From the NCBI GenBank assembly GCA_040752895.1, contig JBFMHN010000002.1:268368-332367 (forward strand): a stretch of 64,000 nt of DNA. The letters are read 5' to 3'. The notes under the pieces were generated by a model. That model did not search any database. It was not told where the DNA came from and saw only the letters and a list, made by a program, of their open reading frames with translations. The number at the start of each line of letters is the position of its first letter. The stretch's first letter is position 1. This DNA comes from Pseudomonadota bacterium (GTDB taxonomy: Bacteria; Pseudomonadota; Alphaproteobacteria; GCA-2746255). Shown in pieces: positions 1 to 64,000 of this stretch. A program made the translations under genes and the position numbers.

Positions 1-80
1 CCTTTCTTGACGATGAGCGGCGCCTCGCCCTTGGCGCCGGAGGTTTTGTTGTTCGCCGGTTTGCTGTTGGCGCCAGCCAT
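1..80 (-). CDS. motB: Flagellar motor protein MotB, N-terminus only (cut by window edge)
   Basis: About 26 codons are visible, reading leftward from an ATG at position 80 and ending in PLIVKK, the short hydrophilic lead-in usual for MotB before its single membrane helix. It starts 3 bases beyond the motA stop, so the two are one transcript. MotB would anchor the stator to peptidoglycan; the membrane helix with the proton-carrying Asp and the OmpA-like domain lie outside the window. The call rests on the MotA neighbour and the PLIVKK start, not on a domain. Confidence 0.75.
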   Translation of the reverse strand, partial: MAGANSKPANNKTSGAKGEAPLIVKK

Positions 81-83
81 GAT

Positions 84-950
84 TTAGGCCTGCGGGGCGG
101 TGGGGGTCTGGACCGCCGCTTCGACCTCGTAGAAGCTCGGCCGCACGTCCGAGGTCAGCGCCTTCCGCGCGAATTCAACCGCCACGGCCGGCGCGTTGCC
201 TTGCACGTAGGCAAGGATGCCCGCCTTGATGCACTGGTAGTACTTGTTCTCGGCGTCGTAGATCGCGCTGAGCGAACGCGCCATCGGCCCCACGAAGCCG
301 TAGGCAAGCAGGACGCCGAGGAAGGTGCCCACCAAGGCGCCGCCGATCGAGCGGCCGAGCACTTCCGGCGGCTCGGTGATCAAGGCCATCGTGTGAATGA
401 CGCCAAGGACGGCCGCAACGATGCCAAGCGCGGGCAGGCTGTCGGCGACGGTTTGCCAGGCGTCGACAATTTGCCGCGCTTCGGCGTGATGGGTTTCGAT
501 TTCTTCGTCCATCAAGGCTTCTATCTGGAAGGCGTTGTCGGTACCGAGCAAAAGCAGCCGCAAATAGTCGCAGAGGAACGTCATCGCGTGGTGATTCTTG
601 TGAATGTGAGGGTATTGGGAAAACAGATCGCTCTCGTCGGGGTTTTCGACATGCGGTTCGATCGCAAGCATGCCCTTCGTGCGCGCGAGCTTGAAGGTGG
701 CGTAAAGAAGGCCGAGAACTTCGAGGTAATTTTCCTTGGTGTAGCGCGGCCCGCGGATGACCTCGCCGAATATCTTGCCGGAGCGCAGCACGACCGGCTT
801 CGGGTTGGCGATGACGAAGCCGCCAAGGGCGGCACCCACGATGATCACGAACTCGAAGGGCTGCCAGAGGACGCCGAGGTGCCCGCCCGCCCCCAAATAC
901 CCCCCCATGACGCTGCCCAGAACGAGGAGGGCGCCAATGATGAAAAACAT
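84..950 (-). CDS. motA: Flagellar motor stator protein MotA
   Basis: The 288-residue inner-membrane protein is the proton-channel stator subunit that drives flagellar rotation with MotB. Four hydrophobic segments are visible: two at the N-terminus (starting MFFIIGALLVLGSVMGG, then FVIIVGAALGGFVIANP) and two near residues 185-245. The last pair carries the conserved motifs ADSLPALGIVAAVLGVI and LVGTFLGVLLAYGFVGP with the prolines of the MotA family. A longer frame opens at 1013, but the ATG at 950 begins exactly at the family start and has an AAGG upstream, so I chose it. motB follows directly. No other flagellar genes are in the window. Confidence 0.95.
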   Translation of the reverse strand: MFFIIGALLVLGSVMGGYLGAGGHLGVLWQPFEFVIIVGAALGGFVIANPKPVVLRSGKIFGEVIRGPRYTKENYLEVLGLLYATFKLARTKGMLAIEPHVENPDESDLFSQYPHIHKNHHAMTFLCDYLRLLLLGTDNAFQIEALMDEEIETHHAEARQIVDAWQTVADSLPALGIVAAVLGVIHTMALITEPPEVLGRSIGGALVGTFLGVLLAYGFVGPMARSLSAIYDAENKYYQCIKAGILAYVQGNAPAVAVEFARKALTSDVRPSFYEVEAAVQTPTAPQA

Positions 951-1193
951 GCCGGGAACCTTGTTTCGCTGGCGACAGCCACCGCACCACGCGGCCTCGA
1001 ACGCCGATGGCATCCGATGCCTTAACCTTACGTGACCAATTCTGGTTGGATTCGGATTAAGAAAAACCTAAGGAGACCGGCAAGCGGCGGGTTTCGGCCC
1101 TCTCTTCGGCTTCTTGGCAATCGCGGAACTGGTTATCGGCACCACCCTTCCCCGAACGGAAGGTTCGGGCGGGGCGAACGGGCGGGGTTTCCT

Positions 1194-1718
1194 TCACCCC
1201 CGTTTGCCCTTCGCCCCCAGCAGCGCGAGCAGACCCTGAAGCAACTGGGTGGGGCTCGGCGGACAGCCGCGAACGTGTATATCCACCGGCACCGCCGCCG
1301 AAATTCCGCCCTCGATGGCGTAGCTGCCGGCGAAGCAGCCGCCGTCGGCGGCGCAATCGCCGACGGCTATGACCCATTTGGGGTCGGGCGTCGCCTGGTA
1401 GGTGCGCCAAAGCGCCTCGCGCATGTTCTTGGTCACCGGGCCGGTGACCAAGAGCACATCGGCGTGACGCGGCGAGGCGACGAAGCGGAGACCGAAACGT
1501 TCAAGGTCGTAGAAGGCGTTGTTCAAGGCGTGAATCTCGAGCTCGCAGCCGTTGCAGGAACCGGCGTCGACCGCGCGGATCGCGAGGCTTCGGCCGAGAC
1601 TTCGTCGCGCGGCACGATCAAGGGCAGCGGCGAGTTCGTTCATCATGGCATCGTCCGGCGCCGGCGGCCATTCGGCTAGCGGCGGTCGCATCAGGCCTTC
1701 GAAGAGAAGTTTGCGCAT
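1194..1718 (-). CDS. hyfI-like: Hydrogenase-4 component I / NuoB-like Fe-S subunit (Ehr-type complex)
   Basis: The 174-residue protein is the small subunit of a complex I / group 4 hydrogenase-like module and should hold one [4Fe-4S] cluster next to the large subunit. Ligand cysteines are visible at about C55 and C58 (GSCNGCELE), C122 (VGDC) and C152 (RGCPPSP). The CxxC spacing is that of hydrogenase small subunits rather than the adjacent CC of NuoB. The ATG at 1718 lies just downstream of the large-subunit stop at 1730. It is the last gene of the operon. It is shorter than E. coli HyfI, which carries a longer C-terminal tail. Confidence 0.9.
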   Translation of the reverse strand: MRKLLFEGLMRPPLAEWPPAPDDAMMNELAAALDRAARRSLGRSLAIRAVDAGSCNGCELEIHALNNAFYDLERFGLRFVASPRHADVLLVTGPVTKNMREALWRTYQATPDPKWVIAVGDCAADGGCFAGSYAIEGGISAAVPVDIHVRGCPPSPTQLLQGLLALLGAKGKRG

Positions 1719-1729
1719 GGCGGCGTTCC

Positions 1730-3241
1730 TTAGAGATCGTGGCCCGAGTAAGAGCAGTTGAACGACTTGTTGCAAAGCGGAAAGTCGGCGACGATGTTGC
1801 CCTCGATCGCGGCCTCAAGCAGCGGCCACTGGAACCAGGACGGGTCGCGCAGGTGGCAACGCGCAACCCGGCCGTCGCCGGCGAGTCGCAGCCAGACCAG
1901 GATATCGCCGCGGAAACCCTCGACGAGGGCCATGCCTTCCCCCGGCACGCCGGCCGTCACCTCGACGCGGACCGGGCCGCCGGGCAGCGTCTCCAGAATC
2001 TGTTCGATCAGCGAAAGGCTTTGCTCGATTTCGCAGATGCGGATCCAGACGCGGGCGTTGACATCGCCGCCTTTCACGACCGGCACCTCGAAGCGCATGC
2101 CGTCATAGGGTGGATAGCCCGGCGCGCGCCGCGCATCGAAGGCGCGGCCAGAAGCCCGGCCGATATAACCGCCGGCCCCATATTGGCGGGCGAGAGCCGG
2201 CTTGAGGATGCCGGTTCCGACCGTGCGGTTCTTGAGCGAGGCGGTGTTGTCGTAGAGCTTGACCAGCGCCGGGAAACGACGCAGCACCTCGTCCACGAGC
2301 ACGCGCAAGGTTGTTATGCCCGCCTCGTTCAGATCAACGCTGACGCCGCCGGGCACGACGCGGTCGCGCATCAGCCGGTGCCCGAAGCAGATACCGGCCG
2401 CGCGCAGCACGCGCTCGCGCAGCACGCCGCAGTGGGCGTGCATGAGCGCGAAGGTAGCATCGTTGCAGATAGCGCCGACGTCGCCGAAATGGTTGGCAAG
2501 GCGCTCAAGCTCGGCCATAAGCGCGCGCAGCCAGGTCGCCCGCAATGGCGGCTCGACGCCGAGCGCGGCCTCGACGGCGCGGGCGAAGGCAAACGCGTAA
2601 GCCACGGTGCTGTCGCCGGAGACGCGACCGGCGAGCTTCTCGGCACGCTCAAGGTCGGCGCCGGTCATCAGGCTTTCGACGCCCTTGTGCGCATAGCCAA
2701 GACGCGTCTCCAGGCGGACGATGGTCTCGCCGTTCGCCGTGAAGCGGAAATGGCCCGGCTCGATGATGCCGGCGTGCACGGGGCCGACCGGAATTTGGTG
2801 CAGGCTCTCGCCCTCGGTGGGCAGGAAAACGTAAGGCGGGGCGGGTGAAAGGGCGGGGCGGGACGCACCCAGCGGATGGCGGACATCCCAGCGGCCGTGG
2901 TCGAGCCACGGGCGCGCATCGGGCAGGCCCTCCGGCTCCAGCCCGAACAGGTCCCGAAGCGCGCGTTCCGGGCGCAGCGCCGGCGGGTGGTGTTGCCCGA
3001 CCGAGGGGTAGCGGCCGTCCGGGCATGCCAGACTCGCCACGCCGATGTCACCGGCCTGCTCATCGCGCAGCGCCATGTGAACGGCATCCGCCTCGCCCCA
3101 AAGTCCGAGCAGAGTCCACCGCCCCTCGGCAAGCGCTCCGACGGCACGGTTCCAGACCGCCGGGCCAACGACGGCGCGCGGCCACGGCCCGTGACGCTCG
3201 ACCCGGCGTCCTTCCAGGATGAGATCCATGAGTGTCGGCAT
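1730..3241 (-). CDS. hyfG-like: Hydrogenase-4 component G / NuoCD-like large subunit lacking NiFe ligands
   Basis: The 503-residue protein has an N-terminal NuoC-like part (about 1-140) fused to a NuoD/hydrogenase large-subunit part that starts near IPVGPVHAGIIEPGHFRF (148-165). In active NiFe hydrogenases a CxxC pair follows the RV of the first metal motif; here the stretch reads RVSGDS, with serines near 208 and 211. The C-terminal DPCxxC motif is replaced by FPLCNKSFNCSYSGHDL, with cysteines near 490 and 496 but no CxxC. So at least three of four NiFe ligands are missing. It is probably a quinone- or protein-interacting scaffold as in complex I. Start: ATG at 3241; a second ATG at 3229 is possible. 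Confidence 0.92.
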   Translation of the reverse strand: MPTLMDLILEGRRVERHGPWPRAVVGPAVWNRAVGALAEGRWTLLGLWGEADAVHMALRDEQAGDIGVASLACPDGRYPSVGQHHPPALRPERALRDLFGLEPEGLPDARPWLDHGRWDVRHPLGASRPALSPAPPYVFLPTEGESLHQIPVGPVHAGIIEPGHFRFTANGETIVRLETRLGYAHKGVESLMTGADLERAEKLAGRVSGDSTVAYAFAFARAVEAALGVEPPLRATWLRALMAELERLANHFGDVGAICNDATFALMHAHCGVLRERVLRAAGICFGHRLMRDRVVPGGVSVDLNEAGITTLRVLVDEVLRRFPALVKLYDNTASLKNRTVGTGILKPALARQYGAGGYIGRASGRAFDARRAPGYPPYDGMRFEVPVVKGGDVNARVWIRICEIEQSLSLIEQILETLPGGPVRVEVTAGVPGEGMALVEGFRGDILVWLRLAGDGRVARCHLRDPSWFQWPLLEAAIEGNIVADFPLCNKSFNCSYSGHDL

Positions 3242-3260
3242 CCTCCGCGCTTCCTCCAAT

Positions 3261-4712
3261 CTATCCGAGCAGGCCCGCGACCTGCTGGAACCAGGCGACC
3301 AGCGGCGGCGGCAGGTAGAGCCCGACGGCAAACACCAGGGCGAGATGGGCGTACATCGGCACATAGGAAGCCTTGGCCGGCGCCATACTGCCGCGCGGCT
3401 CGCCGAAGGCGAGGCCGCCGAGGCGAAGCAGCAAGGCACCGAAGGCGATAAGCAAGCCGAAGACAAGCGGGATGGCAAGCAACGGCGCGAGGGCGAAGGT
3501 CGAACTCACCACCAGGAATTCGCTCATGAAAATGCCAAACGGCGGCAGGCCGGCAATGGCAACGACGCCGAGGACGAGCCCCCAGCCAAGCCACGGGTGA
3601 GTCTCGGTAAGCCCGCCGATGTCGGCAATTTTCTGGGTACCCTTGACCTGGGCGATATGGCCGACGGCAAAGAAGATCGCCGATTTGGTCAGGCTGTGCA
3701 TCACCATGTGCAAGAGCCCGGCAAAGTTAGCGAGCGGTCCACCCATGCCAAAAGCGAAGACGATGATGCCCATGTGCTCGATCGAAGAATAGGCAAACAG
3801 GCGCTTTATATCGCGGCGGCGGTAGAGCATGAACGCCGCGAACACGAGCGAGGTGAGTCCCATCGTCACCATAAGCGGCCCCGGGGTAAGCACCGCCGGG
3901 TTAGCCGCGAGCAGCATCTTGAAGCGCAGCAGTACGTATAACGCGACGTTCAGGAGAAGGCCCGACAGCACCGCCGAGATCGGCGTCGGGCCTTCGGCAT
4001 GGGCGTCCGGAAGCCAGGCGTGGAGCGGCGCCAGGCCGACCTTGGTGCCGTAGCCAAGCAACAGGAACACGAAGGCGACGTTGAGCAGAGCCGGGTCGAA
4101 GGCGGCGACGCGCTGGATAAGCACCGTCCAGATCATGGCCTCCGACCCCTCTCCCACCGCCGGCAGCGCCGCCATGTAGACGAGAATGGTCCCGAACAGC
4201 GCCAGCGCGATGCCGACGCTGCCCAAGATAAAATATTTCCACGCCGCCTCCAGCGCTTCATGAGTCCGATAAATACCAACCATCAGCACGGTGGTAAGCG
4301 TGGCAAGCTCCACCGCCACCCACATCAGGCCGATGTTGTTCGCGACGAGCGCCAGGTTCATCGCAAACATCAGCACCTGGTACATGGCATGGTAGAAACG
4401 AAGATGGGTCGGTGTCAGGCGACCAATAGCAAGCTCGTGACCGATATAGCCCGCGCTGAAGACGCTGGTGGTGAAGCCAACGAAGGCGCCGAGCACGATG
4501 AAGACGATGTTGAGATCGTCGACGAAGAAATACGCCCCCGGCTCGGGGCGCCCGGAGAAGAAAAGCGAGAACGCCGCAAGCAGCGTGCAAAGCGCCACCA
4601 GCGCGTTGAGCCGCGCGGTGAACCGGTAACTAGGCAGGAGCGCCAGCAGCGCTGCCGCACCGAGCGGGATCAAAAGAACCGCGGCGGTTGCATCGAAGGC
4701 AAGTGCGCTCAT
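3261..4712 (-). CDS. hyfF-like: Hydrogenase-4 component F / NuoN-M-like membrane subunit
   Basis: The 483-residue polytopic membrane protein belongs to the Mrp-antiporter-like family (NuoL/M/N, HyfB/D/F). The family signature LAPLHAWLPDAHAEGPTPIS is near residues 225-245, followed by LSGLLLNVALYVLLRFK. Further on comes the YSSIEHMGII segment, also diagnostic. These proteins form ion-translocating half-channels coupled to the redox arm. The ATG at 4712 overlaps the upstream HyfE-like stop, suggesting translational coupling, and the large-subunit gene follows 19 bases after the stop. Confidence 0.93.
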   Translation of the reverse strand: MSALAFDATAAVLLIPLGAAALLALLPSYRFTARLNALVALCTLLAAFSLFFSGRPEPGAYFFVDDLNIVFIVLGAFVGFTTSVFSAGYIGHELAIGRLTPTHLRFYHAMYQVLMFAMNLALVANNIGLMWVAVELATLTTVLMVGIYRTHEALEAAWKYFILGSVGIALALFGTILVYMAALPAVGEGSEAMIWTVLIQRVAAFDPALLNVAFVFLLLGYGTKVGLAPLHAWLPDAHAEGPTPISAVLSGLLLNVALYVLLRFKMLLAANPAVLTPGPLMVTMGLTSLVFAAFMLYRRRDIKRLFAYSSIEHMGIIVFAFGMGGPLANFAGLLHMVMHSLTKSAIFFAVGHIAQVKGTQKIADIGGLTETHPWLGWGLVLGVVAIAGLPPFGIFMSEFLVVSSTFALAPLLAIPLVFGLLIAFGALLLRLGGLAFGEPRGSMAPAKASYVPMYAHLALVFAVGLYLPPPLVAWFQQVAGLLG

Positions 4713-5371
4713 CGTCGCTCTCCCCGATAGCGGTCAAGCACGTGCACGTCCACCGTGTCGAAGCGTTCCCGGATACGAAACAGGAAGATGCCGATGACAA
4801 TGAAAGCGATCAGGATCGAGAAGGCGACGCTGATCTCCACCACGAGCGGCATGCCCTTGGCGCCGGTGGCGGCTAGGACCAGACCGTTCTCCAGCGACAT
4901 GAAACCGACCACCTGGCTGACCGCGTTGCGCCGTGACACCATCATCAAAAGACCCAGCAGGATGACCGACAGCGCAAACGCGAGGTCTTCGCGCGCCAGC
5001 AGACCGGCTTCGGCGGTTACCCGCAACATCACGACCATGGAAAGGGCAACCAACCCCATGCCGGCGAGCATGGTCAGACCAACGCCGACGACGGTTTCGA
5101 TCTCGCGGTGAATGCCGAGCCGCCGGACGATGCGATGGAGGGCCATCGGAATAACGATCGCCTTGAAAACGAGCGCGATCGCCGCCGTGACATAAAGGTG
5201 CGGCGCACCCTGGATCGAGGCCTGCCAGGCGACCGAAAGCGCCAGCGCCAGAGCGTGGAATGCGAAAAGATTGAGAAGCGCAGTGAGGCGGGCCTGGTAG
5301 AGCATCAGGAAGCTCACCAAGACGAGGCCACCGGCGAGCAGGTGCGCAATATCTAAGGCGAGGCCGTACAT
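4709..5371 (-). CDS. hyfE-like: Hydrogenase-4 component E (HyfE-like, NuoK-related) membrane subunit
   Basis: The 220-residue membrane protein has about six hydrophobic segments. The C-terminal part (MSLENGLVLAATGAKGMPLV, then a long helix IAFIVIGIFLFRI) resembles NuoK, including an in-membrane Glu. The length matches E. coli HyfE. The start is the ATG at 5371, one base beyond the stop of the upstream HyfC-like gene. The gene overlaps hyfF-like by 4 bases. Its role is as a small membrane subunit linking the NuoH-like and antiporter-like parts. Confidence 0.9.
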   Translation of the reverse strand: MYGLALDIAHLLAGGLVLVSFLMLYQARLTALLNLFAFHALALALSVAWQASIQGAPHLYVTAAIALVFKAIVIPMALHRIVRRLGIHREIETVVGVGLTMLAGMGLVALSMVVMLRVTAEAGLLAREDLAFALSVILLGLLMMVSRRNAVSQVVGFMSLENGLVLAATGAKGMPLVVEISVAFSILIAFIVIGIFLFRIRERFDTVDVHVLDRYRGERR

Positions 5372-5372
5372 C

Positions 5373-6329
5373 CTAGAGGCTCCGCGCGGCAACCAGTAAA
5401 AGGGTGCCGAGTAGGCCGAGCATGAGGGCAACGCCCAGGAACTCGGGCACCCGGAAGACTCGCATCTTGGCGATAGCGGTTTCGAACAGGGCAAGGCCGA
5501 CGCCACCGATGGCCAGCTTGGCAAGGTAGGCGACCGCACCCACAACGTAGGCCGCCGGCCCGGTGCCCGAAGCCGCCAGGCCCCAGGGCGCGAATACGCA
5601 CGCGATCAGCGAGACATACAGCAAGAGTTTGAGCGCGGCGGCGAGCTCGATCACCGCGAGATGCCGCCCGGAATACTCCAGCGCCATCGCCTCGTGCACC
5701 ATGGTGAGTTCCAAATGCGTCTCCGGGTTGTCCACGGGAACGCGGGCGTTCTCGGCGATCGCCACCATAACAAGCGCGACAAGCGCCATCCCAAGGGAAA
5801 CGCGCAAGCCCATTTCCGGCGAAGCCATGAAGGCGGCGATCGTTGAAAGCTGAGTCGAGCCGGCCACCAGCGCGAGCGTAAAGACAACCAGCAACATGGC
5901 CGGCTCGGCCAGCGAGGCGATCATGACCTCGCGGCTCGAACCGATGCCGCCGAAGCTCGTGCCGATGTCCATGCCGGCGAGCGCCAGGAAGAAGCGCGCG
6001 CTGGCGAGCAGCGCGACAAGAGCGATGAGGTCCGCCGTCCAGCTGAACAGAAGGCCCGTCGCGAAGGTCGGCACCAGCGCCGTGGCAACCCAAGTGGCGG
6101 CAAAGACGAGATAGGGTGTCGCGCGGAACAGCCAGGACGCGTTCTCGGCCAGCGCTGCTTCCTTGCGCAAGAGCCGTCGGAGGTCGCGATAGGGTTGCAC
6201 AATGGAAGCCCCCCGGCGGCGCAAAAGTCGCGCCTTGATCTTGCGGACGAAGCCGGTAAAGAGCGGCGCCAGCAGCAGCACGAGGCCCATCTGCGCGCCT
6301 TGGACGAAGAGATCGAAGATCACGGCCAT
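5373..6329 (-). CDS. hyfC-like: Hydrogenase-4 component C / NuoH-like membrane subunit
   Basis: The 318-residue protein is the NuoH/HyfC membrane subunit that docks the Fe-S arm and would form a quinone-chamber-like site. The diagnostic NuoH/HyfC motif ENARVPVDNPETHLELTMVH is present near residues 190-210, followed by EAMALEYSG. About eight membrane helices are visible. The frame is open to 6641, but the ATG at 6329 is where homologues start, and it overlaps the HyfB-like stop at 6320 by ten bases, implying coupled translation. Confidence 0.93.
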   Translation of the reverse strand: MAVIFDLFVQGAQMGLVLLLAPLFTGFVRKIKARLLRRRGASIVQPYRDLRRLLRKEAALAENASWLFRATPYLVFAATWVATALVPTFATGLLFSWTADLIALVALLASARFFLALAGMDIGTSFGGIGSSREVMIASLAEPAMLLVVFTLALVAGSTQLSTIAAFMASPEMGLRVSLGMALVALVMVAIAENARVPVDNPETHLELTMVHEAMALEYSGRHLAVIELAAALKLLLYVSLIACVFAPWGLAASGTGPAAYVVGAVAYLAKLAIGGVGLALFETAIAKMRVFRVPEFLGVALMLGLLGTLLLVAARSL

Positions 6330-8332
6330 AACGCAAGCACCAGAAGCAGCGTGACGAGGGCGAGGAAGACGAGGCTCAAATAGCGCCGGATAGTCAGAAA
6401 CTGAAAGTGGTTTAGCCGGTCGGCGACAAAGCCGACGGCGGTGACGATCGGCGCGTAAAGCGTATCCCACACGAGGTCGCGCAGCTCGACGACGAGGCGC
6501 GCCGGTCGCACGTCGCCCGGCAGCGGCATCTCGACACGTTCGCGAGCGCGAAAGACGAGCGTCCCGAATACGCGCCGTATCGGCTGGGAAAAACTGCCGG
6601 CCGTATATTGCGTGGCCGGGCTCGAGTCGGGAAAGCCGCAATCCCAGACCGGCGTCCGTCGGTGGGCGCGCGAGGCGAAACGGTGAATGGCGACGACGGC
6701 AAGCAACGCCGCAGCTACGATGAAGAGGAACACGAGGAGTCCGTTGTAGGAACTGCGGCTTTCAGCAATCGGTACGATCGAGAGCCATGCCACGCTCGCC
6801 TGCATCGGCATGCGCTCGCCCAGCAGCGACATCGTCACCGGGGAAAGCCCGTCGATGACGAAGCCCGGCAGAATGCCGGCGGCAAAGCAGAGCACGGCAA
6901 AGGCAAACATGGCGGCAAGCGAGAGGCGATCTACTTCCTGCGCATGCGCCGCCGACGGCGTCCGCGGCCGGCCGAGAAAGGTAATGCCGAACGCCTTGAC
7001 GAAGCAGGCGGCGGCCAGTGCCGCCGACAGGGCGAGCAAACCGCCGACCGCCGGCACCAGAACCTTAAGCCCCCATTGCGACAGGTCTGGACTCAACAGA
7101 ATGGCTTGGAAGGTGAGCCATTCGGAGACGAAGCCATTCAAAGGCGGCAACGCCGAAATTGCGACGCACCCGACTAGAAAGAGAAAGCTCGTGGCCGGCA
7201 TGCGGTGGATGAGACCGCCCATGTGCTCCATGTTGCGCTCGCCCGTCGCCGTCAACACGACGCCGGCGCCGAAGAAAAGCAGGCTCTTGAAGACCGAGTG
7301 ATTGAAAACGTGGAAAAGCGCGGCGGTGAACGCCAGCGCCGCGGCGAAACCCATGCCGTTGGCCTGAAAAGCGAGCGCGAGGCCGAGACTCACGAATATG
7401 AGGCCGATATTCTCGATCGTACTGTAAGCGAGAAGGCGCTTGAGATTGTTCTCCATCAATGCGTGTAGAATCCCTAAGACCACGGTGACGCTGCCGAGGA
7501 AAAGCACGACGACGCCAGACCACCAGCCGGGCTCGCCGAGCAGGTCGAAGACGACGCGGATGAAACCATAGACCGCGACTTTGGTCATGACGCCGCTCAT
7601 CAGCGCCGAGACATGGCTCGGCGCGGCCGGATGCGCGAGCGGCAACCAGACGTGCAACGGCACAAGCCCGGCCTTCGAACCGGCGCCGAACAAGACAAGG
7701 ACAAATGCGACCGCCGCAACGAACGGCGTGTGTTCGGCGGCGCGGATCGCTTCAAACCCATAGCTTCCGTCCGGCCCCGACAGCAGACCGAAGGCAAGCA
7801 GCAGGGCAAACGCCCCGAAACTCGCCATGACGAGATAAACGTACCCCGCCCGCCTATTGTCCGGTTCGCGGTGATGAGCCATGACCAGCGCCCAGGAAGC
7901 GAGCGACATGAATTCCCACGACAGAAGAAACGTGAAGGCGTCGTCGGCCAGCACCACGAGGCTCATGCCGGCAAGGAAGGCTGGAAAAAATGGCAACACC
8001 CGGTGCGGTGCCGGTTCGTGCCGGCCGTAGCCCATGGCATAAAGACTGGCAGCCGCCCCGCCCAAGGAGACGACCGCAAGAAAGAAAGCGGCAAGGGCGT
8101 CTAACCGGAAACGCGCGCCAACCCATGGCAGGCCAAGCGGCAACGTCAGGGCGGGCGCGGAATCCAAACCCGCAACCAAATGCGCCAGCGCCGCGGCTAA
8201 GGCGGCGATGGAGAGGACGAGGCTCAAGCCATAGACGATCCGCGTGGCGGCAGACACCCGCTCGATCGCTACGGCCAGAAGAGCAACGCCGAGCAGAGCG
8301 GCTACGCACCACAACGCTGCAACGACAGGCAT
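6320..8332 (-). CDS. hyfB-like: Hydrogenase-4 component B / NuoL-like proton-pumping subunit
   Basis: The 670-residue protein is close to the usual HyfB length and is the largest antiporter-like membrane subunit of the module. The family signature LVPLHVWLPLAHPAAPSHVS is near residue 220, followed by ALMSGVMTKVAVYGFIR, and YSTIENIGLIFVSLGLAL further on. There are some 15 or more hydrophobic segments. It is the first structural gene of the complex and begins 14 bases after the stop of the XRE regulator gene. Expected function: ion translocation driven by the peripheral arm. Confidence 0.93.
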   Translation of the reverse strand: MPVVAALWCVAALLGVALLAVAIERVSAATRIVYGLSLVLSIAALAAALAHLVAGLDSAPALTLPLGLPWVGARFRLDALAAFFLAVVSLGGAAASLYAMGYGRHEPAPHRVLPFFPAFLAGMSLVVLADDAFTFLLSWEFMSLASWALVMAHHREPDNRRAGYVYLVMASFGAFALLLAFGLLSGPDGSYGFEAIRAAEHTPFVAAVAFVLVLFGAGSKAGLVPLHVWLPLAHPAAPSHVSALMSGVMTKVAVYGFIRVVFDLLGEPGWWSGVVVLFLGSVTVVLGILHALMENNLKRLLAYSTIENIGLIFVSLGLALAFQANGMGFAAALAFTAALFHVFNHSVFKSLLFFGAGVVLTATGERNMEHMGGLIHRMPATSFLFLVGCVAISALPPLNGFVSEWLTFQAILLSPDLSQWGLKVLVPAVGGLLALSAALAAACFVKAFGITFLGRPRTPSAAHAQEVDRLSLAAMFAFAVLCFAAGILPGFVIDGLSPVTMSLLGERMPMQASVAWLSIVPIAESRSSYNGLLVFLFIVAAALLAVVAIHRFASRAHRRTPVWDCGFPDSSPATQYTAGSFSQPIRRVFGTLVFRARERVEMPLPGDVRPARLVVELRDLVWDTLYAPIVTAVGFVADRLNHFQFLTIRRYLSLVFLALVTLLLVLALWP

Positions 8333-8345
8333 CGCACCCCGTCCT

Positions 8346-8603
8346 TTATGCTGCCGGCGGCGCCTTCAGCCGCACCCCGCGACCGCCGCTCAGACTTATC
8401 GCGCCCTCGCCGATCAGTTCGATACCGGCGGCATCGAGCGCGGCGACCAGCTTCATGAGTGAATCCACGTTGCCGCGAATGACGCCGTCGCTCGCCTCCA
8501 TGCGCTGAATGGTCGGCACCGAAAGGCCCGACAGCTCTGCCAACTGACGCTGGTCAAGACCGAGCAGGGCCCGGGCGGCACGCAACTGTGGCGCAACGAT
8601 CAT
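8346..8603 (-). CDS. Small XRE-family transcriptional regulator
   Basis: The 85-residue protein is almost entirely a Cro/CI helix-turn-helix: LRAARALLGLDQRQLAELSG, then LSVPTIQRMEA, then DSLMKLVAALDAAGIELI. The C-terminal tail (LSGGRGVRLKAPPAA) matches short single-domain XRE proteins that follow the HTH with a GRGVRL-type strand. It sits at the head of the Hyf-like operon, immediately behind a very AT-rich upstream region with a small palindrome, so autoregulation and operon control are likely (inference). No toxin partner is adjacent. Confidence 0.88.
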   Translation of the reverse strand: MIVAPQLRAARALLGLDQRQLAELSGLSVPTIQRMEASDGVIRGNVDSLMKLVAALDAAGIELIGEGAISLSGGRGVRLKAPPAA

Positions 8604-8629
8604 GACACAACCATATGTTATTAACTTTT

Positions 8630-8642
8630 ATATATGATATAT
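8630..8642. promoter_or_regulatory. AT-rich promoter region with candidate XRE operator
   Basis: The 13-base palindrome ATATATGATATAT lies 27 bases upstream of the XRE start. It is inside a roughly 90-base run (8604-8692) that is far more AT-rich than anything near it and contains several TATAAT-like hexamers on the minus strand. This is the natural place for the promoter and operator of the XRE-hyf operon. A hairpin ATGGGC-GAC-GCCCAT follows at 8702-8716. Binding is inferred from position only. Confidence 0.4.
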
Positions 8643-8788
8643 TATGTTTAGAACTTGTATATATTTATATTAAATCGGATCATAAATAACTAGAGCTTCC
8701 TATGGGCGACGCCCATCGGCGCCGAACACGCCCGGCGCTCGAAGCGGCACACGAAGTTTATGTTTTCAATGGGTGACTCGGGATCGCC

Positions 8789-9310
8789 CTAGTGCACGCG
8801 CTCCGGCCCCGGACGCGCGGCCCGCTCGAATGTTACTGACTGCCCAGGAGGCTGCCCAAGGTCGTGCCACGGCAGCGCGCCGCCGAAGGCTGTGGCGAAG
8901 GCGATGGCGGTTTCGCAAAAACCAGCGAGCCCGGCTTCTCCCACATGGCCATAAGCAACGCCGAAGCCGGCGGCGACACCGCGTTGGCAGGCCGCGACCA
9001 GAGAAACCAGCCAGACTTCATCTTCACCAAGGCACGGACAGCAGGGCCGATGGTAACGAAGCGGGCGGAGACCATGGGCGGCGAGACTGCGGAACAGACG
9101 CTCGAAGCAAACCAGGGCCAGCCTTCCGCGCTCGGCGCCGAGGCGTTCGGAAAACGCCTTGCGCACCAGAAACCAGTGGCGGTGGTCCTCCGTCACAGCG
9201 CCTGCGCACCAGTGCCGGAACGTCCAGACCAGCAGGCCTTCCGATTCCGTCAGATCCTTGAGCCAGGCCGGGCGGCCGCCGCTTTGGTCGGGAAACGTGT
9301 CGTTTTGCAA
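8789..9310 (-). CDS. Conserved-looking protein of unknown function with CCPCLG motif
   Basis: The 173-residue protein has no domain I can name. It begins with TTG at 9310, supported by a good GGAGG eight bases upstream. Visible features are a Trp/Arg-rich segment (LLVWTFRHWCAGAV), a Cys cluster HRPCCPCLGEDE near residues 88-99, and a hydrophobic, Ala-rich second half. The composition resembles short alphaproteobacterial hypotheticals of the same layout that I recall only vaguely. It is divergent from the EncFtn gene and shares the Fur-box intergenic region, so it is probably iron-related. No function is assigned. Confidence 0.6.
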   Translation of the reverse strand: MQNDTFPDQSGGRPAWLKDLTESEGLLVWTFRHWCAGAVTEDHRHWFLVRKAFSERLGAERGRLALVCFERLFRSLAAHGLRPLRYHRPCCPCLGEDEVWLVSLVAACQRGVAAGFGVAYGHVGEAGLAGFCETAIAFATAFGGALPWHDLGQPPGQSVTFERAARPGPERVH

Positions 9311-9350
9311 ATACGCGTCCTCCGTATTTCCCTCTTGCCGTCCAAGCCAG

Positions 9351-9375
9351 GATAATGAGAATGAAAATCATTTGC
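9351..9375. promoter_or_regulatory. Fur-box-like iron operator between divergent genes
   Basis: The stretch holds tandem hexamers GATAAT-GAGAAT-GAAAAT followed by CATTTGC. The 19-mer GAGAATGAAAATCATTTGC at 9357-9375 matches the classical Fur consensus at 15 of 19 bases by my count, and the overlapping frame at 9351 also matches 15 of 19. It lies between the TTG of the leftward unknown gene (9310) and the ATG of the ferritin-like gene (9481), so it could control both. In alphaproteobacteria the regulator could be Fur, Mur or Irr. Confidence 0.65.
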
Positions 9376-9480
9376 AATGCTTTTCAGCTCCTGCCGCGGA
9401 ACGGGCGGCGCATTTGCTTAAACCCCCGCTTCGCGGCAGACTGTCTGCCCCGCTCCAATTCAGCCAGAGGTTCAGACATG

Positions 9481-9783
9481 TCCAGCGAAACCCTGCACGC
9501 GCCGCGCGAACGTTTGAGCAAGAAAACGATCGCGCTGCACCAGGCGATCGTCTCCCTCATGGAGGAACTCGAAGCCGCCGACTGGTACCGTCAGCGCGCC
9601 GACGATTGCGAGAGCAAGACCCTGAAGGCGATCTTGCTCCACAACATGCGGGAGGAGATCGAACACGCCTCGATGATTCTCGAATGGCTGCGGCGCAACA
9701 GCCCCGACTTCGAGAAAGAGTTGAAGACCTACCTCTTTTCGAAGGGCGAGATCGCAAAGCTCGAGGAAAAGGCAACAAAGTAA
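9481..9783 (+). CDS. Encapsulated-ferritin-type (EncFtn) ferroxidase, without encapsulin neighbour
   Basis: The 100-residue, two-helix ferritin-like protein closely resembles the Rhodospirillum rubrum encapsulated ferritin core (HxAIVSxMEELEAxDWY, then AILxHNxxEExEHAxMxLEWLRRN, then LxTYLF). Expected ferroxidase ligands are present at E30, E60 and H63, with the neighbouring Tyr at Y37; in the R. rubrum protein these are E32, E62, H65 and Y39. Members oligomerise to make a di-iron site between subunits and oxidise Fe(II). Here the chain ends soon after KTYLFSKGEIAKLEEKATK and has no visible C-terminal encapsulin-targeting peptide, and no encapsulin gene is adjacent. The Fur-like box upstream fits iron regulation. 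Confidence 0.88.
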   Translation, partial: SSETLHAPRERLSKKTIALHQAIVSLMEELEAADWYRQRADDCESKTLKAILLHNMREEIEHASMILEWLRRNSPDFEKELKTYLFSKGEIAKLEEKATK

Positions 9784-9805
9784 GGCGCAAAAAGACAACG
9801 CGCTT

Positions 9806-9827
9806 TCTTCCCGGACCGCCGGGAAGA
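9806..9827. repeat. Inverted repeat (hairpin) after the EncFtn gene
   Basis: A perfect 9-base-pair stem TCTTCCCGG / CCGGGAAGA with a four-base loop begins 23 bases past the EncFtn stop. There is no T-run after it, so it is not a canonical intrinsic terminator; it could stabilise the 3' end or act as a weak stop. Confidence 0.4.
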
Positions 9828-9895
9828 GAACAAAGCGACAACTCCCAAGCGTCGCCAGCCCTTTCAGGCCCTATTTTTTCCTCGAAAAATCTCCC

Positions 9896-9924
9896 TATAA
9901 TTATGCGCGCCGGCAACGGCGCGC
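9896..9924 (+). promoter_or_regulatory. Candidate -10 element followed by a GC-rich 5' hairpin
   Basis: TATAAT at 9896-9901 sits in an AT-rich patch. It is directly followed by an 8-base-pair hairpin GCGCGCCG-GCAA-CGGCGCGC at 9905-9924. If transcription starts near 9908 the hairpin would form the very 5' end of the message for the small secreted protein at 10029, leaving a leader of about 120 bases. The -35 region is weak, so the promoter is a suggestion. Confidence 0.35.
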
Positions 9925-10028
9925 CAAAGGTGGAAGCGACGAGTTAGGGGCTCCGGAGGCGAACCGTCCTTCTTACTTCTCTCTGTCTCTCGAAATCGCG
10001 TGCGGAGAAAAACCTAGGAGAAACTTAC

Positions 10029-10184
10029 GTGATCAAAAAATGGATACACGCCCTCTTGATGGGGGCTTTTCTGACAGGGTCGGTTGCTGGTTTCGCTCAC
10101 GCGGGTCAGCAGGAAGATTGCTCGAAGATCAAGGACCCGACCGACAGACAGCAATGTGAAGATGAACAAGATAGCGGCGAGTAA
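10029..10184 (+). CDS. Small secreted protein, 51 residues, two cysteines
   Basis: It starts with GTG at 10029, eight bases after a clear AGGAG. It encodes a signal peptide (MIKKWIHALLMGAFLTGSVA, then GFAHA, with cleavage likely after AHA at residue 25) and a 26-residue mature part. That part is very polar and has two cysteines (C31 and C43) in CSKIKDPTDRQQC, ending in an acidic tail. The two cysteines could form a periplasmic disulfide. A strong terminator lies 21 bases after the stop. No family is recognised. Its location next to the Fur-controlled ferritin-like gene hints at metal or stress biology only by association. Confidence 0.7.
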   Translation: MIKKWIHALLMGAFLTGSVAGFAHAGQQEDCSKIKDPTDRQQCEDEQDSGE

Positions 10185-10205
10185 CGAATAAGGTCCTAGG
10201 CATCG

Positions 10206-10242
10206 AACCTCCGCCGCGGAAACGCGGCGGAGGTTTTCTTTT
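10206..10242 (+). terminator. Intrinsic terminator after the small secreted protein gene
   Basis: A perfect 13-base-pair stem (AACCTCCGCCGCG / CGCGGCGGAGGTT) with a GAAA tetraloop is followed by TTTTCTTTT reading rightward. It separates the iron island from the convergent Lon-like gene. On the other strand no U-run follows, so it acts for rightward transcripts. Confidence 0.93.
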
Positions 10243-10256
10243 CGCCGCCCGGCGTT

Positions 10257-12626
10257 TCACCCTCCAAAGACGGCGCTTCGGCCGCGCCGCGCGAGCAGGT
10301 GATCGAAGGTTTCAAGCTCGGCCATCACCTTGCCGTAGAGACTTGCCGGCGGGTAGACGCCCTGGGCGTCCGGCGCACCCACCGCGAGGCCGGTAAAAAG
10401 CTCGGCCGCCTCCTCGATCGTGCGCACGCTCCACAGATGGAACTTGCCCGCCGCCATATCCTTCACCACCTCGTCGCGAAGCGTGAGATGGGCTTCGTTG
10501 GCGGCCGGAATCACGACGCCCTGGGTGCCGGTCAAATCCCCGGCCGCGAGGCAGGCGCGGTGGAAACCCTCGATCTTGTGGTGGATGCCGCCGACGGCCT
10601 GCGTAACACCGAGCTGGTTGACGGAGCCGGTGATCGCGAGGTCCTGGCGCAATGGCACGCCGGCAAGATCGGAAAGGATGGCCAGAAGTTCAGCCATGGA
10701 GGCGCTGTCGCCTTCGACGCCGCCATAATTCTGCTCGAAGGTGACCGAGCAATTGAAGGAAAGCGGAAAGCGCCGCGCGAAACGGCCGGTCAGGAACCCC
10801 TGCAAGCCAAGCACGCCCTTTTGCTGGATGGGGCCGCCGAGTTCGGTTTCGCGCTCGATGTTGAGGACGCCGCGCCGGCCGGCCGAAGCCCGCGCCGTGA
10901 CGCGGGCCGGCACCCCGAAGACATGATCCCCGAGGTCGAGCACGGAAAGCGCGTTCACCTGACCGACCGCAACCCCTTTCGTGTCGATCATCACGACGCC
11001 CTTGGCGATGTTCTCCTGCATGCGGTCCTCGAGACGGGCGTTCCGGCGGCGACGGCGGTGAACGACGGCAAGAATCTCGTCCCGGGTCACGGTCTTGACG
11101 CCGGGGCCGGCATCGAGTTGCACCGCCTCCGTCAGCATGTCCCGCGCGTTCTCGTATTGCGAGCTTAACTTCCCCCGGTCGCCCGCCCATCGTGAAACAA
11201 GACCGAGCAGGAGACGAACGGCCTCGTCCTCGCAGGTAACCTCGCCCAGCTCCACCGCCATCTTCCGCACCAGCCCGACATAGCCGGCGACGTTCTCCGG
11301 CGTCGCCTCCATGTCGGGGTCGATTTCCGCCTTGATCTTGAAATAGGTCCGCAAGTCCGGATCGAAGGAAAAGGCGCGGTACCAGAAGGGGGCGCCCACC
11401 AGGATGACGCGAACGGAAAGCGGGATCGGCACCGGTTTCGGCGATTCGGCGATCGGCAGCGCGCCCAGCCGGTGCAATTCCTCGATCCGGATCTCGCGGT
11501 CGCGCAAGGCGCCCTTCAGAAATTCCCAGGAAAAGAATTGCTGGGCCAGCGTCTCGGCGCGAATCACAAGAACGCCGCCGTTCGCCCGATGCAAAGCGCC
11601 GCCGCGGATCATCGTGAAGTCCGTCTCGACGATGCCGCCCGGCACCGGCCTATATTCGATGCGGCCGAACAGGTTCTCGTAGGACGGGTTCGGTTCGAGC
11701 ACGACGGGGAGCTTTTTCAACCCCCCGTTATCAACCAGCAGGTTCACCGCGTAATGCTGTTCGGGCGGCAGCACGCCCTTCGGCAATTCTTCCGCGGCCG
11801 AGACGCGAAAGAGATCGAGATTGTCGAGCATATCGCCGCGCATTTCGACCAGCCATCGCGCGAGGCCCGGGTATTTCGAGAACTCGTCTATCAAATCGTC
11901 GAGGATGCCGCCGATGGCGTTGTCGCCAACCTGACGGTTGAGCTCGCGCAGTTCCTCCATCAAGGTCCGTTGCAGGCGCGCCGCGTCGCGGTTGAGTTTG
12001 CGAAGCTCATCGCCCAGTTGGTCGCCGGCCTCGCGGAGCGCCTCGCGGCGTTCTTCCGGCACCGCCTCGACCGGCAGCGGCTCGCCTTTCTCGTCGAGCG
12101 CCACGACGACCATGCCCTGAGGCGTTTGGACAAGACTCAGACCGGCCTTTTGCGCCTCCTCCCGCATGGCCTCGACGCGGCGGGAGATTTCCTTGCCCAT
12201 GGCGTTGCGCCGCCGGCCGATTTCCTCCTGGTACTCCTCGGAGCCGAAGGCCTTCGAGAGCGCCTCGCGAAGCTGGGGCAGAAGAGCCGCCATGCGGTCC
12301 CGGAAGGCGCGACCCTTGCCGGCCGGCAAGCGGTGGGGCTTGGGCTGATCCGGCTGGCGAAAATTGTTGAGATAGACCCAATCGTCCGGCGGCTTGCGGC
12401 CTTCGACGAAGGTTTCCAGAAATTCGATCGTCGCCGTCATGCGGCCGCTGCGGTCGGCGCCGATGACGAAGGTGTTGAAGCCGGGGGCCTGGGTTGAAAG
12501 GCTGAGTTCGAGCGCCTCGCGCGCGCGGTGGTGGCTGGAAAGCTTGAAAATGTCGCCTTCCTCAGACCCGCCGACATCGAAACGGGGAAGGCCGCAATCC
12601 TTGCCGTCGATCGGCTTTGCCACCAC
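10257..12626 (-). CDS. Lon-like ATP-dependent protease (LonB/YcbZ-type, cytosolic)
   Basis: The 789-residue protein has an AAA-like N-terminal half and a C-terminal Lon protease domain. The catalytic dyad is visible: Ser641 in EGDSASMAELLA and Lys684 in GGIHHKIEGF, 43 residues apart exactly as in E. coli Lon (S679/K722). The P-loop is degenerate (IGADRSGRMTA), as in this subfamily, and a long charged, probably coiled-coil insertion occupies about 120-260. It lacks the LAN substrate domain of LonA; a separate LAN-domain gene is at 19648. Start: GTG at 12626 behind GGGAGG. Substrates unknown. Confidence 0.88.
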   Translation of the reverse strand: MVAKPIDGKDCGLPRFDVGGSEEGDIFKLSSHHRAREALELSLSTQAPGFNTFVIGADRSGRMTATIEFLETFVEGRKPPDDWVYLNNFRQPDQPKPHRLPAGKGRAFRDRMAALLPQLREALSKAFGSEEYQEEIGRRRNAMGKEISRRVEAMREEAQKAGLSLVQTPQGMVVVALDEKGEPLPVEAVPEERREALREAGDQLGDELRKLNRDAARLQRTLMEELRELNRQVGDNAIGGILDDLIDEFSKYPGLARWLVEMRGDMLDNLDLFRVSAAEELPKGVLPPEQHYAVNLLVDNGGLKKLPVVLEPNPSYENLFGRIEYRPVPGGIVETDFTMIRGGALHRANGGVLVIRAETLAQQFFSWEFLKGALRDREIRIEELHRLGALPIAESPKPVPIPLSVRVILVGAPFWYRAFSFDPDLRTYFKIKAEIDPDMEATPENVAGYVGLVRKMAVELGEVTCEDEAVRLLLGLVSRWAGDRGKLSSQYENARDMLTEAVQLDAGPGVKTVTRDEILAVVHRRRRRNARLEDRMQENIAKGVVMIDTKGVAVGQVNALSVLDLGDHVFGVPARVTARASAGRRGVLNIERETELGGPIQQKGVLGLQGFLTGRFARRFPLSFNCSVTFEQNYGGVEGDSASMAELLAILSDLAGVPLRQDLAITGSVNQLGVTQAVGGIHHKIEGFHRACLAAGDLTGTQGVVIPAANEAHLTLRDEVVKDMAAGKFHLWSVRTIEEAAELFTGLAVGAPDAQGVYPPASLYGKVMAELETFDHLLARRGRSAVFGG

Positions 12627-12655
12627 GGCGTTTTTCCTCCCTTGCCCTGCGATCC

Positions 12656-12678
12656 CCGCCGCCGGTGACCGGCGGCGG
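12656..12678. repeat. GC-rich inverted repeat between Lon-like and acyl-CoA ligase genes
   Basis: Ten-base arms CCGCCGCCGG / CCGGCGGCGG with a TGA loop lie in the 58-base gap between two leftward genes. No T-run follows in the leftward direction. It may attenuate or process the transcript between acyl-CoA ligase and the Lon-like gene. Confidence 0.45.
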
Positions 12679-12684
12679 ATTTTC

Positions 12685-14334
12685 CTAGGGTTTCGTCAAG
12701 CCCATTGCAATCTCGCGAAGCTTGAACTTCTGAATTTTGCCGCTTGGCGTGTGCGGCATCTCGTCCAGGACCTCGAGCCGCTCCGGCATATACTGCTTCG
12801 CCATCTTCTGCCCTTCGAGGAAGGCGATCATGGCCTCAAACGTCAATTTCTCGCCCGCCTTCAAGACGGCGAAGGCGCAACCCTTCTCGCCCAGCCTCGG
12901 GTCCGGCATGGCGACGATGGCGACTTCCTGGATCGCCGGGTGGCGGTAGAGGGCCTGTTCGACCTCGGCGACCGGCACGTTCTCGCCGCCGCGGATGATG
13001 ATGTCTTTCGCCCGTCCGGCAATCCGGATGTAGCCCGCCGCGTCCATGTAGGCGATGTCGCCGGTGTCGAACCAGCCTTCCGCATCCGTCCCGAACATCT
13101 CGGGCTTCTTCAAATAGCCGACGAAGGCGCCGGGACCACGCGCCTTCAGCAAACCCGGTTCGCCCGGAGGCTTGGGTGCGCCGCTTTCCGGATCGACGAT
13201 CTTGACCTCGAAGCAGTCGAGCGCGCAACCGTCGGTCGTCGCGGACTTTTCAATCGGCGCCTCCGGCGGCACCGCCGTCGCCACGCCAAGCTCCGTCATT
13301 CCCCAAGCCGAGATTACGCGAAGTCCGAGCCTTTTCGTCGCTTCCTTGACGAGGACGGCGGGGATCGGAGCACCCGCGCAGACGAATTTCTTGAACGTGC
13401 CGACATTATAGTTGGCGACCGCTTCCGTGTGCGTGAGATCGGCGAGAAAAGGGGTCGCCCCCATCGAAAAGGTCGCACCCTCCCGCTCGATCCGTTTCGC
13501 GCATTCTTCCGCGTTCCAGATGTCCTGGAGAACGCCTTTCGCCTGCAGGTAGGCCGGCATCATCAGGCCGTAGAGGAAGCCGGTGAGATGGGCAAGCGGC
13601 GAGGCCATGAGGATGACATCGTCCGCCGTCAACTCGAGTCCTTCGGCGTAGGTTTTGACGCTGGCCACCAGCGTATTCGCGGTGTGCATGGCGCCCTTCG
13701 GTTTCCCCGTCGTGCCCGAGGTGTACATGAGGAGGCTCACCGCGTCGGCGCCGGGGCGGCGCGCCTTGAAAATAGCGGCGCGGTCCGTCTTTTTTTCCAA
13801 CGCCGGGTCCAGCAGCACGCGCTCGAAGGCGTCCTCGCCTTCGCCGCCAACCACCAGCACGCGCTTGAGCTTCGGAAGGTCCTTGCGCAAACCTTCCATC
13901 ATCTTCGGATAATCGAACTTGCGGAAAAGGCGGGGCACGACCATCACCTTCGATTCCGCAAAGCCCGTCATGTAGGAAATTTCCCGCTCCCGGAAAATCG
14001 GCATCAACGGGTTGATGACGGCGCCGATCCGCGTCGTCGCCGCGTAAAGAGCGGCGAATTCCCACCAATTAGGAAGCTGGATCGAAACGACGTCGTTCTT
14101 CTCGACGCCCAAGGAAACCAGGCCCAGGGCGATGCGATCGGAAAGGGCCTGGAATTCCTTATAGGAAAGGACGGTGTGCTTCCCGGTCATCGCGTTGAAG
14201 TTCGACCAGGCGGTCTTGTCGGGTACGACCTGGGCGGCGGCGTCCACATAATCGCACCAGAGCTTCCCCGGCCAATGCTTCTTCGAGCCCGCGCTTGCAC
14301 GGCGCCATTCCGGAAGTATCGGATCGAAATCCAT
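12685..14334 (-). CDS. AMP-dependent acyl-CoA synthetase (cyclohexanecarboxylate-CoA ligase-like)
   Basis: The 549-residue ANL-superfamily enzyme activates a carboxylic acid with ATP to an acyl-adenylate and transfers it to CoA. Visible motifs: P-loop YTSGTTGKPKG at 204-214, the aromatic/adenine motif SAWGMTE, the hinge region WFDTGDIAYMD, IAGRAKDIIIRGGENV, and the catalytic lysine in TPSGKIQKFKL near the C-terminus. The N-terminus and PLMPIFREREISYM stretch resemble cyclohexanecarboxylate or medium-chain acid ligases, but substrate cannot be fixed from sequence. It stands divergent from an EamA transporter, with a 245-base intergenic region containing nothing I can name. Confidence 0.88.
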   Translation of the reverse strand: MDFDPILPEWRRASAGSKKHWPGKLWCDYVDAAAQVVPDKTAWSNFNAMTGKHTVLSYKEFQALSDRIALGLVSLGVEKNDVVSIQLPNWWEFAALYAATTRIGAVINPLMPIFREREISYMTGFAESKVMVVPRLFRKFDYPKMMEGLRKDLPKLKRVLVVGGEGEDAFERVLLDPALEKKTDRAAIFKARRPGADAVSLLMYTSGTTGKPKGAMHTANTLVASVKTYAEGLELTADDVILMASPLAHLTGFLYGLMMPAYLQAKGVLQDIWNAEECAKRIEREGATFSMGATPFLADLTHTEAVANYNVGTFKKFVCAGAPIPAVLVKEATKRLGLRVISAWGMTELGVATAVPPEAPIEKSATTDGCALDCFEVKIVDPESGAPKPPGEPGLLKARGPGAFVGYLKKPEMFGTDAEGWFDTGDIAYMDAAGYIRIAGRAKDIIIRGGENVPVAEVEQALYRHPAIQEVAIVAMPDPRLGEKGCAFAVLKAGEKLTFEAMIAFLEGQKMAKQYMPERLEVLDEMPHTPSGKIQKFKLREIAMGLTKP

Positions 14335-14579
14335 GGGTCTGTCGCTCCCTTCCCTTTATGCGTTTCTTGTATCGGCCCGCTCACCGCAACGGCGCGATAC
14401 CCGCCCCCCCGAACGGGAAAAATCCAGGGCCATGTTAGCCCGCCCCTATCCTACGTCAAGGACGCCCGGACCGTTTCCCGGGCGGGGAAGGGAGAGGCAA
14501 GCGGGGCCGACTTCCGATTGACGGCGGGGTAGCACTTCCATCAAATGGCCCCTTCCTTCGAAAACCCAAGGCGCGTTTC

Positions 14580-15503
14580 ATGCCGTCCGCAATCCTTGCC
14601 GTTGTCCGCTCGCCTTACCTGTGGTTGACGTTTGCGATGTTTCTTTCGGCGTCGAACCTGATCGTAGGCCGCGCCGTCGCCGGCCACGTGCCGCCGGTTG
14701 CCCTTTCGTTCTGGCGGTGGACGATCGCGTTTCTCTTTCTCCTGCCCTTCGCCTGGCCGGCGCTCCGCGTCCAGTACCGGGTGCTGCTGCGCGAATGGAA
14801 GACGCTGGCGCTGCTCGGCTTCCTTGGGATCGCCGGATTCCTGACTCTCACCTATTTCGCGCTGCAGGGAACGACGGCCATCAACGCCAGCCTCATCAAC
14901 GCGATGGTGCCGGTTCTGATCCCGATCCTTGCCTGGATGATGTTCCGCGACCGCGTGACGCACCGCCAGACGATGGGCATTCTTCTCACGGTGGCGGGCA
15001 TTGCCGTCATCGTCCTGCGCGGGGACGTGGGCACGCTCATGAACCAGCGGCTTGCCTGGGGCGATCCGGTGATGCTGTTCGCGACTTTCTTCTGGGCCGG
15101 CTATTCCGTGATCTTGAAGCGCCTGCCCGACGGCCTTCAGGCGGCCGCCGTGCTTTCGACGGTCATCCTCTTCGGGCTGGCGATGCTGCTGCCCCTCTAC
15201 CTTCTGGAAATGGCGGCCGGCAGGGTCATGGTGCTGGACGGTGCTTCGCTCGTCGCTATCTTCTATGTCGGCGTCTTCGCCGCCGCCATTGGCTTCCTCT
15301 GCTGGCACTACGGCGTCGACCGGATCGGGCCGAACCGGACCGGCGTTTTCTTCAACCTGGTGCCGGTCTTCGGGCTCGGGCAGGCGATGGTTCTTCTCGG
15401 CGAAAGGCTCCATGCTTTCCATTTCGTTGGCGTACCGCTCGTTCTCCTGGGCGTCTGGCTGGCGACCGCGCCTCCGAAAAAACGCCGGATGGAAAGCCCT
15501 TAA
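14580..15503 (+). CDS. EamA/DMT-superfamily transporter
   Basis: The 307-residue inner-membrane protein has ten predicted helices in two EamA repeats. The first repeat contains VALSFWRWTIAFLFLLPFAW, and each half ends with the typical region after the ALQGTTAINASLINAMVPV helix and GVDRIGPNRTGVFFNLVPVFG. DMT exporters move amino acids, purines or other metabolites; the substrate is unknown here. It stands alone between the divergent acyl-CoA ligase and the sulfite-exporter-like gene. Confidence 0.9.
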   Translation: MPSAILAVVRSPYLWLTFAMFLSASNLIVGRAVAGHVPPVALSFWRWTIAFLFLLPFAWPALRVQYRVLLREWKTLALLGFLGIAGFLTLTYFALQGTTAINASLINAMVPVLIPILAWMMFRDRVTHRQTMGILLTVAGIAVIVLRGDVGTLMNQRLAWGDPVMLFATFFWAGYSVILKRLPDGLQAAAVLSTVILFGLAMLLPLYLLEMAAGRVMVLDGASLVAIFYVGVFAAAIGFLCWHYGVDRIGPNRTGVFFNLVPVFGLGQAMVLLGERLHAFHFVGVPLVLLGVWLATAPPKKRRMESP

Positions 15504-15574
15504 GCCCCTGGCTGGCGCGCCAGGCGCCCGCCGCCTAAAGTTGTGCGGCCACCCTTGGAACGAGGCCCCCCTGG

Positions 15575-16399
15575 ATGCCGGAAACGTTTCCTCCTCTTCT
15601 TCTCCTCGCCGGCGCCCTGGTCGCGACCGGCGCCATCGCCGGCGTCATCGCCGGCTTCCTCGGCGTGGGCGGGGGCATCGTCATCGTGCCCATCCTTTAT
15701 TTCCTTTTCACCGCCATCGGCGTTGACGAGGCCGTGCGCATGCACCTTGCGGTCGGCACCTCGCTCGCGACCTTTCTGCCGACGGCAAGCGTTTCCGCCC
15801 TTGGCCACCACCGCCGCGGCGCCGTGGACCGGGCGCTTCTGAAACGGTGGGGGTTTGCGATCTTCGCCGGCGTCGTGCTCGGCGCTTCGATCGGCGGCTT
15901 CGTGAAGGGGACGATCCTGACCGGCGCCTTCGCGACGCTCGCCCTGGTGGTGGCGACGTATCTTTTCTTCGGGCGCAAGGATTTCCGCCTCGCCGACCGC
16001 TTGCCCACCGGCCTTCCCTTGCAGGCGGCGGGCGCCTTGATCGGCGGGCTTTCGGCGATGATCGGGATCGGCGGCGGCACGATGACCGTGCCCTACCTCA
16101 ACGCCTTCGCCTACCCGATGCCGCGCGCCGTCGGCACCGCCGCCGCGATCGGCCTCCTCATCGGGGTGCCGGGTGCCACCGTCTTCGCCATCGCCGGTCT
16201 CGACGCGGCGGGCCTGCCGCCTTATTCGCTGGGTTATGTGAGCCTGCCCGCCTTCGCCCTCATCTCGGCCGGAACGATTGTCGCCGCCCCTTATGGAGTT
16301 CGGCTCGCCCACGCGCTTTCGGCGAGCCTCCTGCGGCGCGCCTTCGCGCTTTTCCTGGTGGCGACGGCGGCGCGCATGTACTGGGGACTCTTCGGGTAG
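15575..16399 (+). CDS. Sulfite exporter TauE/SafE (TSUP) family protein
   Basis: The 274-residue membrane protein has the two TSUP repeats, GVIAGFLGVGGGIVIVPIL near residues 18-36 and GALIGGLSAMIGIGGGTMTV in the second half. The glycine-rich GVGGG and GIGGG motifs are diagnostic. Members export sulfite, sulfoacetate or other small anions. It begins 72 bases after the EamA gene on the same strand and converges on the rhomboid gene 11 bases away. Substrate unknown. Confidence 0.9.
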   Translation: MPETFPPLLLLAGALVATGAIAGVIAGFLGVGGGIVIVPILYFLFTAIGVDEAVRMHLAVGTSLATFLPTASVSALGHHRRGAVDRALLKRWGFAIFAGVVLGASIGGFVKGTILTGAFATLALVVATYLFFGRKDFRLADRLPTGLPLQAAGALIGGLSAMIGIGGGTMTVPYLNAFAYPMPRAVGTAAAIGLLIGVPGATVFAIAGLDAAGLPPYSLGYVSLPAFALISAGTIVAAPYGVRLAHALSASLLRRAFALFLVATAARMYWGLFG

Positions 16400-16410
16400 A
16401 GGGCGGCGGC

Positions 16411-17130
16411 CTACCCCCACGGCCCCCGCCGGAAACGGGCGGGGCGATCCCGATCGAGAAGCGGCACGCCCGGGCGGCGGAAGAAGGGAATAAGCGCCAT
16501 CCCGGCCAGGAAGCCGCCGATATGAGCGCCGTAGGCGATGCCTCCGCCCTCGGTCACCTCTGCCGTGCCCAGGAACTGCAGCAAGAACCAAAGCCCGAGC
16601 ACGAGGAAGGCCGGCACGCGGATCATCTGGATATAGAAGAAAATCGGCACCACGACCAAGATCATCGCCCGCGGATGAAGCAGGAGATAGGCGCCGAGCA
16701 CGCCGCCGATGGCGCCGCTCGCGCCCACCATCGGCACCTGGGATTGGGGTGCGAGCCCGGCCTGCGCCAGCGCCGCCGCCACCCCGCAGAGCAGATAGAA
16801 GACGACGAAGCGGCCGTGCCCCATGGCGTCCTCGACGTTGTTCCCGAAGATCCAGAGATAGAGCATGTTGCCGCCGAGATGGAGCAGCCCGCCGTGCACG
16901 AACATCGAGGTGATGAGGCTCGCCTCCGGCGACACCCAGGCCAGTTCGGGCGGCAGGGCGACGTGGCCGAACAGCACGGCCGGGATCAGACCGAGCGCAT
17001 AGAAGATCCGTTCCTGGGCGGCTTGCGGCTGCCCAAGCTGCCAGAGAAAGACGAGGACGCAAAGGACGATCAGCCCGACCGTGACGAAGGGGCGGAGCGT
17101 TGTCGGATTGTCGTCGTGGATCGGTATCAT
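16411..17130 (-). CDS. Rhomboid-family intramembrane serine protease
   Basis: The 239-residue polytopic protein has the rhomboid signatures: FVHGGLLHLGGNMLYLWIFG (His79, His84, Asn88), the nucleophile motif GASGAIGG with Ser138, and the catalytic His203 in GAHIGGFLAG. All active-site residues needed are present. It cleaves membrane-spanning substrates; the target is unknown. Start: ATG at 17130. The downstream tail ends in a short Arg-rich segment. Confidence 0.92.
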   Translation of the reverse strand: MIPIHDDNPTTLRPFVTVGLIVLCVLVFLWQLGQPQAAQERIFYALGLIPAVLFGHVALPPELAWVSPEASLITSMFVHGGLLHLGGNMLYLWIFGNNVEDAMGHGRFVVFYLLCGVAAALAQAGLAPQSQVPMVGASGAIGGVLGAYLLLHPRAMILVVVPIFFYIQMIRVPAFLVLGLWFLLQFLGTAEVTEGGGIAYGAHIGGFLAGMALIPFFRRPGVPLLDRDRPARFRRGPWG

Positions 17131-17195
17131 GCCTTATCCCCGCCGGGTCCATCGGGCCCCCAAGGATAGCGCATTACCCAAGCGGGAAAGGAAAG

Positions 17196-17237
17196 ATGGA
17201 GCGGACGAAGGGATTCGCACCCGCGACTTCAATCTTG
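17196..17237 (-). pseudogene. tRNA-Gly 3'-half remnant (direct repeat of the tRNA at 18422)
   Basis: This 42-base stretch matches positions 18421-18462, the 3' half of the tRNA-Gly gene including the T-arm, acceptor strand and CCA, with four mismatches by my count. Beyond it the similarity stops and no 5' half is present, so it cannot be a functional tRNA. Such fragments are left when elements integrate at the 3' end of tRNA genes. The 1.2 kb between the copies contains two small genes but no integrase. Confidence 0.7.
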
Positions 17238-17254
17238 CGAGGAAATTTTTTCCT

Positions 17255-17761
17255 TCACGCCGGCCCCAGATAGTCCCGCTTGCCGATTGCCAAACCGCCG
17301 TGGCGCAGGATGGCGTAGGCCATGGTGACGTGGAAATAGAAGTTTGGCATTGCGAAATGCACCAGATAGGACTGGCCCTTGAAGTTCATCGCCTGGCCGC
17401 CGACGGTAAGGGAAATATCGCGATCCTCCGAACCGTCGATATCTTTCGGTTGGAAACCCTGCAGAAATTTTACCGTCCTGGCGATGCGCGCCCTGAGATC
17501 GGCGAAGGTTTGCTCGGTGTCGTCGTATTTCGGAACTTCGGCGCCGGCAAGACGGGCGGGGGCCCCCTTGGCGTGATCGGTTGCGATCTGGATCTGGCGA
17601 ATGAGCGGGAACATGTCGGGGGCAAGCCGGTAGTTCAGCAAGACCGTCGGGTCGATCTTGCGCTTCGCGGCATCGGCGTCCGCCTTATCGAGAATGGCGG
17701 AGAGGCTGTTCAGCATCCGCAGAAAGGCCGGCACGGAAGCCTGATACATGGAGAGAGACAT
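17255..17761 (-). CDS. DUF1993 (DinB-superfamily-like) protein
   Basis: The 168-residue protein starts MSLSMYQASVPAFLRMLNSL and contains the DUF1993 core (LAPDMFPLIRQIQIATDHAK, then TFADLRARIARTVKFLQ, then FHVTMAYAILRHGG). The family is predicted to form a four-helix DinB-like bundle with His residues available for metal binding; its biochemical role is not established. It lies between the tRNA-Gly remnant and the small membrane-protein gene. Confidence 0.9.
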   Translation of the reverse strand: MSLSMYQASVPAFLRMLNSLSAILDKADADAAKRKIDPTVLLNYRLAPDMFPLIRQIQIATDHAKGAPARLAGAEVPKYDDTEQTFADLRARIARTVKFLQGFQPKDIDGSEDRDISLTVGGQAMNFKGQSYLVHFAMPNFYFHVTMAYAILRHGGLAIGKRDYLGPA

Positions 17762-17900
17762 CGGCGCGAACCCTTTTTCCTTGAGGTATCCCTGCCTTAT
17801 TAGGCCATACCCTTCATGGGGCAGTCTAGATAGACAACCGGCCGGCTAAACCCCCGCCGTGGATCGACGGCGCGCACGGGCGCGGTGTATGAGAGGAACG

Positions 17901-18311
17901 ATGGACGAGGCCAGCAATCGCCGGCAAAAGGACAAGGACTGGGTGAGCAGGCCCGGCCGCTATGTGGTCGCCTGGGGGTTGCCAATGGCGGCGTTGATCG
18001 CTGCTGTCTTTCTGCCCCCTCTCGCGCGAACCGTCATTGGGACCGCGGCCCTTCTCTGGATGGGCGCGGCCTGCCTCGCGAACGCGGCGCGCTGCGGCCG
18101 GACGCATTGCTACTTCACCGGCCCCTTCTTCCTTATCCTGGCCGCCGGCGTGGCCTTGCACGGGGCTAAGATTTTTTGGCTGGGTCCCGATGGCTGGATC
18201 TGGCTGGGTATCACCAGCGTGGCGGGTGCTGTTATCCTTTGGTGGTTGCCGGAGTGGATGTGGGGGAAGTTCGTGAAATTTTCCGGCAAACACGGGCGCA
18301 ACAAGCCCTAA
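17901..18311 (+). CDS. Small membrane protein of unknown function with Cys pair
   Basis: The 136-residue protein begins at the ATG at 17901, preceded by AGAGGAACG. It has about four hydrophobic segments (around residues 22-42, 46-60, 70-88, 94-112) and an ARCGRTHCYFTGPFFLIL motif. The CxxxxC pair sits at the mouth of a helix and might bind a metal or haem, but this is a guess. It ends in a basic tail. It lies between the tRNA-Gly remnant and the intact tRNA-Gly gene, on the strand opposite to both. Confidence 0.7.
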   Translation: MDEASNRRQKDKDWVSRPGRYVVAWGLPMAALIAAVFLPPLARTVIGTAALLWMGAACLANAARCGRTHCYFTGPFFLILAAGVALHGAKIFWLGPDGWIWLGITSVAGAVILWWLPEWMWGKFVKFSGKHGRNKP

Positions 18312-18421
18312 CCCGCCGGTAACCGCAGGGCCCAGAAAGCCCGCCCGTAACGACCGACAACGCCGCCCCCCTCCGGCCCGCAGGCCGCGAGAAACGGTGT
18401 TTTTTTCTGTCCTTAGAAGAA

Positions 18422-18496
18422 TGGAGCGGGCGAAGGGATTCGAACCCTCGACTTCAACCTTGGCAAGGTTGCGCTCTACCCCTGAGCTACGCCCGC
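18422..18496 (-). tRNA. tRNA-Gly(GCC)
   Basis: The complement folds as a canonical 75-base tRNA: acceptor GCGGGCG / CGCCCGC, D-arm with AGCTCAGGGGTAGAGC, anticodon loop TTGCCAA giving GCC, T-arm with GGTTCGAATCC, discriminator T and encoded CCA. All four stems pair. The 3' half is repeated imperfectly at 17196. Confidence 0.97.
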
Positions 18497-18498
18497 GC

Positions 18499-18524
18499 CG
18501 CGCCTTGATCCCGCGCCTTGATCC
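18499..18524. repeat. Perfect tandem duplication, 13 bp x 2
   Basis: CGCGCCTTGATCC occurs twice in a row, beginning three bases upstream of the tRNA-Gly 5' end, so it occupies the tRNA promoter region. Confidence 0.85.
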
Positions 18525-18606
18525 AGGGGCGGAAAATCCATATAGGCGGGAAGGGGAGTGTAAGGAAAGCTTGGCCCAATTCAAGCCCGATCGCGCGGGC
18601 CCAGGA

Positions 18607-18637
18607 CTTGGGCCCCGGCTTGGGCCCCGGCTTGGGC
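18607..18637. repeat. Short tandem repeat, 12-bp unit, about 2.6 copies
   Basis: The unit CTTGGGCCCCGG is repeated twice plus a partial copy CTTGGGC. It is in the non-coding region between tRNA-Gly and the CnoX-like gene. Each unit contains the palindrome GGGCCC. Confidence 0.85.
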
Positions 18638-18737
18638 TTGCACAAGACCGGCCGAAGTCCCATCATTCGGCCCAGCACGGAAATCCAACACGGAAATCCG
18701 AACGAATCGTACCTTATTTTCAGGGAAGACCCGCCCG

Positions 18738-19646
18738 ATGAGCCCGTTGCCCAACCAACCCGTCCTGCCGGACGGGGCCGATTTTCCCGCCATCCTCGAG
18801 GGAAGCCCGCAAGGCTTCCTGCGGGATGTCGTCGAGCCTTCGAGGACGCGGCCCGTCTTCGTCTATTTCTGGATGCCGAACCCGGCCTGCCAGCAGTTCA
18901 CGCCGCTTATCGAGCGGCTGGCGCGGGAGGGCGGCGCGCGCGTCCGCCTGGTCAAGATCAACGTCCACGACCACCCCGAGATCGCCCAGCAATTGCAGTT
19001 GCAGACGGTGCCGACCGTGCTCGTCTTCCAGAACGGAGCGCCGGTGAACGGCTTCATGGGCCCCATCTCGGAGGACAACCTCCGCCACTTCTTCGGCCAG
19101 GTGCTGGGCGCCCCGCTCGTCGACCAGACGGCAGGCGAGCTCAAGGCGGCGCGCGCGGCGCTGGACAAGGGTGCGGCCGGAGACGCCCAGGTAATTTTCT
19201 CCGACATTCTCGGCAGGGACCCCGAGAATCCGGAAGCGATCGCCGGCATCATCGAAAGCTTCCTCGTCCTCGACGACATGGAAACCGCGAAGAGCTACCT
19301 CGACGAGGTGCCGGAGAAGCTGCGCACGCACGCCGCGATTGCCCGCGTCCGCGCCCGTATCGAACTGGCCGAGACGGCGCCCCCGCAGGCGACCGAGGCG
19401 CTGGCCGCAAGGCTCGCCGCAAACCCCAACGACCACCAGGCGCGCCTGAACCTGGCCCTTGCCGAATTCACCAAAGGAAAGACGACGGCCGCCGTTGAAT
19501 CGCTTCTCGAAATCGTCCGCCGCGACCGCAAGTGGCAGGACGACGCAGCGCGCAAGCAGCTCTTGAAATTCTTCGAGGCGCTGGGGCCGGACGATCCCGT
19601 GACGGTGGCCGGGCGAAAGCAACTTTCCACAATTCTCTTTTCGTGA
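18738..19646 (+). CDS. cnoX-like: CnoX/YbbN-like thioredoxin-fold co-chaperone with TPR tail
   Basis: The 302-residue protein has an N-terminal thioredoxin domain (about 1-125) and a C-terminal region of TPR-like helices (about 130-300). The usual WCGPC active site is altered: FWMPNPACQQFTP keeps only the second cysteine (C51). The cis-proline loop TVPTVLVF is intact. In E. coli CnoX the redox site is likewise atypical and the protein holds damaged proteins for DnaK and GroEL. So a holdase role is more likely than disulfide reduction. A LAN-domain gene follows 2 bases later. Confidence 0.88.
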   Translation: MSPLPNQPVLPDGADFPAILEGSPQGFLRDVVEPSRTRPVFVYFWMPNPACQQFTPLIERLAREGGARVRLVKINVHDHPEIAQQLQLQTVPTVLVFQNGAPVNGFMGPISEDNLRHFFGQVLGAPLVDQTAGELKAARAALDKGAAGDAQVIFSDILGRDPENPEAIAGIIESFLVLDDMETAKSYLDEVPEKLRTHAAIARVRARIELAETAPPQATEALAARLAANPNDHQARLNLALAEFTKGKTTAAVESLLEIVRRDRKWQDDAARKQLLKFFEALGPDDPVTVAGRKQLSTILFS

Positions 19647-19647
19647 A

Positions 19648-20292
19648 ATGGACGACGACGAACTCCCGGAAATCCTGCCGATCTTTCCGTTGTCCGGGGC
19701 GCTGTTGCTGCCGCACGGCGTTTTGCCGCTGAACATTTTCGAGCCGCGCTACCTTGGCCTGATTCGCGACGCGATGGCGGGCGAGCGCATCGTCGGCATG
19801 ATCCAGCCGCTGCCCGCCTTAGACGCAACGGACAAGCCCGGCCTTTACCGCACGGGCTGCGTCGGGCGGATCACCGCCTTCAACGAAACGCCGGACGAAC
19901 GCTTCCTGATCATGCTGACCGGGCTCAGCCGGTTCGACGTCGCGCGGGAGCTGTCGGAATTTCACGGCTACCGGCGGGTCGTCGCCGACTATTCGCGCTA
20001 CCCGGAGGACACCGTCCCGGAAACCACGCCGAGAATAGACCGCGACCGCCTGCTCGACGTGCTGCGGCATTTCCTACAGCAAAACGCCATCGAGGTGGAA
20101 TGGAAGACGGTCGCGGCGCTGGCCGACGAACAGCTCGTCATCTCGCTTGCCATGACCTGCCCTTTCGCACCGAACGAAAAGCAGGCCCTGCTCGAATGCC
20201 CGAGCCTGGCCGAACGCTGCCAGGTGTTGACGACGCTGCTCGAAATGGCCTTGCTCGTGCCGGACGCAAGTGGGAGCATGCGGCCGAACTAG
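19648..20292 (+). CDS. LON peptidase substrate-binding (LAN) domain protein
   Basis: The 214-residue protein is a stand-alone LAN domain: [32 protein letters not shown] at the start, then [24 protein letters not shown]. It lacks ATPase and protease domains. Such proteins are common in alphaproteobacteria; the function is not settled, but adaptor or regulatory roles with proteases are suspected. It sits between cnoX-like and a Trm112-like gene in a probable three-gene operon. Confidence 0.9.
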
Positions 20293-20302
20293 GAGGGTGC
20301 AG

Positions 20303-20512
20303 ATGGAAAAAGGGAAAGCCGGAATCGATCCGAAGCTTCTGGAAATTCTCGTCTGCCCGCTGACCAAGGGTCCGCTGCGGCTGGACGCCCTGCGCCAGGA
20401 ACTGATCAGCGACCAGGCGAAGCTCGCCTATCCCATCCGCGACGGCATTCCGATCATGCTGGTGGACGAGGCGCGGCCCTTGGACGACAGCGAAACCCAA
20501 CGCCCGCGCTAG
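20303..20512 (+). CDS. Trm112 family protein (YcaR-like)
   Basis: The 69-residue protein has the Trm112 core [24 protein letters not shown]... with [21 protein letters not shown]. Only one cysteine of the zinc-type site is present, as in most bacterial versions. In eukaryotes Trm112 activates methyltransferases; bacterial roles are unclear. Start at the ATG at 20303 with AGGAGG upstream, not the longer frame. Its TAG overlaps the stop of the convergent UbiH-like gene. Confidence 0.92.
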
Positions 20513-21732
20513 AGCGGATGCCCGCGCATGAGCTTGGGCCCCTTTTCCCAGCCGCCGCGCGGCACGCCCATCGCATGCCGCATGAAGCGCCGCTTGAGAG
20601 GCGGCAGCCGGTTGACGGCGGCGAGGCCCAAATCGCGGGCGAGGCGTAAGGGAGCAAACGTGTTCGAAAAAAGACGGTTGAGGCCATCCGTCATCCCCGC
20701 CATCAGAAGATTGTCGAGCCGGCGCAGCCTTTCGTAGCGCTCGAGATGGGCGCCCTGGCCCAAGTCGAGGCCGAGCCGATGGGCGTCGACCAGCCCTTCC
20801 GCCAACCAAGCCAGATCCCGGAAACCGAGATTGAGCCCCTGGCCGGCGATCGGGTGGATGCCATGGGCGGCGTCGCCCACCAGCACGAGACGCCCTTCCT
20901 GGTAACGCTCGGCCAGCACCAGCGAAAGCGGATAGGACCACCGCCCGCCCACCACCCGAAGCGCGCCCAGATGACTACCGAAACGGCTGGTGAGTTCGGC
21001 CAGGAAGGCGTCGGCGTCAAGGGCGAGAAGCGAAGGGGCGAGCACCGTCCGTTCCGTCCAGACGATCGAGGAGCGATTGCCCGGCATCGGCAGGGTGGCG
21101 AAGGGGCCGGCGGCAAGAAAGCGCTCGACCGCGACGCCGTCATGGGGGCGCTCATGGGCGACCGTGCAGACGATGGCGGTTTGCGGATAGTCGGCGCGGA
21201 AGCAGCGGATGCCGGCTTGCTCGCGCAGGGGCGAGAAGCGCCCGTCGGCCGCTATGGCAAGACTTGCCGTCACTTGCCCGCCGCTCGCCAGGTGGGCCGT
21301 CACCCCATGGGCGTCGTGTTCAAGATTGGTAACGGCTTCCGGCGCCCGCAGCGAAAGCGCCGGCACTTTTTCGGCCGCCGCCAGCAGCGCTTGCCGCAGA
21401 AGGCGGTTTTCGACGATGTGGCCGAAGGGGTCTTCGCCCACCTCGCGGTGATCGTAGTGAAGGAAGAGAGGGGAATCGCCGTCGGTGATGCGGATGTCGA
21501 GGATGGGTTCCGCCGCCTCCTTCAGGGATTGCCAAAGGCCCAAGCCTTCGAGCACGCGGCGCGAGCCGCAGGCAATGGCGGAGGTGCGGCCGTCGAAGGC
21601 AAGGCCGCGCACGTTTTCCGGCGATTCGCGCTCGACGACAGAGGTCGCGATCCCGGCCTGCCCAAGGGCAATGCCGAGCGTAAGCCCGACCGGGCCGCCG
21701 CCTACGATGACGACCTCCGCGCGTTTCGTCAT
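20509..21732 (-). CDS. ubiH-like: FAD-dependent ubiquinone-biosynthesis hydroxylase (UbiH/UbiF/COQ6 type)
   Basis: The 407-residue flavoprotein monooxygenase has an N-terminal dinucleotide motif [19 protein letters not shown], a middle DG-type motif ([17 protein letters not shown]) and the FAD ribityl motif [21 protein letters not shown], the family signature of UbiH/COQ6 hydroxylases. It would hydroxylate the benzoquinone ring in ubiquinone synthesis. Which ring position cannot be told from sequence. Start is the ATG at 21732; the longer open frame upstream is discarded. The 3' end converges on trm112 with a CTAG overlap. Confidence 0.9.
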
Positions 21733-21860
21733 GGGACCCCCGCCGCTCCTTTCCCGGTGAATGGCCGACAATCGCCGCCGATGGACGCTTTGTCCAGTGG
21801 CCGGCATGAAGTAAGGGTCGCCTAAATTTTCATCAATATTCGATTGTGGCCTAAAAATTG

Positions 21861-21874
21861 GGCGAAAATTCGCC
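21861..21874. repeat. Inverted repeat upstream of glnK
   Basis: GGCGAA-AA-TTCGCC lies about 130 bases upstream of glnK in an AT-rich intergenic region. It could be an operator for either divergent gene; it does not match the NtrC consensus. Confidence 0.3.
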
Positions 21875-21929
21875 GCCGACCCTGGCGAAGCTTCCATCTA
21901 TAAAAATTTATCCAATAAATTCAATCTGA

Positions 21930-22343
<414 letters not shown>

Positions 22344-22353
22344 GAGAAGCCCC

Positions 22354-23661
22354 ATGAGGAACGTGCTGTTAGCGATTTTAGCGCTTGCCGTATCCGCCAC
22401 CTCGGCGCTGGCGCAAGAAGCGATGGAGGCGGCGGCCGAAGTGGCGGAGGCAGTGCCCGTGCTCAATAGCGGGGACACCGCCTGGATGCTGACCGCAACC
22501 GCGCTCGTCCTTCTGATGACGATCCCCGGGGTTGCCCTTTTCTATGGCGGCATGGTTCGCAAAACGAACGTCCTCGCCACCATCATGCAAAGCTTTGCGA
22601 TCACCTGTCTGGTGACGATCCTATGGATGGTCGCCGGCTATAGCCTGGCCTTCGGTGCGGGCGGCGCCTATGTCGGCGATCTTAGCCATCTGTTCCTGAA
22701 GGACCTAAGCCTGGAGGGGTTAAGCGGGTCCATTCCCGAATCCGTCTTCATCATCTTCCAGCTTACCTTCGCCATCATCACGGCGGCGTTGATCACCGGC
22801 GCCGTCGCGGAACGGATGAAGTTTTCCGCCCTGCTCGTGTTCATCGGGCTGTGGTCGCTGCTCGTCTATTCCCCGATCACGCATTGGGTGTGGGGCGGCG
22901 GTTTTCTAAGCGAAGCGGGCGTGCTGGACTTCGCCGGCGGCACCGTCGTGCACATCAATTCCGGGGTCGCGGCGCTGGTCGCTTGTCTGGTCCTTGGTCC
23001 GCGCACCGGCTTCGGCAAGGAAATCATCGTCCCTCACAACCTGGTGCTGACGGTGATGGGGGCCTCCTTCCTGTGGGTCGGCTGGTTCGGCTTCAACGCG
23101 GGCTCCGCGGTGGCGGCCAACGGGTTGGCCGGCATGGCGATGGCGGTAACCCAGATCGCGACGGCGGCGGCGGCCTTGGCCTGGATGTTCGCGGAATGGG
23201 TCGCGCACAAGAAGCCAAGCGTGCTGGGCATCGCCTCGGGTGCCGTCGCCGGCCTCGTCGCGATCACGCCGGCCTCGGGCTTCGTCGATCCGATGGGCGC
23301 ACTCGCCATCGGCGCCATCGCCGGAATCGTCTGCTTCTGGGGAGCGACCTGGTTGAAGCGGACGCTCGGCTACGACGATTCGCTCGACGTCTTCGCCGTG
23401 CATGGGCTCGGCGGCATCGCCGGCGCGCTTTTAACCGGCGTCTTTGCGGTCGAGGCGATCGGCGGCACACCGGGTCTGCTCGAGGGCAATCCCGGCCAGG
23501 TGTGGACGCAAGCCTACGGCATTCTCGCCACGATCCTATACTGCGCGGTCGCTTCCTTCGTGTTGCTGAAGGGGATCGATCTCGTGATCGGGCTCCGCGT
23601 CAAGGAGGAGGACGAACGCGAAGGCCTCGACATCCGGCTGCACGGCGAAAGCGTGTTGTAG
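22354..23661 (+). CDS. amt: Ammonium transporter Amt
   Basis: The 435-residue channel begins with a cleavable signal peptide (MRNVLLAILALAVSATSALA-QEA) and then about eleven helices. Family motifs include DTAWMLTATALVLLMTIPG, MVRKTNVLATIMQS, the pore histidine region FAGGTVVHINSGVAALV and DVFAVHGLGGIAGALLTG (both pore His). The C-terminal tail (LGLRVKEEDEREGLD-like) resembles the GlnK-docking segment. It is encoded with glnK, as almost universal, and is followed by a strong terminator. Confidence 0.97.
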   Translation: MRNVLLAILALAVSATSALAQEAMEAAAEVAEAVPVLNSGDTAWMLTATALVLLMTIPGVALFYGGMVRKTNVLATIMQSFAITCLVTILWMVAGYSLAFGAGGAYVGDLSHLFLKDLSLEGLSGSIPESVFIIFQLTFAIITAALITGAVAERMKFSALLVFIGLWSLLVYSPITHWVWGGGFLSEAGVLDFAGGTVVHINSGVAALVACLVLGPRTGFGKEIIVPHNLVLTVMGASFLWVGWFGFNAGSAVAANGLAGMAMAVTQIATAAAALAWMFAEWVAHKKPSVLGIASGAVAGLVAITPASGFVDPMGALAIGAIAGIVCFWGATWLKRTLGYDDSLDVFAVHGLGGIAGALLTGVFAVEAIGGTPGLLEGNPGQVWTQAYGILATILYCAVASFVLLKGIDLVIGLRVKEEDEREGLDIRLHGESVL

Positions 23662-23687
23662 AACGAACCGGTTATTTTCCTGCATCC

Positions 23688-23722
23688 ACCACCCGGAAGG
23701 GCAACCTTCCGGGTGGTTTTTT
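23688..23722 (+). terminator. Intrinsic terminator of the glnK-amt operon
   Basis: The 13-base-pair stem ACCACCCGGAAGG / CCTTCCGGGTGGT with loop GCAA is followed by six T residues. It starts 26 bases after the amt stop. Confidence 0.95.
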
Positions 23723-23893
23723 GTCCGAAGCCTTAAGTTTTCGCGATCCGGGAAATATGGGGGTGTTGGTGGCGCGACCCGCAACATTCTGCGGTGTGGT
23801 GGGGGAGAAGGCTTGTTTCCGGGCGCGCGCGGGGACTAAAATGTCACCGCTTCGGGAAATAAAATTCCCCAAGATTCCACTTCTTGAGAGGCC

Positions 23894-26278
23894 ATGCGCC
23901 GGGCAAGCACCGTCAAGACGACCTTCCTTCCCGCCGGCATCCGCGAATTCCTGCGCCGCCGGTTGATCGAGGCGGGCGGTCTCGTCTGCGCCGGGCTTGC
24001 CCTTGCCCTGGGGTTTGCCCTCTTGAGCCATGACGCGACCGACCCCTCTTTAAACAGCGCCAGCGACGGGGCAGTTGCCAACTGGCTGGGCTTGCCCGGT
24101 GCGATCACGGCCGACCTTTTCCTGCAGACGATCGGCCTTGCCGCGGCACTGGTCGTTCCGGTCCTTTTGGCCTGGAGCTGGCGGGTGCTTTCGAAGCAGG
24201 GAATTACGCGTTTTTGGCTGCGGCTTTCGCTCCTGCCCGTCGCCTTGCTGCTGGCCGCTTTCGCCTGCGCGGCGTTGGTTGCGCCGGAGGGCTGGCAGTC
24301 GAAAAGCGGCGCCGGCGGCTTCACCGGCGCCCTTTTGCTGCGGGAAATACGCGATTTCGAGCTGCCCATCGGTTCCGGCGTCCTCGGTATCCTCGCGGCG
24401 GGGCTGGCCTTGGTTGCCCTGGTGCCGGCGCTCGCCCTCGGACGGGGGGAATGGCAGGCCACCCTTCGGGCGTTGGTGTGGCTCGCCAAGAACACGGCGC
24501 GGGTCTTGGCCATTCTCGCCTGGCAAGCGCGGCGCAGGCTTTGGGCCTTCGCCGCCTGGGCCGGTGAAACGATGGCGGCGCGCCGTTCGTTACGTGTGCG
24601 GAATGAACCAGCCCTAGCCGAAACCAGGGCCGCCGCCCGGCAAGAGCCGGAGTCGGCGGCAATCGTTTCGGAGGCGGAACAAGAGCCAAGCCGCGTCGCG
24701 CCGCGCGCCAAGGGGCCGCCGCCCGGCAAGCGCGCCAAGGCCGAACGCGAGCCCAAGCTGCGGCTGTCGGCGGGAGAGACATTCGCCTTGCCGCCGCTCG
24801 ACCTGCTCGACACCCGGCCCCGCACCGCGCCGCATCTGCGGATCGACGAGGCGGCGCTTGAGCAGAACGCGCGCCTTCTCGAATCCGTCCTCGACGATTT
24901 CGGCGTGCATGGGAAAATCATCAAAGTCCGGCCCGGCCCCATCGTCACGCTCTATGAGCTTGAGCCCGCTCCGGGCACAAAAACCTCGCGCGTGATCAGC
25001 CTTGCCGACGACATCGCGCGCTCGATGAGCGCGGTCTCCGTCCGGGTCGCCGTCGTGCCGGGCCGCAACGTCATCGGAATCGAGCTTCCCAACGCCGCGC
25101 GCGAGACCGTCTTCCTGCGCGAACTCCTTTCCTCTTCCACCTTCGAGCGAACGCCGCACGCGCTGACGCTGGTGCTCGGCAAAGACATCGGCGGCAGCCC
25201 CATCATGGTGGACCTTGCGCGCATGCCGCATCTTCTCATCGCGGGCACGACGGGTTCGGGCAAGTCGGTCGCCATCAACACGATGATCCTTTCGCTACTC
25301 TACCGGCTGCCGCCGGAGAAATGCCGGTTGATCCTGATCGATCCCAAGATGCTGGAGCTTTCGATCTACGCCGACATCCCGCACCTTCTGCACCCGGTTG
25401 TCACGGAACCCGCGAAAGCCATCGTCGCGTTGAAATGGGCGGTGCGCGAGATGGAAAACCGTTACCGCGCGATGTCGAAACTTGGGGTACGCAACATCGA
25501 CGGCTATAACGCCCGCATCGCCGAGGCGAAAAAGAAAGGCGAGGTTCTGACGCGCACGGTGCAAACCGGCTTCGCCCCGGACACCGGAAGGCCCCTTTTC
25601 GAGGAGCAGCCGCTCGACTTGAGCCCGCTTCCCTATATCGTCGTCGTCGTGGACGAGATGGCGGACCTCATGCTGATCGCCGGCAAGGACGTCGAAGTTG
25701 CGATTCAACGCCTTTCCCAGATGGCGCGCGCCGCCGGCGTGCACCTGATCATGGCGACCCAGCGCCCTTCCGTTGACGTCGTGACCGGCACGATCAAGGC
25801 GAATTTCCCGACCCGCATCAGCTTCCAGGTCACATCGAAGATCGACAGCCGCACGATCCTGGGCGACCAGGGCGCCGAGCAACTGCTGGGTCACGGCGAC
25901 ATGCTCTACATGACCGGCGGCGGGCGCATCACCCGCATCCACGGCCCCTTCGTCAGCGACGAAGAGGTCGAGCGCGTCGTTCACTTCCTGAGAGAACAGG
26001 AGGAGCCCGTCTATATCGACTCGATCACGGAAGAGGAAGAAAGCCTGTTCAGCCCGATGGCCGACGGCGAGGGCGACGACCTTTACGCCCAGGCCGTGGC
26101 GCTTGTCCGCCGGGAACGGAGAGCCTCCACCAGTTTCATCCAGCGGCACTTGCAAATCGGCTACAATCGGGCGGCCAGGATCATGGACCAGATGGAGGCG
26201 GATGGTCTCGTCAGTCCCGCCAACCATGTCGGCAAACGCGAGGTGCTGATCCGCGATTCGGATGCCGTTTCCTCGTAA
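23894..26278 (+). CDS. ftsK: DNA translocase FtsK
   Basis: The 794-residue protein has four N-terminal membrane helices (about 15-190), a linker to about 290, the motor domain with Walker [12 protein letters not shown] near 450 and Walker [13 protein letters not shown] near 582, and a C-terminal gamma winged helix (about 730-790; [22 protein letters not shown]) that reads KOPS sites. It couples septation to chromosome dimer resolution via XerCD. Its linker is short, as in other alphaproteobacteria. It is followed by lolA. Confidence 0.97.
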
Positions 26279-26308
26279 CTCTATTCTGAAAAAAGCAGGC
26301 CCCGTTCG

Positions 26309-26944
26309 TTGCGCACCCTTTTCGCCCTTGCTCTCTGCCTAGTCCTTTCCGCCGTCGCCGACGCGGCGGCGGCGAAAGAAGCGCTGACACCCGAACTTCG
26401 TCAGGCCGTCGGCCAAGCCGAACGCTATCTCAACGGCATCACGACGATTCGCGCTCGCTTCATCCAGGTGGGGCCGAATGGGGAATTGTCGGAAGGGAAT
26501 GTGTATCTGGCGCGGCCGGGGCGCATGCGGATCGAATACGACCCGCCGGTGCCGCTGCTGCTGATCGCCGCCGACAGCTGGCTCACTTATCAGGACAAGG
26601 AACTTGAGGAGGCCACCTATCTGCCGCTTTCCTCGACGCCGGCCGCCTTCCTGCTCGAAAAGGAAATCCGCCTCGGCGGCAAGATCACCGTGACGAAGGT
26701 CGAGAAGACGCCCGGCGCCCTCCGCCTCCGCCTCATCGAGACGGATGACCCGAAGGCCGGCGCGCTGACCCTCGTCTTCGGCGAGGCCCCCTTCGCCCTT
26801 CGCCAGTGGGAAGTGACGGACGCACGGGGCCTGACGACGCGGGTCGGTTTTCTGAACGCGGAGTTTGGAGTCGCGTTCGACTCCGAACTCTTCAACATCA
26901 AGAACCCGTATCGGAAATCGAAGCCTGGACCCAGGCGACATTAG
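26309..26944 (+). CDS. lolA: Outer-membrane lipoprotein carrier protein LolA
   Basis: The 211-residue periplasmic protein has a signal peptide (MRTLFALALCLVLSAVADAAA) and the LolA fold: YLNGITTIRARFIQVGPNGELSEGNVYLARPGRMRIEYDPP. It shuttles lipoproteins to the outer membrane. Start is TTG at 26309, 30 bases after ftsK, with only a weak ribosome site. ftsK-lolA-xth grouping is common in this class of bacteria. Confidence 0.92.
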   Translation: MRTLFALALCLVLSAVADAAAAKEALTPELRQAVGQAERYLNGITTIRARFIQVGPNGELSEGNVYLARPGRMRIEYDPPVPLLLIAADSWLTYQDKELEEATYLPLSSTPAAFLLEKEIRLGGKITVTKVEKTPGALRLRLIETDDPKAGALTLVFGEAPFALRQWEVTDARGLTTRVGFLNAEFGVAFDSELFNIKNPYRKSKPGPRRH

Positions 26945-26957
26945 GCCGCACGCCTTC

Positions 26958-27887
26958 ATGCCGGAAAATTTTCGTTCAATCCCGCGGGAAAAGGCCGAAG
27001 CGAACGCTGTCTTTCGCCCGAACGGGATCCGGCTCAAGCTTTACCGGCTCCATGGCCCTGCGCAGGAAGGGCCGGCCATCCTGTTCGGCCATGCGAACGG
27101 CATGGCGGCCGGTTCTTACCTTCGCTTGCTGGAGGCGCTCGCCCTGCGAGCAACCGTTTTCGCCTTCGACGCGCGGGGGCACGGGGGCTCGTCGGCGCCG
27201 GCGACGAATCTCGACGCCCATTACCAAATGGATCTTTTCGCCGACGACCTGGAGGCCATCACGCAAAGTGTCCGGAACGAGGCGGGCGAGGTTCCCGTTT
27301 TTTACGCGGCCCATTCCTTAAACGCCGCCGCCGCACTTAGGCTTGGCGTCACGCGAAAGCGGAAATTCTGGGAAAAGATCGTTCTCTTCGAGCCGCCGGT
27401 CTGCCCCCCCGCGGCGCATCCCCTGCGGGCGGAGGCCGAGGCGAAAACGCAACAGCTCATCGCCCTTTCGAAGAAGCGCAAGGCGCGCTGGCCGAGCCCG
27501 GGGGTGTGTGCGGAAGCGTTACGGGGAAAGTCCCTTTTTCGCCAGTTCGAGGAGGGCCGGCTGCTCGATTACGCGAAGGCCAATCTGCGTCCGACCGGCG
27601 AGGGGGATTTCACTCTCGCCTCGCCGCCCGAAGTCGAAGCCGCCATCTTCGCCTGCCATACCAATTCGGCAACTTTCGAGAAGCTCGCGGATTTTCCGCA
27701 GGCCGTCCATTTCGTCTCCGGCGACCCCGGCGTGGGCGAGACCGGCAACTGGATCGCAAAACTTTCGCCGGAACTTGCCGAGCGCGTTCCGGGAAGCAGG
27801 CTCACGGTCTTCGAGGACAAGAGCCACCTTCTTCTTTTCGAGGCGACGGCGCGGGCCAGGGATTGCATCCTCGCCATGCTGGCCTGA
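26958..27887 (+). CDS. Alpha/beta hydrolase
   Basis: The 309-residue protein has an N-terminal strand with the oxyanion-hole region ILFGHANGMAAGSY, then FDARGHGGSS, a nucleophile elbow AAHSLNAAAA with Ser, and the catalytic His in EDKSHLLLFE. The elbow departs from the usual GxSxG (A-H-S-L-N). Asp may be in VSGDPGVGE. It lies between lolA and xth with short gaps, probably co-transcribed. Substrate unknown. Confidence 0.88.
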   Translation: MPENFRSIPREKAEANAVFRPNGIRLKLYRLHGPAQEGPAILFGHANGMAAGSYLRLLEALALRATVFAFDARGHGGSSAPATNLDAHYQMDLFADDLEAITQSVRNEAGEVPVFYAAHSLNAAAALRLGVTRKRKFWEKIVLFEPPVCPPAAHPLRAEAEAKTQQLIALSKKRKARWPSPGVCAEALRGKSLFRQFEEGRLLDYAKANLRPTGEGDFTLASPPEVEAAIFACHTNSATFEKLADFPQAVHFVSGDPGVGETGNWIAKLSPELAERVPGSRLTVFEDKSHLLLFEATARARDCILAMLA

Positions 27888-27893
27888 CCATCG

Positions 27894-28688
27894 ATGCGCG
27901 TCACCCTGGCAAGCTGGAACGTGAACTCGGTGCGGCTTCGCCTGCCGCTCATCGAACGGCTGATCGGGGAAGCGAACCCGGATGTCCTTTGCCTGCAGGA
28001 AACCAAGGTCGAGGACGCGCTTTTCCCGAGAGAGCGCTTTCGTGCGCTCGGTTTTCCCCACGCCGTCATCCGCGGCCAGAAAGGCTATCACGGCGTAGCC
28101 ATTCTCTCGCGTCTTCCCATCACGGAAATGGGCGGCCGGGAATGGGCGAAGCGCGAGGATCGCCGCCACGCCATTGCCTGCCTTGGCGGCATCGAGGTGC
28201 ACAATTTTTACGTGCCGGCCGGCGGCGACGTGCCGGATCCGGCGACAAACCCCGCCTTCGCCCACAAGCTCGCCTTCCTTCAGGAGATGGCGCGGTGGTT
28301 CAAGAAGGCGAAGGGAAAACGCCCGGCCGTCCTGGTCGGCGACCTCAACGTGGCGCCGCTGGAAACGGACGTCTGGTCCCATCGCCAGCTTCTAAAGGTG
28401 GTGAGCCACACGCCGGTCGAGGTCGCCCTTTTGAAAACGGTGCAGGAAAGCGCGGCCTGGGTGGACGCCGTCCGCCGCTTCGTGCCGGAGACCGAGCGTC
28501 TCTATAGCTGGTGGAGTTACCGGGCTCACGACTGGGCGCGTTCGGATCGCGGACGCCGGCTCGACCACGTATGGGTGACGTCTTCCCTCGAACCAAATTT
28601 GCGCGCGGGCGGCGTCTTGAAGGCGGCGCGCGGCTGGCTACGGCCTTCCGACCACGCGCCGGTGCTTGCGACCTTTGATCTGCCATGA
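27894..28688 (+). CDS. xth: Exodeoxyribonuclease III (AP endonuclease)
   Basis: The 264-residue endonuclease/exonuclease/phosphatase-family enzyme has the signatures LASWNVNSVRLRLPLI at the start, CLQETKVED with the metal Glu, VLVGDLNVAPLETD with Asp and Asn, and SDHAPVLATFDL with the catalytic His at the C-terminus. It repairs abasic sites. The gene begins 6 bases after the hydrolase gene and converges on the response regulator with 6 bases between stops. Confidence 0.96.
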   Translation: MRVTLASWNVNSVRLRLPLIERLIGEANPDVLCLQETKVEDALFPRERFRALGFPHAVIRGQKGYHGVAILSRLPITEMGGREWAKREDRRHAIACLGGIEVHNFYVPAGGDVPDPATNPAFAHKLAFLQEMARWFKKAKGKRPAVLVGDLNVAPLETDVWSHRQLLKVVSHTPVEVALLKTVQESAAWVDAVRRFVPETERLYSWWSYRAHDWARSDRGRRLDHVWVTSSLEPNLRAGGVLKAARGWLRPSDHAPVLATFDLP

Positions 28689-28694
28689 AGCGGC

Positions 28695-29384
28695 TCAGAC
28701 GCTTAAGCGATAACCGCCGGATTCGGTCAACAGAATCTGGGCGTTCGCGGGGTCCTGCTCGATCTTCTGGCGCAGCCGGTAAATGTGGGTTTCCAGCGTG
28801 TGCGTCGTGACACCGGCGTTGTATCCCCAAACCTCGCTCAGCAGCACCTCGCGGCTCACCACCTTGTCGCCGACCCGGCAGAGATATTTGAGGATGGCGG
28901 CTTCCTTGTCCGTAAGCCGGATCAGCCGGCCGTCCTTCTGAAGCTGTCGGAGACTCGGCCGGAAGCGGTAGGGACCAATGGTGAAAACGGCGTCCTCGCT
29001 TTGCTCGTGCTGGCGAAGCTGGGAACGGATACGGGCCAGCAGCACGCCTAATTTGAACGGCTTCGTCACGTAATCGTTGGCGCCCGAATCGAGACCGAAA
29101 ATGGTGTCCACTTCCGAATCGGCGCCGGTCAGCATGATGACCGGGGTGAGAACGCCGGACCGGCGGATAAGCTTGCAGACCTCCCTTCCGTCCATGTCCG
29201 GCAGATGCACATCGAGCAAGATCAGATCGTGGTGGCCGCGTTTGACCACGTCGAGACCGGCAGCGCCATCCCCCGCTTCGTCAACCTCGAACTCCTCGTG
29301 CAGCCGGAGCTGCTCGGCCAAGGACTGGCGAAGGGCCGCGTCGTCTTCGACGACGAGGATGCGTTTCGTTGATTTCACGCGCAT
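28695..29384 (-). CDS. OmpR/PhoB-family response regulator
   Basis: The 229-residue regulator has a receiver domain (acidic pocket D14/D15, phospho-acceptor D58 in LILLDVHLPDMDG, K108 in YVTKPF) and a winged-helix domain (LTDKEAAILKYLCR to VTTHTLETHIYRLRQKIE). The start is the ATG at 29384. No histidine kinase gene is adjacent, so the partner is elsewhere. It is divergent from the unknown gene at 29621, whose upstream region carries a sigma-54 promoter. Confidence 0.95.
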   Translation of the reverse strand: MRVKSTKRILVVEDDAALRQSLAEQLRLHEEFEVDEAGDGAAGLDVVKRGHHDLILLDVHLPDMDGREVCKLIRRSGVLTPVIMLTGADSEVDTIFGLDSGANDYVTKPFKLGVLLARIRSQLRQHEQSEDAVFTIGPYRFRPSLRQLQKDGRLIRLTDKEAAILKYLCRVGDKVVSREVLLSEVWGYNAGVTTHTLETHIYRLRQKIEQDPANAQILLTESGGYRLSV

Positions 29385-29575
29385 GACACCCTTTCCACCG
29401 GAGCGGGTTTCTTCTCGTTTCATCGGGCGCCGGTATTTTACCACGTTTTCACGAAGCCCCCGAGCCAAGGCCGCCTAAGCGGCAAAAATTTCCGACCCGG
29501 GGTGCGCGGCCGCCGCCGCCGTCCACGGGGCTTTATTTAACCCAATGTTTTAAAAGCTCTTTTTCAGATGGGTCC

Positions 29576-29593
29576 TTGGCATCCCTCTTGCTT
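29576..29593 (+). promoter_or_regulatory. Sigma-54 (RpoN) promoter
   Basis: TTGGCATCCCTCTTGCTT has GG-N10-GC spacing and matches the TGGCAC-N5-TTGC consensus closely. The start of transcription would be near 29603, leaving a leader of about 18 bases that contains the AGGGAC ribosome site of the gene at 29621. Confidence 0.65.
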
Positions 29594-29620
29594 CGAAGGG
29601 GTTATGCAAAAGGGACTCTT

Positions 29621-30133
29621 ATGATCGAAACCCACGCTTCCGCCCCGGCGCGAGTGTCCGGCCCGGCCCCTTCCGCCCCTCCGGCGGCGGCGGCCGGCGA
29701 AAAGGCCTCCGGATTCTCCCTGTGGGGAGACGGCGAAGGTTTCAGCTTCGCCGACTTGCTCGACGCCGTTAATCCGCTTCAGCATATCCCCGTCCTCGGC
29801 ACGCTTTACCGCGAACTCACGGGCGACCACATCGGCACCGCCGCGAAGCTGGCCGGTGGCGCCCTGTTCGCCGGCATTCCCGGGCTTATCGGCTCGGCGG
29901 TCGATTCCGTCGTCGAAGCCCTGAGCGGCAAGGACATCGGCGAGAACGTGCTGGCGCTGTTCGATGGCGGCGCGGCGCCGCCCACCGTCCTTGCCGCCCA
30001 AACGCCCGCGTCCGAACCAAGCTTGGCAGAAGCCGCAATTTTCGCGCTTCGTTTCGATCGCGAAACAAAACTTTATCGGAAAAACGACAACCTTCCCCCG
30101 CCCCACGAGCCTATTCTTCGCATTCTAACCTAG
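29621..30133 (+). CDS. Conserved-looking alphaproteobacterial protein of unknown function
   Basis: The 170-residue protein has a Pro/Ala-rich low-complexity N-terminus (about 1-35). A compact region follows: SFADLLDAVNPLQHIPVLGT, LYRELTGDHIGTAAKLAGGA and LFAGIPGLIGSAVDSVVEAL, then SGKDIGENVLALFDGG. Its Gly/Ala-rich helices could be weakly membrane-associated. The sequence type recalls hypothetical proteins of Rhodospirillales, but I can attach no function. The clear sigma-54 promoter suggests inducible expression such as nitrogen or flagellar control (inference). Confidence 0.8.
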   Translation: MIETHASAPARVSGPAPSAPPAAAAGEKASGFSLWGDGEGFSFADLLDAVNPLQHIPVLGTLYRELTGDHIGTAAKLAGGALFAGIPGLIGSAVDSVVEALSGKDIGENVLALFDGGAAPPTVLAAQTPASEPSLAEAAIFALRFDRETKLYRKNDNLPPPHEPILRILT

Positions 30134-30172
30134 GTCTTGTTCCGCACCGCCGCCGCGTTATAAGGCTTGGCA

Positions 30173-30679
30173 ATGGATCTTTTCGTCTTCGCGAACGGTT
30201 TTGCCCGATGGGGCGAAACGCGGTTGCGTTGCGCGCTCGGGCGGGCCGGCGTGCAAACCGACAAGCGCGAGGGCGACGGCGCCACCCCGGTCGGCGTCTT
30301 CCCCTTGCGCCGTGTTCTTTACCGGCCCGATCGCCTGAAAAAACCGGAAACCCGCCTTCCCCTTGCCGCGCTGCGACCCCAGGACGGCTGGTGCGATGCG
30401 CCGGACCACCCCGATTACAACCGGCCCGTCACCTTTCCCTTCGCGGCGAGCGCCGAAGCCTTGTGGCGGGAGGACGCGCTCTATGATCTCGTGCTGATCC
30501 CGGGCTTCAACGATTCACCCGTCGTTCCGGGCAAGGGAAGCGCCATCTTCGTGCATCTGGCCGGGGCCGGTTATGCCGCGACGGAAGGCTGCGTGGCGTT
30601 CGATCTTGCCGATCTGCAACAAATCCTGAGGCAGGCGGACACGCACGCCCGACTCTGCATCTCCCAAGCCCCGCTCTAG
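30173..30679 (+). CDS. L,D-transpeptidase-family (YkuD) protein
   Basis: The 168-residue protein contains a YkuD catalytic motif: His128 in IFVHLAG and Cys140 in TEGCVAF, 12 residues apart. It also has the GATPVGVFPLRRVLYRPDR strand typical of this short subgroup. No signal peptide is visible, which is unusual for a peptidoglycan cross-linker but common in this subgroup. Start ATG 30173 (a TTG two codons earlier is possible), with AAGG upstream. It overlaps the convergent PLPHP gene by CTAG. Confidence 0.88.
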   Translation: MDLFVFANGFARWGETRLRCALGRAGVQTDKREGDGATPVGVFPLRRVLYRPDRLKKPETRLPLAALRPQDGWCDAPDHPDYNRPVTFPFAASAEALWREDALYDLVLIPGFNDSPVVPGKGSAIFVHLAGAGYAATEGCVAFDLADLQQILRQADTHARLCISQAPL

Positions 30680-31371
30680 GCGCGCGACCGGAAGATCGCC
30701 GTACCGATCCGCACGTGACTGGCGCCGAAGGCGAGCGCCGTTTCGTAATCGTTGCTCATCCCCATGCTCAAGCCCTGCAGGTGGTTGCGCCGCGCCATCT
30801 CGCGCAGCAGTCCGAAATGGAGCGCAGGCTCCTCGTCGATCGGCGGAATGCACATGAGGCCCTCGATTTCCAGGCGAAGCTCCTCGCGGGCAAGTGCGAG
30901 GAAGGCGTCGAGCGCCTCGGGTGCGACGCCCGCCTTGGCAAGCTCTTCGCCGGTGTTTACCTGCACGAACAGGCGCGGACGTTTTCCGCCTTGGGCAAAG
31001 GCTTTGGCCAGGGCGCGGGCGAGCTTCGGCCGGTCGAGGGTTTCGATGACGTCGAAAAGGGCCAGCGCGTGCGCCACCTTGTTCGTCTGCAACGGCCCGA
31101 TCAGATGAAGCTCGATGCCGTCGAATTCCTGTCGCAGGGCGGGCCACTTCGCCGCCGCTTCCTGGACGCGATTTTCGCCGAAGACGCGGTGGCCGGCTTC
31201 GAGCGCGACGCGAATGACGGAGGCCTCGACCCCTTTCGTCACCGCGACGAGGACGGGGGGGCGCGGCCCAAGGCGAAGCGGGCTTTGCGCCGCGGCGACC
31301 TCGCGGGCAAGGGCGCGCAGTTTCTCCGCGACGGTCGCGTGTCTCTCGCTTGGCAGGCGGGCGGCCCTCAT
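30676..31371 (-). CDS. yggS: Pyridoxal phosphate homeostasis protein (YggS/PLPHP)
   Basis: The 231-residue fold-III alanine-racemase-like protein binds PLP at Lys46 (LVAVTKGVEA). It contains FGENRVQEAAAKW, LHLIGPLQTNKV, LFVQVNTGEE and the phosphate-binding GMSNDYETALAFGASHVRIGTAIFR. It regulates PLP and amino-acid balance without a known catalytic reaction. It is divergent from the ThiE-like gene. Confidence 0.95.
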   Translation of the reverse strand: MRAARLPSERHATVAEKLRALAREVAAAQSPLRLGPRPPVLVAVTKGVEASVIRVALEAGHRVFGENRVQEAAAKWPALRQEFDGIELHLIGPLQTNKVAHALALFDVIETLDRPKLARALAKAFAQGGKRPRLFVQVNTGEELAKAGVAPEALDAFLALAREELRLEIEGLMCIPPIDEEPALHFGLLREMARRNHLQGLSMGMSNDYETALAFGASHVRIGTAIFRSRA

Positions 31372-31411
31372 GGCAGGTTGGCGCGGGTTCCACGCCTAGG
31401 ATAGAAAGACC

Positions 31412-32050
31412 GTGCCCGGGATTCCACTGAATCGCTCAACCCTGCTGCGTCTCGGCGGATTCCGCGCCGGCCTGCCGCCGCTCGTCTGCCTTACCGACGC
31501 CCGCCGTTTCCCCGATCCAAAGCCGGCCATCCGGCGTCTGCCGCGGGGAAGCCTCGTCATTTTTCGCCATTACGAAATGAAAAAAAAGGAACGCTACGCC
31601 CTGGCCGGCGAAGTCGCCGCCCTTTGCCGGGCGCGGGGTCTGCGTCTGCTCGTCGCCGGCGACGCCGCGCTTGCCCTCGCCGTTCGGGCGGATGGGTTGC
31701 ACCTGCCGGAATGGCTTGCCCGAGGGCCGGTAAGCCGCGGCTGGGCCTGGCGGCGGCGAAAACCCGGCTGGCTGTTGACGGCGGCCGTTCATTCCGAAAG
31801 GGCGCTTGAGGCGGCGGCGCGGCAGAGGGCGGACGCCGCCCTGCTGGCGCCGGTTTTTTCCACCGCGAGCCACGCGCAGGCAAAGCCGCTCGGCAGCGTG
31901 CGCTTCGCAAGCCTAGCCCGGCGAACCGCCTTGCCCGTCTATGCCCTGGGCGGAATCGGTCCAACCAATGTCCGCCGGCTGATGGGTTCGGGCGCCGTCG
32001 GCCTCGCCGCCGTCGGCGCCTTTGCCAAGGACGCCGACACCCCGACTTAA
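31412..32050 (+). CDS. Thiamine-phosphate synthase-like (ThiE/TenI family) protein
   Basis: The 212-residue TIM-barrel protein has PPLVCLTDARRFPDP at the start, DGLHLPEWLA (usually GVHLGQ in ThiE), LLAPVFSTASHAQAKPLG (family motif) and the phosphate-binding GGIGPTNVRRLMGSGAVGLAAVGAF. The divergent middle motif leaves it open whether it makes thiamine phosphate or is a TenI-like relative. GTG start at 31412. The gene is followed by a DUF3576 lipoprotein gene. No TPP riboswitch is visible. Confidence 0.8.
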   Translation: MPGIPLNRSTLLRLGGFRAGLPPLVCLTDARRFPDPKPAIRRLPRGSLVIFRHYEMKKKERYALAGEVAALCRARGLRLLVAGDAALALAVRADGLHLPEWLARGPVSRGWAWRRRKPGWLLTAAVHSERALEAAARQRADAALLAPVFSTASHAQAKPLGSVRFASLARRTALPVYALGGIGPTNVRRLMGSGAVGLAAVGAFAKDADTPT

Positions 32051-32114
32051 AAAGCCCGGTTTCCAACCAGTTTACGCTGGAAATCGGCGCGCTAGTTCAG
32101 GCATACTCCCCGCC

Positions 32115-32618
32115 ATGGCGCAAAGCTGGAAACGAATTTTCGCGGCCTTTTTGCTGGCCGGCGTGGTGGGTGGCTGTTCGGTCGTCGACGGAATCTGGAG
32201 CCAGAACCCGGCCCTGGGCGATCGCAAGAAAAAGACGTCCGCCGCCGCCGATTCAACGGCGGTCGGCCAGAACGCCGCCACCCCCGGCGCCGGCATCAAC
32301 GCCTATCTCTGGCGGGCTTCGCTGGACACCATCTCCTTCATGCCGCTGGCCTCGGCCGATCCCTTCGGCGGTATCGTCATCACGGACTGGTACGCGCCAC
32401 CCGAATCACCGAACGAGCGATTCAAGCTTACGGTCTACATCCTTAGTCAAAGCCTGCGCGCCGACGGTCTTAGGGTGGCGGTCTTCCGCCAGATGCTGAC
32501 CGAGAACGGGGGCTGGGCGGATGCGGCGGTGGACCCGAAAACCGTCGTCGAGCTCGAAAACAATATCCTTACCCGGGCGCGACAGCTTCGCATCAACCGG
32601 ACCACCAGCCAGCAATAA
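32115..32618 (+). CDS. DUF3576 outer-membrane-type lipoprotein
   Basis: The 167-residue protein has a lipoprotein signal ([21 protein letters not shown]) with Cys at residue 21. The DUF3576 core is [25 protein letters not shown], then [38 protein letters not shown]. The family is alphaproteobacterial and usually stands upstream of leuS and lptE, consistent with an envelope role. Function unknown. Confidence 0.92.
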
Positions 32619-32682
32619 CCCCCAGGCGAACGCGCCCGGCCGGGCCTTGCGGCGGCAACCCGGACAGGGAACAATGCCAGCC

Positions 32683-35253
32683 ATGTCGCGCTACAACTTC
32701 CGGCTCGCCGAACAAAAATGGCAGGCGATCTGGGCCGAGCGGGGAACCTTCACCGCTCGCGAGGAAAAGGGCCGTAAAAAATATTACGTCCTTGAAATGT
32801 TTCCCTACCCTTCCGGCCACATCCACATGGGGCACGTCCGGAACTACACGCTGGGCGATGTCGTAGCCCGCTTCAAGCGGGCCCAAGGTTACAACGTCCT
32901 GCACCCGATGGGGTGGGATGCCTTCGGCATGCCAGCCGAAAACGCGGCGATCGAGCACAAGACCCATCCCGCCACCTGGACGGCGGCCAACATCGCCCAC
33001 ATGCGGGATCAATTGAAGGCGATGGGGCTTTCTTATGACTGGTCGCGCGAGCTTGCCTCCTGCACGCCGGATTACTACCGCCACGAACAGAAGATGTTCC
33101 TCGACTTCCTGAAGAAGGGGCTCGCCTATCGGAAGGAATCGTGGGTGAACTGGGACCCGGTCGATCACACGGTGCTGGCGAACGAGCAGGTCATCGATGG
33201 CTGCGGCTGGCGATCCGGCGCGCCCGTCGAGCGCAAGAAGCTTTCCCAGTGGTTTTTGAAAATCACGGCCTACAACGACGAATTGCTGGACGCTCTCGGT
33301 AAACTCGACCGCTGGCCGGAGCGCGTCCGCCTCATGCAGGAAAACTGGATCGGAAAATCCGAAGGCATGGTGCTGCGCTTTCCGCTGCAGGATGCGAACG
33401 CCGCGGCGGCGGGCGAGCTTGAGGTCTACACGACGCGCGCGGACACGATCTTCGGCGCTTCCTTCCTCGCCGTGGCGGCGGATCATCCGCTGGCGCGGAA
33501 GCTGGCGCAAAGCAACCCGGAACTCCGGGCCTTCCTCGACACTTGCGCGCGCGGCGGCCTGACCGAAGCGGCGATCGAAACCGCCGAGAAGACGGGCTTC
33601 GACACCGGGCTTCGCGCCCCGCACCCCTTCGCGAAGGAGGTGACGCTTCCCGTCTATGTCGCCAATTTCGTCCTAATGGAATATGGGAAGGGCGCCATCT
33701 TCGGCTGCCCCGCCCACGACCAGCGCGACCTCGAATTCGCGCGACGTTATGGCTTGCCCGTCCGCCGCGTCGTGGCCGGGCCGGAGGGCGAGGCGGCGGC
33801 CATCGGAGAAACGGCTTATACCGAAGACGGCGTTCTCATCCATTCGGACTTCCTGAACGGGCTTTCGGTCGCAGCGGCGCAACGGAAGGCGGCGGAGGCC
33901 TTCGAAAAAATCGGCAGGGGCCAGCGCAAGACCGCCTGGCGGCTCCGCGACTGGGGAATTTCCCGGCAGCGCTATTGGGGCTGCCCGATCCCGATCCTGC
34001 ACTGCGCGTCCTGCGGCATCGTGCCGGTACCGGAAAAGGATCTGCCGGTCGAGCTGCCGAAGGACGTGTCCTTCGACACACCCGGCAACCCGCTCGACCA
34101 TCACCCGACCTGGAAGAAAGCGACGTGCCCCGAATGTGGGGGTGTTGCGCAGCGCGAGACCGACACTTTCGACACCTTCTTCGAATCGTCCTGGTATTTT
34201 CTTCGCTTCTGTTCGCCCAAGTTGGAAACGGCGGCGTTCGATCGCGACGCGGTCGCTTACTGGATGCCGGTCGACCAATATATCGGTGGCATCGAACACG
34301 CCGTGCTGCATCTCCTCTATTCCCGTTTTTTCATGCGCGCGCTGCGCGATTGCGGCTACCTCGACTTCAACGAACCCTTCGCCGGCCTGCTCACCCAGGG
34401 CATGGTGTGCCACGAGACGTACCGGGCGGCGGACGGACGCTGGCTCTATCCCAGCGAGGTGACGGCGGGAGGGGAAAGAAGGCGCGTCACCACCGGCGAG
34501 GCCGTCACGGTCGGCCGGTCGGAGAAGATGAGCAAATCGAAAAAGAACACGGTCGACCCCGAGGCGATTCTTAAAACCTACGGTGCCGATACGGCGCGCC
34601 TTTTCATGCTTTCCGACAGCCCGCCGGACCGCGACCTCGAATGGACGGAGGCCGGCATCGAAGGTGCTTGGCGTTACGCCAACCGGCTCTGGCGATTGGC
34701 GACGGAACCGGCCACCGCCCTGCCAGAACCGGCCACCGCGCAGCCGGCCCATCTGGGGACGAAGGCGGCCGCAACCCACCAGGCGATTCACAAGACGATT
34801 GCCGCCGTGACCAACGACTTCGAGCGCTTTCATTTCAACCGGGCAATCGCCCGCATCCGCGAACTCACGAACACATTGGCCGAGCTTGAAAACGAAACCG
34901 GTGAAGACGCGGCCTGGGTTCGCCGGGAAGGCCTGGAGACCGTGACCCGCCTCATCCAGCCGATGACGCCGCACCTGGCGGCGGCGCTCTGGGAGGCGCT
35001 CGGGCAGCAAGCGCTGCTGGCGGACGCGCCCTGGCCAGAGGCGGATTCCAGCCTTATCCTGGACGCGACGCTCACCGTCGCCGTGCAGATCAACGGCAAG
35101 CTGCGCGGCACCGTCGAGTTGCCGAGGGACGCCGAGCACGCGGCGGCCGAAGCGGCGGCGCTTGCCTTGCCGGCCGTCGTAACGGCGTGCAAGGAAAGGC
35201 CCGTTCGGCGTATCGTCGTCGTTCCAAACCGGGTGATCAATGTCGTGGTTTAA
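32683..35253 (+). CDS. leuS: Leucine-tRNA ligase
   Basis: The 856-residue class I synthetase has HIGH motif [11 protein letters not shown] near residue 45 and KMSKS motif [13 protein letters not shown] near 620. The editing domain lies in about 220-410, and the zinc-like Cys region ([15 protein letters not shown]) is visible near 450-490. ATG at 32683 starts at [10 protein letters not shown]; an ATG at 32674 is an alternative. It overlaps lptE by 14 bases. Confidence 0.97.
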
Positions 35254-35752
35254 AGGCGCTTTCCAGATTGGTTTGCTTTTCGCTCTTGCCGCTTGCGGTT
35301 TCCACCCGCTGTACGAGAAAGCACCCGGCGGCAGTGGCGTCAGCGTAGCGACGGACGAGCTTGCCTATATTCGCATCGAGCCCATGCCTGACCGGCTTGG
35401 CCAGGAATTTCGGAACGCCCTTCTCGATCGCATCACGCCGATGGGCGAGCCACCCCAGCCGAAGTATTTCCTTCGCGTGGCGGCAAGCGAATCCACTCAG
35501 AAATTCGGCCTGCGCGCGGATGAAACGGCAACCCGCGCGAATTTGCGCCTGGCCGTGACGTACGTGCTGTACGACGTCGTGACGCGGAAGGTTCTCTTCC
35601 ACGCAAAAAAACGCGTGGTGGGAAGTTACAATATTCTGCGATCCGACTTCGCGACACTTGCCGCCGAGAAGAACATCCGCACGCGCCTCATCAACGAGGC
35701 CAGCGATGGCATCAAGACGAGCCTGGCCATTCATCTGAACGAAAACCGTTAA
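35240..35752 (+). CDS. lptE: LPS-assembly lipoprotein LptE
   Basis: The 170-residue lipoprotein has signal [20 protein letters not shown] with Cys near 19 and the starting GFHPLYEK of LptE. It plugs the LptD barrel and helps insert lipopolysaccharide in the outer membrane. The gene overlaps leuS and sits 17 bases before holA, as in E. coli and most alphaproteobacteria. Confidence 0.92.
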
Positions 35753-35769
35753 GCGGTGAGACAGGAACG

Positions 35770-36789
35770 ATGAAGGTTGCGCCAAGACAGGTGGAGTCGT
35801 TCCTGCGGAAGCCCGATCCCGCGGCGCGCGCCGTTCTGGTCTATGGCAGGGACGCCGGCCAGGCGCACGAACGTCTGGCGACGTTGGTCGGGGCGGTGCT
35901 CGAGGATCCGGAAGACCCCTTCCGCCTTTCCAGCCTTGCCGCGGCGGCGGTCGCGAAGGACCCGGCGATTTTGCGGGACGAGGCGGCCGCGTTTTCCTTT
36001 ACCGGCGGCCGCCGTGTCGTGCGCGTCCTCGGCGCGAGCGACGCGCTTGCCAATGCGTTCCAGGCGTTTCTGGAAGCGCCGGCGGGCGAGGCGCTCGTCC
36101 TGCTAGAAGCGGGCGATCTCGGCGCACGGTCAAGCTTGCGCCGCCTTTTCGAAACGTCCCCCCGCGCCGCCGCCATCCCCTGCTATGGCGACGAAGGCCA
36201 TGCCCTAGAGGGCCTTCTCCGCGAATCGCTCGCCGGCTTCACGCTTGCGCCGGAGGCGCGCGTCTATCTCCTAAGTCATCTCGGGGCCGACCGTCTCCTA
36301 ACCCGGCGCGAGCTTGAGAAGCTTGTCCTCTACGCGGAAGGCAAAGACACCATCGCCCTGGAAGACGCCGTGGCCGCCGTCGGCGACAGCTCGGCGCTCG
36401 CGCTGGAAGATGCCGCCTACGCGGCCGGCCAAGGCCAGCGTGAAGCGCTCGAGGAAGCGCTCGAGCGCCTTCACCTGGAAGGCGCTTCTCCGGTCGCCAT
36501 CTTGCGGACGGCGAGCCAGCATTTCTTGCGCCTTCACCTCGTGCGCGGCCACATGGAAAAGGGCAAAGCGGCAGACGCCGCGATTCAGGCGCTCCGTCCG
36601 CCCGTCTTTTTCAAGCGCCGCCCGGCCTTTCACGCGCAGCTTACGCGCTGGCCGCTGGCCGCGCTTTCCCGCACGCTTGAACTGCTTGCCGAACGCGAGG
36701 CGGCATGCAAGTCGAGCGGCATGCCGGCAAAGACACTTTGCGACCGCACGCTGCTTGAGATCGCCGTGAACGGCGGCAGAAACGCTTAA
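35770..36789 (+). CDS. holA: DNA polymerase III subunit delta
   Basis: The 339-residue clamp-loader subunit opens the sliding clamp. It has the AAA+-like N-domain (VLVYGRDAGQAHERLATLV) without a functional P-loop, and the C-terminal collar HFLRLHLVRGHMEKGKAADAA. ATG start with AGGAA upstream. Its TAA overlaps the TTA stop of convergent parB by TTAA. Confidence 0.93.
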   Translation: MKVAPRQVESFLRKPDPAARAVLVYGRDAGQAHERLATLVGAVLEDPEDPFRLSSLAAAAVAKDPAILRDEAAAFSFTGGRRVVRVLGASDALANAFQAFLEAPAGEALVLLEAGDLGARSSLRRLFETSPRAAAIPCYGDEGHALEGLLRESLAGFTLAPEARVYLLSHLGADRLLTRRELEKLVLYAEGKDTIALEDAVAAVGDSSALALEDAAYAAGQGQREALEEALERLHLEGASPVAILRTASQHFLRLHLVRGHMEKGKAADAAIQALRPPVFFKRRPAFHAQLTRWPLAALSRTLELLAEREAACKSSGMPAKTLCDRTLLEIAVNGGRNA

Positions 36790-37694
36790 ATATCTTTTTT
36801 CTTTTCGGATATCGCGGCTGGGTTGCTCAGGCGGTGCAGTACGTCGTCGAGCTGCTCGAGCGTTCGGTAATGTATCGTAAGTTCGCCGCCGGACTTGCCG
36901 TGAAAGCGGATGGCAACGCGAAGGCCGAGCAGCGTGGAAAGATCGCGTTCGAGCGCGAGCGTGTCGGTGTCCTTCGCAAAAGCCGTTTTCTTCGCCGGGT
37001 CCTTCGCCGTCTGCTGGCGACGCACGAGGGCTTCGGTCTGTCGCACGTTCAGTCCTTTGCGAACGATTTCTTTGGCAAGAATTTCCGCGTTCGCCACGTT
37101 CAAAAGCGCCCGCCCGTGGCCGGCGCTCAACGCGCCTGCCTCCAACATTTCCTTCACCTTCGGCGGCAAACCGAGAAGGCGGAGCGTGTTCGCGATATGG
37201 CTGCGGCTCTTGCCGATGACCTTGGCGAGGTCTTCCTGGGTGTGGGCGAATTCGTCCATCAGCCTGCGATAGCCCTCCGCCTCTTCGAGCGGCGTCAGGT
37301 CCTGGCGCTGGACGTTCTCGACCAGCGCGATTTCAAGGGCGTCGTTGTCCGTGAAGTGACGGACGAGGACGGGCACTTCGTGCAGGCCGGCGATTTGGGC
37401 GGCGCGCCAGCGCCGTTCCCCGGCGATGATCTCGAAACGCTCGCTTCCTTCCAGCTGGCGGACAAGGATGGGCTGCAAGACACCCTTCTCGCGGATGGAT
37501 TGGGCGAGAGTGGCAATTGCTTCCTCGTCGAAACGGTGGCGCGGCTGATGGCGGCCGGGTTGCAGGAGATCGACGGCGATCGTCTTGCCCTGGCGGATGC
37601 GCTCGAGGGAGGCGTAATCCTCCGTCTCCTCGCCGAGAAGCGAGGCGAGCCCGCGGCCAAGCCCGCGCTTTTTTCCGTCTTCGGTCATTCCCAT
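36786..37694 (-). CDS. parB: Chromosome-partitioning protein ParB
   Basis: The 302-residue protein opens KKRGLGRGLASLLGEE and has the CTP-binding box (GERRWRAAQIAGL), helix-turn-helix (TQEDLAKVIGKSRSHIANTLRLL) and C-terminal dimerisation domain. It loads at parS and spreads as a CTP clamp. A perfect parS is 1.4 kb away inside rsmG (39093). It overlaps parA by 10 bases. A second ATG is at 37688. Confidence 0.97.
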   Translation of the reverse strand: MGMTEDGKKRGLGRGLASLLGEETEDYASLERIRQGKTIAVDLLQPGRHQPRHRFDEEAIATLAQSIREKGVLQPILVRQLEGSERFEIIAGERRWRAAQIAGLHEVPVLVRHFTDNDALEIALVENVQRQDLTPLEEAEGYRRLMDEFAHTQEDLAKVIGKSRSHIANTLRLLGLPPKVKEMLEAGALSAGHGRALLNVANAEILAKEIVRKGLNVRQTEALVRRQQTAKDPAKKTAFAKDTDTLALERDLSTLLGLRVAIRFHGKSGGELTIHYRTLEQLDDVLHRLSNPAAISEKKKDI

Positions 37695-38542
37695 GTTTCC
37701 GGGGTGGCGAGCGGTGCCTTGTCCGCGCGACGCAGAATTTCGCGGGCGAGGCGAATATAGGCCATCGCCCCGGCCGAACGGTGGTCATAGAGGAGAACGG
37801 GAAGGCCGTGGGAGGGCGCTTCCGAGATCCGGACATTTCTCGGAATGACCGTCTCGTAGACCATGTCCCCGAAATAGGCACGGGCATCGGAGGCGACAGA
37901 TTTACTCAATATATTGCGTCTATCATACATAGTCAACACAACCCCTTGTAGTTTGAGGGCCGGATTGAGGGCGCGGCGCACACGCTCGATGGTCTTGACG
38001 AGATGACTCAGGCCCTCGAGCGCCAGAAATTCGCATTGCAACGGCACCAGCACGGCGTCCGCCGCGACCAGGGCGTTCAGGCTCAATAGCCCAAGGCCGG
38101 GCGGGCAGTCGATCAGCACATAGTCGAGGACCGGCAGATCGCCGCGCAGTGCCTTGCGCAGCAGGAATTCCCGTTCCTTGACTTCGACCAATTCTATTTC
38201 GGCCCCGGAAAGATCCACCGAAGCCGGCACCACCGATAAGCCGGGGATCACGGTGGCAATCATCGCCTGCCCGACGGTGGCTTCGCCGGCCAGCACGTGA
38301 TAAGCCGTAACCTTTCGTAATTCCATAGGAATCCCAAGGCCTGTGCTGGCATTGCCCTGGGGATCGAGATCGATGACGGCGACCCGTTTGCCGACCGCCG
38401 CCAGCGCCGTGGCAAGGTTGATCGCCGTCGTAGTCTTGCCTACGCCGCCTTTTTGATTCGCTATCGCAACGATCTGCGGAACGCCTGTATCCGATTGGAC
38501 AAAGCCCAAGGGACGGTCAGCGAGGATCGTATCGTTTGGCAC
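37685..38542 (-). CDS. parA: Chromosome-partitioning ATPase ParA
   Basis: The 285-residue protein has the deviant Walker A KGGVGKTTTAINLATAL and Walker B VLIDCPPGLGLLSLNAL. It forms the ATP-dependent gradient that moves ParB-parS. GTG start at 38542, overlapping the rsmG 3' end (38517). A short locally AT-rich stretch near 37910-37945 is coding. Confidence 0.97.
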   Translation of the reverse strand: MPNDTILADRPLGFVQSDTGVPQIVAIANQKGGVGKTTTAINLATALAAVGKRVAVIDLDPQGNASTGLGIPMELRKVTAYHVLAGEATVGQAMIATVIPGLSVVPASVDLSGAEIELVEVKEREFLLRKALRGDLPVLDYVLIDCPPGLGLLSLNALVAADAVLVPLQCEFLALEGLSHLVKTIERVRRALNPALKLQGVVLTMYDRRNILSKSVASDARAYFGDMVYETVIPRNVRISEAPSHGLPVLLYDHRSAGAMAYIRLAREILRRADKAPLATPETWE

Positions 38543-39164
38543 GGTGGACGTCTCGGATGCGCAGGATCACGCTTTCCCGGTCCGACTGGCTTGGAAAGCG
38601 TTCGACCGTCATCTTCCAGCTTTTTTCCGCCTCGGTCAATTCCTCTGATACGCGTCTTCCCTTCGGGAACAATCCGACCGCGCCCAAATCCAGGAAGGGA
38701 AGGGCCTCGCCCAACAGGCGGGAAAGGGGCGCCAGCGCTCGCGCCGTCACCGCGTCGGCCGGAAAAGGCGCCAGGGCTGCGATCCGGCATCGGTGAATAT
38801 GCGCCGATACCCCGGTTACCCTGGCCGCTTCCCCGAGAAAGGCCGCTTTTTTAGCGTCGCTTTCGATGAGATGGACCTCGGGCACGCCAAGCACGCCAAG
38901 CACCAGGCCCGGAAAGCCGGCGCCGCTCCCCATATCGACGATAATTCTGGTGTTTTTCGGAAGTAGCGGGAGAAGCTGGGCCGAATCGAGAAAGTGACGC
39001 CGCCAGGGGTCCTGCAAACTGGCCTCACCGACCAGATTGAGACGCTTTTGCCAGTGCTCGAGCAGCCGGAGATAGGCCTCCAGGCGTCCGAGTGTTTCAC
39101 GTGAAACACTCGTAACATTCTGAAATTCATTAATATTTAATGGCTTTACCGGTGCCTTTGCCAT
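38517..39164 (-). CDS. rsmG: 16S rRNA (guanine527-N7)-methyltransferase RsmG
   Basis: The 215-residue methyltransferase has IVDMGSGAGFPGLVLGVLG (SAM-binding) and HFLDSAQLLPLLP. It starts with ATG at 39164 as MAKAPVKPLNINEFQ; the following residues SVSRETL are encoded by parS, as in many bacteria. It lies 10 bases downstream of mnmG and overlaps parA by 26 bases at its 3' end. Confidence 0.96.
   Translation of the reverse strand: MAKAPVKPLNINEFQNVTSVSRETLGRLEAYLRLLEHWQKRLNLVGEASLQDPWRRHFLDSAQLLPLLPKNTRIIVDMGSGAGFPGLVLGVLGVPEVHLIESDAKKAAFLGEAARVTGVSAHIHRCRIAALAPFPADAVTARALAPLSRLLGEALPFLDLGAVGLFPKGRRVSEELTEAEKSWKMTVERFPSQSDRESVILRIRDVHRAKRYDPR
39089..39112. promoter_or_regulatory. parS centromere site inside rsmG
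   Basis: TGTTTCACGTGAAACA, the perfect 16-base parS consensus, is at 39093-39108. It is extended by CGAG / CTCG to a perfect 24-base palindrome. It lies within codons of the N-terminus of rsmG, some 1.4 kb from parB. No second copy is visible in the window. Confidence 0.97.
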
Positions 39165-39174
39165 GACCTGCCGG

Positions 39175-41088
39175 TCACGCGAGCTGCGTCTGATGCGATT
39201 CGGAGTGTGGAGATTTCCGCCGCACATGGGCGAGCAGGGCGATTACCGCCGCCGATGTTACGCCGTCGAGACGGGCGGCGGCGCCGAGAGTCGCCGGACG
39301 GGCGGCTTTCAGCTTGGCCCGCACCTCGTTCGAAAGGCCGCCCACGGCATCGAAGTCGAGATCGGCCGGCAGCATTAGCGCCTCGTCCCGCCGGAAAGCG
39401 CGGATATCGGCTTCCTGGCGCTCGAAATAGATGGCATAGCGGCAGTCGGTCTCAAGCTGGACAGCAATGTCGGCGCGCCATTTTCCGACCTCCGGCCAAA
39501 GCGCGGCTAGCTTTTGGAGGGTGATGGCGGGATAGGCGATAAGCTCGGCCGCCGTCCGCCGCACGCCGTCGCGGTTGATGGAAAGGCCGAGGCGGGCAAG
39601 CGCGTCCGGCGTTGCCGAAAGGGTATCGAGTCGGGCGCGCGCGGCAGCGAGGGCGTTCCGCTTTTCGAGGAAGCGGCGGGCGCGCGCGCTTCCAACGCCG
39701 CCAAGGGCGATGCCTTTTCCGGTCAGTCGCAGATCCGCGTTGTCGGCGCGCAGCCGGAGCCGGTATTCGGCGCGCGAGGTGAACATGCGATAGGGCTCCG
39801 AAACCCCGCGGGTGACGAGGTCGTCGATCAGCACCCCGATATAGGCTTCCGTGCGGTCGAGCGTGAAGGGGGCACCCTGCGAAACCTTGAGCGCGGCGTT
39901 GAAGCCGGCGATGACACCTTGGGCGGCGGCTTCCTCGTAACCCGTCGTGCCGTTGATCTGCCCCGCCAGGAAAAGCCCAGAAATCCTTTTTGTTTCAAGT
40001 GTTTGCTTCAATTCTCGCGGGTCCACGTAATCGTATTCGATGGCGTAGCCCGGGCGCAGCATGCGGGCGCGTTCGAGGCCCGGGATAGTTTTCAGCAACT
40101 CGGCCTGCACTTCCTCGGGCAGGGAGGTTGAAATGCCGTTCGGGTAGACCGTCCGGTCCTCGAGGCCTTCCGGCTCGAGAAAAATCTGATGCCGCGCACG
40201 TTTCGCGAAGCGCACGACCTTGTCCTCGATGGACGGGCAATAGCGCGGGCCGGGGCTGGTGATCTGGCCGGAATAGATCGGCGAAAGATGGAGATGCTTG
40301 CCGATGAGCGCGTGGCTTGCCGCGGTCGTGCCGGTGATATGGCACAGCACCTGCGGCGTGGTGATCCGGTCGGTCAGATAGGAGAAGGGCTCGGGCGGCA
40401 CGTCGCCGGCCTGCGGCTCAAGCCCGGCCCAGTCGATGGTCGCACCGTCGAGCCTGGGCGGCGTTCCGGTCTTCAGCCGGCCAAGGGCAAACCCCCCACG
40501 ATCGAGCGTGCGGGCGAGCCCGACCGCCGGCGCCTCGCCAACCCGCCCGGCCGGAATCTTTTGCGGCCCGATATGAATGAGGCCGCGCAGAAAGGTGCCG
40601 GTCGTCAGCACGACGGCCCCGGCCCGGATCTCCTGGCCGGCCGCCGTCACAACACCCTTAACCCCGCCATGGGCGTCGAGAACGAGGTCTTCGACCGCGG
40701 CTTCCTTCATGCTAAGTTCTTGAATTTCATTAAGAAGTTTAAAAACTGCCTGTCGGTAGAGCCGGCGGTCGGCCTGCGCCCTGGGGCCGCGGACGGCCGC
40801 CCCCTTGCTGCGGTTGAGCACGCGAAACTGGATACCGGCGCGGTCGGCGGCTAGCCCCATGAGGCCGTCCAGCGCGTCGATCTCGCGGACGAGGTGCCCC
40901 TTGCCGACGCCGCCGATCGCCGGGTTGCAGGACATCGCGCCGATGGTGTCCAAACGGTGGGTGAGGAGGCAGGTCTTCGCCCCCAGCCTGGCGGCGGCGG
41001 CGGCGGCCTCCGTGCCGGCATGACCGCCGCCGATGACGAGAACGTCATAGCGGGCGTCTGCGCGGGCATCTGCGCGCACGTCTTTCAT
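39175..41088 (-). CDS. mnmG: tRNA uridine-5-carboxymethylaminomethyl synthesis enzyme MnmG (GidA)
   Basis: The 637-residue FAD enzyme has the N-terminal [20 protein letters not shown] motif, then [22 protein letters not shown] and [15 protein letters not shown]-type sequence. With MnmE it makes the wobble-uridine cmnm5 modification. The gene is 10 bases upstream of rsmG and 49 bases downstream of mnmE. Confidence 0.97.
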
Positions 41089-41137
41089 GGGGAGGGAAGC
41101 TAGTCGCCGCCAGAGCGGCTGTCAAAAAATGCCGGGG

Positions 41138-42487
41138 TTATTTTCCGATGCAGAATTCGGCGAACAGGCGGTCGAGAACGTCCTCGACGTCCACCCGGCC
41201 GGTGATGCGGCCAAGGGCGCGGACGGCGAGGCGCAAATCTTCCGCCGCCAGCTCCGGCGACGGCTGGCTTAAGAACCGGGCGAGGGCGGCGGCGCAGTCT
41301 TCCAGGCTCCGCCGGTGACGCAGGCGGGTCACGGGGGCGGCCTCGCTCCCCGTCAGACGATCCCGGATCTCGCTTTCCAGGCGCCGCAGAAGAAGGTCCA
41401 TGCCTTCGCCCGTCTTCGCGGAAACCACGAGCATTTCCTTGCCCGCCAGGCGAGCCGTCCGGGTCGCGCCGGCCCGGGTCGCGCCGGCAAGGTCCGCCTT
41501 GGTAAGAACCGGCACCGTCGTTTCGTCCACCAGGGCATGGGTTTCCCGATCGCGTTCCGGCCACAGCGTGCCGTCGAACAGGGCGAGCTTAAGGTCGGCT
41601 TCCGCGGCGCGCCTTCGCGCACGCGCAATACCTTCGCGTTCGATGGCGCTTGCCTCGGCGCGAAGCCCCGCCGTATCGGCGATGACGGCCGGCAAGCCGC
41701 CGAGGTCGAGCGCCACCTCGATGACGTCGCGCGTCGTTCCGGGTTCTTCCGAAACGATGGCGACATCGCGCCTTGCGATCGCGTTGAGCAGAGTTGACTT
41801 GCCGGCGTTCGGCGCGCCCAGAAGCACGATCCGAAATCCCTCGCGCAGCCGTTCGCCCCGCCGGTTGTCGTCGAGATGGGCCGCGATCTCGCGCCCGATC
41901 CGCGCGGCTTCTTCCTCTGCCGCCTGCCGCATGCCCTCGGGCAAATCCTCGTCCACGAAGTCGATGGCAGCCTCGACCCGAGCAAGGGTTTGCAGCAACA
42001 CCTCCCGCCAGGCCTCGCACCGTTCGCCAAGGGCGCCCTCGAACTGCCGCAGCGCCTGTTCGCGCTGAGCCGCCGTCTCGGCCGCGACGAGGTCGGCAAG
42101 GGCTTCGATCTCGGTGAGATCGAGCTTGCCGTTCTCGAAGGCCTGCCTTGCGAACGCGCCCGGCTCGGCCGGCCGCAAGCCCGGAAGGCGGGCGAGGGCT
42201 TCCAGCGCACCGGCTACAACCGCCCGCCCGCCGTGGAGATGCAACTCGACGACCGGCTCGCCGGTAAAGCTTTTCGGTGCGGGGAACCACAGCACCAGCG
42301 CATGGTCCAGCGGCTTTGCGGTGGCGGGGTCGGCAAGCGTGGCAAGCGTTGCCTGCCGGGGCTTGGGCAGGGCTTTCCCCGAAAGCCGCCGCAGCGCTTC
42401 CCCAGCCGCCGGCCCGGAAATCCGGACGACGGCGATGCCGGCCACCCCCGGACCGGAGCCGAGAGCGAAGATCGTCTCCTGCCCCAT
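41138..42487 (-). CDS. mnmE: tRNA modification GTPase MnmE (TrmE)
   Basis: The 449-residue protein has the N-terminal formyl-folate-binding domain, a helical domain and a GTPase domain with G1 GAPNAGKSTLLNAI, G3 DTAG and TKAD (near NKxD). The C-terminal catalytic motif FCIGK at the end carries the cysteine. It partners MnmG. Confidence 0.97.
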   Translation of the reverse strand: MGQETIFALGSGPGVAGIAVVRISGPAAGEALRRLSGKALPKPRQATLATLADPATAKPLDHALVLWFPAPKSFTGEPVVELHLHGGRAVVAGALEALARLPGLRPAEPGAFARQAFENGKLDLTEIEALADLVAAETAAQREQALRQFEGALGERCEAWREVLLQTLARVEAAIDFVDEDLPEGMRQAAEEEAARIGREIAAHLDDNRRGERLREGFRIVLLGAPNAGKSTLLNAIARRDVAIVSEEPGTTRDVIEVALDLGGLPAVIADTAGLRAEASAIEREGIARARRRAAEADLKLALFDGTLWPERDRETHALVDETTVPVLTKADLAGATRAGATRTARLAGKEMLVVSAKTGEGMDLLLRRLESEIRDRLTGSEAAPVTRLRHRRSLEDCAAALARFLSQPSPELAAEDLRLAVRALGRITGRVDVEDVLDRLFAEFCIGK

Positions 42488-42500
42488 CGCGTCCTTACCT

Positions 42501-42851
42501 TCAGTCCTTCGCCGCCTTGACGTCGAGCAACAGCCTCTCCACGCGGCCGCCGTCGCGAATATGGCGGATCAGGATTTCGTCGACGTCGGCCTTCGAATCG
42601 CAGCGGTACCAGACTCCTTCTGGATAGACGACGAGCGCCGGGCCTTGCACGCAGGCGTCGAGGCAGCCCGCCTGGTTGATCCGCACGTCTTTAAGCCCCA
42701 GCGCCTTGGCGCGGGTCTTCATGTGGTCGCGCAAGAGAGCGCTTCCTTTCGCCACGCAGCATCCGCGCGGGTCATCGGGAGAGCGCGCGTTCATGCAGAA
42801 AAAAATATGCGCGCGGAAACGAAGCGGCGGATCGTCAGGCGCTTGCGCCAT
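42501..42851 (-). CDS. Thioredoxin-like [2Fe-2S] ferredoxin domain protein
   Basis: The 116-residue protein has the pattern of thioredoxin-like [2Fe-2S] proteins: FFCMN, GCC (C31 region), INQAGCLDACVQGPALVVYPEGVWY. The cysteine set would bind a [2Fe-2S] cluster as in NuoE-like or Azotobacter FeSII folds. It sits 13 bases before mnmE on the same strand, so it may be first in the mnmE operon. Partner unknown. Confidence 0.9.
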   Translation of the reverse strand: MAQAPDDPPLRFRAHIFFCMNARSPDDPRGCCVAKGSALLRDHMKTRAKALGLKDVRINQAGCLDACVQGPALVVYPEGVWYRCDSKADVDEILIRHIRDGGRVERLLLDVKAAKD

Positions 42852-42973
42852 GGGTCTCCGTTTTCCTCTTGGGTCTAGCCGGGAATCGAAAGAACGCCCT
42901 TACGACCCAAGGTAAGGCATGGGATAATCCCCTGCAACGCCACGCACGCCTTGCGCGAAGAGAGCCTTCGTCC

Positions 42974-45028
<2,055 letters not shown>

Positions 45029-45038
45029 GGAGGAGCCC

Positions 45039-45521
45039 ATGCCGCAACTTTCCGTCGCAAGCCCGGTGGGCACGCTTACGCTCACCGAAGAGGAAGGCAA
45101 GATCACCCGCCTCGACTGGGGCCGGGCCGAGCGCGAAGAGCCCACCCCCCTCCTGCGCCGGGCAAAGGCCGAGCTCACCGATTATTTCAAGGGGCGGCGT
45201 CAAACCTTCACCTTGCCGCTTGCCCCCAAGGGCACGCCCTTCCAGCAAAGGGTCTGGCAAAAGATGCGGCAGATCCCCTACGGGAAAACCCAAAGCTATG
45301 GCGCGATCGCCGGGAAGCTGCATAGCGGCCCCCGGGCGGTAGGCGGCGCTGCCGCCCGCAACCCGATTCCCATCCTCATCCCCTGCCACCGCGTGCTCGG
45401 CGCTCAAGGAACGCTCGGCGGCTATTCCGCCCATGGCGGTGTCGCGACGAAACGCGCCCTGCTCGCCCTCGAAGGGGTAACCCGCCACCGCCGCGGCGGT
45501 CCAAGTGACAAGCGGCAATGA
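45039..45521 (+). CDS. ogt: Methylated-DNA-protein-cysteine methyltransferase (Ogt/MGMT)
   Basis: The 160-residue protein carries the acceptor Cys116 in PCHRVL, followed by GGYSAHGGVATKRALLALEG, and the DNA-binding helix region GTPFQQRVWQKMRQIPYGKTQSYGAIA. It directly repairs O6-alkylguanine. Start ATG 45039 with GAGGAGGAG upstream. The short N-domain is typical. Confidence 0.95.
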   Translation: MPQLSVASPVGTLTLTEEEGKITRLDWGRAEREEPTPLLRRAKAELTDYFKGRRQTFTLPLAPKGTPFQQRVWQKMRQIPYGKTQSYGAIAGKLHSGPRAVGGAAARNPIPILIPCHRVLGAQGTLGGYSAHGGVATKRALLALEGVTRHRRGGPSDKRQ

Positions 45522-45589
45522 GGGGGATATTCTTCAAGGAAAAGCGGTAAAGCGGGAACCGGCCCGGCCGGACCTTCGAGGGAGAAACC

Positions 45590-46285
45590 ATGGCCGAGAT
45601 CACGATCAACGCCTCCGATGGCGGCACCTTTTCTGCCTATCTTGCGAAGCCCGACAAGACCCCGGCGCCGGGGCTCATCCTGATCCAGGAGATTTTCGGC
45701 GTGAACACCGAGATGCGCCGGAAGGTGGACGCTTTCGCCGCGGCCGGCTTTCTCACCCTTTGCCCGGATCTTTTCTGGCGGCAGGAGCCGGGCGTTCAAT
45801 TGACCGACCAGACCCAGGCGGAATGGGACAAGGCCTTCGCCCTCTATAAGGGCTTCCATGAGGCGAAGGGCGTGCAGGATCTGATCGCGACCCTCTTTCA
45901 CGTGCGCGGCCTGACCGAATGTTCGGGCAGCGTCGGCACGATCGGCTACTGCCTGGGTGGCAAGCTCGCCTATCTGATGGCGACGCGTTCGGACGCGGAT
46001 TGCTCGGTCGGCTATTACGGGGTCGGCATCGAAGGAGCGCTGGACGAAGCCAACGCCATCTTGCAACCGCTTCTGCTCCATATCGCCGAGAAGGACGAAT
46101 TCGTGCCGAAGGCGGCGCAGGACGAAATCAAGCGGGCGCTCGCCCGCCACCCTTGCGTCACCATCCATTCCTACCCGAACGTGAACCACGCCTTCGCGCG
46201 CGGCAACGGCGTCCATTACGACAAGGAAGCGGCCGGGCGTGCGGACCGCCGCACGCTTGATTTCCTGAAAGCGCACCTCGTTTAA
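45590..46285 (+). CDS. Dienelactone hydrolase-family protein
   Basis: The 231-residue alpha/beta hydrolase has the DLH nucleophile Cys121 in GYCLGGKLAYLM, the EIFGVN motif after QE (Glu34) and the late His in NVNHAFARG. Such proteins hydrolyse dienelactones or act more widely. It begins 68 bases after ogt, with GAGGGAG upstream. It is followed 3 bases later by the quinone reductase. Confidence 0.93.
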   Translation: MAEITINASDGGTFSAYLAKPDKTPAPGLILIQEIFGVNTEMRRKVDAFAAAGFLTLCPDLFWRQEPGVQLTDQTQAEWDKAFALYKGFHEAKGVQDLIATLFHVRGLTECSGSVGTIGYCLGGKLAYLMATRSDADCSVGYYGVGIEGALDEANAILQPLLLHIAEKDEFVPKAAQDEIKRALARHPCVTIHSYPNVNHAFARGNGVHYDKEAAGRADRRTLDFLKAHLV

Positions 46286-46288
46286 GAA

Positions 46289-47269
46289 ATGGCGACGACA
46301 CACGCCGTCCGTTTCCACGCGACCGGCGGGCCCGACGTTCTGCGCTGGGAGGAAGTGCCGCTCGATCCGCCGGGACCGGGCGAAGCCTTGATCCGCCATA
46401 CGGCGATCGGTTTAAATTTCCACGACACCTATGTGCGAAGCGGCCTTTACCCGGTGCCGGAGCTTCCCGCTATCCCCGGGGTCGAGGGGGCGGGCGTTGT
46501 CGAGGCGGTGGGGCAAGGTGTTGTCGAGGTGCGCGTGGGCGAGCGCGTGGCGTATGCGTCCGCCAAGCTCGGGGCCTATGCGGAACGCCGGCGAATACCC
46601 GCCGCCCAACTCGTACCCCTGCCGGAAGAAATCTCCGACGAGCTGGCCGCCGCCCTCATGATCAAGGGGATGACGGCCTGCTATCTTCTGCGCCGAAGCC
46701 ACCGGGTGGCGAAAGGCGAGGCGATCCTCGTACACGCCGCCGCCGGCGGCGTCGGTCTCATACTCTGCCAGTGGGCGAAGCATCTCGGGGCAAAGGTCCT
46801 GGGCACGGTGGGCAGCCGGGAAAAGGCGGAACTCGCCGCCGCCCATGGCTGCGACCACCCCATCCTCTACCGCGAGGAGGATTTCGTGGCGCGCGCGAAG
46901 GCCTTAACCCGGGGCGAGGGGGTCGCCGTTGTCTATGATTCGGTCGGCCGGGATACCTTCGCGGGCTCGCTCGATTGCCTGAAGCCCTTGGGCACGCTGG
47001 TGAGCTTCGGCCAGTCGTCGGGGAAGGTGCCGCCCTTCGACATCCTCGATCTCATGGCGAAGGGATCTCTCTTCCTGACGCGGCCCAGCCTTTTCACCCA
47101 TGTCGCGAAACGCGAGGACTTGCTCGGCATCGCCGCCGAAACGTTCGCGGCAGCGCGCGCCGCCTTCCGGGTCGAGATTCGGCAACGCTACGACTTGCGC
47201 AAGGCGGCGAAGGCGCACCGCGATATCGAGGCCAGGCGAACGGCAGGTGTCTCGATCCTCCGCCCGTAG
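46289..47269 (+). CDS. qor: NADPH:quinone oxidoreductase (zeta-crystallin-like, Qor)
   Basis: The 326-residue MDR enzyme has the GHxx-free N-domain of Qor (GLNFHDTYVRSGLY and PAIPGVEGAGVVEAVG) and the nucleotide-binding ILVHAAAGGVGLILCQWAKHLGAKVLGTV. No zinc ligands are present, as in quinone reductases. It runs directly on from the DLH gene and converges on rho (19 bases between). Confidence 0.95.
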   Translation: MATTHAVRFHATGGPDVLRWEEVPLDPPGPGEALIRHTAIGLNFHDTYVRSGLYPVPELPAIPGVEGAGVVEAVGQGVVEVRVGERVAYASAKLGAYAERRRIPAAQLVPLPEEISDELAAALMIKGMTACYLLRRSHRVAKGEAILVHAAAGGVGLILCQWAKHLGAKVLGTVGSREKAELAAAHGCDHPILYREEDFVARAKALTRGEGVAVVYDSVGRDTFAGSLDCLKPLGTLVSFGQSSGKVPPFDILDLMAKGSLFLTRPSLFTHVAKREDLLGIAAETFAAARAAFRVEIRQRYDLRKAAKAHRDIEARRTAGVSILRP

Positions 47270-47288
47270 AAAGCGGATAGAGAAAACC

Positions 47289-48545
47289 TTACGTGTTCAT
47301 CGACTCGAAGAAGTCGTCGTTCGACTTCGTTATTTTCAACTTGTCGAGCAGGAACTCCATCGCATCCGTTGATCCCATCGGGGTCAAGATCCGGCGCAAC
47401 ACCCACATCTTCGAAAGCCGCGCCTTGTCAACGAGCAGCTCTTCCTTCCGGGTACCGGACTTCGTGATGTCGATCGAGGGGAACGTCCGCTTGTCGGAAA
47501 GCTTACGGTCGAGAATGATTTCGGAATTGCCGGTTCCCTTGAATTCCTCGAAGATCACCTCGTCCATGCGCGAGCCGGTATCGACCAGCGCGGTCGCGAT
47601 GATGGTCAGCGAACCGCCTTCCTCGATGTTCCGCGCCGCGCCGAAGAAACGCTTCGGCCGCTGCAACGCGTTCGCATCCACGCCGCCCGTAAGCACCTTG
47701 CCCGAGGAAGGCACGACCGAGTTATAGGCGCGCGCAAGACGCGTGATCGAATCGAGAAGGATGATGACGTCGCGTTTGTGTTCGACAAGACGCTTCGCCT
47801 TCTCGATCACCATTTCGGCAACCTGCACGTGGCGCGTTGCCGGTTCGTCGAAGGTGGAGCTGATGACTTCGCCGCGCACGGAGCGCGCCATGTCCGTCAC
47901 TTCCTCCGGCCGTTCGTCCACCAGAAGAACGATCAAGTAGCAGTCTTGATGATTCGCCATGATGGAATGGGCGATGTTTTGAAGCATCATCGTCTTGCCG
48001 GTGCGGGGCGGCGCCACGATCAAGGCGCGTTGCCCCTTGCCGAGCGGGGTGACGAGATCGATCACCCGCGACGTCACGTCCTTCAATTTCGGGTCCAATA
48101 TCTCGAGGCTTAATTTTTCGTCGGGATAAAGGGGCGTCAGATTATCGAAGTTGATGCGGTGGCGGGTGGTTTCCGGGGCCTCGAAATTGATGGCGTTGAC
48201 TTTCAGAAGCGCGAAATAGCGCTCGCCGTCCTTCGGGCTGCGGATCTGACCTTCGACCGTGTCGCCGGTGCGCATCCCGAAGCGGCGGATCTGACTCGGC
48301 GAAACGTAAATATCGTCCGGCCCGGGCAGGTAGTTCGCCTCCGGCGAACGGAGAAAGCCAAACCCGTCCTGCAGGATTTCAAGGGTGCCGTCGCCATAGA
48401 TGGGGGTGTCGTTTTCGGCCAGCTGCTTCAAGATCGCGAACAGCATGTCCTGCTTGCGCAGCGCGCTTGCGTTCTCGACCTTGAGTTCCTCGGCATAGGC
48501 CAGCAGGTCGGCCGGGGCTTTCGTCTTAAGTTCCTGTAATTTCAT
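47289..48545 (-). CDS. rho: Transcription termination factor Rho
   Basis: The 418-residue hexameric helicase has the RNA-binding CSD with [22 protein letters not shown], Walker [12 protein letters not shown], Walker [15 protein letters not shown], and the Q-loop and secondary RNA site. The start [21 protein letters not shown] is at 48545. It is the 3' neighbour of hemJ, as in many alphaproteobacteria. Confidence 0.98.
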
Positions 48546-48656
48546 GATTTTATCTGCGTCTGGAGGGGGGTCGGCAAAGGCTGGATAAGGCGAAGCCGGG
48601 AACCGGCCGGAAAGGGAGTGGGGGCTTGTTGGGCGGCCGCCGGAATTTTCCGGGGG

Positions 48657-48686
48657 CCGTTTCGTGTTGTACCGTTTCGTATTGTC
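48657..48686. repeat. Near-identical 15-bp tandem repeat upstream of rho
   Basis: CCGTTTCGTGTTGTA and CCGTTTCGTATTGTC lie back to back, differing at two positions, 112 bases before the rho ATG. They are in the likely promoter/leader region of rho, which is autoregulated in many bacteria. Confidence 0.6.
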
Positions 48687-48774
48687 TTGAAAATAAAGGC
48701 AGTGCGAAAGCCTGCCTGAAAAAAACACTAGCGAACGGCCGAAAGGAAGTCAAACCCTTAAAACGGGTGACGGC

Positions 48775-49221
48775 CTAGAACGGCTTCACGATGACGAGGA
48801 TCACGATGCCGATCATCAGTACGGTCGGCACTTCGTTCACGCGCCGGTAGAAGGCGGCGGCGCGGGTGTTGCGGTCGGCGGCGAACGTCTTCCGCCAGCG
48901 CGCCAGCAAACCATGAAAGCCCGCAAGGGCGAGGACGAGAGCAAGCTTGGTGTAAACCCATCCCGACCCCCAATTCACCACGCCCGGCGTCGCCAGCAAA
49001 AGCCCACCGAAGACGAAGGCCGCGATCATCGCCGGGTTGATGATGGTGCGCAGGAGGCGGCGCTCCATCACCTTCAGCATCTCGGAGGCCTCGCCGCCGG
49101 GTTTGGCGTCCGCGTGATAGACATAAAGCCTCGGCAGGTAGAGCATGCCGGCCATCCAGGCGATGACGAAGATCAGGTGCAGTGAAAGCGCCCACGGGCG
49201 CCAGGCGACAAGAAATTCCAT
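48775..49221 (-). CDS. hemJ: Protoporphyrinogen IX oxidase HemJ
   Basis: The 148-residue membrane protein has four helices and the family motif HLIFVIAWMAGMLYLPRLYVYH, with the conserved histidines near the N-terminus. It oxidises protoporphyrinogen IX. It begins directly after hemH, giving the order hemE-hemH-hemJ-rho on the minus strand. Confidence 0.95.
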   Translation of the reverse strand: MEFLVAWRPWALSLHLIFVIAWMAGMLYLPRLYVYHADAKPGGEASEMLKVMERRLLRTIINPAMIAAFVFGGLLLATPGVVNWGSGWVYTKLALVLALAGFHGLLARWRKTFAADRNTRAAAFYRRVNEVPTVLMIGIVILVIVKPF

Positions 49222-50274
49222 TTACGCCGGCCTCGATTTATGGTCTGCACGATTCGGGCAGGCGCGAAAGCCCCTCGGGCAAACGCGCGCGCCGCTCTCG
49301 GTTGTCATGGTACGCTCCCCGGCGCGCGCCGCAAGCACGAGATCAGCAAGGGCGCGAATAAAATCCGGTGACGTACCGACCGTCGGCACGCGCGTGTATG
49401 CCGGCACGCCTCGCGCGGATGCGATCTCCCGGTATTGGATGTCGAGCTCGACCAGCGTTTCGGAATGTTCCGAAACGAAGGCGATCGGAACGACGACAAC
49501 CGGTTTGGCGTCGGCGGCGGCGCGCGTGATTTCCGCGTCGAGCGAAGGCCCGATCCATTCCAGCGGCCCCACCCGGCTTTGGTAGCAGACCGCAAAGTCG
49601 AGCCCCGGCACGTTCAGTTCCGCAACGACCGCCTTCACCGTTTCGTTCACCTGCCATTCGTAAGGGTCCCCCGCCGCCACGATCTTCTTCGGCAACCCGT
49701 GGGCCGAAAATAGAACGCGCGCGCGCCTTTCTCCGGCAAGGGTTTCGCGCAAAAGTGTAACGACCGCGCGGCAGAAACCCGCCGCTATCGGGTAACAGCA
49801 AATCGCAAAGGCGGGTGCGGTAAGTCTCGCGCGGCGTGCCGCCCGTTTCCAGGCGGCAAGGGAGGACCCGCTCGTCGTCGTCGAAAACTGCGGGTAAAGT
49901 GGCAGCAACACGACATCGTCCGGCCCCCATTCCTTCACTTCCCCCGCCACCGCTTCGCTCATTGGGTGCCAGTGCCGCATGGCGACGAAGACCCGGAATT
50001 CCTGTGTTCCCTCCCGCGCGGCAAGCTCGCTATGCAGAGCCGCCGCCTGGTCCCGGGTCAGCGGCAGGATGGGAGAGCCGCCGCCAAGTTTGGCGTAAAT
50101 TTCTTTGGCGATCGGTGCGCGCCGGTGCGCGATCAGCTTCGCCAGCAGGAAACGAAAGGGTTCGGGCAGACGCAGAATGGCGGGGTCGTGAAAGAGATTG
50201 AAAAGAAAGGGTTCCACCGCCTCCGGGCGGTCCGGCCCGCCCAGGTTGAAAAGGACGACGGCGGTTTTTTTCAT
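49222..50274 (-). CDS. hemH: Ferrochelatase HemH
   Basis: The 350-residue enzyme inserts iron into protoporphyrin IX. Motifs: VVLFNLGGPDRPEAV at the start, LPLYPQFSTTTSGSSL, the catalytic His in LFSAHGLPKKIV and FVSEHSETLVELDIQY. The tail has two cysteines (CPRGFRAC) as in alphaproteobacterial ferrochelatases, some of which carry a [2Fe-2S] cluster; a full ligand set was not traced. Start ATG 50274. Confidence 0.95.
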   Translation of the reverse strand: MKKTAVVLFNLGGPDRPEAVEPFLFNLFHDPAILRLPEPFRFLLAKLIAHRRAPIAKEIYAKLGGGSPILPLTRDQAAALHSELAAREGTQEFRVFVAMRHWHPMSEAVAGEVKEWGPDDVVLLPLYPQFSTTTSGSSLAAWKRAARRARLTAPAFAICCYPIAAGFCRAVVTLLRETLAGERRARVLFSAHGLPKKIVAAGDPYEWQVNETVKAVVAELNVPGLDFAVCYQSRVGPLEWIGPSLDAEITRAAADAKPVVVVPIAFVSEHSETLVELDIQYREIASARGVPAYTRVPTVGTSPDFIRALADLVLAARAGERTMTTESGARVCPRGFRACPNRADHKSRPA

Positions 50275-50282
50275 GGGTGCGT

Positions 50283-51317
50283 TCAGCCGGTTTGGCGCAC
50301 GAGGTCGAGAAGGGCGGCAACGTGCTCGGGCGGTGTTTCGGGCACGACGCCATGGCCCAAGTTGAAGACGAACGGCCCGTGACCCAAAGCCGCAAGGATG
50401 GAGGCCGCCTCCATCCGCAGGCGCGCTCCCCCCTCGACCAGGGCAGCGGGGTCCAGGTTTCCCTGAACGCATACCTTCGTCTGCAATTCAGCGGCGGCCC
50501 ATTTTGGAGAAACGGATTGGTCAATACCGATGCCATCCACCCCGCTTCGTTCTGCGTACAGCCTATAGCTTTCTCCGGCACCTCGCGGAAAACCGATGAT
50601 GGGGGTCTTCGGACAGGCCTTTCGTAAATTCTGCACGATCAGCCGGGTGGGTTCCACGACCCAACGTTCGAAAGCCGGTTCTGCAAGTACGCCCGCCCAG
50701 CTGTCGAAAAGTTGAACGACATCGGCGCCGGCTGCGACTTGCCGGATGAGATGATCGGAAACGCTCGCCACGAGTATTTCCATTAGCTTCGAGAAAGAGG
50801 CCGCGTTTTTTTCGGACCAGCGTTTGGCTCGGCCAAAGTCTTTGCTTGATCTGCCTTCAATCATATAGGCGGCAAGCGTCCAGGGCGCGCCCGCAAAACC
50901 AATCAAGGCAACCCGTTCGGGAAGCGCTTTGCGCAAGCGTCGGATCGTTTCGTAGACGGGTTCAAGCTTGTCCTGCGATTGGCAGGGTTGAAGTTTGTTT
51001 ATGTCTTTTTCGTCCACCAATGGGGAAAGAACGGGTCCTTCCCCTTCGGAGAAAGCGACTTCCTGACCAAGAACATCCGGGATCAAAAGAATATCGGAAA
51101 AGACGATGGCGGCATCGAGAGGAAAGCGCCGAACCGGCTGCATGCTTACCTCGAAGGCCAATTCCGGCGAGTAGCAAAGCTTGAGAAAGTTTCCGGCCTT
51201 TTCCCTGACCGCGCGGTACTCCGGAAGGTAACGTCCGGCCTGGCGCATGAACCAAACCGGCGGCGGTGTCAGCGTTTTTCCGCGCAGCACCTGAAGAAGC
51301 GGCATCGGGGAAGTCAC
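50283..51317 (-). CDS. hemE: Uroporphyrinogen decarboxylase HemE
   Basis: The 344-residue enzyme has PPPVWFMRQAGRYLPEYR near the N-terminus (substrate-binding Arg), FSDILLIPDVLGQEVAF with the catalytic Asp, and FNLGHGVVPETPPEHV at the end. GTG start at 51317 (or ATG at 51305). It abuts the non-coding region taken to be oriC. GC is slightly lower than in neighbours. Confidence 0.96.
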   Translation of the reverse strand: MTSPMPLLQVLRGKTLTPPPVWFMRQAGRYLPEYRAVREKAGNFLKLCYSPELAFEVSMQPVRRFPLDAAIVFSDILLIPDVLGQEVAFSEGEGPVLSPLVDEKDINKLQPCQSQDKLEPVYETIRRLRKALPERVALIGFAGAPWTLAAYMIEGRSSKDFGRAKRWSEKNAASFSKLMEILVASVSDHLIRQVAAGADVVQLFDSWAGVLAEPAFERWVVEPTRLIVQNLRKACPKTPIIGFPRGAGESYRLYAERSGVDGIGIDQSVSPKWAAAELQTKVCVQGNLDPAALVEGGARLRMEAASILAALGHGPFVFNLGHGVVPETPPEHVAALLDLVRQTG

Positions 51318-51489
51318 GGCGCGTTGCCTTTTTCATGCATTCCGGGAACTCGTTTCCTTACTCTACAATCTATATAAGAATCTAAGTAATTAGATAGTAG
51401 ATGTAGTAGGTCCTGAGGATAGTGGGGATCGTTTGTTATTCGGAATCAACGCACAGAGAAGTTAAAAACATCAAGGCGGGAAACTTTTT

Positions 51490-51498
51490 TGTGCATAA
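51490..51498 (-). promoter_or_regulatory. DnaA-box-like nonamer
   Basis: TGTGCATAA, the complement of TTATGCACA, fits TTWTNCACA perfectly. It is in the hemE/PPSR gap. Confidence 0.6.
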
Positions 51499-51545
51499 CT
51501 AATTAAACAGGGGCATGAGATATCTTTTGTGCCGGGGAATTTTTT

Positions 51546-51554
51546 CTTTCCACA
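51546..51554 (+). promoter_or_regulatory. DnaA-box-like nonamer
   Basis: CTTTCCACA fits TTWTNCACA except for the first base. It faces the next box at 51558. Confidence 0.45.
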
Positions 51555-51557
51555 GCC

Positions 51558-51566
51558 GGTGGATAA
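51558..51566 (-). promoter_or_regulatory. DnaA-box-like nonamer
   Basis: GGTGGATAA, the complement of TTATCCACC, differs from TTATCCACA by the last base. Together with the box at 51546 it makes an inverted pair three bases apart. Confidence 0.45.
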
Positions 51567-51738
51567 GCGAAAGAAACCGTATCTAGGCGGAAACTCCCAT
51601 TCCGGTTGGTTGGTGTTTTAAACAAGCCGGGATAAGGTTACCAAGACCTCACGGCGGCAGGAAGTCAGTGTGAAGGAATAGGGATCGTTTCAAGGGTCTC
51701 CCTGAATTGCCGTGAATACGCGTAGATATACAACGCCG

Positions 51739-52581
51739 ATGACACGAATCGCACAGGGTTCTGTGAAAACTTTTCATCTACATCTTGTTTCGGATGCAAC
51801 GGGTGAGACGATCCGCAGTATCGTTCGCGCCTGCCTTGTACAGTTTGAAAACGTCCAGATCGAAGAACACACGTGGTTTCTCGTGCGAACCCAGGCGCAG
51901 GTGCAGCGTATTTTAGACGCGGTTGCCGCCAACCGCGGCATCGTTCTTTTCACCATCATCAATCCGGCGCTGCGTGACGCCATTGAGGAAGGCTGCCAGC
52001 ATCTAAAAATTCCATACATCCCGGTGCTGGACCCGGTGATGGGCGCGCTTCGCAACTCCCTGGGTGTCAAAAGCAAGGATCAGCCCGGCCGCCAGCATGC
52101 CCTCGATAAGGAATATTTTCACCGGATCGACGCCATGGACTTCGTCCTCCTGCACGACGACGGCCAGCATGTGCAGGATCTCGACAACGCCGACGTCGTG
52201 CTCATCGGCATTTCCCGCACCTCGAAGACGCCAACCTGCGTGTACTTGGCGAACCGGGGCTTGCGGGCGGCGAACGTGCCGATCGTGCCGGGCTTGCCGC
52301 TTTTAGATGCGGTGGACCGGACGACGCGCCCTCTCATCATCGGCCTGACGATGGACCCGGCGCGTCTCGTCGAAGCCCGCCGGTCACGTATCAAGGAGTC
52401 GGGCGCGCCGGATGTCTACACCGATTTCGAAACGGTGCGGGATGAGGTGTTGCAAGCCAAGCGGATCTTCGCCGAGCGGAACTGGCCGGTGATCGATGTC
52501 ACGCGCCGCTCCGTCGAGGAAACCGCTTCGGCGATCCTGCAACTTTATACGGAACGGCAAAAGCGCGAAGGCCATGCCTGA
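51739..52581 (+). CDS. Pyruvate, phosphate dikinase regulatory protein (PPSR, DUF299)
   Basis: The 280-residue bifunctional kinase/pyrophosphorylase controls PPDK or PEP synthase. Visible motifs: FHLHLVSDATGETIRSIVRA and ISRTSKTPTCVYLANRGL with the nucleotide loop. It starts at ATG 51739; a GTG at 51712 is an alternative. It heads the PPSR-maf-aroE-coaE-dnaQ operon next to oriC, the same order as Caulobacter. Confidence 0.94.
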   Translation: MTRIAQGSVKTFHLHLVSDATGETIRSIVRACLVQFENVQIEEHTWFLVRTQAQVQRILDAVAANRGIVLFTIINPALRDAIEEGCQHLKIPYIPVLDPVMGALRNSLGVKSKDQPGRQHALDKEYFHRIDAMDFVLLHDDGQHVQDLDNADVVLIGISRTSKTPTCVYLANRGLRAANVPIVPGLPLLDAVDRTTRPLIIGLTMDPARLVEARRSRIKESGAPDVYTDFETVRDEVLQAKRIFAERNWPVIDVTRRSVEETASAILQLYTERQKREGHA

Positions 52582-53185
52582 TCCGATACCCGCCGCAACG
52601 CCCGTCGTTCTTGCCTCGGCCAGCGCCATTCGCGCGCGCCTCCTGCGCGAGGCCGGCCTTACGTTCACCATTGCGCCGGCCAGTATCGACGAGGCGGAGG
52701 TCAAGCTTGCCATGCGGGAAGAACCGGTCGAGGCGGTGGCCGAAATGCTGGCGCTGCTTAAGGCGCAAAGCGTCTCCCGCCGCTACCCGGACGCCCTTGT
52801 GATCGGCGCCGACCAGATTCTGGCCTGCGATGGCGCGCGCTACGACAAGCCGGCCGATATGGCCGAGGCCCGCGCCCAGCTCACGGCCCTGCGGGGGCGG
52901 ACCCACGACCTCATCGGCTGCGCCGTCGTCATGCGGGAGGGGGTGCGGCTTTGGCACCATGCCGACCAGGCGGCGCTTACCATGCGGCCTTTCACCGACG
53001 CATTTCTCGACTCCTACCTGGCGGCGGCGGGGGCCGAGGTGCTGGCCAGCGTTGGCGCCTACCGTCTGGAAGGGCTTGGCGCCCAGCTTTTTGCGCGCAT
53101 CCGGGGCGATTACTTTACCATCCTGGGCCTGCCGCTTTTGCCGCTTTTGGATTTTCTGCGCGTCCGGGAGGTGCTCAAGACATGA
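52574..53185 (+). CDS. maf: Maf family nucleoside-triphosphate pyrophosphatase
   Basis: The 203-residue protein has ASASAIRARLLREAGL at the start and GADQILACDGARYDKP in the middle, then LRGRTHDLIGCAVV. Maf proteins hydrolyse dTTP/UTP and modified nucleotides. The first residue LASAS replaces the usual LASxSPRR with SAIRAR. It overlaps PPSR by 8 bases and aroE by 4. Confidence 0.94.
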   Translation: MPDPIPAATPVVLASASAIRARLLREAGLTFTIAPASIDEAEVKLAMREEPVEAVAEMLALLKAQSVSRRYPDALVIGADQILACDGARYDKPADMAEARAQLTALRGRTHDLIGCAVVMREGVRLWHHADQAALTMRPFTDAFLDSYLAAAGAEVLASVGAYRLEGLGAQLFARIRGDYFTILGLPLLPLLDFLRVREVLKT

Positions 53186-54039
53186 CGATCACCGGAAAGA
53201 CCCGCGTCGCCGGCGTCATGGGTTGGCCGGTTGCGCACTCCCGCTCGCCGGCCCTGCACGGTTACTGGCTCCGCCGATACGCGATCGACGGCGCCTACAT
53301 ACCCCTGCCGGTCAAGCCGGAAAACCTTTCGGCCGCCCTTCGCGCGCTCCCCCTTTTAGGCTTTGCCGGCGTCAATTTGACGGCACCCCACAAGGAATCC
53401 GCGCTTGCCATCGTGGACCGGGCGGACGCGCAAGCGCGGCGCATCGGTGCTGCGAACACGGTGACGGTCGAAGCGGACGGGACGCTTTCCGCCATCAACA
53501 CGGACGGGTTCGGCTTTATCGAAAATTTGCGCGCCACGATCCCAGCCTGGAAGGGCGGGGCGGGCCCGGCCGTCGTCATCGGCGCGGGTGGGGCGGCGCG
53601 CGCCGTCGTGGCGGCGCTCTTCGACGCCGGGGTCGCCGAGGTGCGCCTCGTGAACCGGACGGAAGCCCGGGCCGGGGCCTTGGCCGAGGCACTTTCCGGC
53701 GCGGTCCGGGTGGTGCCCTGGTCGGCGCGCGCGGAAGCGCTTTCCGGCGCCGCGCTGCTCGTCAACGCGACGACGCTTGGCCAGGAAGGGAATCCCCCGC
53801 TCGATCTCGATCTCGAACCGCTGCCGAAAACGGCGATCGTCTATGACATTGTATATACGCCGCTGGAAACGCCGCTGCTGCGGCGGGCAAAGGCCAGCGG
53901 CCACCCGACCGTGGACGGGCTTGGCATGCTGCTGCATCAGGCAAGGCCCGGTTTCCGCGTCTGGTTCGGCAAGGGCACGCTCGACCCCGAGGTGACCGCC
54001 GGACTCCGCGCCGAAGTCGCCGGGGGCGGGGCGGGGTGA
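53182..54039 (+). CDS. aroE: Shikimate dehydrogenase
   Basis: The 285-residue NADPH enzyme has the shikimate site HSRSPALHGYWLRRY and LTAPHKESAL (catalytic Lys), NTVTVEADGTLSAINTDGFG and the cofactor loop VVIGAGGAARAVVAAL. It catalyses dehydroshikimate to shikimate. It overlaps maf and coaE by 4 bases each. Confidence 0.95.
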   Translation: MTITGKTRVAGVMGWPVAHSRSPALHGYWLRRYAIDGAYIPLPVKPENLSAALRALPLLGFAGVNLTAPHKESALAIVDRADAQARRIGAANTVTVEADGTLSAINTDGFGFIENLRATIPAWKGGAGPAVVIGAGGAARAVVAALFDAGVAEVRLVNRTEARAGALAEALSGAVRVVPWSARAEALSGAALLVNATTLGQEGNPPLDLDLEPLPKTAIVYDIVYTPLETPLLRRAKASGHPTVDGLGMLLHQARPGFRVWFGKGTLDPEVTAGLRAEVAGGGAG

Positions 54040-54647
54040 GCGGCGGCATGTGGGTGGTCGGGCTGACCGGCTCGATCGGCATGGGCAAGACGACGGCCGC
54101 CGACATGCTGCGGCGGCTTGGCATTCCGGTGTTCGACGCCGACGCCGCTGTCCGCGCGCTCGAAAGCAGAGGCGGCGCCGCGGTGCCGGCGATCGCCAGG
54201 GCCTTTCCGGGCCTCGTGCGGGAGGGGGCGCTCGACCGCGAGGGTCTGGCCAAGCGCGCCTTCGAAAACCCGGCGGACCTTCATAAGCTGGAAGCGATCG
54301 TGCACCCCTTCGTCCATGTTGCAGAAGCGGCCTTCCTCCGTGCGGCCCGGGTCCGGCGGGCGGGTATCGCCGTGCTCGAGATTCCCCTCCTGTTCGAGAG
54401 CGGCGCCGAGAGACGCTGCGATGTCACGCTTGTCGTGACGGCGCCGCGCTTTGTGCAGGCGGCGCGCGTCCTCAAACGGCCCGGCATGACGGGCGCGCGC
54501 TTCCGCGCCATCCTCGCTCGCCAGATGCCGGACGCCGAAAAGCGCGCGCGCGCCGACTTCGTCGTGTCAACCGGGATGGGCCGTTATCCGACGTTGAAAG
54601 CGCTGGGCAAAATCGTCAGACTGCTGCGACAGTCCAAACCCCGTTAA
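54036..54647 (+). CDS. coaE: Dephospho-CoA kinase
   Basis: The 203-residue kinase has the P-loop GLTGSIGMGKTTAADMLRRLG, FDADAAVRAL and IPLLFESG. It performs the last step of CoA synthesis. GTG start at 54036; an ATG at 54048 is possible. It sits between aroE and dnaQ, the usual order. Confidence 0.95.
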   Translation: MSGGMWVVGLTGSIGMGKTTAADMLRRLGIPVFDADAAVRALESRGGAAVPAIARAFPGLVREGALDREGLAKRAFENPADLHKLEAIVHPFVHVAEAAFLRAARVRRAGIAVLEIPLLFESGAERRCDVTLVVTAPRFVQAARVLKRPGMTGARFRAILARQMPDAEKRARADFVVSTGMGRYPTLKALGKIVRLLRQSKPR

Positions 54648-54666
54648 CACCCACCGAAAGGCAGCC

Positions 54667-55341
54667 ATGCGCCAGATCGTTCTGGACACGGAAACGACCG
54701 GCCTTGACCCCCTGGCCGGCCATCGTATCGTCGAGATCGGTTGCCTCGAACTGGTCAATCACATCCCGACCGGCGAGAATTTCCATGCTTACGTGAACCC
54801 GGAGCGGGACGTGCCGGAGGAAGTCGTACGGGTGCATGGGCTTACCCAGGCTTTCCTTCGTTCGCACCCCGTTTTCGCCGATCTGGCGGACGGATTCCTC
54901 GACTTTATCGGCGACACCGAGCTCGTCATTCACAACGCGGCGTTCGATCTGGCGTTTCTGAACGCCGAACTCGATCGCGCGGGCCGTCCCCAACTCGATC
55001 CGTCGCGCTGCATCGACACGCTTCTCCTGGCGCGCCGGAAATTCCCGGGCGCGCCCGCCAGTCTGGATGCGCTTTGCCGGCGTTTCGGCGTGGACAATTC
55101 CGCGCGGGACAAGCACGGCGCCCTTCTCGACAGTGAATTGCTGGCCGAGGTTTATCTCGAACTCATCGGCGGCCGCGAGCCGGGTCTAAGCCTGGTGGTC
55201 GGCGGCGGCGAAGCGGCGTCGGGCGCGGCGGTGGTTGAGCGGACCTTCCGGGCACCCAGACCGCACGGGCCGAGCGAAACCGAACTCGTCGCCCACGCCG
55301 CCCTTCTCGCGCGGCTCAAAAATCCGCTCTGGGAAGCTTGA
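54667..55341 (+). CDS. dnaQ: DNA polymerase III subunit epsilon (proofreading exonuclease)
   Basis: The 224-residue DEDDh exonuclease has DTETTGLDPLAGHRIVEIG, HNAAFDLAFLNAEL and KHGALLDSELLAEVY with the catalytic His and Asp. It edits replication errors. It stands 19 bases after coaE and converges on secB with 13 bases between stops. Confidence 0.96.
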   Translation: MRQIVLDTETTGLDPLAGHRIVEIGCLELVNHIPTGENFHAYVNPERDVPEEVVRVHGLTQAFLRSHPVFADLADGFLDFIGDTELVIHNAAFDLAFLNAELDRAGRPQLDPSRCIDTLLLARRKFPGAPASLDALCRRFGVDNSARDKHGALLDSELLAEVYLELIGGREPGLSLVVGGGEAASGAAVVERTFRAPRPHGPSETELVAHAALLARLKNPLWEA

Positions 55342-55354
55342 GGCGCGCCGCGCC

Positions 55355-55852
55355 TCAAGAAACCGGGCCGGACGGCTTTTCCTGATAGCGGGTCCGATAA
55401 AGGGCCGCGAAGTCGATCGGATTGATCAACATGGGCGGCAGGCTGCTTTCCTGCGTCAGGGTTGCGACGATGTTCCTGGCGAAGGGGAACAAATGCCGCG
55501 GGCATTCGATGAAAAGCACGGGCTTCACGTGCTCCTCCGGCACGTTGGCGAGCGCGAAGACGCCGGCGTAGGCCAGTTCCAGGATAAAAATCGATTCGGC
55601 TTCGGCTTTCGCCTCGCAACGCACGGCAAGCGCGACCTCGTAGGTGTTCGGCTGCAAGTTGCGGACGGCGACCTCGATGTTGATGTCGACGTCGGGTGCC
55701 TTGGTCAGGCTTGAAATGCTTTCCGGCGCCCTCGGGATTTCGAAGGAAAGGTCCTTGATGTATTGGCCGCGGATGGTGAGCGGTAATTGCTGCTGCGCGC
55801 CTCCCGCTGCGGGGGTGATGTTGGTGGTGGGGTTATTGGGTCCGTTGTTCAT
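55355..55852 (-). CDS. secB: Protein-export chaperone SecB
   Basis: The 165-residue chaperone has LTIRGQYIKDLSFEIPRAPES and VLFIECPRHLFPFARNIVATLT, the SecB signatures, with an Asn/Pro-rich N-terminal tail. It keeps preproteins unfolded for SecA. It is on the strand opposite dnaQ, downstream of fxsA. Confidence 0.96.
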   Translation of the reverse strand: MNNGPNNPTTNITPAAGGAQQQLPLTIRGQYIKDLSFEIPRAPESISSLTKAPDVDINIEVAVRNLQPNTYEVALAVRCEAKAEAESIFILELAYAGVFALANVPEEHVKPVLFIECPRHLFPFARNIVATLTQESSLPPMLINPIDFAALYRTRYQEKPSGPVS

Positions 55853-55937
55853 GCTTGGGCTCCCTTGCGGCCGGTGGGGAGTGGCTAGCATGGATCGCGG
55901 GAAGGGACAACCGTGGAAGGGCGGCCGGGCCTTCGGT

Positions 55938-56426
55938 TCAGCCCCCGTTCAGGCGGCCAGGGGGTGCCGAAGGCGGGTGCGGAGGCGTGGTGCGGACCTC
56001 CCGATAGACGCCCTCGATCACCGTTTCGCCGCCGGCCACCGCCCCGCCGGGCCGTTCGACGGTCCAGCCCCCCTCGGTCAGATGGCTGGCCATGAGCCGG
56101 CCGAGGAAAGCGCGAAAGGGCGGCAGAAACAGTAGCAAACCGAAACCATCCGTGACGAAACCGGGGGCGATCAGGAAGGCGCCGGCCAGCAGCAGGCAAA
56201 GGCCGTCAAACGCCTCGCGCGCCGGGAAAACCTGCTGCATCAGGCTGGCGCGCGCCTGGTGCAGCACGGCGAGGCCCTGGATCCGGAAAAGGGCGGTGCC
56301 CAATACCGCCGTGAACACGACGATGCCCAGGGTCGGCCACAGACCCAGCCATCCGCCCACCTTGATGAATACGGCGATCTCGATGACCGGGACGAAGAGA
56401 AAAAGAAAAAAGAGGAACAAAATCAT
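55938..56426 (-). CDS. fxsA: FxsA family membrane protein
   Basis: The 162-residue protein has the FxsA core (VPVIEIAVFIKVGGWLGLWPTL, then AFLIAPGFVTDGFGLLLFLPPFR) with about three helices and a polar C-terminal tail. E. coli FxsA suppresses phage T7 exclusion. Start ATG 56426; the upstream open frame is not used. It is divergent from the tim44 gene. Confidence 0.92.
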   Translation of the reverse strand: MILFLFFLFLFVPVIEIAVFIKVGGWLGLWPTLGIVVFTAVLGTALFRIQGLAVLHQARASLMQQVFPAREAFDGLCLLLAGAFLIAPGFVTDGFGLLLFLPPFRAFLGRLMASHLTEGGWTVERPGGAVAGGETVIEGVYREVRTTPPHPPSAPPGRLNGG

Positions 56427-56582
56427 TCGCTTCCACGAGAATCGGCAAAGCCAGCACAAGACAATATACAAGCCGGCAGGGAAGCACCTATATATACTCC
56501 ATATACTCTTGGGGAGGCTCTCCGGCGGGCCTGTTCCCGCTATTTCTGGAAAATCGGCCGGCTCGAGAGAGGCGTATAGGTC

Positions 56583-57278
56583 TTGCAACTCCTCGACATT
56601 CTATTCTTCGCTGCCATCGCGGCGTTTCTGGTCTTTCGGCTGTGGAGCGTTCTCGGCCGGCGGAACGGTCTCGACCGTCGTCCGCCGATGTCTTCGTGGT
56701 CGCCGCGCGGCCGCGAGGAAGAGGCCGCGCCTTCAAACGCCAAGCGGGCGAAGGAGCGCGTAGTCCAACTGCCGGGCACCCATCGGGAAGACAGCGCCCC
56801 GGCCCGCGCGTCGGGTGCGGAAGGACCCATGGCCAAGACCTTCGAGGCCTTCCGCCAGAAGGACCGCGCCTTCGACATCAACGAATTCCTCGCCGGAGCC
56901 AAAGCCGCTTTCGAGGCGATCGTCGCCGCGTTCGCAAAGGGGGATCGCAAGACGCTTCGCGTCCTCTTGAGCAAGGAAGTCTTTTCCCGTTTTGCCGCCG
57001 CCCTCGATGCGCGCGAGGCGAAGGGCGAACAATCGGAAGTCACCATCACCGGCATTTTACAGACCGAGGTGATGGACGCCGCCCTGCAAGGCGGCGTCGG
57101 CCGGATCACCGTGCGGTTCCGCTCGGAACAGATCCAGTTCACGCGGAACAAGGACGGCGCCATCGTCGTCGGGGATCCGAGCACGCTTCGCACCGTCACG
57201 GATATCTGGACGTTCGCGCGCGACCTTGGTTCGCGGGACCCGAACTGGCTACTGGTCGCGACCCAAACACCGGCCTGA
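56583..57278 (+). CDS. Tim44-domain protein (TimA-like)
   Basis: The 231-residue protein has one N-terminal membrane helix (LDILFFAAIAAFLVFRLWSVLG), a charged linker and a Tim44 domain (about 90-225: DINEFLAGAKAAFEAIVAAFAKGD, then VLLSKEVFSRFAAAL). In alphaproteobacteria it is related to the mitochondrial import component Tim44 and lies next to the secB region, possibly in preprotein or membrane-protein handling. Start is TTG at 56583. Confidence 0.9.
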   Translation: MQLLDILFFAAIAAFLVFRLWSVLGRRNGLDRRPPMSSWSPRGREEEAAPSNAKRAKERVVQLPGTHREDSAPARASGAEGPMAKTFEAFRQKDRAFDINEFLAGAKAAFEAIVAAFAKGDRKTLRVLLSKEVFSRFAAALDAREAKGEQSEVTITGILQTEVMDAALQGGVGRITVRFRSEQIQFTRNKDGAIVVGDPSTLRTVTDIWTFARDLGSRDPNWLLVATQTPA

Positions 57279-57282
57279 GGGC

Positions 57283-58422
57283 ATGCGCGCCTTTCGAGCG
57301 TTTTTCTACCTGCCACTTTTCTTGCTTGCCGCCTGCGAGGTGACGCCACCCGCGCCCTTCCGGCTGGAGCCGGTGGGGTTCGAGGCGCTTTCCGGCTGGG
57401 CGACGGACACCCAGGCCGAGGCGCTGGCCGCTTTTCGCAAAGGCTGCGCAAGGCTCGCCCTAAACCCGGCCACGACGGACGCCTGGCGGGAGGCGTGCGC
57501 GAAAGCAAACGCCCAACCGGCCGACGACGACGCGAAGGCGCGCACCTTCTTCGAGGCCAACTTCACGCCCCACCGCGTGCTTGGCGAAGGTAGCGTGGAA
57601 GGCCTTTTCACCGGCTATTACGAGGCCGAACTCAACGGCGCCCGGCAACGCGATTCCCGCTACCGGATACCCGTCTACACCCGTCCTGCCGATCTCGTCA
57701 TGGTGAACCTCGGCCGCTTCCGGGACGATCTCCGCGGTGAGGTCATCGCCGGCCGGGTGGCGGAAGGCGAGCTTATGCCTTACCCGACGCGGGGCGAGAT
57801 CGAGGCCGGCGCCCTGGAAGGAAAGGGGCTCGAGCTTCTTTGGGTTGACGACCCGGTGGATCTTTTCTTTCTCCATGTTCAAGGCTCCGGCCGCGTGCGG
57901 ATGAAGGAAGGGGGCGTCCTTTACTTGAGTTACGCCGGGAAGAACGGGCACCCCTACCGTTCGATCGGGCGGGCGCTGATCGAGGAAAACGCCTTGCCGC
58001 GGGACGGCGCCTCAATGGCGAAGATCCGCGCCTTCCTTGCCGCCCACCCGGAGAGAATGCAGGAGGTGTTCGCGAAGAACCCCTCCTTCGTCTTCTTCAA
58101 GCTGCGCGAGAGCGAGGCACCCATCGGCAGCCTGGGCGCGCCGCTGACGCCGGGGCGGAGCCTGGCCGTGGACGTCGCCTTTCTTCCTCTGGGCGCCCCG
58201 GTCTGGCTCGACACCAAGCACCCGATCGAGACGGCAAAGCCGCTGCGCCGCCTGGTCATCGCCCAGGATACGGGCGGCGCCATCAAGGGGCCGGTGCGGG
58301 GCGATTTCTTCTGGGGCGCGGGCCAGGAAGCCGAAAGTCTGGCCGGCGCCATGCGGGCGACCGGGCGCTACTATCTGCTGCTTCCGAAAACCGCGACCGT
58401 GGCCGGCCGGGGCGGCGGTTAG
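57283..58422 (+). CDS. mltA: Membrane-bound lytic murein transglycosylase A (MltA)
   Basis: The 379-residue lipoprotein has signal MRAFRAFFYLPLFLLAA-C (Cys near 18) and the MltA fold with 3D domain: FTGYYEAELNG, DPVDLFFLHVQGSGRV and the C-terminal AQDTGGAIKGPVRGDFFWG with the catalytic Asp. It cuts peptidoglycan glycan strands. ATG at 57283 behind CTGAGGGC, 4 bases after the tim44 gene, likely co-transcribed. Confidence 0.95.
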   Translation: MRAFRAFFYLPLFLLAACEVTPPAPFRLEPVGFEALSGWATDTQAEALAAFRKGCARLALNPATTDAWREACAKANAQPADDDAKARTFFEANFTPHRVLGEGSVEGLFTGYYEAELNGARQRDSRYRIPVYTRPADLVMVNLGRFRDDLRGEVIAGRVAEGELMPYPTRGEIEAGALEGKGLELLWVDDPVDLFFLHVQGSGRVRMKEGGVLYLSYAGKNGHPYRSIGRALIEENALPRDGASMAKIRAFLAAHPERMQEVFAKNPSFVFFKLRESEAPIGSLGAPLTPGRSLAVDVAFLPLGAPVWLDTKHPIETAKPLRRLVIAQDTGGAIKGPVRGDFFWGAGQEAESLAGAMRATGRYYLLLPKTATVAGRGGG

Positions 58423-58526
58423 GCCCTCGCCCGTCTTGCTTTTCGGGCCGCCGCCTCCCATGCTGGACGCGCGTTCGCCCGCGTCACCCGCGGGCCCTTT
58501 TCCCGGTGCCTCGAAGGGGCCCTGCC

Positions 58527-59300
58527 ATGCCGCAGCCTGACCGCGTCGGGCTTTTCGTCACCTGTCTGGTTGACCTGCTCCGTCCGCAGGTAGGCTTTGC
58601 CGCCGTCCGCCTGCTCGAGAACGCCGGTTGCCGGGTGGCTTGCCCGCGGGCCCAGACCTGTTGCGGCCAGCCCGCCTTCAACGCCGGCGACAACCCGACC
58701 GCCGCCGCCCTGGCCAGGCGGACGGTCGCCGCCTTCGAGGGCTTCGACCGCGTCGTTGTTCCTTCCGGCTCCTGCGCCGCGCATCTGCGCCGCCAGGTCC
58801 CGGTCTTGCTGGCCGAAGATGCGGCGTGGCGGGTGCGTTCGCGGGCCTTCGCCGACAAGGTCTTCGAGCTTACGACCTTTCTCGATGCGGTTCCGGCCGT
58901 GGCGCCGGGCCCGGTCGAAACCGCTCAAGCTTCGCGGCGGATCGCCTACCACGATTCCTGCGCCGGCCTGCGCGAACTCGGCATCCGCTTCTCCCCGCGC
59001 CGCTTGCTCGCGCGTCTTCCCGGCGTCGCCGTCGAGGAATTGTCCGACCGCGACGTCTGCTGCGGCTTCGGCGGCGCCTTCTGCGTGAAGTTTCCAGAAA
59101 TCGCCGGCCGCCTCGCCCGCGACAAGGCCCGCGCCGCGCAAGCGACCGGGGCAACCGAACTCACCGGCGGCGATCTCGGCTGTCTCTTGCATCTGCAAGG
59201 AATGCTGCATCGGGCGGGCGTGCCCATGCGCGTCCGCCACGTCGCCGAAATTCTGGCCGGGTTCGACGGCCCGGCCATCGGCGAAGCGGAGGAGGCGTAG
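58527..59300 (+). CDS. lutA: LutA-type (Fe-S) lactate-utilisation subunit
   Basis: The 257-residue protein has two CCG-type domains: GLFVTCLVDLL, QTCCGQPAFNAGDN, then YHDSCAGLREL and DVCCGFGGAFCVKFP. CCG motifs hold a noncanonical cluster as in HdrB. With LutB and LutC it oxidises L-lactate to pyruvate. The gene begins 104 bases after mltA. GTG of lutB overlaps its TAG. Confidence 0.93.
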   Translation: MPQPDRVGLFVTCLVDLLRPQVGFAAVRLLENAGCRVACPRAQTCCGQPAFNAGDNPTAAALARRTVAAFEGFDRVVVPSGSCAAHLRRQVPVLLAEDAAWRVRSRAFADKVFELTTFLDAVPAVAPGPVETAQASRRIAYHDSCAGLRELGIRFSPRRLLARLPGVAVEELSDRDVCCGFGGAFCVKFPEIAGRLARDKARAAQATGATELTGGDLGCLLHLQGMLHRAGVPMRVRHVAEILAGFDGPAIGEAEEA

Positions 59301-60715
59301 TGGAAATCACCTCGAACGCTTTTCGCGAGAAGGCTTCGCAGGCGTTGCAAGACGCCGATCTGCAAGACGCGCTTCAGAATCTGAAGCGCGGATTTCAGGA
59401 GAAGCGCGCCAAGACGCTCGCCCATCTTCCCGAATACGAGGCGTTGCGCGAGGAAGCGGTCGCGGTCAAGGACCACGTGCTTCGCCATCTCGATTTCTAT
59501 CTCAATCACTTCGAGGAAAAGGTGCGCGCGAACGGCGGCCACGTGCACTGGTGCGAAACCGCCGCCGACGCGCGTGCGACGATCCTGAGGCTTTGCCAAC
59601 AGGCGGGCGCCAAGACCGTGGTCAAGGGCAAGTCGATGATCGCCGAGGAGATCGCAATCAACGACCATCTCGCCGCCCACGGGATCGCGCCGGTCGAAAC
59701 CGACTTGGGCGAATACATTATTCAGCTTCGGAAGGAACCGCCGAGCCACATCATCGCGCCCGCCATTCACTTGAAGCGCGACCAGATCGCCGGTACCTTC
59801 CGGCGGCAGCACCAAGACCTGCCGGACGACCGCGCGCTCGACACCCCGCGCCGCCTGGTGGACGAGGCAAGGCACATCCTGCGCGAACGCTTCCTCGGCG
59901 CCGACGCCGCCCTTACCGGAGCGAATTTTCTGATCGCCGAAACCGGCAGCGCGGTTCTTGTCTCGAACGAGGGCAACATTGACCTGTCGCGGGGCCTTAC
60001 CGGGCTTCATATCGTTCTCGCCAGCCTCGAGAAGGTGGTGCCGAGCCTCAACGATGCCTTCCTCTTTCTTCGGCTTTTGAGCCGGGCCGCGACGGGTCAG
60101 GAGGCGGCGACCTATACGAGCTTCTTCACCGGGCCTTCGCGTCCGGGTGAGGTGGACGGGCCCGGCGCGTTCCATGTCGTCCTTCTCGACAACGGCCGGA
60201 GCAAATTGCTGGGCGGCGAGTTCGCGGCGATCCTGCGCTGCATCCGCTGCGGGGCATGCCTCAACCACTGCCCGGTCTATGGCGTCACCGGCGGCCACGC
60301 ATACGGTGCGGTCTATACCGGGCCGATGGGCGCCGTGCTGACGCCTTTGCTCGAAGGGCTCGACCGCGCCGGCCCCCTGCCCGAAGCCTCGACCTTCTGC
60401 GGGCGCTGCGAGGAAGTCTGCCCGATGGGGATTCCCCTGGTCGGCCTTCTGCGGAAGCTGCGCGTTCGCCGCCGCGCGGAAGGTCGGGTTTCGCCCTTGG
60501 CGCGGGCCGGCCTTGGCGTCTGGGCGTTCCTCGCCCGGCGGCCTTTCCTCTATCACGTCGCCGCCCGGGCGCTGGTAGCGGTTCTCTTTCTTTTCCGCCG
60601 GCGCGGCCGGGTGCCGGCCGCCCCCTTCGCCGGCGGTTGGGGGCGTTCGCTTCCGCTCGCTTCCGCCCGCACCTTTCAGGCCGAGTGGCGGCGACGCCAA
60701 GGTGAGGACGCATGA
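59300..60715 (+). CDS. lutB: LutB-type iron-sulfur lactate-utilisation subunit
   Basis: The 471-residue protein is an LUD-domain protein (about 60-300; KTVVKGKSMIAEEIAINDHL) with two [4Fe-4S] motifs, CIRCGACLNHCPVY near 312 and CGRCEEVCPMGIP near 366. The start is GTG at 59300, whose G is also the last base of the lutA stop. Its length fits LutB. It overlaps lutC by 4 bases. Confidence 0.94.
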   Translation: MEITSNAFREKASQALQDADLQDALQNLKRGFQEKRAKTLAHLPEYEALREEAVAVKDHVLRHLDFYLNHFEEKVRANGGHVHWCETAADARATILRLCQQAGAKTVVKGKSMIAEEIAINDHLAAHGIAPVETDLGEYIIQLRKEPPSHIIAPAIHLKRDQIAGTFRRQHQDLPDDRALDTPRRLVDEARHILRERFLGADAALTGANFLIAETGSAVLVSNEGNIDLSRGLTGLHIVLASLEKVVPSLNDAFLFLRLLSRAATGQEAATYTSFFTGPSRPGEVDGPGAFHVVLLDNGRSKLLGGEFAAILRCIRCGACLNHCPVYGVTGGHAYGAVYTGPMGAVLTPLLEGLDRAGPLPEASTFCGRCEEVCPMGIPLVGLLRKLRVRRRAEGRVSPLARAGLGVWAFLARRPFLYHVAARALVAVLFLFRRRGRVPAAPFAGGWGRSLPLASARTFQAEWRRRQGEDA

Positions 60716-61380
60716 GCTTCGCGCGCGACCGTATTCTTGGCGAGATCCGCAAGCGGACGGAGAAAAACGAACCCCCTTCCCGCTTGCGGGCGCGGCTTAA
60801 AGACCCGCCCGTTCATACCATCCCGGCGCGGGTGCGGCGGGGAGAGGCGGAGCGGCTTTCCCTCTTCGTGCGCATGGCCGAGCTGGCCAAGGCGGAAGTC
60901 GTGCGGATTAAGACGCCGGCGGCGTTTCCGGAAGAAGTCCGCCGCCTGCTCGCCGAACGGGGCCTGCCTCCGGAGGTGCTGGCTTCCCGGGAGCCGGCGC
61001 TGCTTGGCCTGCCCTGGGCGGCGGCCGGCCTGCGGCTCCGCCACGGCCGCGCCGGCGCGGAAGATCGCACGGGCGTCGCCCTCGCCCTGGCCGGGGTCGC
61101 CGAGACCGGCGGCCTCCTGTTCGCCGCTTCTCCGGCAAGCCCGATGACGCTTCACCTGCTCTGCGATCTCCACGTCGTTTTGCTGCCGGAAGAACGCCTG
61201 TGCGGGACGGCGGAGGAGGCGTTCCATTTCTTGTCCCGCTCCGCCGACGGCGCGCTGCCTTCGGCGGTCACGCTGGTGACCGGGCCTTCGCGGACGGCCG
61301 ACATCGAGCAGCGGATCGCGCTGGGCGCCCACGGACCCAGGGAGGTTCACATCGTCCTTGCCGGGCGCGCGGCGCGATGA
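60712..61380 (+). CDS. lutC: LutC-type LUD-domain lactate-utilisation subunit
   Basis: The 222-residue protein contains the LUD domain with GVAETGGLLFAASP and VTLVTGPSRTADIEQRIALGAHGP, the LutC signature. It completes the lutABC operon. Its TGA overlaps the start of smr. Confidence 0.94.
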   Translation: MSFARDRILGEIRKRTEKNEPPSRLRARLKDPPVHTIPARVRRGEAERLSLFVRMAELAKAEVVRIKTPAAFPEEVRRLLAERGLPPEVLASREPALLGLPWAAAGLRLRHGRAGAEDRTGVALALAGVAETGGLLFAASPASPMTLHLLCDLHVVLLPEERLCGTAEEAFHFLSRSADGALPSAVTLVTGPSRTADIEQRIALGAHGPREVHIVLAGRAAR

Positions 61381-61940
61381 CGGCGCCGCCAAACGGGGAT
61401 GGCGGGGACGACCTCTGGAAGCAGGTGAAGACGGAGGCCCGCCCGCTGGCCAAGGGCAAGCGCCGCCTGCGCAAGGCCGCTCCCGGAAACGCCCCGTTCC
61501 CGCCCCGCAAGGCGCCGGCCTGCAAGGCGCTGCCCCGCCCCGCGTCGCCGGCCTCGAAAACGCCGCCCGGTTCGGCGCCCGGTTCGGCGCCCCCTGCGCC
61601 GGGTCTCGACCGGCGGACGGCCGAGCGGTTAAAGCGCGGCCAGCTCGCCCTCGAAGCCCGGCTCGACCTGCACGGCCTTACCCAGGAAGCCGCGCACCGC
61701 GCCCTTAACGCCTTTCTCCGGCGCGCCGCGGACGAAGGGAAACGAACGGTTCTCGTCATCACCGGCAAGGGGGAGGCGAAGGCGAAGGCGGGCGGCGGCG
61801 TGTTGCGGACGAACCTGCCGCGCTGGTTGGCGACGCCGCCCCTTTCGCGGCGCGTGCTTTCCGTCGTGCCGGCCAAGGCCCGCGACGGCGGCCTCGGCGC
61901 TTTCTACGTCCGGCTGCGCAAAGAACGCGCGCCCCGATGA
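61377..61940 (+). CDS. Smr-domain protein
   Basis: The 187-residue protein has a basic, Pro-rich N-terminus (about 1-85, low complexity) and a C-terminal Smr domain with RLDLHGLTQEAAHRALNAFL and VLVITGKGEAK. Smr domains nick DNA or RNA. It overlaps lutC and the following XRE gene by 4 bases each, so all are one transcript. Confidence 0.93.
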   Translation: MTAPPNGDGGDDLWKQVKTEARPLAKGKRRLRKAAPGNAPFPPRKAPACKALPRPASPASKTPPGSAPGSAPPAPGLDRRTAERLKRGQLALEARLDLHGLTQEAAHRALNAFLRRAADEGKRTVLVITGKGEAKAKAGGGVLRTNLPRWLATPPLSRRVLSVVPAKARDGGLGAFYVRLRKERAPR

Positions 61941-62302
61941 CGCCCTTCGGTGCCAGGGTGCGCGTTTACCGCGCCGCGCGCGGGCTTACGCTCAAGCAAA
62001 TGGCCGCGGACTTGCAAATCTCCCCCGCTTACCTTTCGGCGCTTGAGCACGGCCGGCGCGGCCGGCCGAGCCGGATGCTGTTTCTGCAGATCGCCGCCTA
62101 TTTCGAACTGGATTGGGAAGCGCAGGAGGAACTCGAAACCCTTCTCCGGCATTCGAACCCGAAGGTAACGGTGGACACCGCGGGCTTGAGGCCGAACGCG
62201 ACGGAGCTTGCGAACCGGCTCGCCCACCGCATCCGGCACCTCAAGCCACCCGCGATCGAGCGCCTTCTCGACCTTCTTCGCGAGGACGCGGAGAAGAAGT
62301 AA
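61937..62302 (+). CDS. XRE-family transcriptional regulator
   Basis: The 121-residue protein has an N-terminal HTH (VYRAARGLTLKQMAADLQIS, then PAYLSALEHGRRGRPSRMLF) and a C-terminal helical tail (NRLAHRIRHLKPPAIERLLDLL). It is typical of the Smr-downstream regulator found in alphaproteobacteria. Its stop is 3 bases from the convergent hslU stop. Confidence 0.93.
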   Translation: MTPFGARVRVYRAARGLTLKQMAADLQISPAYLSALEHGRRGRPSRMLFLQIAAYFELDWEAQEELETLLRHSNPKVTVDTAGLRPNATELANRLAHRIRHLKPPAIERLLDLLREDAEKK

Positions 62303-62305
62303 GGG

Positions 62306-63628
62306 TTAAAGGATGAACCGCGAAAGATCGGCGTCCTTGGCAAGCGACTGCACCTGCTCGCGGACGTAATGCGCGTCGATGGTGATGCGCGCGCCGGCAC
62401 GGTCCGTCGCGGTGAAGCTGATTTCCTCCAGAAGCCGTTCCAGTATCGTGTGCAGCCTGCGCGCGCCGATGTTCTCGACGTTCCGGTTGACCTGCATCGC
62501 GATTTCGGCGATTTCGGCGACGGCGTCCTGGGTGAAGTCGAGCGTCACCTCTTCCGTCGCGAGAAGCGCTCGGTACTGGGTGATGAGGCTCGCCTCCGGC
62601 TCGGTCAGGATGCGCACGAAATCCGCTTTCGTGAGCGCCTTGAGCTCGACCCGAATGGGCAGCCGGCCTTGCAGTTCCGGCAGCAGGTCGGACGGCTTCG
62701 AAAGGTGGAAGGCGCCGGAGGCGATAAAGAGAATGTGGTCGGTCTTGATCGACCCGTGCTTGGTCGCGACCGTCGTTCCTTCGATCAAGGGAAGCAGGTC
62801 GCGCTGCACGCCTTCCCGGCTTACCTCGGCGCCGCGCATATCGGAACGCGCCGTTATCTTGTCGATCTCGTCGAGGAAAACGATGCCGTTCTGCTCGGTT
62901 TCGGCGATGGCCTCGCGGAGCACGCGGTCCTGGTCGAGAAGCTTGTCGCTTTCCTCGGCGATCAGGGCCTGGGTGGCCTGCGCGATGGCGACGCGCTTGG
63001 GCTTCTTGCTGCCGCCGAAGGCCTTTCCGAAGATGTCGCCCAGATTGAGCATGCCCATTTGGGCGCCGGGCATGCCCGGAATCTCGATGGTCGGCATCGC
63101 CGCCGCGCCGGAATCGGCAAGCTCGATCTCGATCTCGCGGTCGTCCAGCTCGCCCGCCCGCAGCATGCGCCGGAACTTCTGGCGGGTCTCGGCGGAGGCG
63201 TCCTCGCCAACCAGCGTCTTGAGCAGGCGTTCCTCGGCCAGCTCTTCCGCCTTTGCCGCCACGTCGCGGCGCATCTTCTCGCGCGTCATGGAGAGCGCGA
63301 TTTCAAGAAGGTCGCGGACGATCTGTTCGACATCGCGCCCGACATAACCGACCTCGGTGAATTTCGTCGCCTCGACTTTCAGGAAGGGCGCCTGGGCGAG
63401 ACGTGCGAGGCGCCGGGCGATTTCCGTCTTGCCGCAGCCGGTCGGCCCGATCATGAGAATGTTTTTGGGCAGCACCTCCTCGCGCAAGCTTTCCGGCAAT
63501 TGCTGGCGCCGCCAGCGGTTGCGAAGCGCGATGGCGACCGCCCGCTTCGCCGCGTTCTGGCCGACGATGTAGCGGTCAAGTTCGGAGACGATCTCGCGCG
63601 GCGAGAAGAAGGCGCTGACGGCGGTCAT
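62306..63628 (-). CDS. hslU: ATP-dependent protease ATPase subunit HslU
   Basis: The 440-residue AAA+ unfoldase has Walker [17 protein letters not shown], Walker [13 protein letters not shown], the I-domain and the C-terminal HslV-docking end ADLSRFIL. It works with HslV encoded 4 bases upstream in the same transcript. ATG at 63628. Confidence 0.98.
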
Positions 63629-63632
63629 TCGT

Positions 63633-64000
63633 CTAGAGCGTTTCGATGGTGAAGGTGGTGTTCGTGTAGACGCAGATACCGGCGGCGATCTCCATCGCGC
63701 GCCGGGCGATCGTCTCGGCGTCCATGTCCGTCGCCTGGATGAGCGCGCGCGCCGCGGCCAACGCGAAATTGCCGCCGGAGCCGATGCCGATCAACCCGTC
63801 CTCCGGTTCGAGCACGTCGCCGGTGCCAGTCAGCACCAGGGCGACGTCACGGTCGGCCACCGCCATCATCGCTTCCAGGCGGCGCAGGTAGCGGTCCGTT
63901 CGCCAGTCCTTCGCCATTTCGACGGCAGCCCGCGTCAACTGGCCGGGGTGCTGTTCGAGACGCGCCTCTAAGCGCTCGAAAAGAGTGAGCGCGTCCGCCG
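63633..64000 (-). CDS. hslV: ATP-dependent protease peptidase subunit HslV, C-terminal part (cut by window edge)
   Basis: About 122 codons of the reading frame are visible, continuing past the edge without a start. [29 protein letters not shown] and [13 protein letters not shown] match HslV. The N-terminal catalytic Thr is outside. The gene is upstream of hslU on the same strand. Confidence 0.97.

Follow-up and report, generated by a model that had tools for sequence, protein, structure and literature searches.

The window, that is, the whole 64 kb stretch of DNA that was analysed, carries a gene for a short protein of the encapsulated ferritin type (EncFtn), with no targeting peptide and no encapsulin gene adjoining. 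The original prediction had made both of these observations, and they are confirmed. The features of the locus are:

9351–9375, + strand: Fur-box-like hexamer array GATAATGAGAATGAAAATCATTTGC, ~100 bp before the start codon, with two overlapping 19-mers that match at 15/19
9478–9783, + strand: coding sequence of the short EncFtn (s-FLP) without targeting peptide, 101 aa, ATG start
9562–9588, + strand: first half of the ferroxidase centre and the entry site, E29, E30, E32, W36 and Y37 (E31, E32, E34, W38 and Y39 of Rhodospirillum rubrum), from alignments and PMC5012862
9640–9666, + strand: second half, exit site and ferroxidase centre with the ExxH motif, H55, E59, E60, E62 and H63 (H57, E61, E62, E64 and H65 of R. 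rubrum), from alignments and PMC5012862
9739–9783, + strand: C-terminal tail SKGEIAKLEEKATK followed by the stop, from the alignment, the tails of relatives and a motif test
9803–9830, + strand: strong hairpin UUUCUUCCCGGACCGCCGGGAAGAG, ~20 bp after the stop (RNA fold of 9784–9890, z = -2.9)

The gene had been placed at 9481–9783; this end is correct, but the ATG was omitted and the coding sequence begins at 9478. GC contents at the three codon positions (0.55/0.35/0.82) are like those of the real genes of the window. Comparison with the genes of two congeners gives pN/pS of 0.17–0.27 (pN 0.12–0.17, pS ~0.63), and the short protein is under purifying selection.

The protein matches the Pfam EncFtn-like profile PF22277 with 127.3 bits (E 2e-37; curated cut-off 27). 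With the NCBIfam profile for encapsulin-associated ferritin-like proteins, TIGR04535, it scores 113.3 bits, below the cut-off of 125, and the match breaks off at position 95 of the 114 in the profile, short of the targeting-peptide end; an encapsulin-linked relative (L005) reaches position 114 with 130.1 bits. The PF00210 profile (classical ferritin, Bfr and Dps) gives no match and the rubrerythrin profile PF02915 a weak one (0.005), below cut-off. The best relatives in the PDB are the EncFtn of Haliangium (4.8e-32), that of R. rubrum (4.5e-27) and Nitrosomonas NE0167 (4.5e-27).

Ferroxidase, entry and exit sites have been assigned in R. rubrum EncFtn (PMC5012862). Residues E30, Y37, E60 and H63 align pairwise, at an offset of +2, with the R. 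rubrum ferroxidase centre E32, Y39, E62 and H65; likewise E29/E32 correspond to the entry site E31/E34, and H55/E59/E62 to the exit site H57/E61/E64. E29, E30, Y37, H55, E59, E60, E62 and H63 are invariant in an alignment of 41 rows and E32 in one of 12 rows. Thus all three sites are complete here, and these alignments show them unchanged between short and long forms. The predicted resemblance to R. rubrum EncFtn, including the E30/E60/H63/Y37 set, is borne out by the profile match, the alignments to PDB sequences and this invariance. An AlphaFold2 model (pLDDT 94.7) has the EncFtn two-helix hairpin and short C-terminal helices (helices at 15–43, 47–74, 76–85 and 92–99); it superposes at 0.8 Å on R. 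rubrum 5da5 and at 1.1 Å on 3k6c.

The C-terminus is where the protein departs from encapsulated forms. Cargo proteins of the FLP-TP class are defined by a C-terminal extension of 10–40 aa with a terminal (L/F)x(V/I)xx(L/I) tag. In the alignment, encapsulin-linked relatives run on for 20–40 further residues into a linker and a final (L/F)TIGxLK or SLGIGSLK, whereas LEEKATK is where the window protein ends. Its tail, which reaches the stop after residue 101, contains no targeting-peptide motif, and neither do the two remaining frames downstream. Two genomes of the same genus (G001 and G002) have the stop at the same residue, and no tag in any frame. The predicted lack of a targeting peptide is therefore upheld, both by the motif search and by direct comparison with encapsulin-linked EncFtn.

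Could the short form be what remains of a degenerating encapsulin operon, or a product of a sequencing frameshift? Encapsulin-linked relatives do continue past the same point (EESATGGG...), and one short form, L068, is nested among long ones. This explanation is already contradicted, since the two congeners share the stop and have no tag remnant in any frame, the pN/pS values are low and the active-site residues are all intact; we regard it as hardly credible. The shared stop together with purifying selection shows that the short form is no frameshift artefact. A wrongly trimmed tag, the scenario named beforehand as the one that would overturn the prediction, is rejected as far as sequence allows.

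The original prediction took EncFtn and encapsulin genes to be linked in known systems, with an unlinked one implied to be rare. This is not the case. Among the 80 nearest named loci in GTDB genomes, compared over up to 6 kb per side (less at contig ends), 64 carry a short form (92–108 aa) without targeting peptide, none of them with an encapsulin nearby. The remaining 16 carry a long form (122–138 aa), and in 16 of 16 encapsulin is next door. For canonical EncFtn in 24 whole genomes, an encapsulin is found anywhere in 0 of 21 with the short form and adjacent to the gene in all three with the long form (G036, G191 and G333). The joint table has 19 linked/long and 88 unlinked/short cases with no exceptions, the 88 including four of a divergent subfamily, two of whose genomes have a distant, unlinked encapsulin. 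Most of the nearest relatives thus have a shell-less short EncFtn, and the ‘orphan’ is the rule, not the exception.

The divergent subfamily (L026–L029, in genomes G123, G104, G175 and G325 of family f60) comes from a single genus, g64, of the same class as the window. Its members are very divergent short EncFtn-like proteins of 104 aa with an EEFKH motif and a branch length of 2.5; the two of the four genomes with a far-off encapsulin have no PF00210 match.

In a tree of the shared domain, built from 93 columns and with many forks unresolved, the short/long state requires seven changes, and at least five of these are forced by supported branches. Supported independent pairs agree in direction in 5 of 5 cases, although five pairs are unable to reach p < 0.05. 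The tag and the shell gene thus appear to have been gained or lost together, repeatedly, with the domain persisting without both. The window protein falls in an alphaproteobacterial short-form group (Novosphingobium, Oceanibacterium and Rhodospirillaceae MAGs), and the supported set that encloses this group also contains alphaproteobacterial long forms. Caulobacter, like Novosphingobium, carries a short EncFtn. L068 encodes a short EncFtn of 108 aa that sits among the encapsulin-linked long forms, with no encapsulin on the 12 kb of DNA compared; here tag and shell gene may have been lost recently.

The short class has already been named. A 2024 review defines s-FLPs as short FLPs without a disordered C-terminus or apparent targeting peptide, with NE0167 (3k6c) as an example; they were at first called non-encapsulated, and the review leaves their encapsulation status undecided (PMC11202242). 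The window protein, with 101 aa, an EncFtn domain and no long tail, is a member of this class. A literature search, with most subscription journals outside its scope, found no experimental s-FLP study beyond the crystal structure.

Among the known systems that lie nearest is NE0167 of Nitrosomonas europaea (PDB 3k6c, 95 aa, a 2009 structure), also a short EncFtn domain with the same ferroxidase centre. The two proteins have ~54% identity and TM scores of 0.84/0.93, and both are without disordered C-terminal extension or targeting peptide. They differ in that the window protein belongs to an alphaproteobacterial ‘HAPRERLS’ branch whose tail is ~6 residues longer (LEEKATK), whereas NE0167 belongs to a 95-aa beta/gamma branch that ends in IAHx. 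R. rubrum EncFtn (Rru_A0973, 5da5) and Haliangium EncFtn (5n5f, 7oe2), both of the FLP-TP class, share with the window protein the fold (0.8 Å), the ferroxidase centre, the entry and exit sites and a match to TIGR04535. They possess a C-terminal extension, a SLGIGSLK-type tag and an adjacent encapsulin, none of which is found here; with no tag, no adjoining shell gene and a TIGR04535 score below cut-off, the window protein falls outside FLP-TP. The fusion-FLP of Pyrococcus furiosus (5n5e/2e0z) also has a two-helix EncFtn domain with ExxH, although the sequence match is weak (0.013), and it is fused to the encapsulin protomer, unlike the window protein. Classical Ftn, Bfr and Dps (PF00210) and rubrerythrin (PF02915) have in common with EncFtn the di-iron chemistry of the ferritin superfamily, but EncFtn forms no cage.

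The own genome (2.29 Mb in 28 contigs, 99.87% complete) has no match to the family-1 encapsulin profile PF04454; the same search was positive in three control genomes. The genome search for an encapsulin that had been proposed as a check thus turned up no family-1 shell, and the suggestion that the encapsulin lies elsewhere is not supported. The family-2 shell profile PF19307 gave no match either, but its control was likewise silent and the result is uninformative.

These searches bear on whether a shell nevertheless encloses the protein, be it a divergent (family 2–4) or an unassembled one, through the short tail or by co-assembly. The review lists LFTD[E/N]KPIAHE as a putative s-FLP tag and notes no steric bar to encapsulation (PMC11202242). 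In addition, the PF19307 control was silent, and the shell search otherwise covered family 1. It should be pointed out that the corresponding region, LFTEGPI.., is also present in tagged long forms, upstream of the real tag, which speaks against the putative tag. PF04454 is also absent from the 20 other genomes with short EncFtn, and we consider encapsulation very unlikely. The alternative offered by the original prediction, a free, non-encapsulated EncFtn, is favoured over an encapsulin elsewhere because there is no family-1 encapsulin, no hidden tag and the same stop in the congeners; only the rarity implied with it falls away.

The genome also lacks any PF00210 match, i.e. ferritin, Bfr or Dps, in a search whose control was positive in all 14 genomes; weak PF00210 matches in congeners proved to be rubrerythrin at identical coordinates. 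A short EncFtn as a general stand-in for classical ferritin was considered and rejected, as PF00210 is missing from 5 of 15 genomes with short EncFtn and from 134 of 384 without it (p = 1).

There are three FUR-family genes in the genome, and a rubrerythrin gene lies ~300 bp after one of them (contig C2, position 404729). This arrangement (C2: 404130–405100), a FUR-family gene followed by rubrerythrin in a genome that has neither ferritin nor Dps, is likely a PerR-type peroxide-defence pair.

Within the 64 kb, the array at 9351–9375 is the only Fur-box-like site at ≥14/19, with 0.05 expected from Markov simulations, and transcription in this strain is possibly under Fur. No such site was found upstream of the congener EncFtn genes. 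Across relatives, one of 79 loci has a site at ≥14/19, against 0.17 expected, and a Fur box as a family-wide feature is not supported.

The main rival to a storage-free ferroxidase is a peroxidase-like function with the same fold and di-iron site, in which the protein would be a rubrerythrin-like scavenger of peroxide or O2 whose bound irons are recycled via an electron donor. A ferroxidase without a shell has no place for its Fe3+ (PMC5012862), the preferred oxidant of EncFtn may be O2 or H2O2 (PMC7762939), and there is the weak similarity to the rubrerythrin profile. On the other hand, short forms keep the exit-site residues H55, E59 and E62, a rubrerythrin next to a FUR/PerR-family gene is already present in the genome, and the Fur-box-like site points to iron. 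We judge this function unlikely.

The surroundings of the gene are not conserved. In both congeners, EncFtn lies directly behind tRNA-Ser(CGA) on the same strand (tRNA at 9085–9174 of L129 and 8770–8859 of L130), and the window gene is located elsewhere; a third congener (G003, 99% complete) has no EncFtn gene. The only neighbour gene of the window with any counterpart among the 80 loci is one of the acyl-CoA-synthetase type, which has distant homologues at three of them. A conserved operon partner was also looked for, and outside the synteny of Caulobacterales no family of genes is found repeatedly next to short EncFtn.

Three neighbouring features lie on the minus strand. At 4709–8332, a row of genes matches Proton_antipo_M, NADHdh and, weakly, Oxidored_q2, and encodes the membrane arm of a hydrogenase-4 or formate-hydrogenlyase-like complex. 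The reading frame at 8789–9310 is divergent from the Fur-box-like site, has atypical GC at codon positions (0.74/0.54/0.72), matches nothing in Pfam or NCBIfam, and may not be a gene. Downstream of EncFtn, 10257–12626 encodes a LonB/LonC-like protease (AAA_32, LonC_helical, Lon_C). The hairpin at 9803–9830 is a putative transcript end or stabiliser; it has no T-run directly 3′ and is therefore not a textbook intrinsic terminator.

Without its shell, R. rubrum EncFtn is an active ferroxidase whose decamers assemble with iron; only 10–15 Fe are bound per decamer, and the free protein precipitates excess Fe3+ in vitro (PMC5012862). A protein that does so is a poor detoxifier alone, and a partner or another reaction is therefore plausible. 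An unlinked partner might take the ferric product, perhaps an iron exporter in the membrane, a chelator of Fe3+ or a non-encapsulin assembly. The precipitation of Fe3+ argues for such an acceptor, but the gene neighbourhoods described above, with no recurrent family and almost no shared neighbour, speak against it, and the idea is quite doubtful.

The favoured explanation, to which we assign a probability of about 0.6, is that the protein is a free cytosolic EncFtn decamer, a ferroxidase that detoxifies or buffers Fe2+ and oxidant and does not store iron. The free protein would assemble in the cytosol as an Fe-dependent D5 decamer. Its inter-subunit di-iron site would oxidise Fe2+ with O2 or H2O2, and the Fe3+ would pass to soluble ligands of the cell, not into a mineral enclosed by protein. 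Fur may control transcription in this strain. Counting against this explanation are the precipitation of Fe3+ by free R. rubrum EncFtn, the absence of the Fur-box-like site in the congeners and the lack of correlation between missing PF00210 and short EncFtn.

EncFtn is commonly regarded as an obligate cargo of encapsulins. That view is challenged by the finding that the form without targeting peptide is commoner among the nearest relatives, in genomes free of shell genes. The s-FLP class is already named but little studied, and is common in Proteobacteria according to this analysis. The genome described here is a clean case because no classical ferritin and no family-1 encapsulin were found in it. 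A testable question is thereby raised, namely, the fate of Fe3+ from a ferritin-type ferroxidase that has no cage. Tentatively, and at a little under even odds, a cage-less EncFtn ring may be the sole ferritin-type iron oxidase of this organism, where the ferritin superfamily would then detoxify iron without any compartment to store it, and the family may have switched between shell-bound and free life at least five times by coupled gain or loss of tag and encapsulin.
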